Shown here: positions 1 through 22,879 of the stretch, one piece after another | Position numbering within the stretch: position 1 is the stretch's first letter | How the letters are laid out: each line of letters begins with the position of its first letter | IMG/VR virus record: IMGVR_UViG_3300047562_001688 | Span: 1-22,879 of that record | Length of the DNA stretch: 22,879 nucleotides | Direction: 5' to 3' (one strand) | Origin: a virus | Notes under the pieces: model-generated | What the model was told of the DNA's origin: nothing | Databases searched by the model: none | Seen by the model: the letters and a program-made list of their open reading frames with translations, nothing else | Made by a program: the position numbers and the translations under genes

Positions 1-6
1 GATAAA

Positions 7-75
7 TTATGTAAACAGATCACGGGAGAGATGAATCAGGTCCCGCTTGAGTCTACCAAAATAAAAACGTAACAT
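7..75 (-). CDS. Possible 22-aa leader peptide or small early gene
   Basis: A 22-codon reading frame starts with ATG at 75 and stops with TAA at 7-9. It would encode a basic peptide beginning MLRFYFGRLK. It lies about 20 nt downstream of the predicted start site of the sigma70-like promoter at 101-128, and its ATG lies inside the inverted repeat at 69-84. I see no convincing Shine-Dalgarno sequence. It could equally be chance in an untranslated leader of a gene outside the window. I recognise no family. Confidence 0.2.
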   Translation of the reverse strand: MLRFYFGRLKRDLIHLSRDLFT

Positions 76-84
76 TTCTGTTAC
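69..84. repeat. Perfect inverted repeat in the leader of the leftward promoter
   Basis: GTAACA and TGTTAC flank a 4-nt centre (TTTC), giving a 6-bp perfect palindrome. It lies roughly 10 to 25 nt downstream of the predicted start site of the leftward promoter at 101-128. It could be an operator for a dimeric repressor or a small 5' mRNA hairpin. Neither role can be chosen from sequence alone. Confidence 0.4.
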
Positions 85-100
85 ACTCTTACTTATATCT

Positions 101-128
101 ATTATACGCTAATAAAATAAAAAGTCAA
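101..128 (-). promoter_or_regulatory. Sigma70-like promoter reading left out of the window
   Basis: On the minus strand TTGACT (123-128) is followed after 16 nt by TATAAT (101-106). This is a near-consensus bacterial housekeeping promoter, expected for early phage genes read by unmodified host polymerase. It sits just beyond the terminator of the leftward late genes, so it probably opens an early transcription unit lying left of position 1. The 68 nt nearest the edge hold no clear gene; a weak hairpin (CGGGA/TCCCG, 23-45) is the only other structure I see. Confidence 0.65.
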
Positions 129-159
129 CCAAGAAAATCATTAATTTGATCTAATAAAA

Positions 160-186
160 AAAGGCCCACTTAAAAAGTGAGCCTTT
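160..186 (-). terminator. Rho-independent terminator of the gp17/625-aa unit
   Basis: A 12-bp stem (160-171 with 175-186, one C-A mismatch) and a 3-nt loop are followed on the minus strand by a run of seven T residues. It lies about 50 nt past the stop codon of the 625-aa gene and is correctly oriented to end leftward late transcription. A second small hairpin (GTGACG/CGTCAC, 190-209) sits between the stop codon and this terminator. Confidence 0.8.
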
Positions 187-233
187 AGTGTGACGCCTCG
201 CAACGTCACGGTCCCTAAGGTAGTGGGATCTTA

Positions 234-2111
234 TTATACTGTAATGCCTGATAGTGATTTAATTCTTTCTAATTCTTCTATTGCTTCAGCACCTCGTTCC
301 TGTGCTGGTGCCATTCTTTCTACAAATTTACGTGCAACTTGTTCAGCCTGTTCACCAAACTTCTTGCCTACCATTGTGCATACGCCTTCTGGTCCTTTAG
401 GGAATGTGCCTGTTTCTTTGTCGTAAAATGAATTGATAAATTCTGCAAGTTCTTTAATATTGGTTTTATCTGATGATCCTTCATTTGTTCTTTGTAATGC
501 TTTTTTAACACTAGGATGATCTGCAAGTCCAGGAGCAATACTGTTAATTACTTTAACTGCACCTGAATAGTTTCCACCTTTGTATCTTGGATCGTTTAAT
601 ACACCAAAAGCCATTTTGATTTCTTTATCACTAAAGCCTTGATTGTCTTTTTCTTCTTGTCCTTCTTCCTGTTGTGGTTCAACTTCATCTGCACCCACAG
701 CAGGTTCATCAACCATATCTCCAAAATCTAACTGATCTAATACTTCTGGTGCGTTCTCTTCCACCCACGCTTTAATAAGTGGACGTACACATTGATCTGG
801 ATCTTGTTGTGCTGATTTTTTAATATCTTGTTCTAATTTAGGATCTTCAATAATGCCTTTTAGACTTTGAATAGCATTTGTACCATCAACGCCTGCTGGA
901 AAATGTTGACCAACTAATTCATTTAATTTTTTGATCATATCAGTCTTTTCTTCGTCGTCGGCTATTGTCAGTGGGGATTCCTCACCTAATGAATCAACCC
1001 AAGCCTCAAATTTTGCCATTGGATCTTGTGCTGCTGTTTCTTCTTGTGCAACTTCTTCCTCTTCTTTACCTGTCATTTCGACTATGTCGTCATAGCCTAT
1101 TGTCTCTTGTTCTTTCATTAATCTGTAGATGATTGGGAATGCACTAGCAATATCTTCTTTGAAATTTTTAACTGTGAATGCTTCTTTGTATTGCTCCATT
1201 ACATCGTCTGGAACTTCTATTGGTTCTTGAGTTTGGAATGATTCTTTGTAAGCCTCATAATGTGCTTGTCTTGATAATTTTGCTACGTTATCTCTTAGAA
1301 CCTCTAATTGAGCCTGGCTGCGTTCAACGATTGAATTTGTGTCGGAGTTCATTAAGTCGTTGCGTACACAGTAATTTGTAAAACTTTTTAGTTGAGCAAT
1401 TTCTTCACTCATTTTAATAATGCTTTCACCGATTTCATCATATGGTAAGCCACCGTTTGCTACGTGACGTTGCATTGCACGAGCGCCTGCGAGGTGAATA
1501 AAAGGATATTTAAATCTTTCACCGTGTTGATTTTCAACAAACAATGCCGAAATATTTCTTGATCTATCTCCAGGCTTTTGTTCGTGATCATCAGCAAGTG
1601 TTTTGCTGTGCTTAATAATTAATCTTGTATCTTCTAATTTTTGGAAACTTTGTGTTTTAGTTCCGTATAAATTACTTTCATTCATTACACTTTCTCCGAC
1701 AGGTTTTGTAATTGTATCGTTGGTTTGCTTTGGTGTCGAATACTGACTGAGGAAAGCATAATCACGCTTGTCCAAATTGTCCTTAGCAATATCTCTTGTA
1801 TCAAAAGCAAGTAGTCTGCGTTTAGCAAACTTTCTTAATTCTCTTAAAAATCCGTACCAGTTGTTTTTTTGCTCATCGTCCATACCTTCTGAAATACCGT
1901 TTGAAAAGTAAACTTTCATACTGTTTGGTTCAGCAAGGCTAATACTAACGTGTCCGATACGCTTATCACCTTCTGTATAGTCAAAATCAAAGAATCTTGC
2001 ATCCTCTGGATTAATGGTGATTTGGCCGGTTTCCTCGCCCAATTTTAGGCCAGAGAATCTGCTTCTAATCTTGTAAAATAAGTCCGTTGCGATATTAGTG
2101 GTTGCATCCAT
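234..2111 (-). CDS. Conserved 625-aa protein downstream of the terminase
   Basis: I cannot assign a function. The N-terminal ~130 residues (with FYKIRSRF near residue 12 and a segment rich in aromatic and basic residues around 85-115) and the C-terminal end (FYDKETGTFPKGPEGV near residue 580) look like a protein I remember as conserved, uncharacterised and long in marine T4-like phages. The middle to C-terminal part (about 350-530) is very acidic, rich in Glu, Asp and Gln, and looks like flexible linkers between helical segments. There is no signal peptide or membrane segment. It follows gp17 directly: a late-type -10 box GATAAATA overlaps the gp17 stop and lies 7 nt before this ATG. Expression with packaging genes suggests a late, possibly virion or assembly role, but that is inference from position only. 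The unit ends at the hairpin 160-186. Confidence 0.85.
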   Translation of the reverse strand: MDATTNIATDLFYKIRSRFSGLKLGEETGQITINPEDARFFDFDYTEGDKRIGHVSISLAEPNSMKVYFSNGISEGMDDEQKNNWYGFLRELRKFAKRRLLAFDTRDIAKDNLDKRDYAFLSQYSTPKQTNDTITKPVGESVMNESNLYGTKTQSFQKLEDTRLIIKHSKTLADDHEQKPGDRSRNISALFVENQHGERFKYPFIHLAGARAMQRHVANGGLPYDEIGESIIKMSEEIAQLKSFTNYCVRNDLMNSDTNSIVERSQAQLEVLRDNVAKLSRQAHYEAYKESFQTQEPIEVPDDVMEQYKEAFTVKNFKEDIASAFPIIYRLMKEQETIGYDDIVEMTGKEEEEVAQEETAAQDPMAKFEAWVDSLGEESPLTIADDEEKTDMIKKLNELVGQHFPAGVDGTNAIQSLKGIIEDPKLEQDIKKSAQQDPDQCVRPLIKAWVEENAPEVLDQLDFGDMVDEPAVGADEVEPQQEEGQEEKDNQGFSDKEIKMAFGVLNDPRYKGGNYSGAVKVINSIAPGLADHPSVKKALQRTNEGSSDKTNIKELAEFINSFYDKETGTFPKGPEGVCTMVGKKFGEQAEQVARKFVERMAPAQERGAEAIEELERIKSLSGITV

Positions 2112-2118
2112 AGTAAAG

Positions 2119-2126
2119 TATTTATC
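2119..2126 (-). promoter_or_regulatory. T4-type late promoter box for the 625-aa gene
   Basis: GATAAATA on the minus strand matches seven of eight bases of the T4 late -10 consensus TATAAATA. It overlaps the stop codon of the terminase gene and lies 7 nt before the ATG at 2111. With the usual T4 start-site spacing the transcript would carry almost no leader. No Shine-Dalgarno sequence is visible. Confidence 0.5.
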
Positions 2127-3714
2127 AAAAACCTGTGCTTATAAAGATCGGCATTGGGTACTCGTCTTCCGTCATTCTTTCAGTTAATTTTTCGTAGATT
2201 TTAGGATCCCAATCGGCTAATACGTTAGCCATCCTTACAACTAATAAGCAGGCTGATACAAGGTCATCGTGTTCACCTGTTTTTGCGTTATACCCAACAC
2301 CTGTTGCTACATACGTCTTTAATTCAGATATTAAGGGTTTACTGTTTATAATCATTTTGTCACGTTCAATTAAATTTTTAAGACCGCTACAAGCAGTAAT
2401 CTTGGTTTTATGAGTTGTGTTAAAGCCTTTTCTATATTTACGAACGTGGCCTTTTCTAATAGGTTCACTTAAAAATAGTCCGTTGAAATTTTCTTCCCCT
2501 ATATCTTTAATAACCACTAGTGCTGCTTCTCCTAAGGTATTATTTTCTACACTATAGTAGATAGTAGGGCTTCGATTTCCTTTTTCCATTGCTTGTGTAT
2601 TGATATACTGTAAAATTTCTCTAAGTATTTTAATTTGTTGTTGTATAGGAGTTAAATTATGTCTCCATTCACCAACTTGTTCCATAGTCGGCATTTCAAA
2701 TATTTGAATGGCTGCATAGTCACCACCGGTTCCTAAACTAGGATCAAGTGCTACAAGATATGTTGCATTTTGGTTTATCGGTTTGTACCAGCGTGTTTGG
2801 CCCATATTCATCATAGGCTCTTTTCCCTCTAATGCTGCAAGTTTAACACTGTTAATTAGAGTCTCATCAAAGATCAAGAATTCACAATCAAACTCACGAC
2901 GGAATCTTTCTTCACCGATCTTAGAACGTTCTTGATCAGCCCAGGCTTCATCTCTATCTGGATGTTCTTCCCAATGTGCAAAGAAAGGAAAGAAACCATT
3001 GGTTCCTACTTTTTGATCATTACCGTATTCGTCAAATTTTTTATTTGCTTCAGTCCAGATCATAGCAAATTGATCTTCATCTGAGTTTGGTGTTGATGTT
3101 ACAATCGCTTTACCACCTGTTGACAATGTAGGTGAAAGTGCAGTCCAAAATTCTTTGGCCTTCTCGGGTGGTTGAACGAATGCAAACTCGTCACAGTATA
3201 TTAACGAAAGTGACTTACCTCGACCAGTATCTTCTGTTGTTGTGGTTGCTTGTATTCGAGCACCGTTATCATATTCAATTGTGTTTCTGTTGTAGGTATA
3301 AACACCAGCACGAATAAAGTCGGGTAAATTTTCATAACCGAATCTATATCTATTCATAATATCCTGCGCACCTGTGTATTTGTGTGCAGCAATTAGAACC
3401 TGTGCTTCTGGAGTAAACATACAATACCATAATAGATAACCGGCTGCACAAGTAGTCTTACCCATCTGTCTAGGTAACATAGCAACACAATATCTATTTT
3501 CAGCATATGCTTGAATTAGTTCACGTTGGAACCCGTAAGGTACAAATTTTAATGAACCTAAAACAGGATGTTGAATCTTTAAAAAATTTTCACAGAAATA
3601 TAAAGGACCCGTGATGGGGTCCATACACGCTTCTAGATGTTTAACTTCTTCTAATGTGTATTTTTGTTTCTGGTGCGCCTTCTTAATCTGGACGCCATCT
3701 AAACTCTTTGCCAT
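2125..3714 (-). CDS. 17: Large terminase subunit, T4 gp17-like
   Basis: ATP-driven DNA packaging motor and headful nuclease that docks on the portal. The ATPase half shows a Walker A-like loop PRQMGKT (81-87), a Walker B strand ending in the acidic pair D175-E176 (LIYCDEFAF) and a coupling motif TSTPN (206-210). The C-terminal RNase H-fold nuclease shows D324 in VALDPSLGTGG, E390 in YYSVENN and D483/D484 in EHDDLVSA, the three acidic positions expected for gp17 nucleases. Its length of 529 aa is somewhat shorter than T4 gp17 (about 610), missing mainly N-terminal sequence. The ATG is supported by a late-type box ending 5 nt upstream and by lack of room for anything longer before the hairpin 3733-3756. 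The small subunit gp16 is encoded upstream, separated by three genes. Confidence 0.97.
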   Translation of the reverse strand: MAKSLDGVQIKKAHQKQKYTLEEVKHLEACMDPITGPLYFCENFLKIQHPVLGSLKFVPYGFQRELIQAYAENRYCVAMLPRQMGKTTCAAGYLLWYCMFTPEAQVLIAAHKYTGAQDIMNRYRFGYENLPDFIRAGVYTYNRNTIEYDNGARIQATTTTEDTGRGKSLSLIYCDEFAFVQPPEKAKEFWTALSPTLSTGGKAIVTSTPNSDEDQFAMIWTEANKKFDEYGNDQKVGTNGFFPFFAHWEEHPDRDEAWADQERSKIGEERFRREFDCEFLIFDETLINSVKLAALEGKEPMMNMGQTRWYKPINQNATYLVALDPSLGTGGDYAAIQIFEMPTMEQVGEWRHNLTPIQQQIKILREILQYINTQAMEKGNRSPTIYYSVENNTLGEAALVVIKDIGEENFNGLFLSEPIRKGHVRKYRKGFNTTHKTKITACSGLKNLIERDKMIINSKPLISELKTYVATGVGYNAKTGEHDDLVSACLLVVRMANVLADWDPKIYEKLTERMTEDEYPMPIFISTGF

Positions 3715-3719
3715 ACAAG

Positions 3720-3727
3720 TATTTACC
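3720..3727 (-). promoter_or_regulatory. T4-type late promoter box for gp17
   Basis: GGTAAATA on the minus strand, with TAAATA ending exactly 5 nt before the gp17 ATG. It follows the terminator at 3733-3756, so gp17 needs its own promoter, which supports this site. No Shine-Dalgarno sequence lies between the box and the ATG. Confidence 0.55.
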
Positions 3728-3732
3728 CAAGA

Positions 3733-3756
3733 AAATAGGGCCCAGAGGCCCTATTT
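3733..3756 (-). terminator. Terminator between the head-gene unit and gp17
   Basis: A perfect 10-bp stem (AAATAGGGCC at 3733-3742 with its complement at 3747-3756) and a 4-nt loop. On the minus strand the stem ends in TATTTTCTT, a short T tract. It separates the 142-aa gene from the late promoter of gp17. Confidence 0.75.
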
Positions 3757-3777
3757 GGATAGTTATGAAACTGTATA

Positions 3778-4206
3778 TTATGCTAGATTAAAACTGTTTT
3801 TTACTGTGCAAGTAACTGCTGTCATATCAAATGAATTATTACCATAAGTAGCGCCTAATGCAATAATTTCATCTTCAATTTGTTCTACTAGAGTTTCTGC
3901 GCCTGCTCCATCCCAATCTTGTGTATCATTTGCCATTTCTATAGCAAATGCCATTACTTGATTGGTAGAGTGTAAGTCGCCTCTAATAACGATAGTAGCA
4001 TACTTACCAATGATGTCAACAACTGCTTGAATTGCTTCGTTAGCACCAACTTCTGCGTTTGCTGCTGCACCAAAGTCAACTTCAAATAATGTTAAATCTT
4101 TATTTCCAGCATAATCAATTGTTGAAACACTTGCGGCTGGTTTACGATTTTCTGCAACTAATACCGAGCTGCCGCCGCCGATTGTTGCTGTTAATAAGTT
4201 TGCCAT
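3778..4206 (-). CDS. Small putative virion protein, 142 aa
   Basis: I do not recognise a family. The protein begins MANLLTATIGGGSSVLVAEN, is rich in small residues and beta-prone segments, and has no signal peptide, membrane segment or cysteine cluster. It has a helical stretch around residues 53-70 and an acidic segment near 95-115 (VEQIEDEIIAL). Its start overlaps the stop of the acidic upstream gene as TAATG (position 4206), so translation is probably coupled. It is the last gene of the gp54-like/gp4/gp16 unit, followed by the hairpin 3733-3756. The position among head-assembly genes suggests a minor structural or decoration protein; this is inference. Confidence 0.8.
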   Translation of the reverse strand: MANLLTATIGGGSSVLVAENRKPAASVSTIDYAGNKDLTLFEVDFGAAANAEVGANEAIQAVVDIIGKYATIVIRGDLHSTNQVMAFAIEMANDTQDWDGAGAETLVEQIEDEIIALGATYGNNSFDMTAVTCTVKNSFNLA

Positions 4207-4946
4207 TATTTCGCTCCTTTAGCCTCTGCTAGTCTTTGTAATAATTCTGCACGAATCTGTGATCTTAGATCGTCACCTTCTTTAACACGTTGCATAGGAT
4301 TGTCTCCACCTGCAACCTTAGGATGAGTTCCTTTAGGACGATTCATACCACCTGCAAGTTTGTTTTGCATATAGTCAATATCTCTTTCGTCTTCTTCAGG
4401 TTCATTTTCATACGCTTCTTCTTTATCTTCTTTATCTTCTTCGTCGTCGGAATCTTTTTCCATATCGTGATCATCCATATCGTGATCATCATCGCCGTCT
4501 CTGTCTAGAGTTTTTAATAAAGGTTTTTCTTTAGCGTGATCTTTTTCGTGTGCATCTAAATCACCTGAGTGATCATAGTCTGAATCCATTTCGCCGCCTG
4601 GCATATCATCGTTATCACCATCAAAGTCTGGAATTAACTTATTGATAGGTTTAATGCTGATAGGCATTGGCATTGGCATTGGCATTTCTGGTTTTGCAGG
4701 TTGATTAATCATATCCGGATTTACTTTAGTCATCAACTTGAGCATATCTTCAATATTATCCATACCTTGTGCATTAATATTAACGCTCATACTAGGAGGT
4801 GGTGTATCTTTTTTTGGCTCAATTGATGATACCGGTGGTGGCATCAATGACTGTGATGCATTTACACTATCACACCCGCAATTTTCGTTGTTAACAACTG
4901 GCGTATCAAGTTCCTGCATTTTTGATAGTAGTTCTTGAAAGTTCAT
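4206..4946 (-). CDS. Acidic putative head protein with an EF-hand-type loop
   Basis: No enzyme motif is visible. The protein has four zones: an N-terminal helix (MNFQELLSKMQELD); a Pro/Met-rich linker including a Met-Pro repeat at 88-95; an Asp/His/Glu-rich zone at about 105-190; and a conserved-looking C-terminal part (NRPKGTHPKVAGGDNPMQ, 202-219, then a helix to 246). Residues 123-134 (DYDHSGDLDAHE) fit the calcium-binding EF-hand loop DxDxSGxLDxxE exactly, and two further Asp-rich stretches (107-119, 148-162) are less perfect. I remember the C-terminal pattern from uncharacterised T4-like marine phage proteins. TAATG overlaps join it to both neighbours. A structural or scaffold-associated role inside the head is inference from its place beside gp4 and gp16. 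Confidence 0.85.
   Translation of the reverse strand: MNFQELLSKMQELDTPVVNNENCGCDSVNASQSLMPPPVSSIEPKKDTPPPSMSVNINAQGMDNIEDMLKLMTKVNPDMINQPAKPEMPMPMPMPISIKPINKLIPDFDGDNDDMPGGEMDSDYDHSGDLDAHEKDHAKEKPLLKTLDRDGDDDHDMDDHDMEKDSDDEEDKEDKEEAYENEPEEDERDIDYMQNKLAGGMNRPKGTHPKVAGGDNPMQRVKEGDDLRSQIRAELLQRLAEAKGAK
4460..4489. repeat. Two tandem 15-bp copies in the acidic gene
   Basis: CCATATCGTGATCAT is present twice in tandem (4460-4474 and 4475-4489). On the coding strand it gives the repeated peptide MDDHD. It looks like local duplication within the Asp/His-rich zone. Confidence 0.85.
4663..4686. repeat. Four tandem GGCATT hexamers
   Basis: GGCATT is repeated four times without a mismatch (4663, 4669, 4675, 4681). 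On the coding strand it produces the Met-Pro repeat at residues 88-95 of the acidic protein. It is a candidate for slippage-driven, in-frame length variation. Confidence 0.9.
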
Positions 4947-5533
4947 TATTTACTCCCTACAGGACTTTTAACGCCTGCTTTATCTGTTTTAATTTTAGGA
5001 ACATCTTGATAAACATCCGCCTTCAACTTATCGTGCCCTAATTCTTTTCTTCTTTCTTTTGCTTGTTTAGAAAGATCTTTTAAGAAAGATTTATTAAAGT
5101 CGTCACCGAAATAATCTTTGTGTTTGACTTTTACTGCTTCCTTGTATTCGTTATCGTGTAGCAATGCACCTTCGTAATCTTTATCTCCTGCTGTAATTTG
5201 ATCAATCTCGCTAGGACTTGCGCTGTTTCTAACTCGAAAATGTTCTGAATCACAGCAATTCATTTCTGTAATTTCTTTTTCAAGTTCAGGTGCAGTAAGT
5301 GGATACTCTGTCATTACGTCAAAAATATGAACTTCTACATTTTTAAGTTGCGGAAAGTCTAAAGGTAAGTCTTGTACAGGAGTAGTTTTTAACTGCTCAA
5401 ACTGCATAATTCCGCGACCCTCTAGTCTTTCTTTTAATTGCTCAGCAAAGTTTTCTGGTAGTTCACCAGCAACTTTAACCTTAAAACTATAGGTTTTCTT
5501 TGACTCTGATAGGTATTCTTTAAACGTCTTCAT
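4946..5533 (-). CDS. Putative head-internal protein with capsid-targeting-like N-terminus
   Basis: No enzymatic family is recognised. The N-terminus MKTFKEYLSE closely resembles the capsid-targeting peptide of T4 internal head proteins, which is cut by the gp21 protease after a (Leu/Ile)-x-Glu site; here L8-S9-E10 would be the cleavage site. The middle part is mixed alpha/beta (about 15-95), and the C-terminal half is charged and Lys-rich (about 125-195), a usual trait of DNA-associated internal proteins. The start is supported by a late-type box ending 5 nt before the ATG, overlapping the gp16 stop. Its own stop overlaps the next ATG as TAATG. Packaging into the prohead is inferred, not shown. 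Confidence 0.85.
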   Translation of the reverse strand: MKTFKEYLSESKKTYSFKVKVAGELPENFAEQLKERLEGRGIMQFEQLKTTPVQDLPLDFPQLKNVEVHIFDVMTEYPLTAPELEKEITEMNCCDSEHFRVRNSASPSEIDQITAGDKDYEGALLHDNEYKEAVKVKHKDYFGDDFNKSFLKDLSKQAKERRKELGHDKLKADVYQDVPKIKTDKAGVKSPVGSK

Positions 5534-5538
5534 ATGTA

Positions 5539-5546
5539 TATTTATT
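5539..5546 (-). promoter_or_regulatory. T4-type late promoter box inside the gp16 3' end
   Basis: AATAAATA on the minus strand (seven of eight to TATAAATA) ends 5 nt before the ATG at 5533. The following TACAT is identical to the spacer before the rightward gene at 12188. An AAGGA lies about 12 nt upstream of the ATG, too far for a good Shine-Dalgarno site. Confidence 0.5.
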
Positions 5547-6051
5547 CCTTTCCGCCCAATTTTCTAATTAATTCATTGCGATCTAGTACCACATAACCCT
5601 GTCCATCCATAACATCATTAGGATCATCTGGTGTATCTTTATCAATTTTTAACTTTTTAAGTTGTAAATCTACTGCTTTTAAGCGTTTATCAACCTTAGC
5701 AGTCTTAGCATCTATAGCATTTTTTATCATACTACTTGCTACTTCAAAAATTCTTCCGCTATATCTTACTTCAACATTCATACCCAAATCCATTAGATCG
5801 TCATATGCTTGTTCTGCTTTGGCTGCTAAATGATCTAACTCAGCATCACCTAAATTATCAAGTTCTCTAATTTGTGGTAGATCTTTTGTAATTTGGCTTA
5901 CTGCTTTATAACTGTCATCTAAACTCCTAACTTGTTGGTGTTTTTCTTCCGGATCACTAACTTCTTCAACAGGAGTCGTTTCTGTTGCCGTTACTGGCTC
6001 AGCAGTTTCTTTATCTTCCAAATTAAACAATTCTTCTAACTTTTTAGTCAT
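5542..6051 (-). CDS. 16: Small terminase subunit, T4 gp16-like
   Basis: Recognises phage DNA and stimulates the gp17 ATPase. The assignment rests on overall pattern: a variable acidic N-terminus (1-40), a central helical region around DDSYKAVSQITKDL (45-58), the helix containing GRIFEVASSMIKNAIDAKTAKVD (about 103-125), which matches the conserved FEV-x-x-x-(M/L)-I-K segment of gp16 proteins, and a C-terminal tail (VVLDRNELIRKLGGKE) of the gp16 type. Its 169 aa are close to T4 gp16 (164). It lies between gp4 and the putative internal protein and is unlinked from gp17 by three genes. A weak late-type box (GATAAGTA) ends 4 nt before the ATG. Small terminases diverge quickly, so this is less certain than gp17. 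Confidence 0.85.
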   Translation of the reverse strand: MTKKLEELFNLEDKETAEPVTATETTPVEEVSDPEEKHQQVRSLDDSYKAVSQITKDLPQIRELDNLGDAELDHLAAKAEQAYDDLMDLGMNVEVRYSGRIFEVASSMIKNAIDAKTAKVDKRLKAVDLQLKKLKIDKDTPDDPNDVMDGQGYVVLDRNELIRKLGGKE

Positions 6052-6055
6052 ACTG

Positions 6056-6063
6056 TACTTATC
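6056..6063 (-). promoter_or_regulatory. Weak late-type box before gp16
   Basis: GATAAGTA on the minus strand differs from TATAAATA at two positions and ends 4 nt before the gp16 ATG, overlapping the gp4 stop. Its position copies the better boxes before gp17, gp13 and the 195-aa gene, but the match alone is weak. Confidence 0.3.
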
Positions 6064-6499
6064 TTCTTTTACTACCGGTGTGAAAAATATCTTCTTCGTT
6101 AACTACTCGAAATCTAATACGTTGTTGTTTGCACCAAGAAGTTGCTGCTTCCCATTTTGCCATATTAAGAATGTATTGTTCTTGATTATATCGACTTTTT
6201 CCTACGTTCTCTCTCATAGTTTGATTTTTTGGTTTTACTTCAATTACTTCTGCGTGTTTCTTACCATCTTTAGATTTATAGACAATAAAAAAATCAGGAA
6301 CATAAATTGTATACTTTCCAGTTAACGGACTTTTATAAGGTATTTGAATACTTTCGCTGGCCCAACTTTCCACACCGGGATGTTCGTCGAGCATTCTCAT
6401 AAAAACAAATTCCCAACTACTTCTAGCAAGTGGTCTTTTCTTACCTACATACTTGCCAGGATTTTTCATCTCGAATCTTCCTTGGGCAAATTTAGGCAT
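6059..6499 (-). CDS. 4: Head completion protein, T4 gp4 (gp50)-like nuclease fold
   Basis: Acts after DNA packaging to finish the head before neck attachment. The sequence follows the gp4 pattern from end to end: a basic start with GRFEMKNPGKYVGKK (7-21), RSSWEFVFMRMLDEH (26-40), the strand ESIQIPYKSP (49-58), then VPDFF (67-71) and EVIEVKPKNQ (84-93). E30, D69, E87 and K89 form a PD-(D/E)xK arrangement as in TnsA-type endonucleases, so the fold appears catalytically intact. Its 146 aa match the family's usual length (about 150). The ATG overlaps the upstream stop as TAATG. Confidence 0.93.
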   Translation of the reverse strand: MPKFAQGRFEMKNPGKYVGKKRPLARSSWEFVFMRMLDEHPGVESWASESIQIPYKSPLTGKYTIYVPDFFIVYKSKDGKKHAEVIEVKPKNQTMRENVGKSRYNQEQYILNMAKWEAATSWCKQQRIRFRVVNEEDIFHTGSKRR

Positions 6500-6879
6500 T
6501 ATGGCACCACGTTACGTTGTTTGTTTACATCAGAAATAGGTTTTCTATAACCTAATGTTGATGTTGATGGTCTATTATTATTTAAAATTTCAGAAACTAA
6601 TCCACTGATTTCTAATTCAGTAAATCCTTTTAAGTCATCAAGGATTTTAAATATGTCAACGTTATCTAGTTTTGCTTGTTTTAATAATACCGCAGCACTT
6701 ATTAATGCAGCATCTTTATCAAATCCTTTTGATTCAAAAAAGTTAATCGAAGCATCAATGTCAGGAACTTTATATGATAAAGGCTCAACACCATATGTGT
6801 CAAAAAACAATTTAGTTCTTGCACCACTGTCTTGTATTTGTTTTGCTGGTAAATTTGTTTGCGTATTGATGTTTGACAT
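6499..6879 (-). CDS. Conserved 126-aa protein next to gp4
   Basis: I cannot give a function. The protein is mostly helical: a motif QDSGARTKLFFDTYG (16-30), then helices containing SINFFESKGFDKDAALISAAVLL (about 45-67) and a segment FKILDDLKGFTELEISGLVSEILN (about 76-99), ending with STLGYRK and RNVVP. I remember this C-terminal ending from uncharacterised T4-like marine phage proteins placed between the tube initiator and gp4, so it is likely a conserved assembly or minor virion protein. It starts 3 nt after the gp54-like stop and ends in a TAATG overlap with gp4. No Shine-Dalgarno site is clear, which fits coupled translation. Confidence 0.85.
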   Translation of the reverse strand: MSNINTQTNLPAKQIQDSGARTKLFFDTYGVEPLSYKVPDIDASINFFESKGFDKDAALISAAVLLKQAKLDNVDIFKILDDLKGFTELEISGLVSEILNNNRPSTSTLGYRKPISDVNKQRNVVP

Positions 6880-6882
6880 TTC

Positions 6883-7992
6883 TTATAGCCCTGTAATCTG
6901 TCCTGCTGGATTAGTTGCTAATTTTTTTGCATTTGCAGGAGTATTTTCATTTTGTGAATCATTCTTAGGAAATATTGCGCCAGCCACTCCACTGATTGTG
7001 TTGGCTATCTTTTGTGTTCCTGCCGGACTTGTAAGTATATTAATTGCCTCTGCCTTAAGTCCATCTTTGCTCAAACTTTTTATGTTTTTAAAAGTATTCA
7101 CAGCCTTGATTGCTGTTCCTAAAAATCCTTGTCCTGAACCAAATGCCTCGCCATTTTCAACTGCGCCAAACACTTGCTCTAATCCATCTAACACACCACC
7201 TTCACCAAAAAGATTACTGACGCCACCGCCGGCTACAGTTAACGGACTTGGGGTGTTGTCATAATGCAGTGTTGCAAATCCTTTTGGAGATCCTTCACTA
7301 ACTCTTCCAGCGGAATATAAAACGGCTTCGTATGAAACAGACATTGAAGACTCTGCTGGCTCACTTGTTGCAGAGTAATCCATCGTGCCGTGTTCCCAAT
7401 TTTTAATTTTAGGATTAACTAATGTATATCCAATAAATCTTCTTCTACCCATTGTATAAATTGTTATACTTTTAAACAACGGAGTACTTACGTCATTATC
7501 TAAACCGTATCTAAAACTGTTTGCGCCTTCACCAATTGCCGGTCTATAGTTGGTCTTATTGCCGTATGCTGCTGCCACGTTGTGTCTATCTCTTACATAG
7601 TATCCATAGTAGACAGCCCACAATGCACTAACAACACCTTGATTATCATCGTGGAAGGTCATACTCACATCATCATAATTTAACATTTTATAGATAATAT
7701 GTTTTCTATTATATTCGTTGAGTACTTCAGTATCAAAACTAAATTTAGGAAGATCGCAGGTCTTAATTAATAATCCAAATTCGTTTATATGTTTTGATGT
7801 AAAATTAGTTGCTTTGTTTGCACTAGAATCTAATTCAAATCGAACATAATAGTTAAATTTCGTCTTGGGAGCAAGACGCATTGTATCATCAATGAAGAGT
7901 CTAGTGGCGTGTTGTTGGTTACCTACTATTCCTCTCGGATTCGTAAGTCCACTGAATACATCTGTTAGAAATCTAGTAAATTTATTGGCCAT
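6883..7992 (-). CDS. 54: Baseplate tail-tube initiator, T4 gp54-like
   Basis: A tail-tube-fold protein that caps the baseplate hub and starts tube polymerisation. Residues 45-115 carry the tube-family pattern: KFNYYVRFEL, then IKTCDLPKFSFDTEVLNEYN and the strand YDDVSMTFHDD. A second half (about 165-250) with ITIYTMGRRRFIGYTLVNP and MSVSYEAVLY completes the fold. A tail of about 120 residues, rich in Gly, Ala and Ser, follows; T4 gp54 (320 aa) has different extra sequence. The order gp18, gp19, gp54-like also fits tail assembly. I favour gp54 over a second gp19 because of its length and mixed sequence, but the gp54 symbol is by pattern only. It is preceded by the strong hairpin 8011-8039 and a late-type box ending 5 nt before the ATG. 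Confidence 0.75.
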   Translation of the reverse strand: MANKFTRFLTDVFSGLTNPRGIVGNQQHATRLFIDDTMRLAPKTKFNYYVRFELDSSANKATNFTSKHINEFGLLIKTCDLPKFSFDTEVLNEYNRKHIIYKMLNYDDVSMTFHDDNQGVVSALWAVYYGYYVRDRHNVAAAYGNKTNYRPAIGEGANSFRYGLDNDVSTPLFKSITIYTMGRRRFIGYTLVNPKIKNWEHGTMDYSATSEPAESSMSVSYEAVLYSAGRVSEGSPKGFATLHYDNTPSPLTVAGGGVSNLFGEGGVLDGLEQVFGAVENGEAFGSGQGFLGTAIKAVNTFKNIKSLSKDGLKAEAINILTSPAGTQKIANTISGVAGAIFPKNDSQNENTPANAKKLATNPAGQITGL

Positions 7993-7997
7993 ACTAT

Positions 7998-8005
7998 TAT
8001 TTAGC
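7998..8005 (-). promoter_or_regulatory. T4-type late promoter box for the gp54-like unit
   Basis: GCTAAATA on the minus strand; TAAATA ends exactly 5 nt before the ATG at 7992. It directly follows the terminator at 8011-8039, so the downstream unit needs a promoter here. There is no Shine-Dalgarno sequence in the intervening bases. Confidence 0.5.
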
Positions 8006-8010
8006 CATAA

Positions 8011-8039
8011 AAAAAGCCCGGAAAAAATCCGGGCTTTTT
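8011..8039. terminator. Strong bidirectional-type terminator after gp19
   Basis: A perfect 11-bp stem (AAAAAGCCCGG at 8011-8021 with its complement at 8029-8039), a 7-nt loop and T tracts on both strands. It lies 20 nt past the gp19 stop and ends the sheath/tube transcript, separating it from the less abundant tube initiator and head-completion genes. Confidence 0.9.
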
Positions 8040-8058
8040 AAAATAATAGTAAAAACTA

Positions 8059-8700
8059 TTAACCTTGTGCAGCAGTAGCACCAGTAGTTGCATTGCCGAT
8101 TGTTCTTTCGACAGCAGCACCAATACCAACGCCAACACCTTGTTCTCCTGCACCCCATTGTACCATATTGTCAAAACGTATGGTTAATGCTACAGTTGCA
8201 GCCTCGTTAGTACCATAGTTCATATCACCATAGTCAACGTTAGTTAGGAAACAACCATAAAGGTTAGAAGTTTCAAGTACATTAACGCCGGATGGGTTGT
8301 TACCATTACCGCCGTCTAGTACTTCAATTTTAGTTGTAAACTTATAGTCAATACCAGATCTTGCAGAAGCCTGTTCAACAAAGTCAAACTGTTTCTGAAC
8401 CTGTTGACCAACTAGTTTCTGTACTTCACCAGTTGCATCATCACGCAAGTTTAGTGTAACAGTTTCAAATGTATACTTACCTGCTAGGTATACACGTGAG
8501 TTGTACACTTCTAATGGCATTTCTTCAAAACCAACTTTTGGTCTTGTGACATCAACAACTTGCTTTGTAAGTTCAGTCGCAGCCGTTACTCCGAATCCAA
8601 GTAAAGTAACGCGGAAGCGATACTTTAACTTAGGCATCAAGAGCACTTGGTTGCCTGCGTCTGTTGGTACTCCAAAGTTATTTAAAGATGTAATAGGCAT
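8059..8700 (-). CDS. 19: Tail tube protein, T4 gp19-like
   Basis: Forms the inner tube through which DNA is ejected. The tube fold is visible as LKYRFRVTLLGFG (25-37), a segment DVTRPKVGFEEMPLEVYNSRVYLAGKYTF split around residues 50-78, VTLNLRDDATGEV (81-93) and, after a loop, NLYGCFLTNVDYGDMNYG (146-163) with ATVALTIRFDN (168-178). The length of 213 aa exceeds T4 gp19 (163); the extra sequence is a loop near 125-145 and a Gly/Ala-rich tail. It follows gp18 with a 2-nt gap, and AGGAG (8711-8715) within the gp18 end is a good Shine-Dalgarno site. High expression is expected for a major structural protein. Confidence 0.93.
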   Translation of the reverse strand: MPITSLNNFGVPTDAGNQVLLMPKLKYRFRVTLLGFGVTAATELTKQVVDVTRPKVGFEEMPLEVYNSRVYLAGKYTFETVTLNLRDDATGEVQKLVGQQVQKQFDFVEQASARSGIDYKFTTKIEVLDGGNGNNPSGVNVLETSNLYGCFLTNVDYGDMNYGTNEAATVALTIRFDNMVQWGAGEQGVGVGIGAAVERTIGNATTGATAAQG

Positions 8701-8702
8701 AA

Positions 8703-11700
8703 TTAAATTTCTCCTGTGTTCTTGACACGCAACGGAATGTAAATGAATTCAACAGCCTTAACAGGTTCAATAGCAATGTCTACGTATAGTTCATTTCTAT
8801 CAATTCTTGCTGGGGTGTTGTTGGTTTCATCACAAACAACAGCGAAATCATAAAGAGCTCTTAAACCAACCAATTCAAGTAGTAATGATTCTACTGCTTG
8901 TTTGATTTCGTCTCTAGTGATTTTATCATTTGGTTCAAATATATACGGACGAGCCAACTTGTTCAACTGACTACGTAGGTATACTACCAAACGTGCTACG
9001 TTGATTCTATCTAGTGCAGAAGCATTTCTTGCACGAGTTTTTTGACCGTAGTTGACCAAACCAACTCCATTAAAGAATGTAATTGGGTTAATCTTTAGAT
9101 CGTACAACGTATCTCTTTGGCCTTCGTTCAACGCTACAGTTTGGAATTCTCCAGTAGCAGCATCAATGTAACCTACTGCTGTTGCGTTACTAATTCCGCC
9201 TCGTCTTGTACCTGCTGGTGCAAACCAAGGGAACGATACCTGATCGCTAAGTGCGATAGTTCTTAGCATCATATGTGAAGCCGGAACTACTGCGTTTGCT
9301 CCGCCTAGGTCAGTTGTAAATCCGTTTGGATAAAAAGCACCTAAGTATTCGTCATATGTTACTAATCCATCATCACTATTGTCTGTTACTAGATTAGCAT
9401 TTGAACCATAGTTTGTAAGTGAAGTTGCATCTGCTCTTAATCTTAATGGTGTATCACCAATAACAAATGCAGTAAGTCCTCTGTCAATGTTTAAGTTAAC
9501 AAGATTACTCATCACTTCTGTGTAACCAGGAGCAGCAATAATGTTGAAGTTTCTACGCTCTTCGTCTCTGATTTGATCACTTGTATCAATCACAGATTTC
9601 ATTGCTTGTACAACAACCATACGCTGTGCCTTTCTGCCAAATGATCCGCTACCATCTTCTTGGTTGCCTGACTGTGTTACCCAACGGTCAGTTGCGTAAC
9701 CACTCATTGCTTGATCATTAAAGCGTGTATTGTCTGCTGTGGTATCGATATAGTTATTTGCATAACGTTTAACGTTACCGCCACTTCTACGTAAGTTCCA
9801 TAACAACATACCTTTTGGATATAGTGCTGGATCTGGAGCATCTGGATCTAAGTAGTTGCTTGTTAATAGGTCTACAATAGTTGCTGCTGTATTACCATTA
9901 GCACCACTTAAACCATAACGTGCATCTCCAAATAAGACTCCGTCTTCAGTAGTTTGATCTGTTTTATCTAATTGTACCCACTCTAGCAAATCACCATTCC
10001 AACGATACATTGTTGGGAAGTTTTCAATATCTGCTGTGCTAATCCATAAGTCGCCATCAACAAGCGGTGTACCGTCGCTTTGACCAGTAGTTGCACTTGG
10101 TGCTGTTGCGCTTACAATAGGACCATTTGGTGAACAGTTAGCGTATGCTACACTGTAGTTGTGGTAGCCAACCCAAGTAGTACCATTATGAATCATAATG
10201 TCTACATCGCTAAACTCTGGATTGTACCATAACTGGCCATCATCTGGTTCGTTTTCTGGATTGTCAGAACTTGCATAGAAGTTTCTAGCAGCCAATGGTT
10301 CCCAGTTAGAAGCAATGTAGTCTTGACTTGCTCCTGCTGGTGCGCTGTAAAAGTTTGAAGTTCCAACTAGTGTGTTAATGCTGAAAGGTGTAAACACATT
10401 TCCAACTGGAGTGTTTGTACCATCAGTAATTCTAAAGTCTCCACCTAGTTTGTGGAAAATTTGTACTTCGTTGTCTGCTGTAATTGCTGCTTCAACGTTT
10501 GTAAGTCCAGCGGAGTTAATAGCGTTTGCCATTAATTCTGCGTCACCTACAGCACCTGTAGCAGTAAATGAAATTGTTACTGCACTAGATAGTGCTGCTG
10601 AACCTTTAACACCTTCTTGAATATTAAAAGTGTTTGATCCAACTGTAAATGAACTTGCATCAATTTCTGCTGATTTAATTACAGTATTACCTGTTGCTGA
10701 TCTTCTCCAAACTCTAAATGATGCTGTTGCTGGAGTTGAATCATAGTTGCTGTGTTCGTTACTGTTTGACTGTACAAAAAGACTGTCAACTGGAAGATTA
10801 ACACCACCACCTGATCTATCTAGGTAGTAAATTGCCTCGTTTCCTGTTGCATAAAGAGGTGCATCAACCACCTGCCAAGTAGCAAGACTTGAAGACCAGT
10901 TATAAGCTCTCCATCTTGCACCGTTGTTTGGTTCAGTAGTTTTAACCCATACACTTCCTGTTGGACGAGATTCTGAATCTGCTGTTTTCCATTGAGGAAC
11001 ACTAGTGTGTGGAGTCATTTGTACTACTGGTCCATAATATGTATCTTTAGCAATACCTAATGCAGTAAAGTCAACGTTCGGTGTTGTTCCACCATCGTCA
11101 ATAATGATTGCGTTTGCTAATGAGCTGTCGCCAACTGAATCATCAAGTGTACCGTCACTGTAAAGATAAAGTTTGCCACTTACGTTTCTAGCAACAATAC
11201 CCTGTGTTTCTGTAATAGAACCGTTGATTGCAGTAACTAAATCATCAAGTGTACCTGTAATTTCAAAGTCAGTACCATTGATAGTAAAGTGTCCTGAAGT
11301 TGCACTCATTGTACCGCCAATCACTGTTGGGTGACTTGCTGTCCAATCATTGCTTCCTACTAGTACCCAAGTACCTGATGTAACTGTTGAACCATTACCT
11401 GCAGATTTGTAATAGATTTTTGCTGTTTCTTTAGAAGCAGTAAACGAACCGCTACCATCTACTGTTTCAAATACAACTGCATAATCTCCGATAGCACCAA
11501 CTGAACCTTTAGGTGCTCCGTTATCAATTTTTGAACTATCGTCATCTGTTAATACGATAGGTGTTTTGTTAGCAAATTTTTGTCCGCCTGTAGTTGTAAC
11601 TGCTGCGCCATTCCATTCTTGAATACCCCAAGCAGTACCTCTAGTGTCGATCCACCAAGTGCCATTATCCGGATTCGCTCCCGGTGCTTCTGATTGTCCT

Positions 11701-12059
11701 GACAGTTCTGCAAGATCTACATCCGCTCTTACTACGAACGCTGCGTTAGAAACACCTAGTAAACTATATGCTGCTAATAAACCGTATTCGTTAAGTTCGC
11801 TGCCGTGGATAGGCGTATTACTTGCTGTCTTTTCAAAGTTTGGTACTCCGAAAAGATCTACTAATTCTTTCTGTGATGTTACCTTGAATGCAGAGCCTGC
11901 ATTCGCTTTTGTAGTCGCTGCGGCAGTTCCAGTGCCAGCGGCATTTATTTTGTCTTGTGCGGTTGCTACAACAATTAAAGGAGTCGTACCCGGTTCAGCA
12001 GGGGTATAAAAACTCTCATCAATTACCGTAACTTCAACGCCGGGTGATTGTAGTGCCAT
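8703..12059 (-). CDS. 18: Tail sheath protein, T4 gp18-like, with a very large insertion
   Basis: The contractile sheath subunit. The N-terminal sheath part begins SPGVEVTVIDES (5-16) with the linking strand expected for mesh-forming arms. The conserved C-terminal core is at about 715-1118, including RRNFNIIAAPGY (835-846), SDQVSFPWFAPAGTRRGGI (938-956), TFFNGVGLVNYGQKT (994-1008) and the final strand VEFIYIPLRV. The protein is 1118 aa against 659 in T4; about 585 residues (121-705) are inserted between core parts. The insert contains four Trp-rich modules and two stretches that resemble flagellin IN-motif segments. AGGAG (12069-12073) lies 9 nt before the ATG, and a late box lies about 55 nt upstream, giving an ordinary leader. 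Confidence 0.95.
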   Translation of the reverse strand: MALQSPGVEVTVIDESFYTPAEPGTTPLIVVATAQDKINAAGTGTAAATTKANAGSAFKVTSQKELVDLFGVPNFEKTASNTPIHGSELNEYGLLAAYSLLGVSNAAFVVRADVDLAELSGQSEAPGANPDNGTWWIDTRGTAWGIQEWNGAAVTTTGGQKFANKTPIVLTDDDSSKIDNGAPKGSVGAIGDYAVVFETVDGSGSFTASKETAKIYYKSAGNGSTVTSGTWVLVGSNDWTASHPTVIGGTMSATSGHFTINGTDFEITGTLDDLVTAINGSITETQGIVARNVSGKLYLYSDGTLDDSVGDSSLANAIIIDDGGTTPNVDFTALGIAKDTYYGPVVQMTPHTSVPQWKTADSESRPTGSVWVKTTEPNNGARWRAYNWSSSLATWQVVDAPLYATGNEAIYYLDRSGGGVNLPVDSLFVQSNSNEHSNYDSTPATASFRVWRRSATGNTVIKSAEIDASSFTVGSNTFNIQEGVKGSAALSSAVTISFTATGAVGDAELMANAINSAGLTNVEAAITADNEVQIFHKLGGDFRITDGTNTPVGNVFTPFSINTLVGTSNFYSAPAGASQDYIASNWEPLAARNFYASSDNPENEPDDGQLWYNPEFSDVDIMIHNGTTWVGYHNYSVAYANCSPNGPIVSATAPSATTGQSDGTPLVDGDLWISTADIENFPTMYRWNGDLLEWVQLDKTDQTTEDGVLFGDARYGLSGANGNTAATIVDLLTSNYLDPDAPDPALYPKGMLLWNLRRSGGNVKRYANNYIDTTADNTRFNDQAMSGYATDRWVTQSGNQEDGSGSFGRKAQRMVVVQAMKSVIDTSDQIRDEERRNFNIIAAPGYTEVMSNLVNLNIDRGLTAFVIGDTPLRLRADATSLTNYGSNANLVTDNSDDGLVTYDEYLGAFYPNGFTTDLGGANAVVPASHMMLRTIALSDQVSFPWFAPAGTRRGGISNATAVGYIDAATGEFQTVALNEGQRDTLYDLKINPITFFNGVGLVNYGQKTRARNASALDRINVARLVVYLRSQLNKLARPYIFEPNDKITRDEIKQAVESLLLELVGLRALYDFAVVCDETNNTPARIDRNELYVDIAIEPVKAVEFIYIPLRVKNTGEI

Positions 12060-12114
12060 TTACTTTATCTCCTGGTAATGTAATTTCAATTCATTACGTA
12101 ATGTATTGCTAATG

Positions 12115-12122
12115 TATTTAGT
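12115..12122 (-). promoter_or_regulatory. T4-type late promoter box for gp18-gp19
   Basis: ACTAAATA on the minus strand (six of eight to TATAAATA). It would give a leader of about 50 nt that includes the AGGAG site of gp18. In contrast to most other boxes here it lies well upstream of the start codon. Confidence 0.5.
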
Positions 12123-12174
12123 GTAGATTTAGAAAAAAGCCCATTTATACCGCTTGAAAAAGGGGTGTTAAAGG

Positions 12175-12182
12175 TGTAAATA
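12175..12182 (+). promoter_or_regulatory. Late-type box for the HNH-like gene
   Basis: TGTAAATA on the plus strand, with TAAATA ending 5 nt before the ATG at 12188. The TATACATATG context is the same as before the leftward gene at 5533. It lies back-to-back with the gp18 promoter in the 128-bp gap. Confidence 0.4.
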
Positions 12183-12187
12183 TACAT

Positions 12188-12523
12188 ATGAGACCATTAT
12201 GTAAGTGTGGTTTACGGCCAAAAGCAGTAAACTATAAAAAAGGAAACAAGACATACTACCGCAGTCTGTGCGAAATATGTATGAAGCACGGTACCTATTA
12301 TGGAATACCTAGATGGTATAGAAGTGGTTACCGAGTTAAAGACAAATGTGATAAGTGTGGATTTAAATCAATACACTCTGAAGTATTTCGTGTGTTTCAC
12401 GTAGACGCAAACTTAGATAACTGTAGGCATAGTAACCTAAAAACTGTTTGTGCTAATTGCTGTACTGTCCTTGCTAAAGAAGGTATTAAATGGAAGCAAG
12501 GAGATCTTGTGGCTGACTTTTAA
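12188..12523 (+). CDS. Zinc-finger, HNH-endonuclease-like protein
   Basis: A 111-aa Cys-rich protein. Cysteine pairs occur at C5/C7, C28/C31, C54/C57 and C88/C91 (with C92), enough for two zinc sites. The segment 67-92, with VFHVDANLDNC followed by HSNLKTVCANC, resembles the HNH nuclease core: H71 after a beta strand, Asn75, Asn83 and the closing Cys pair, bracketed by the earlier C54/C57 pair. The first His of a canonical HNH pair is unclear, so activity is uncertain. Such genes occur in T4-like phages as free-standing nucleases, but I cannot say whether this one homes. It is a lone rightward gene whose last 38 bp overlap the 3' end of gp1 on the other strand. Confidence 0.75.
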   Translation: MRPLCKCGLRPKAVNYKKGNKTYYRSLCEICMKHGTYYGIPRWYRSGYRVKDKCDKCGFKSIHSEVFRVFHVDANLDNCRHSNLKTVCANCCTVLAKEGIKWKQGDLVADF

Positions 12524-13136
12524 TATTCAAAGTTAACTCAATTTGATCGTATAAATCTTGTATAGTTCCATCATTAACTAGTTCAACATCAAACTTGGTT
12601 CCAACCCAAGCCCATTCAGAAGCGTGTATGTTTTTAGTCTGCATTGCATTGATTGCGTTCATCATTCCATCGTTGGCGCTAAGAGCAGTTTCATACCAAC
12701 TAGGCAATTTACCTCTTTTAACCCATACAATTTTTCCACCATTCTTTCTAATGGCGTTTACTTCATTAGGAAAACGACAGTCTGAAATCACTACGTTATC
12801 TTTACTTTGTCGAATTTTGTTTTCTAAACTTGCTACCCAAATATCGTCGTGAAATGCTCTGCGACAGACTTCAGTTCCCCAATATTGAAGAACCCAACGA
12901 GGAGTTAATGTAGGCATAGCAAGGCGTTCTGCCCACCACTTATCTACTTGTTCTCTCCATTCACGTGCTTCTTTAGTTCTGCCTTCAAGCATTGTGCGAT
13001 CCCAACCAAATACAGCAGAAACAGCATCTTTCAATGTGTTAGCAAAACTTTCTCTACGAAATTCGTGAAAATTAACAAGGTAATCAGCAACAGTATCTTT
13101 GCCACTACCAATGAATCCACAAACGCCTACAATCAT
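12486..13136 (-). CDS. 1: Deoxynucleoside monophosphate kinase, T4 gp1-like
   Basis: Phosphorylates dNMPs to dNDPs for phage DNA synthesis in the cytoplasm. It has a P-loop GFIGSGKDT (7-15), the segment SFANTLKDAVSAVFGWDR (about 31-48), typical of gp1-type kinases, the RWVLQYWGTEVCRR region (81-94) and DCRFPNEVNAI (119-129) with a downstream basic segment. Its 216 aa are slightly shorter than T4 gp1 (241). AGGAG (13143-13147) lies 6 nt before the ATG, and a near-perfect sigma70 promoter lies just upstream. It is therefore probably transcribed early, although surrounded by late structural genes. It converges on the HNH-like gene with a 38-bp overlap. Confidence 0.92.
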   Translation of the reverse strand: MIVGVCGFIGSGKDTVADYLVNFHEFRRESFANTLKDAVSAVFGWDRTMLEGRTKEAREWREQVDKWWAERLAMPTLTPRWVLQYWGTEVCRRAFHDDIWVASLENKIRQSKDNVVISDCRFPNEVNAIRKNGGKIVWVKRGKLPSWYETALSANDGMMNAINAMQTKNIHASEWAWVGTKFDVELVNDGTIQDLYDQIELTLNIKSQPQDLLASI

Positions 13137-13159
13137 AATATTCTCCTAAGTATGATTGT

Positions 13160-13188
13160 ATTATAAACGTTCTTTAGATGTTTGTCAA
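13160..13188 (-). promoter_or_regulatory. Consensus sigma70 promoter for gp1
   Basis: On the minus strand TTGACA (13183-13188) and TATAAT (13160-13165) are separated by 17 nt: both hexamers and the spacing are the full bacterial consensus. Transcription would start near 13153, six bases upstream of the AGGAG of gp1. The -35 lies immediately after the stop of the upstream basic-protein gene. Confidence 0.9.
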
Positions 13189-13191
13189 GAG

Positions 13192-13530
13192 TTAAATGTA
13201 AGGTCTTGGCTGTTGTGGCTTGCCTGTATTAAGTTTTCTAGCCAAAACACTTGCTGTATTGATTGATTTGGTACGTTTTTGACGTCTAGCCTGTGTTGGT
13301 GCTGTTCTAGCACGAGTTCTTTTCATACGTTGTGCTGCCGCAACATCATATTGTTGAACACATTTTGAAGGATGACTTACTTGTCTACCTGCTCTTGGAC
13401 CTGATGAACAACGAAAACGTAGTTTGGTTTTTCCTCCGCGTTGATTGTGTTTACCAACGCCCCAAACCATTTTAGCAACTTCATTATAAATTTCTTCGTC
13501 ACTTTCAAAAATAAATTCTGATGCTTTCAT
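13192..13530 (-). CDS. Small basic putative head protein
   Basis: I do not recognise an enzyme. The 112-aa protein starts MKASEFIFESDEE; residues I7-F8-E9 fit the (Leu/Ile)-x-Glu cleavage rule of T4 prohead protease, and the start resembles a capsid-targeting peptide. The rest is strongly basic: LRFRCSSGPRAGRQVSHPSK (about 38-57) followed by an Arg/Lys-rich tail (67-100), consistent with nucleic acid binding. I remember the GPRAGR segment from short uncharacterised proteins of marine T4-like phages. The ATG overlaps the gp13 stop as TAATG, so it belongs to the gp13 transcript. An internal DNA-binding head role is inference. Confidence 0.8.
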   Translation of the reverse strand: MKASEFIFESDEEIYNEVAKMVWGVGKHNQRGGKTKLRFRCSSGPRAGRQVSHPSKCVQQYDVAAAQRMKRTRARTAPTQARRQKRTKSINTASVLARKLNTGKPQQPRPYI

Positions 13531-14288
13531 TATCCGTTAATCCAAGTGTATCCTGAGCCGCCCGGAACTAGAGTTACTAGTTCGGCTGTTAGTCTTTCAA
13601 TGTCTTGAAAGCCTTCTTGTTTTAGTGTTGCACCATTAAGTGCTGTACCGCCCTGTGGTCCTGCAATAGAAGCAAATTTTTCACGAGCCTGTCCTAACAT
13701 TACTTTACAGTTTGCTAATGTGTAATCTTTGATCCATTGACTTGCATAGACATCTTGCAAAATAACAAAATCTGGTTTACTGTTATAACACCATAGTAAT
13801 ACATTTTCCTCACCTCGAGGACGTTGCATTATAACCAATTTTTTGCTCTGAGGATGCCAAGTAAAATTAATAAATGATCCAAACATTTTACCAACTAGTT
13901 CTTGGTAACCTGCAAACAACTCGTAAGTTGCTAGGCCTCCCATATTAGTAGAACTTAATAGATAAGTGTTTGTATAAGCAAGGTTAAATGGTTCAAACAC
14001 TGTTCCGCCTGTTCCATTTCCTGTTCTACTACCTACGCTTCTGCGATAGATTTGTCTTACCTGCTGTATTTCTTGTGGTAAAACATACTCGTTTTGGTCT
14101 TTCTGTAATGTAAGTGTTATATAACTTTCTTCAACAGAATTATCACTGCGCTGTCTAAATACACCCAGCGATCTTATTAATGCTGTTTCGTAATGATTAG
14201 GGTCTAGTTCGACGTCGATCATACCGTCGCCGAGCATAGTCTTACAATAATCAAAAACCTTTTGTTTTTCAATGTCAATTTGGCTCAT
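13530..14288 (-). CDS. 13: Neck protein, T4 gp13-like
   Basis: Closes the packaged head and connects to the tail with gp14. Two regions follow T4 gp13: near the N-terminus GMIDVELDPNHYETALIRSL (17-36) corresponds to the INVELTPDQ segment of T4, and near the C-terminus WIKDYTLANCKVMLGQAREKF (about 183-203) followed by GGTALNGATLKQEG corresponds to the T4 segment before its Pro/Gly-rich end. Its 252 aa are shorter than T4 gp13 (309), the difference lying in the middle. The start is supported by a late-type box ending 5 nt upstream. It is transcribed away from gp14, its usual neighbour and partner, across a 44-bp gap. Confidence 0.82.
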   Translation of the reverse strand: MSQIDIEKQKVFDYCKTMLGDGMIDVELDPNHYETALIRSLGVFRQRSDNSVEESYITLTLQKDQNEYVLPQEIQQVRQIYRRSVGSRTGNGTGGTVFEPFNLAYTNTYLLSSTNMGGLATYELFAGYQELVGKMFGSFINFTWHPQSKKLVIMQRPRGEENVLLWCYNSKPDFVILQDVYASQWIKDYTLANCKVMLGQAREKFASIAGPQGGTALNGATLKQEGFQDIERLTAELVTLVPGGSGYTWING

Positions 14289-14293
14289 ATAAC

Positions 14294-14301
14294 TATTTAT
14301 G
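14294..14301 (-). promoter_or_regulatory. T4-type late promoter box for gp13
   Basis: CATAAATA on the minus strand matches seven of eight bases of TATAAATA and ends 5 nt before the gp13 ATG. With standard T4 spacing transcription would begin at or next to the A of the start codon. Confidence 0.6.
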
Positions 14302-14316
14302 CCTTGTGCTAGAAAC

Positions 14317-14324
14317 GGTAAATA
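14317..14324 (+). promoter_or_regulatory. T4-type late promoter box for gp14
   Basis: GGTAAATA on the plus strand (six of eight to TATAAATA), ending 8 nt before the ATG at 14333. It is back-to-back with the gp13 box 15 bp away. Confidence 0.5.
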
Positions 14325-14332
14325 AGTGTACT

Positions 14333-15658
14333 ATGCCAAGACTCAGTTTATATAAACCCGAAAAGGGAAACGATTACAAATTCATTGATAAAACTGCCTG
14401 GGAGATGTTTCAAGTAGGTGGTGTTGATGTGTTAGTTCACAAATACATTGGCCCTGGTACTTCTATCCAGGGTGATACCCCTTCTACGCCAGCATATTCT
14501 GTGCAAAGCGAAACTAACATACAGGATATGTTGTTTTTAGAAAACAGAGATAGAAAATATGATCCTGATGTTTACGTTCTTAGGGGTGTATATAACGTAC
14601 AAGATATTGATTTTAATCTGAGTCAATTTGGACTATTTCTACAAAACGATACACTATTCATAACATTTCATATTAATGATACTGTTGAAAAATTAGGCAG
14701 AAAAATAATGCCTGGAGACGTTATTGAGTTACCGCATCTCAAAGATGAGTATGCACTCAATGACTTACAGTTTGCTTTAAAAAGATTTTATGTTATTGAA
14801 GATGTAAATCGTGCAGCAGAAGGGTTTTCAGTAACTTGGTACCCACATCTATATCGTGCAAAATGTAAACCATTAGTAGATTCACAAGAGTTCAAAGACA
14901 TACTGGATCAAATTGCAGACACTGACAACTACAAAGGTGACTGGAATGCTGATGCTGTGTATGCTGTAGGTGATGTTGTAAAACACAACGGAGAAAAATA
15001 TACAGTTATACAAGAAGCACAAGGTATAGAACCACCAAACAGTTCTTACTATAAACTTGCCGATACTCTAAAAGAAATTATGAGTACTTATGAAAAAGAA
15101 ATGCAAATTACACAGGCAGTTCTTAATCAGGCAGAAGCAGATGCTCCTCAAAGTGGTTACGATACAACTAAACTTTATACATTACAAAGAGACGAAACTG
15201 GTAAACCAGAACTTGTAACTGCTGATACAACATTAGACGATGCAACTATTGATTCAATAACTGCTGATGTCGCTTTCCAATCAGCGGAAGCAAACGGATA
15301 TACTGGCTATCTAGTTGGTGACGGATTACCTCCTAATGGTGCTCCATTTACACAAGGTATTGCTTTCCCTATTGGACCAGGTGAAGGACAATATCACTTA
15401 CGAACTGATTATAAACCTACTCGACTGTTTAGATTTGCTAAAGGCAGATGGAGTAGAGTGGAGGACGATGTGAGAACTAATATTACACATCTCAGTGCTA
15501 CAGATGTTGCACCGGGTGCTGACTTTGCAGGCAAAGTTCCAAAAGAAACACAAAAAACTTCATTCATTAATAATACTAATGAACAAGTTATCGATGGAAA
15601 AGTTGTTAAAGAAAGACAAAGTTTATCTAAAGCACTTAAACCAGAGGCGGACAATTAA
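14333..15658 (+). CDS. 14: Neck protein, T4 gp14-like, with a carbohydrate-binding-like insertion
   Basis: Head-tail joining protein. The N-terminal 180 residues are highly typical: PRLSLYKPEKGNDYKF (2-17), FLENRDRKYDPDVYVLRG (68-85), YNVQDIDFNLSQFGLF (87-102) and LPHLKDEYALND (133-144). The length is 441 aa against 256 in T4. Residues 199-243 form an inserted module, starting YKGDWNADAVYAVGDVV and ending with PPNSSYYKL, that resembles a CBM5/12-type carbohydrate-binding domain. A C-terminal part (about 275-385) ends with FRFAKGRWSRVEDDVRTN. I chose ATG 14333 rather than the in-frame GTG at 14306 because the conserved N-terminus begins MPRL and the GTG precedes the late promoter. The stop overlaps the next ATG as TAATG. 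Confidence 0.92.
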   Translation: MPRLSLYKPEKGNDYKFIDKTAWEMFQVGGVDVLVHKYIGPGTSIQGDTPSTPAYSVQSETNIQDMLFLENRDRKYDPDVYVLRGVYNVQDIDFNLSQFGLFLQNDTLFITFHINDTVEKLGRKIMPGDVIELPHLKDEYALNDLQFALKRFYVIEDVNRAAEGFSVTWYPHLYRAKCKPLVDSQEFKDILDQIADTDNYKGDWNADAVYAVGDVVKHNGEKYTVIQEAQGIEPPNSSYYKLADTLKEIMSTYEKEMQITQAVLNQAEADAPQSGYDTTKLYTLQRDETGKPELVTADTTLDDATIDSITADVAFQSAEANGYTGYLVGDGLPPNGAPFTQGIAFPIGPGEGQYHLRTDYKPTRLFRFAKGRWSRVEDDVRTNITHLSATDVAPGADFAGKVPKETQKTSFINNTNEQVIDGKVVKERQSLSKALKPEADN

Positions 15659-15831
15659 TGCGTATTGACGAAATATTAGGATTTGCAAAAACAAGTGGAA
15701 AAAAATTCACTGTAAAGAAACGTCCACCAGAAAAATTTGATGATGAACCAGTTGCATTAAAAATTAAGAACAGACGAGCAGACGCTGCAAAAGGCAAAGA
15801 AGACGCTTGGAAGAATAAGGTATCTAAATAA
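15658..15831 (+). CDS. 57-aa basic protein between gp14 and gp15
   Basis: A short frame from ATG 15658 to TAA 15831 encodes a 57-aa lysine-rich protein starting MRIDEILGFAKTSGKK. Both ends are TAATG overlaps: its ATG uses the gp14 stop, and its stop overlaps the gp15 ATG. The frame fills the only gap between two neck/tail genes, so it is almost certainly translated by coupling. No cysteines, signal peptide or membrane segment are present. It is about half Lys, Arg, Asp and Glu in the C-terminal two-thirds. I recognise no family; a neck or tail assembly accessory role is only positional inference. Confidence 0.75.
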   Translation: MRIDEILGFAKTSGKKFTVKKRPPEKFDDEPVALKIKNRRADAAKGKEDAWKNKVSK

Positions 15832-17339
15832 TGGATTTTTTCTACGACGGACAGATTAGAAGATATGTAACACAGTTTATGAGAATTTTCATAGGCTTTA
15901 AATATCAAGCCGGTGATGGTACTCAACAATCTGTTCCTGTTATGTATGGAGATATGACAAGACAGGTAGCAAATATTATTAGAGAGAACTCTGAAAACAA
16001 ACTACCTACAGTTCCTAGAATTGCTTGTTATATTACAGGTCTTGATATGGATACTGATAGATTATCTGATCCAACATTTGTTAGTAAAGTAAACATCAGA
16101 GAAAGAAGATACTACGAAGACGAGCAAACAGGTGAACGTGTTTATACAGGGGAACAAGGTAAAAACGTAACAGTTGAAAGACTGATGCCTACTCCATTTA
16201 AGTTGACTATGAGAGCAGATATATGGACTTCAAATACTGATCAGAAACTTCAACTAATGGAACAAATTTTAGTATTGTTTAATCCTGCACTAGAAATTCA
16301 AACAACAGACAACTATATTGACTGGACCAGTTTAAGTGTAGTGTATCTAACAGGATCATCATTCACTTCTAGATCTATTCCGGCAGGTATTGAAAGCGAT
16401 ATTGATATTTCTTCGGTTGATTTTGAAATTCCAGTATGGATATCACCGCCTGCTAAAGTTAAAAAACTTGGTATTGTTAGAAGTATTATTGCAAACATTT
16501 TTACAGAAGATGGAGATGTAAAAAATATTTCTTCATTAGTATACAACAATACCGATGCAAATACAGTTTATGTTAATGCAAGATATCCTGTGCTGTTATT
16601 TAAAGCAAATAATGGTCAAGATTACGATTATGATTTAACAATTATTGATCAATATCAAGCAATTCAAAGTTTAGGTTTAGATGAAAAAGAATTTACCAAC
16701 GGTAGAAAACTTGACTGGCATTCTGTACTTGCAGCATCAGGTAATTTTAATGCTGGAAGTATGATTTATTTTAGGCAACCTAACGGAAATGAAATTGCTG
16801 GAACTTTTGCGGTTAATCCGGTTGATTCGAATGTATTATTAGTAACTCTTGATCAAGATACTATTCCTGGTAACACTATTCTTTCATCAAGTAATAGACA
16901 GTCATCTCAATTAACAACCATTGATGCTATTATTGATCCTTTTAGATATAATCCTATAGAAAAATTTAATGGTTTATCAAATATTCCATTAGGCCATAGA
17001 TTCTTAATTTTAGAAGATATCAACACAAGCGAAAATGTTGGTGGGTTAATGGAACACGGAAATGATCCTACTGACGGCAGCAGTAAAGATCCATATGATG
17101 GTCCAGATGGATGGAAAGCATTAAATGGAAGCGATACTGTTGTTAAAGCCAACAGTATTATAGAATGGAATGGTAGTGGATGGGATATTTTAAGAAGCCC
17201 ATCATCATTGACTTCTCCCACATATGTCCAAAACTTAAGAACCGGGATCCAATATAAATGGGATGGAACTCAGTGGCTCAAATCTTTTGAGGGAGAGTAT
17301 TCTCCAGGATTTTGGAGATTGGATCCTGATCCAGCATAA
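15831..17339 (+). CDS. 15: Tail terminator (gp15-like) with long C-terminal extension
   Basis: Caps tube and sheath and joins the tail to the neck. Residues 1-225 follow T4 gp15: FFYDGQIRRYVTQFMRIF (3-20), the region with VPVMYGDMTRQVANIIREN (35-53), LMPTPFKLTMRADIWTSNTD (118-137), with LQLMEQILVLFNP (140-152) and FEIPVWISPP (198-207). T4 gp15 has 272 aa; this one has 502. The extra ~275 residues (226-502) are beta-rich, and the last 60 contain two Trp modules, IIEWNGSGW (443-451) and YKWDGTQW (475-482), of the same style as those in the gp18 insert. The ATG overlaps the stop of the 57-aa gene. Gene order gp14-gp15 is that of T4 relatives. Confidence 0.9.
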   Translation: MDFFYDGQIRRYVTQFMRIFIGFKYQAGDGTQQSVPVMYGDMTRQVANIIRENSENKLPTVPRIACYITGLDMDTDRLSDPTFVSKVNIRERRYYEDEQTGERVYTGEQGKNVTVERLMPTPFKLTMRADIWTSNTDQKLQLMEQILVLFNPALEIQTTDNYIDWTSLSVVYLTGSSFTSRSIPAGIESDIDISSVDFEIPVWISPPAKVKKLGIVRSIIANIFTEDGDVKNISSLVYNNTDANTVYVNARYPVLLFKANNGQDYDYDLTIIDQYQAIQSLGLDEKEFTNGRKLDWHSVLAASGNFNAGSMIYFRQPNGNEIAGTFAVNPVDSNVLLVTLDQDTIPGNTILSSSNRQSSQLTTIDAIIDPFRYNPIEKFNGLSNIPLGHRFLILEDINTSENVGGLMEHGNDPTDGSSKDPYDGPDGWKALNGSDTVVKANSIIEWNGSGWDILRSPSSLTSPTYVQNLRTGIQYKWDGTQWLKSFEGEYSPGFWRLDPDPA

Positions 17340-17347
17340 TTAAGTAT

Positions 17348-17731
17348 ATGCAAAAACGTGCTGGACTATTATATCTTTCGTTAAATAATCACAGAATATT
17401 TCTTATATTAGAAAATGAGAAATGGACTGTTCCAACCTTTTCACGAAAAGATACTCTATTTGAAGACAGCCGAGCAGTTACCGATGTGTTTATCGAAGGT
17501 AAAATTTTGCCTATAGAATTATATACATCTAAAGATAAAGGTTTTGAATTTAGTACCTATATTTGTTTAGTAAGTGAAGAGTTTATTCCGTCCGATTATA
17601 CTATTTGTTGGAGTAAACTAGATCAACTTCCAAAAAATATTCATACTGGACTAAAAAACACATTAAATAGTAACATTATTAAAACAAAAATAGAAACAAT
17701 TTTGGAGTTACAAGATGCAATCATTGATTAG
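17348..17731 (+). CDS. Nudix-fold protein lacking the catalytic box
   Basis: The 127-aa protein follows the Nudix fold: strand AGLLYLSLNNHRIFLILEN (5-23), the W-x-x-P turn at KWTVPT (25-30), then LPIELYTSKDKGFEFSTYICLV (54-75), CWSKLDQLPKNIH (87-99) and GLKNTL. I remember this second half from marine phage Nudix hydrolases. Where the Nudix box (Gx5Ex7REUxEExGU) should follow the proline, residues 30-52 hold only one suitable Glu (E50), with no GG, no REUxEE and no closing Gly. Metal binding and hydrolysis should therefore be lost. It starts 8 nt after gp15 and overlaps the next gene by 17 nt. The reading frame is intact, so a retained non-catalytic role is more likely than decay. Confidence 0.7.
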   Translation: MQKRAGLLYLSLNNHRIFLILENEKWTVPTFSRKDTLFEDSRAVTDVFIEGKILPIELYTSKDKGFEFSTYICLVSEEFIPSDYTICWSKLDQLPKNIHTGLKNTLNSNIIKTKIETILELQDAIID

Positions 17732-17978
17732 TCAACCTAAAGTTCAAGAGGATATTAAAAGATATCTTGACCGTATTGATAAACTTACTAATGAAGAAGT
17801 AAAGAGAGAGTGTCAACGTCTCCTTAAATCACTTGAACAAGAAATCAAAGCAATTGATATTCACCACGCTGAACTATTAAGAAGTAGAACACTTCCTAAT
17901 CTAACTGAAGATTCAAGAAGCCAAATTCTAGTTATTAGAAGACAATTAGAGAAAAAACTTAAAGATAGTAAAGTTTAG
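17715..17978 (+). CDS. 87-aa predicted coiled-coil protein
   Basis: No family is recognised. The protein is almost wholly helical and charged: IKRYLDRIDKLTNEEVK (14-30), CQRLLKSLEQEIKAIDIHH (33-51) and SQILVIRRQLEKKLKD (69-84), with heptad-like Leu/Ile spacing. GGAG (17704-17707), 7 nt before the ATG, lies inside the preceding gene. Its stop TAG overlaps the stop of the convergent fibre-like gene. As the last gene of the gp14-gp15 unit it may be an assembly accessory, but nothing proves this. Confidence 0.75.
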   Translation: MQSLISQPKVQEDIKRYLDRIDKLTNEEVKRECQRLLKSLEQEIKAIDIHHAELLRSRTLPNLTEDSRSQILVIRRQLEKKLKDSKV

Positions 17979-18826
17979 ATTACTGCGAAGTCTTTGATAA
18001 CAATACTGCCTACCATACCACCGTGGTTGTCACAAGCATATCTGTAACCTCCTGAGATTCCGTAAGGTACTTTCCAGTAAAGAATTCCACTTCCTTTTCC
18101 TTGAGCAGACGCTCCTGTAGAAACAGTTCCGTTACTATCAACGTGAACTAGTCCTGTGTCATAATTAGATCCTACAGGATTTTGTATTACAAACGGATGA
18201 CTTCCACCTGATGTTAGTTCAAAAGCAATAGTTGTTCCGCTGATTGCATATATTGTAGGATTGTTACCAGAATATTGATCCATTAACCAAGCAATAGTAC
18301 CGTTGTTACTAACAACTAATTTAGTTATTGCAGGTAAGTAAACATCTGAAATATCAATTCCAGCATTTGTTGAATCAGTAAGGGCACTGAAGTTTGCAAC
18401 TCCACCACCAGTAGCATCAATAGTTAGTGTGTCACCACTTATTGATGTCGTAATATTAGTTCCACCGACAATTGATAAACTGTCGTTGGTTACGTTTGCT
18501 GTTGTGCTACCGCTATCAGAAGTGATAGTTGTAAAACTAGGAGTATCACCGCCACCACCTGCTGATGAACTGATAGTAATGGTATCAGTTGCAGCATTTG
18601 TTGTGATTGTAACATTCGATCCAGCAACAAAAGTAAGTGTATCTGTACTAGTATCAGCAACAACATTGTCTGATCCAGCAACAGCAATAGTACCAAAATT
18701 GTTAGGTAATGATACAGAATTTGATGCTGTAACTACGTTCCAAGCAACGCCGTCAAATTGCCAGGTAGTTGATCCTGATGTAAATGTTTGTCCGTTTGCT
18801 GGACTGCTTGGAAAATTTATCGCCAT
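17975..18826 (-). CDS. Fibre-like virion protein with a cupredoxin-like C-terminus
   Basis: The N-terminus (AINFPSSPANGQTFTSGSTT, 2-21, then WQFDGVAWNVVTA) is a module I remember from marine phage structural proteins. Residues 45-140 are Thr/Ser/Gly-rich with an approximate repeat (TDTLTFVAGSNVTITT against NDSLSIVGGTNITT), as in beta-structured fibre shafts. The C-terminal ~80 residues look like a cupredoxin fold: SGGSHPFVI (206-214), then YRYACDNHGGMVGSIVI (261-277). H210, C265, H268 and M271 could form a type 1 copper-like set, with shorter Cys-His-Met spacing than plastocyanin. GAGG (18834-18837) lies 7 nt before the ATG. Adhesion or stabilisation at the tail tip is a plausible role; real copper binding is unproven. 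Confidence 0.8.
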   Translation of the reverse strand: MAINFPSSPANGQTFTSGSTTWQFDGVAWNVVTASNSVSLPNNFGTIAVAGSDNVVADTSTDTLTFVAGSNVTITTNAATDTITISSSAGGGGDTPSFTTITSDSGSTTANVTNDSLSIVGGTNITTSISGDTLTIDATGGGVANFSALTDSTNAGIDISDVYLPAITKLVVSNNGTIAWLMDQYSGNNPTIYAISGTTIAFELTSGGSHPFVIQNPVGSNYDTGLVHVDSNGTVSTGASAQGKGSGILYWKVPYGISGGYRYACDNHGGMVGSIVIKDFAVI

Positions 18827-18842
18827 AATATTACCTCATACG

Positions 18843-18850
18843 TATTTAGT
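18843..18850 (-). promoter_or_regulatory. T4-type late promoter box for the 283-aa fibre-like gene
   Basis: ACTAAATA on the minus strand overlaps the TAA stop of the protease gene and would place the start site just upstream of the GAGG ribosome-binding site. It matches the gp18 box base for base over these eight positions, including the following C. Confidence 0.45.
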
Positions 18851-20927
18851 ATTTCTTAACCCTTATATTAAAGCCATTCCTTACAGATAGCCTTGACATA
18901 ATATTTCTACTTCCTTTTTTAAATCTTGCATCTATTGGTCCTTGATATAAAACCCTAGCAGCACTACCTTCTATACTATTGTAATCAAACCAATTCCCAT
19001 CGTTAGGAGTTGTTGATTCTACACCGTAATAAAAATCTGTAGGATCTTGTTCGTTCAAACCAAGAACCCAATCCTTTAGTTCTCTCCAAGTCCAGTCTCT
19101 ATTGTGTTCTAGTATGGTTGCTAGAAATCCTGCTGCTACTGGACAGGCAGCACTGGTACCACCAAATGCACAATCTTCAGGAATTCCTGCTCCACTACCA
19201 CTATCAAACGTAAACCCGGTATAGGTTGCAGGATATCTTCCTTCGGCTGTGTATGTTTTGTTCGCTGCTAGTGTGCCATCGCCGGCGGCATAAACATCTA
19301 TTTGATTACCTCTGTCACTGTATCCTACCTTGGCTTCTAATACACTATTAACGAAATCATCATCAAGGGCACCAATGTTTATTGTCTTATAATCTATGCT
19401 ACCATCTTCTTTTGTATACATTCCTCCCTGTTGAGGAAAGCCTGTCCTATTTGTGGTTCCATAAACAGCAACACCAAATTCAAAAAGTTCTGAATCTTCC
19501 AAAGTTCCGCCATTGGTTGTTGTAATATAATTGTCAAAGTCAGGGTGTCCAGATTTTACAACCTTTTGATTACTGTTGCCGGCAGCACCAACAAATATAA
19601 CACCCTCTTCAATCATTTCGTCCAGTGCAGTTGTAAGAGAATTTGTTTTCATTTCTGATTTCCAACGCCCGTTATCGCCTTGTGTCCCCATATGGCTTAA
19701 CCATGCAATACCAGTTTCAGTTGTATATGATACATTGGTAGTTGCACGATGATTATAATATAAGGTTGATGCATTACCGACATTAGCATTAACTGCGCTA
19801 GGTGTCTTGTCTGAACGATACCCCCAACTGTTCGAGCTAATGGTAGGATTCCTAACACCGTATTTTGTGTTGATTGGCTTTAATCTATGAAATAGTTTTT
19901 GTATATCGAATCCCTCTTCAATTCCACTACCATTGAACCCATACAAATCGATCATCCATTTGTTAGCATTATACGCCCAGCCCTGAGTCCTTCCATATGT
20001 TAACGCACCACAAGGTGTTCCATGTTCACCGTCTCCGTTTGTGGGCTGTGAAGTATTGTCACCGCTAACATTGGTTCTAGTATAACTTGCACTGACTGAT
20101 ACCGTTCCTTCGTTCGCAAACTTTGCGCTTCGCGCACCGGCATTCCCCCACCAATCTCTTGCCACACTCTCCACAGGAACGGTGGTTCCGTCCCAGCGTG
20201 TGGTTAATCTAGTTCCTGGATCAGCATCAAACCAATCAGGATCAATGTGATAAGGACCATCTAAGACAACATCTAGCACATCGCAAGTTCCGTTACCGGG
20301 CAATAAATTTCCACCTACGTATCCTGCTGGTTTTTCTACAGGAGTTGTTCCATCACTTATTAAAACACAATTGTTTTGAAATTCAGGATGTCCTATCCAG
20401 CATCCTTCGTCTGCAACGATCACATCAATATCTTTACCTGATCCGTATTGAGAAATTACTTCCTGTGGAACTGCATTATCTGTTAATCCGTTATCTACCC
20501 AAGGATCTAAAAATTGTTGGTGCCTATACAATGAATAACTTGCACGATTAGAATCTGTTGCGTCTGGACTTACTGCTAAAGTATTTGATACTTCAAACTC
20601 TCTATAATTTTTTATTGTTCCGCTGTAGCGTGAGACTAATTCAGGCCTTATTGACTGTAACTCATCTTTAGGTGGCTTAAATTCTTCATATTTTGAATAA
20701 TCGATGTTTAGGAATTTCACTCTTGGATCGTTTTTGAGTTTCTTGGCCTCTTCGCTATCTAGTAGATATGTTCCACGTGTCTTACTGTGGAATTTATCAT
20801 CGGCACACTCTACGCATCTTTCAGGTATTTCATCACAATGACTACCGTCATGTATAAGTTCGTGATGCAGTTCATCCCATTGTTCTTCGGTGTGTGTACC
20901 GAGTTGGTAGTATTTTCTCTCAGACAT
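18846..20927 (-). CDS. Subtilisin-family (S8) serine protease
   Basis: A 693-aa subtilase with the full catalytic set: D173 in DVIVADEGCWIGH (168-180), H302 in GEHGTPCGAL (300-309), the oxyanion Asn N451 in FVGAAGNSNQ (445-454) and S592 in GGTSAACPVAAG (589-600). Residues about 50-82 (GTYLLDSEEAKKLKNDPRVK, then FLNIDY) resemble the end of an I9 inhibitor prodomain, so autoprocessing is likely. There is no signal peptide or membrane segment. A ~100-residue stretch between Asp and His is longer than in compact subtilisins. It is second in a late unit between two fibre-like genes, 9 nt downstream of the 374-aa gene, with AAGGG overlapping that stop. It may be a virion component, cutting host surface or phage proteins; the substrate is unknown. 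Confidence 0.92.
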   Translation of the reverse strand: MSERKYYQLGTHTEEQWDELHHELIHDGSHCDEIPERCVECADDKFHSKTRGTYLLDSEEAKKLKNDPRVKFLNIDYSKYEEFKPPKDELQSIRPELVSRYSGTIKNYREFEVSNTLAVSPDATDSNRASYSLYRHQQFLDPWVDNGLTDNAVPQEVISQYGSGKDIDVIVADEGCWIGHPEFQNNCVLISDGTTPVEKPAGYVGGNLLPGNGTCDVLDVVLDGPYHIDPDWFDADPGTRLTTRWDGTTVPVESVARDWWGNAGARSAKFANEGTVSVSASYTRTNVSGDNTSQPTNGDGEHGTPCGALTYGRTQGWAYNANKWMIDLYGFNGSGIEEGFDIQKLFHRLKPINTKYGVRNPTISSNSWGYRSDKTPSAVNANVGNASTLYYNHRATTNVSYTTETGIAWLSHMGTQGDNGRWKSEMKTNSLTTALDEMIEEGVIFVGAAGNSNQKVVKSGHPDFDNYITTTNGGTLEDSELFEFGVAVYGTTNRTGFPQQGGMYTKEDGSIDYKTINIGALDDDFVNSVLEAKVGYSDRGNQIDVYAAGDGTLAANKTYTAEGRYPATYTGFTFDSGSGAGIPEDCAFGGTSAACPVAAGFLATILEHNRDWTWRELKDWVLGLNEQDPTDFYYGVESTTPNDGNWFDYNSIEGSAARVLYQGPIDARFKKGSRNIMSRLSVRNGFNIRVKKY

Positions 20928-20936
20928 AATTTACCC

Positions 20937-22061
20937 TTATATTAAATCAACCCAGGAACCATTCTCATATCCCTGAAATTTATTTGTGTCTGAATTATAA
21001 ATTAAATCACCATTTGCTGCTATTAAGGAATCTCTTGCGGCTGTAGTAAATGAAGCCATCTTAATTGGAGAAGAAGTTAATTCAACCCTTGTCCCTGCTG
21101 TTAATTGTATCTCGTTGTCAGAAAAAATTTCAGGAATTCCTGAACCATTTGAAGTAAAATCTCCTGTAATAATTAAATTATTTCCAACAGTTAAATCATT
21201 TTGTATGGTTGCATTATTATTTACAGTAAGATTTACACTTATTGTAGCATCCTGCCCCACACTCAAATCATTGCCAACTGCAACATCACTGTCCATGTTA
21301 ACAGCAGGTGTAAACACAATAGCAGCACTATCAGAACTATCAATGGTGTTGGTATCAAATGTAATATTTCCAGTTGATCCACCACCTACTATCGAAATGT
21401 TTCCGGAACCAAGAATAGAGGTTCCGTTAACAGTCTTAATGTTAGTGCCACTTACAAGTGTTTCTTGACCATCAGTAATGCCATAACCGGACAGTGTTGT
21501 GGGTGTTCCGGTCAACGAACTATATTGTCCATCAAATAGTGTTGGTAAATTGGTTAGGCTGTTGTAGTCACCATCAAATGATTGAGGAGCATCTTCAAAT
21601 GTGAATGTTCCGGCGCCGTCGGTTGTAAGTATCTGTCCGTTCGTTCCGTCTGAAATTCCTAAATCTAATATGCTGCCAGGAATAGGAGCAACTGGTTGTA
21701 TCCATTGTGAGCTGGTTCCGTCATCTACATAAACATAAAGTTTTGCTGTTGAACTGTCAAACCAAATAGTTCCTGCATCGGGAGACAGCGGTGCAGTATC
21801 AGAAACTTCGATGCTGCCGCTTCCGCCACCAACACCAACACCTGCAGATGTTGCTTTGGCAAGGAAGACTGCGTTAGTAACGTTGTCCAGAGAAGCCTTA
21901 GCGAGTCCAACGCCACCTCGGGTTTCGCCATCATAGAGTTTTAGAGTCTTAGAATCACGATCGAAAAATATCTCTCCATAACTTCCGTATTTTTTATCAA
22001 GATAGGTGGCTTCTCGAGGTATTATTCTAATATTTCCAAAGGTTTGGGCTATAACACTCAT
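20937..22061 (-). CDS. Fibre-like virion protein, 374 aa
   Basis: Looks like a short fibre or baseplate-decorating protein. The N-terminus has IRIIPREATYLDKKYGSYGE (11-30), then IFFDRDSKTLKLYDGETRGG, a module seen at the start of marine phage structural proteins. A Trp-style module follows (PLSPDAGTIWFDSS, then LYVYVDDGTSSQW, about 91-120). The centre holds repeated turns such as YNSLTNLPT and YSSLTGTPT, then a ladder of NDLSVGQDATI, NLTVNNNATI and NDLTVGNNLII, typical of triple-stranded beta shafts. The end YNSDTNKFQGYENGSWVDLI is a common terminal cap. CGGAGA (22071-22076) lies 9 nt before the ATG, and a late box lies 24 nt upstream of the ATG. It heads the unit containing the protease. Confidence 0.8.
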   Translation of the reverse strand: MSVIAQTFGNIRIIPREATYLDKKYGSYGEIFFDRDSKTLKLYDGETRGGVGLAKASLDNVTNAVFLAKATSAGVGVGGGSGSIEVSDTAPLSPDAGTIWFDSSTAKLYVYVDDGTSSQWIQPVAPIPGSILDLGISDGTNGQILTTDGAGTFTFEDAPQSFDGDYNSLTNLPTLFDGQYSSLTGTPTTLSGYGITDGQETLVSGTNIKTVNGTSILGSGNISIVGGGSTGNITFDTNTIDSSDSAAIVFTPAVNMDSDVAVGNDLSVGQDATISVNLTVNNNATIQNDLTVGNNLIITGDFTSNGSGIPEIFSDNEIQLTAGTRVELTSSPIKMASFTTAARDSLIAANGDLIYNSDTNKFQGYENGSWVDLI

Positions 22062-22084
22062 TCGATTTTGTCTCCGTTATACAG

Positions 22085-22092
22085 TATTTATC
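22085..22092 (-). promoter_or_regulatory. T4-type late promoter box for the fibre/protease unit
   Basis: GATAAATA on the minus strand (seven of eight to TATAAATA) with a leader of about 18 nt that contains CGGAGA. This is an ordinary T4-style late promoter with a ribosome-binding site. Confidence 0.6.
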
Positions 22093-22130
22093 ATATGCTT
22101 CATTATTAATTTCTTAGGTCTATATGGACG

Positions 22131-22138
22131 GATAAATA
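22131..22138 (+). promoter_or_regulatory. T4-type late promoter box for the cupin unit
   Basis: GATAAATA on the plus strand, 26 nt before the ATG at 22165 and back-to-back with the leftward box at 22085-22092. Presence of a late box suggests the sugar-metabolism pair is expressed late, with virion assembly. Confidence 0.55.
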
Positions 22139-22164
22139 ATTAACTACACACATAATGAGATGAT

Positions 22165-22560
22165 ATGAATCAAAGATTAGAAGGAAAAGTCAAAAAGGGA
22201 TGGGGATACGAACTCATTTGGGCAACCAATGACAAATATTGTGGCAAGATCATGGTATTTGAAAACAAGGGTGCAAAATTTTCTATGCACTTTCATAGAG
22301 AAAAAGAAGAAACTTGGTTTGTAAATTCGGGCAAATTTCTTCTTCGTTGGATAGACACAAGCACTGCCACCCTTCACACAAAGGAACTGACTCAGGGAGA
22401 TACTTGGCATAATCCTCCATTACAACCGCATCAACTGGAAGCACTCGAACCCATGAGTGAAATCTTTGAGGTTAGTAGTGCAGATAGCGTGGAGGACAAT
22501 TATAGAATTGCTCCTGGAGATAGTCAAAGTAATGATGAAAAAAATAGTAGTCAACGGTAG
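22165..22560 (+). CDS. Cupin-fold protein, mannose-6-phosphate isomerase-like
   Basis: A 131-aa single-domain cupin. The opening VKKGWGYELIWATND (9-23) is the usual start of sugar-isomerase-type cupins. The metal site is visible as H42 and H44 with Glu48 or Glu49 in MHFHREKEETWFV (41-53), and H89 in PPLQPHQLEAL (84-94). The first ~110 residues carry the fold; the last ~20 are a polar tail that overlaps the next gene. It is likely to act on a nucleotide-sugar or sugar phosphate, but small cupins are diverse and the substrate cannot be read from the sequence. It overlaps by 29 nt with the nucleotidyltransferase that follows, suggesting coupled translation and a shared pathway. Confidence 0.85.
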   Translation: MNQRLEGKVKKGWGYELIWATNDKYCGKIMVFENKGAKFSMHFHREKEETWFVNSGKFLLRWIDTSTATLHTKELTQGDTWHNPPLQPHQLEALEPMSEIFEVSSADSVEDNYRIAPGDSQSNDEKNSSQR

Positions 22561-22879
22561 TTTCGATATAGTTCACAGAGGACATCTTGAACTATTACAC
22601 TACGCAAAAAGTTTGGGAGATTATCTTCTAGTTTGCATAGATACCGACAGCAGAATTTCCGAATTAAAGGGTCCTAATAGACCAATCAACAATCAAGAAG
22701 ATAGAAAATTCTTACTACAATCTATCAAGCCCGTGGACGAAGTTTTGTTCTTTAATTCAAAACAAGAGTTGGAGGATATATTAGAAAAGTATCAACCCGA
22801 CGCGATGGTAAAAGGTAGTGACTATGTGGGTAAAGAAATTGTTGGAAGACAATTTTGTAAATCAATTAAGTTTTATGAG
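22532..22879 (+). CDS. RfaE/HldE-type nucleotidyltransferase, cut by the window end
   Basis: The frame begins with two ATGs (22532 and 22535) inside the end of the cupin gene and stays open to the last base (116 codons seen). It has the nucleotidyltransferase signature NGSFDIVHRGHLELLHYAKS, containing the HxGH motif (H-R-G-H), then GDYLLVCIDTDSRI, KGPNRPIN and EDRKFLL. The late segment VKGSDYVGKEIVG is characteristic of the ADP-heptose synthase (RfaE/HldE) transferase domain; glycerol-3-phosphate cytidylyltransferases are an alternative. In bacteria this domain activates heptose-1-phosphate for LPS. With the cupin it probably makes an activated sugar late in infection. The C-terminus lies outside the window. 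Confidence 0.88.
   Translation, partial: MMKKIVVNGSFDIVHRGHLELLHYAKSLGDYLLVCIDTDSRISELKGPNRPINNQEDRKFLLQSIKPVDEVLFFNSKQELEDILEKYQPDAMVKGSDYVGKEIVGRQFCKSIKFYE

Follow-up and report, generated by a model that had tools for sequence, protein, structure and literature searches.

Where do the late messages of a T4-like phage begin when the late promoter box lies directly against the start codon? The question is raised by a window of 22.9 kb (22,879 nucleotides, the whole stretch of DNA analysed), a fragment from an uncultured virus carrying T4-like morphogenesis genes, among them those for the terminase gp17, the tail sheath, tail tubes, gp13- and gp14-like neck proteins, a gp15-like sheath stabilizer and the baseplate. 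No near-identical match to the window was found among phage records, and the closest named terminases, at ~54% identity, are those of the giant phages Phosso and PA5oct. The original prediction had five genes with a TAAATA box exactly 5 nt upstream of the ATG, two with the box at 7 and 8 nt, and one, labelled gp16, with a weak box at 4 nt; all of these boxes were confirmed, as follows.

2119..2124, minus strand: TAAATA, 7 nt before ATG 2111 (625-aa virion protein gene); predicted 3-nt leader ACU, from the spacer CTTTACT
3720..3725, minus strand: TAAATA, 5 nt before ATG 3714 (terminase large subunit gene, gp17)
5539..5544, minus strand: TAAATA, 5 nt before ATG 5533 (195-aa structural/internal head-like gene); overlaps the preceding gene's stop codon
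6056..6061, minus strand: TAAGTA, a variant box, 4 nt before ATG 6051 (169-aa terminase-small-subunit-like gene)
7998..8003, minus strand: TAAATA, 5 nt before ATG 7992 (369-aa tail-tube-like gene, labelled "gp54-like")
12177..12182, plus strand: TAAATA, 5 nt before ATG 12188 (111-aa gene, labelled "HNH-like")
14294..14299, minus strand: TAAATA, 5 nt before ATG 14288 (gp13-like head-tail adaptor gene)
14319..14324, plus strand: TAAATA, 8 nt before ATG 14333 (gp14-like virion protein gene); predicted 3-nt leader ACU

Two of the gene labels did not hold: the "gp54-like" product matches tail-tube PHROGs instead (phrog_13438 and phrog_4542), and the search detected no HNH family in the 111-aa protein. 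The "gp16" gene is the terminase-small-subunit-like one, with a weak match to phrog_445, and its TAAGTA box is probably real, because many relatives also have TAAGTA there, at 4 or 5 nt. The two 5' bases (TA) of the T4 octamer vary in the window boxes.

For ORFs of at least 70 aa in the window and distances of 0-40 nt, the TAAATA-to-ATG spacing is exactly 5 nt in 5 of 15 cases (p = 2e-5). TATAAATA-like sites number 44 against 55 expected and, since this total is not raised, the signal resides in the position of the boxes and not in their number. The same positioning was found in relatives when each window protein was aligned across 160 related loci to locate the homologous start codons. TAAATA stands at exactly 5 nt before gp13 in all 56 relatives (56/56) and before the 195-aa gene in 46/49; for the 369-aa gene it is found at 5 nt in 40/47 and at 4 nt in 7/47, for the 111-aa gene at 5 nt in 57/65 and at 4 nt in 4/65, and for gp17 at 5 nt in 28/39 and at 4 nt in 9/39. 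The box of the 625-aa gene is at 5 nt in 24 of 35 relatives and at 7 nt in the remaining 11, and that of gp14 at 7 nt in 29/56 and at 8 nt in 24/56 (53/56 together). Relatives of the window genes that have no box seldom carry one at 4-8 nt. Families with boxes at 4 nt would need a start point one base nearer. Misassigned start codons were considered and rejected, the ATG being the most upstream ATG, GTG or TTG of the ORF for five genes. Furthermore, changes in codons 2-13 of the box genes are biased to the third position, which indicates that the ATG is the genuine start and that the N-terminus is translated from there.

The spacing was then evaluated genome-wide by a screen of every hexamer at every distance of 0-23 nt upstream of 1,543 first-ATG ORF starts from seven large relatives (92-364 kb, not all of them complete). 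Within the clade, the top position-specific hexamer is TAAATA at 5 nt, with 65 occurrences against 4.6 expected (log10 p about -50), in a set of starts that are not all independent because most belong to shared gene families; it outranks even the Shine-Dalgarno (SD) hexamer AAGGAG. The excess is very strong in each of the seven larger relatives (p 3e-7 to 9e-13), with counts dropping steeply at 3 and 6 nt around the peak. The pelagimyophage HTVC008M and its relatives provide an independent repeat, the box being at 5 nt before gp54 in 23/23 and before gp2 in 7/9; TAAATA at 5 nt is also the top signal of the HTVC008M screen (12 seen versus 0.67 expected; p 2e-10 for the 5-nt excess), and these 12 cases fall on start codons annotated by others. 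In the same screen, the leading signals of T4, CBB, PA5oct and Melnitz are SD-like and Syn9 has none, the 5-nt excess being absent in T4, Syn9, PA5oct and CBB and non-significant in Melnitz (p 0.08). The clustering at 5 nt anticipated across related genomes is thus borne out as a strong excess, contradicting the outcome of no excess. A general trait of alphaproteobacterial T4-like phages is unsupported, as phiM12, Cr30 and ORM_20 are without excess; Atu_ph07 has a slight one only (15 versus 9 in the reversed control). Neither does a leaderless habit driven by the host find support, a 394-kb sample of a SAR11-type host genome displaying, at low power, no -10 box against the start codon and no SD signal either.

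The position of the box can be related to the transcription start through the structure of gp55-RNA polymerase on the T4 gene 23 promoter, where adenines are read at -12 and -9, numbered from +1 (PMC7892883); we deduce from it that TATAAATA would occupy -13 to -6 and that +1 would lie six nt downstream of the box. Combined with a box-to-ATG gap of 5 nt, this register predicts +1 at the A of the ATG. The base at -1 is a pyrimidine in 65/65 of the starts at 5 nt versus 170/428 (40%) of the SD starts (p 6e-24), and a pyrimidine before the start purine is the usual initiator preference. At leadered late promoters of the clade, the purine preference at the sixth position after the box is modest (65%). 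Start codons at 5 nt comprise 76 ATG, no GTG and one TTG in the clade, and 12 ATG, no GTG and one TTG in HTVC008M. Spacings of 7-8 nt end in ACT-ATG in 9 of 15 cases, and the 7- and 8-nt boxes are accordingly more consistent with a predicted 3-nt leader (ACU-AUG) than with strict leaderlessness.

SD strength follows the expected pattern, with weaker sites in box genes than in other genes both in the clade (median -2.9 versus -5.8 kcal/mol) and in HTVC008M (0.4 versus -4.15). The further claim that none of the listed genes has a well-placed SD site needs a correction for the 195-aa and 111-aa genes, which do keep conserved SD-like stretches, AAAGGA and AAAGGTG, respectively. Both purine-rich stretches precede the predicted +1, at 12-16 nt from the start codon, and translation from a longer read-through mRNA is therefore possible for the two genes.

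The surroundings of several boxes also bear on where transcription may start, two of them being preceded by terminator-like elements.

3733..3756, minus strand: terminator-like hairpin AAATAGGGCC..GGGCCCTATTTT, directly upstream of the gp17 late box; fold z -3.6
8009..8039, minus strand: intrinsic terminator AAAGCCCGG..CCGGGCTTTTTTT, upstream of the 369-aa gene and adjoining its late box; ends ~15 nt before the ATG; -19.3 kcal/mol, z -4.2

Hairpins of this kind, with T-runs that start ~20 nt before the ATG, are found upstream of gp17 in 38/47 relatives and upstream of the 369-aa gene in 44/44. Other boxes serve divergent genes: 45 bp separate the start codons of gp13 and gp14 in the window, and the ATGs of gp2 and gp4 in HTVC008M are 24-27 bp apart. 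Distances of 24-45 bp leave little or no space for two SD leaders.

With regard to the factor that would read these boxes, a gp55-like sigma is encoded by 6/10 large relatives and by PA5oct; the HTVC008M gp55 query finds homologues in the relatives G001-G005 and G008 (E 1e-13 to 1e-14). Both gp33 and gp45 are annotated in HTVC008M, and a pairwise search of six relatives with its gp45 gave no match, the protein probably being too divergent for such a search.

Other late genes of the window display a different arrangement, in which the box lies farther upstream.

12142..12149, minus strand: candidate leadered late promoter TATAAATG, upstream of gp18 (ATG 12059); strong SD CCAGGAG
18843..18848, minus strand: leadered TAAATA, 16 nt before ATG 18826 (283-aa baseplate-connector gene); SD GAGG; same layout in the relative G005
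22085..22090, minus strand: leadered TAAATA, 23 nt before ATG 22061 (374-aa gene); SD CGGAGA

The distant box, leader and good SD site ascribed to gp18 and the 374-aa gene are present, the gp18 promoter as a candidate. In relatives, gp18 has an SD site of -7.1 kcal/mol and TAAATA 36-58 nt upstream, and leadered late genes of the same genomes generally have the box 14-60 nt upstream followed by a strong SD site. It had been proposed that these layouts define two classes of late message, leadered for abundant virion proteins and leaderless for low-copy assembly proteins. Regarding the former, strong SD sites with no box next to the start are found at gp18, gp19 and gp23, which are the most abundant virion proteins of T4. 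On the contrary, several low-copy proteins are also leadered, namely a baseplate-hub-like protein and a baseplate wedge connector in G005, and the portal, protease and baseplate genes in HTVC008M; a strict rule equating low copy with leaderlessness is thus rejected. The predicted leaderless set includes, in addition, auxiliary genes (cytidylyltransferase/cupin, CHASE2 cyclase and CsgF). Abundance may be a reason for keeping an SD site, not for which genes are leaderless.

Taken together, the comparative evidence and the published gp55-promoter register (PMC7892883) give good support to late mRNAs that start at the start codon, and T4-type late promoters fused to start codons, producing leaderless or 3-nt-leader late mRNAs, are the reading we favor, with a probability of about 0.85. 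From sequence comparison we infer all three of its parts: activity of the boxes as promoters, +1 at the A of the ATG, and leaderless translation. The TAAATA core would be read by a gp55-like sigma on the host RNA polymerase, with the box placed so that the start point of the polymerase would coincide with the A of the start codon. The late mRNA would then have AUG at its 5' end, or only ACU before it at the 7-8-nt spacings, and, free of an SD site, would be translated by the leaderless route, in which the ribosome binds the 5'-terminal AUG. For other late genes, the abundant gp18 among them, the same box would stand at a greater distance, with a short leader and a strong SD site between it and the start codon.

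Chance or base composition, by which AT-rich upstream DNA would yield TAAATA near starts, might be suspected from the AT-richness of these genomes and from the unraised total of TATAAATA-like sites in the window, but is hardly credible: permuted hexamers at 5 nt average far below the TAAATA count, TAAATA tops an unbiased screen, the equally AT-rich T4, PA5oct and CBB show no 5-nt class, and the spacing is kept across dozens of divergent contigs. The box might instead act in translation, as an A/U-rich signal (for example for ribosomal protein S1) that replaces the SD site on a longer, leadered mRNA. A/U-rich upstream regions can aid SD-less initiation, and several box genes, such as the 195-aa gene, sit within operons. 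This alternative is nevertheless very improbable considering that the register is exact at 5 nt, with its steep fall at 3 and 6 nt, that the box matches both the T4 late core and the leadered late boxes of the same genomes, and that terminators just upstream and divergent pairs 24-45 bp apart require a start at the box.

A dual mode, with a leaderless monocistronic mRNA and longer read-through mRNAs made earlier or in parallel for the same genes, is compatible with leaderless messages and would limit them to some genes. It is a less likely option, yet one to be kept in view, particularly for the in-operon 195-aa and gp16-like genes, for which the longer form would weigh more: the box of the former overlaps the upstream stop codon and is accompanied by the conserved AAAGGA 12-13 nt upstream, and the latter has a variant box only. 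On the contrary, it does not fit genes that follow a terminator or belong to a divergent pair, for which a longer mRNA would not be expected.

In comparison with known systems, the window boxes share with the T4 late promoters (gp55/gp33/gp45) the TAAATA core, a placement at -13 to -6 from the predicted +1 and the association with late structural genes. They differ in that no fixed box-ATG distance exists in T4, Syn9, CBB or PA5oct, whereas a large share of the late boxes in the window clade lies at exactly 5 nt, without an SD site. The textbook view of T4 late genes is that they have leaders with SD sites. With the leaderless mRNAs of bacteria, archaea and some phages, the boxed genes have in common a predicted 5'-terminal AUG, the lack of an SD site, the nearly exclusive use of AUG and a promoter core adjoining the start. 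The lambda cI message from PRM is an example of a leaderless phage mRNA, and the phage cases known to us so far are single genes; the clade differs from them in having a genome-wide class, of predicted leaderlessness, tied to a phage-specific late sigma. The giant phages AR9 and phiKZ also have phage-specific late promoters, but without a TAAATA core, the phiKZ late motif being TATG. AR9 has its own RNA polymerases, the motif AACA-N6-TA/G and leaders of 26-491 nt (PMC5312081).

A close parallel is found in HTVC008M and its relatives, with the 5-nt box before gp54, gp2, gp4, gp3, gp53-like and tape-measure-like genes, even though they form a separate lineage (Kyanoviridae, SAR11 host) with the spacer GTAnT instead of the CTAGT/ATAGT of the window clade. 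Late-promoter prediction has been reported as failing in pelagimyophages (PMC7029224), and boxes lying against the start codon are one likely reason for this failure. The ribosomal protein bS21, encoded by HTVC008M and by the longest relative, G001, sits near the anti-SD region of 16S rRNA. That both aquatic T4-related lineages use leaderless translation as a main route of late expression, possibly with a regulatory switch, late in infection, to ribosomes accepting a 5'-AUG, is an unlikely extension, and the switch is a lead only, because PA5oct and Melnitz, both without a significant leaderless class, also encode bS21.

No report of leaderless T4-type late mRNAs was found in the openly accessible literature, subscription papers lying outside the search. 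In two lineages of aquatic phages, a T4-type late promoter thus appears to be joined to the start codons of an entire class of genes. The 5-nt box provides a simple rule by which late genes and their start codons can be located in genomes of this kind. How leaderless messages would be translated during infection, and to what end, is a testable question, and a direct test is feasible since HTVC008M and its host are both cultured.

The late box TAAATA is missing at two gene families, those of the 169-aa (terminase-small-subunit-like) and 127-aa proteins, and it is in these same two that a variant, TAAGTA, is repeatedly found 4-5 nt upstream of the ATG, in relatives of both genes and, for the 169-aa gene, in the window. 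This recurrence suggests that the late sigma may tolerate G at the variant position, or that such boxes might act as weaker leaderless promoters, as predicted from sequence.

Window 6056-6061, minus strand: variant box TAAGTA, before the 169-aa gene
Window 6883-8700, minus strand: two adjoining genes (369 and 213 aa), both matching tail-tube families
Window 8703-12059, minus strand: tail sheath protein, 1118 aa, PHROG match
Window 22165-22560, plus strand: cupin-domain protein, 131 aa
G001:C1:292290-292445, minus strand: ribosomal protein bS21, in G001, the longest relative
L185:5409-5852 and L184:17561-19606 (G001), L268:7562-13807 (SAR11 phage HTVC008M): CsgF protein and CHASE2-guanylate cyclase

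The PHROG match of the tail sheath spans the full length of the protein, which is far longer than T4 gp18 (~659 aa). The neighbouring tail-tube-family genes differ from each other, one being predicted to be leaderless and the other having a strong Shine-Dalgarno site. The cupin-domain gene lacks a clear Shine-Dalgarno site, and its late box lies 26 nt upstream.

In a 394-kb sample of a Pelagibacteraceae (SAR11-type) genome (L489-L508), no Shine-Dalgarno hexamer showed positional enrichment ahead of ORFs taken from their first ATG, hinting that this host may rely little on such sites. The bS21 gene is also encoded by HTVC008M, Melnitz and PA5oct, and was not found in T4, Syn9 and CBB. Finally, since CsgF and the CHASE2-guanylate cyclase are common to G001, a giant relative of the window phage, and HTVC008M, their presence suggests that genes may have been exchanged between both lineages.
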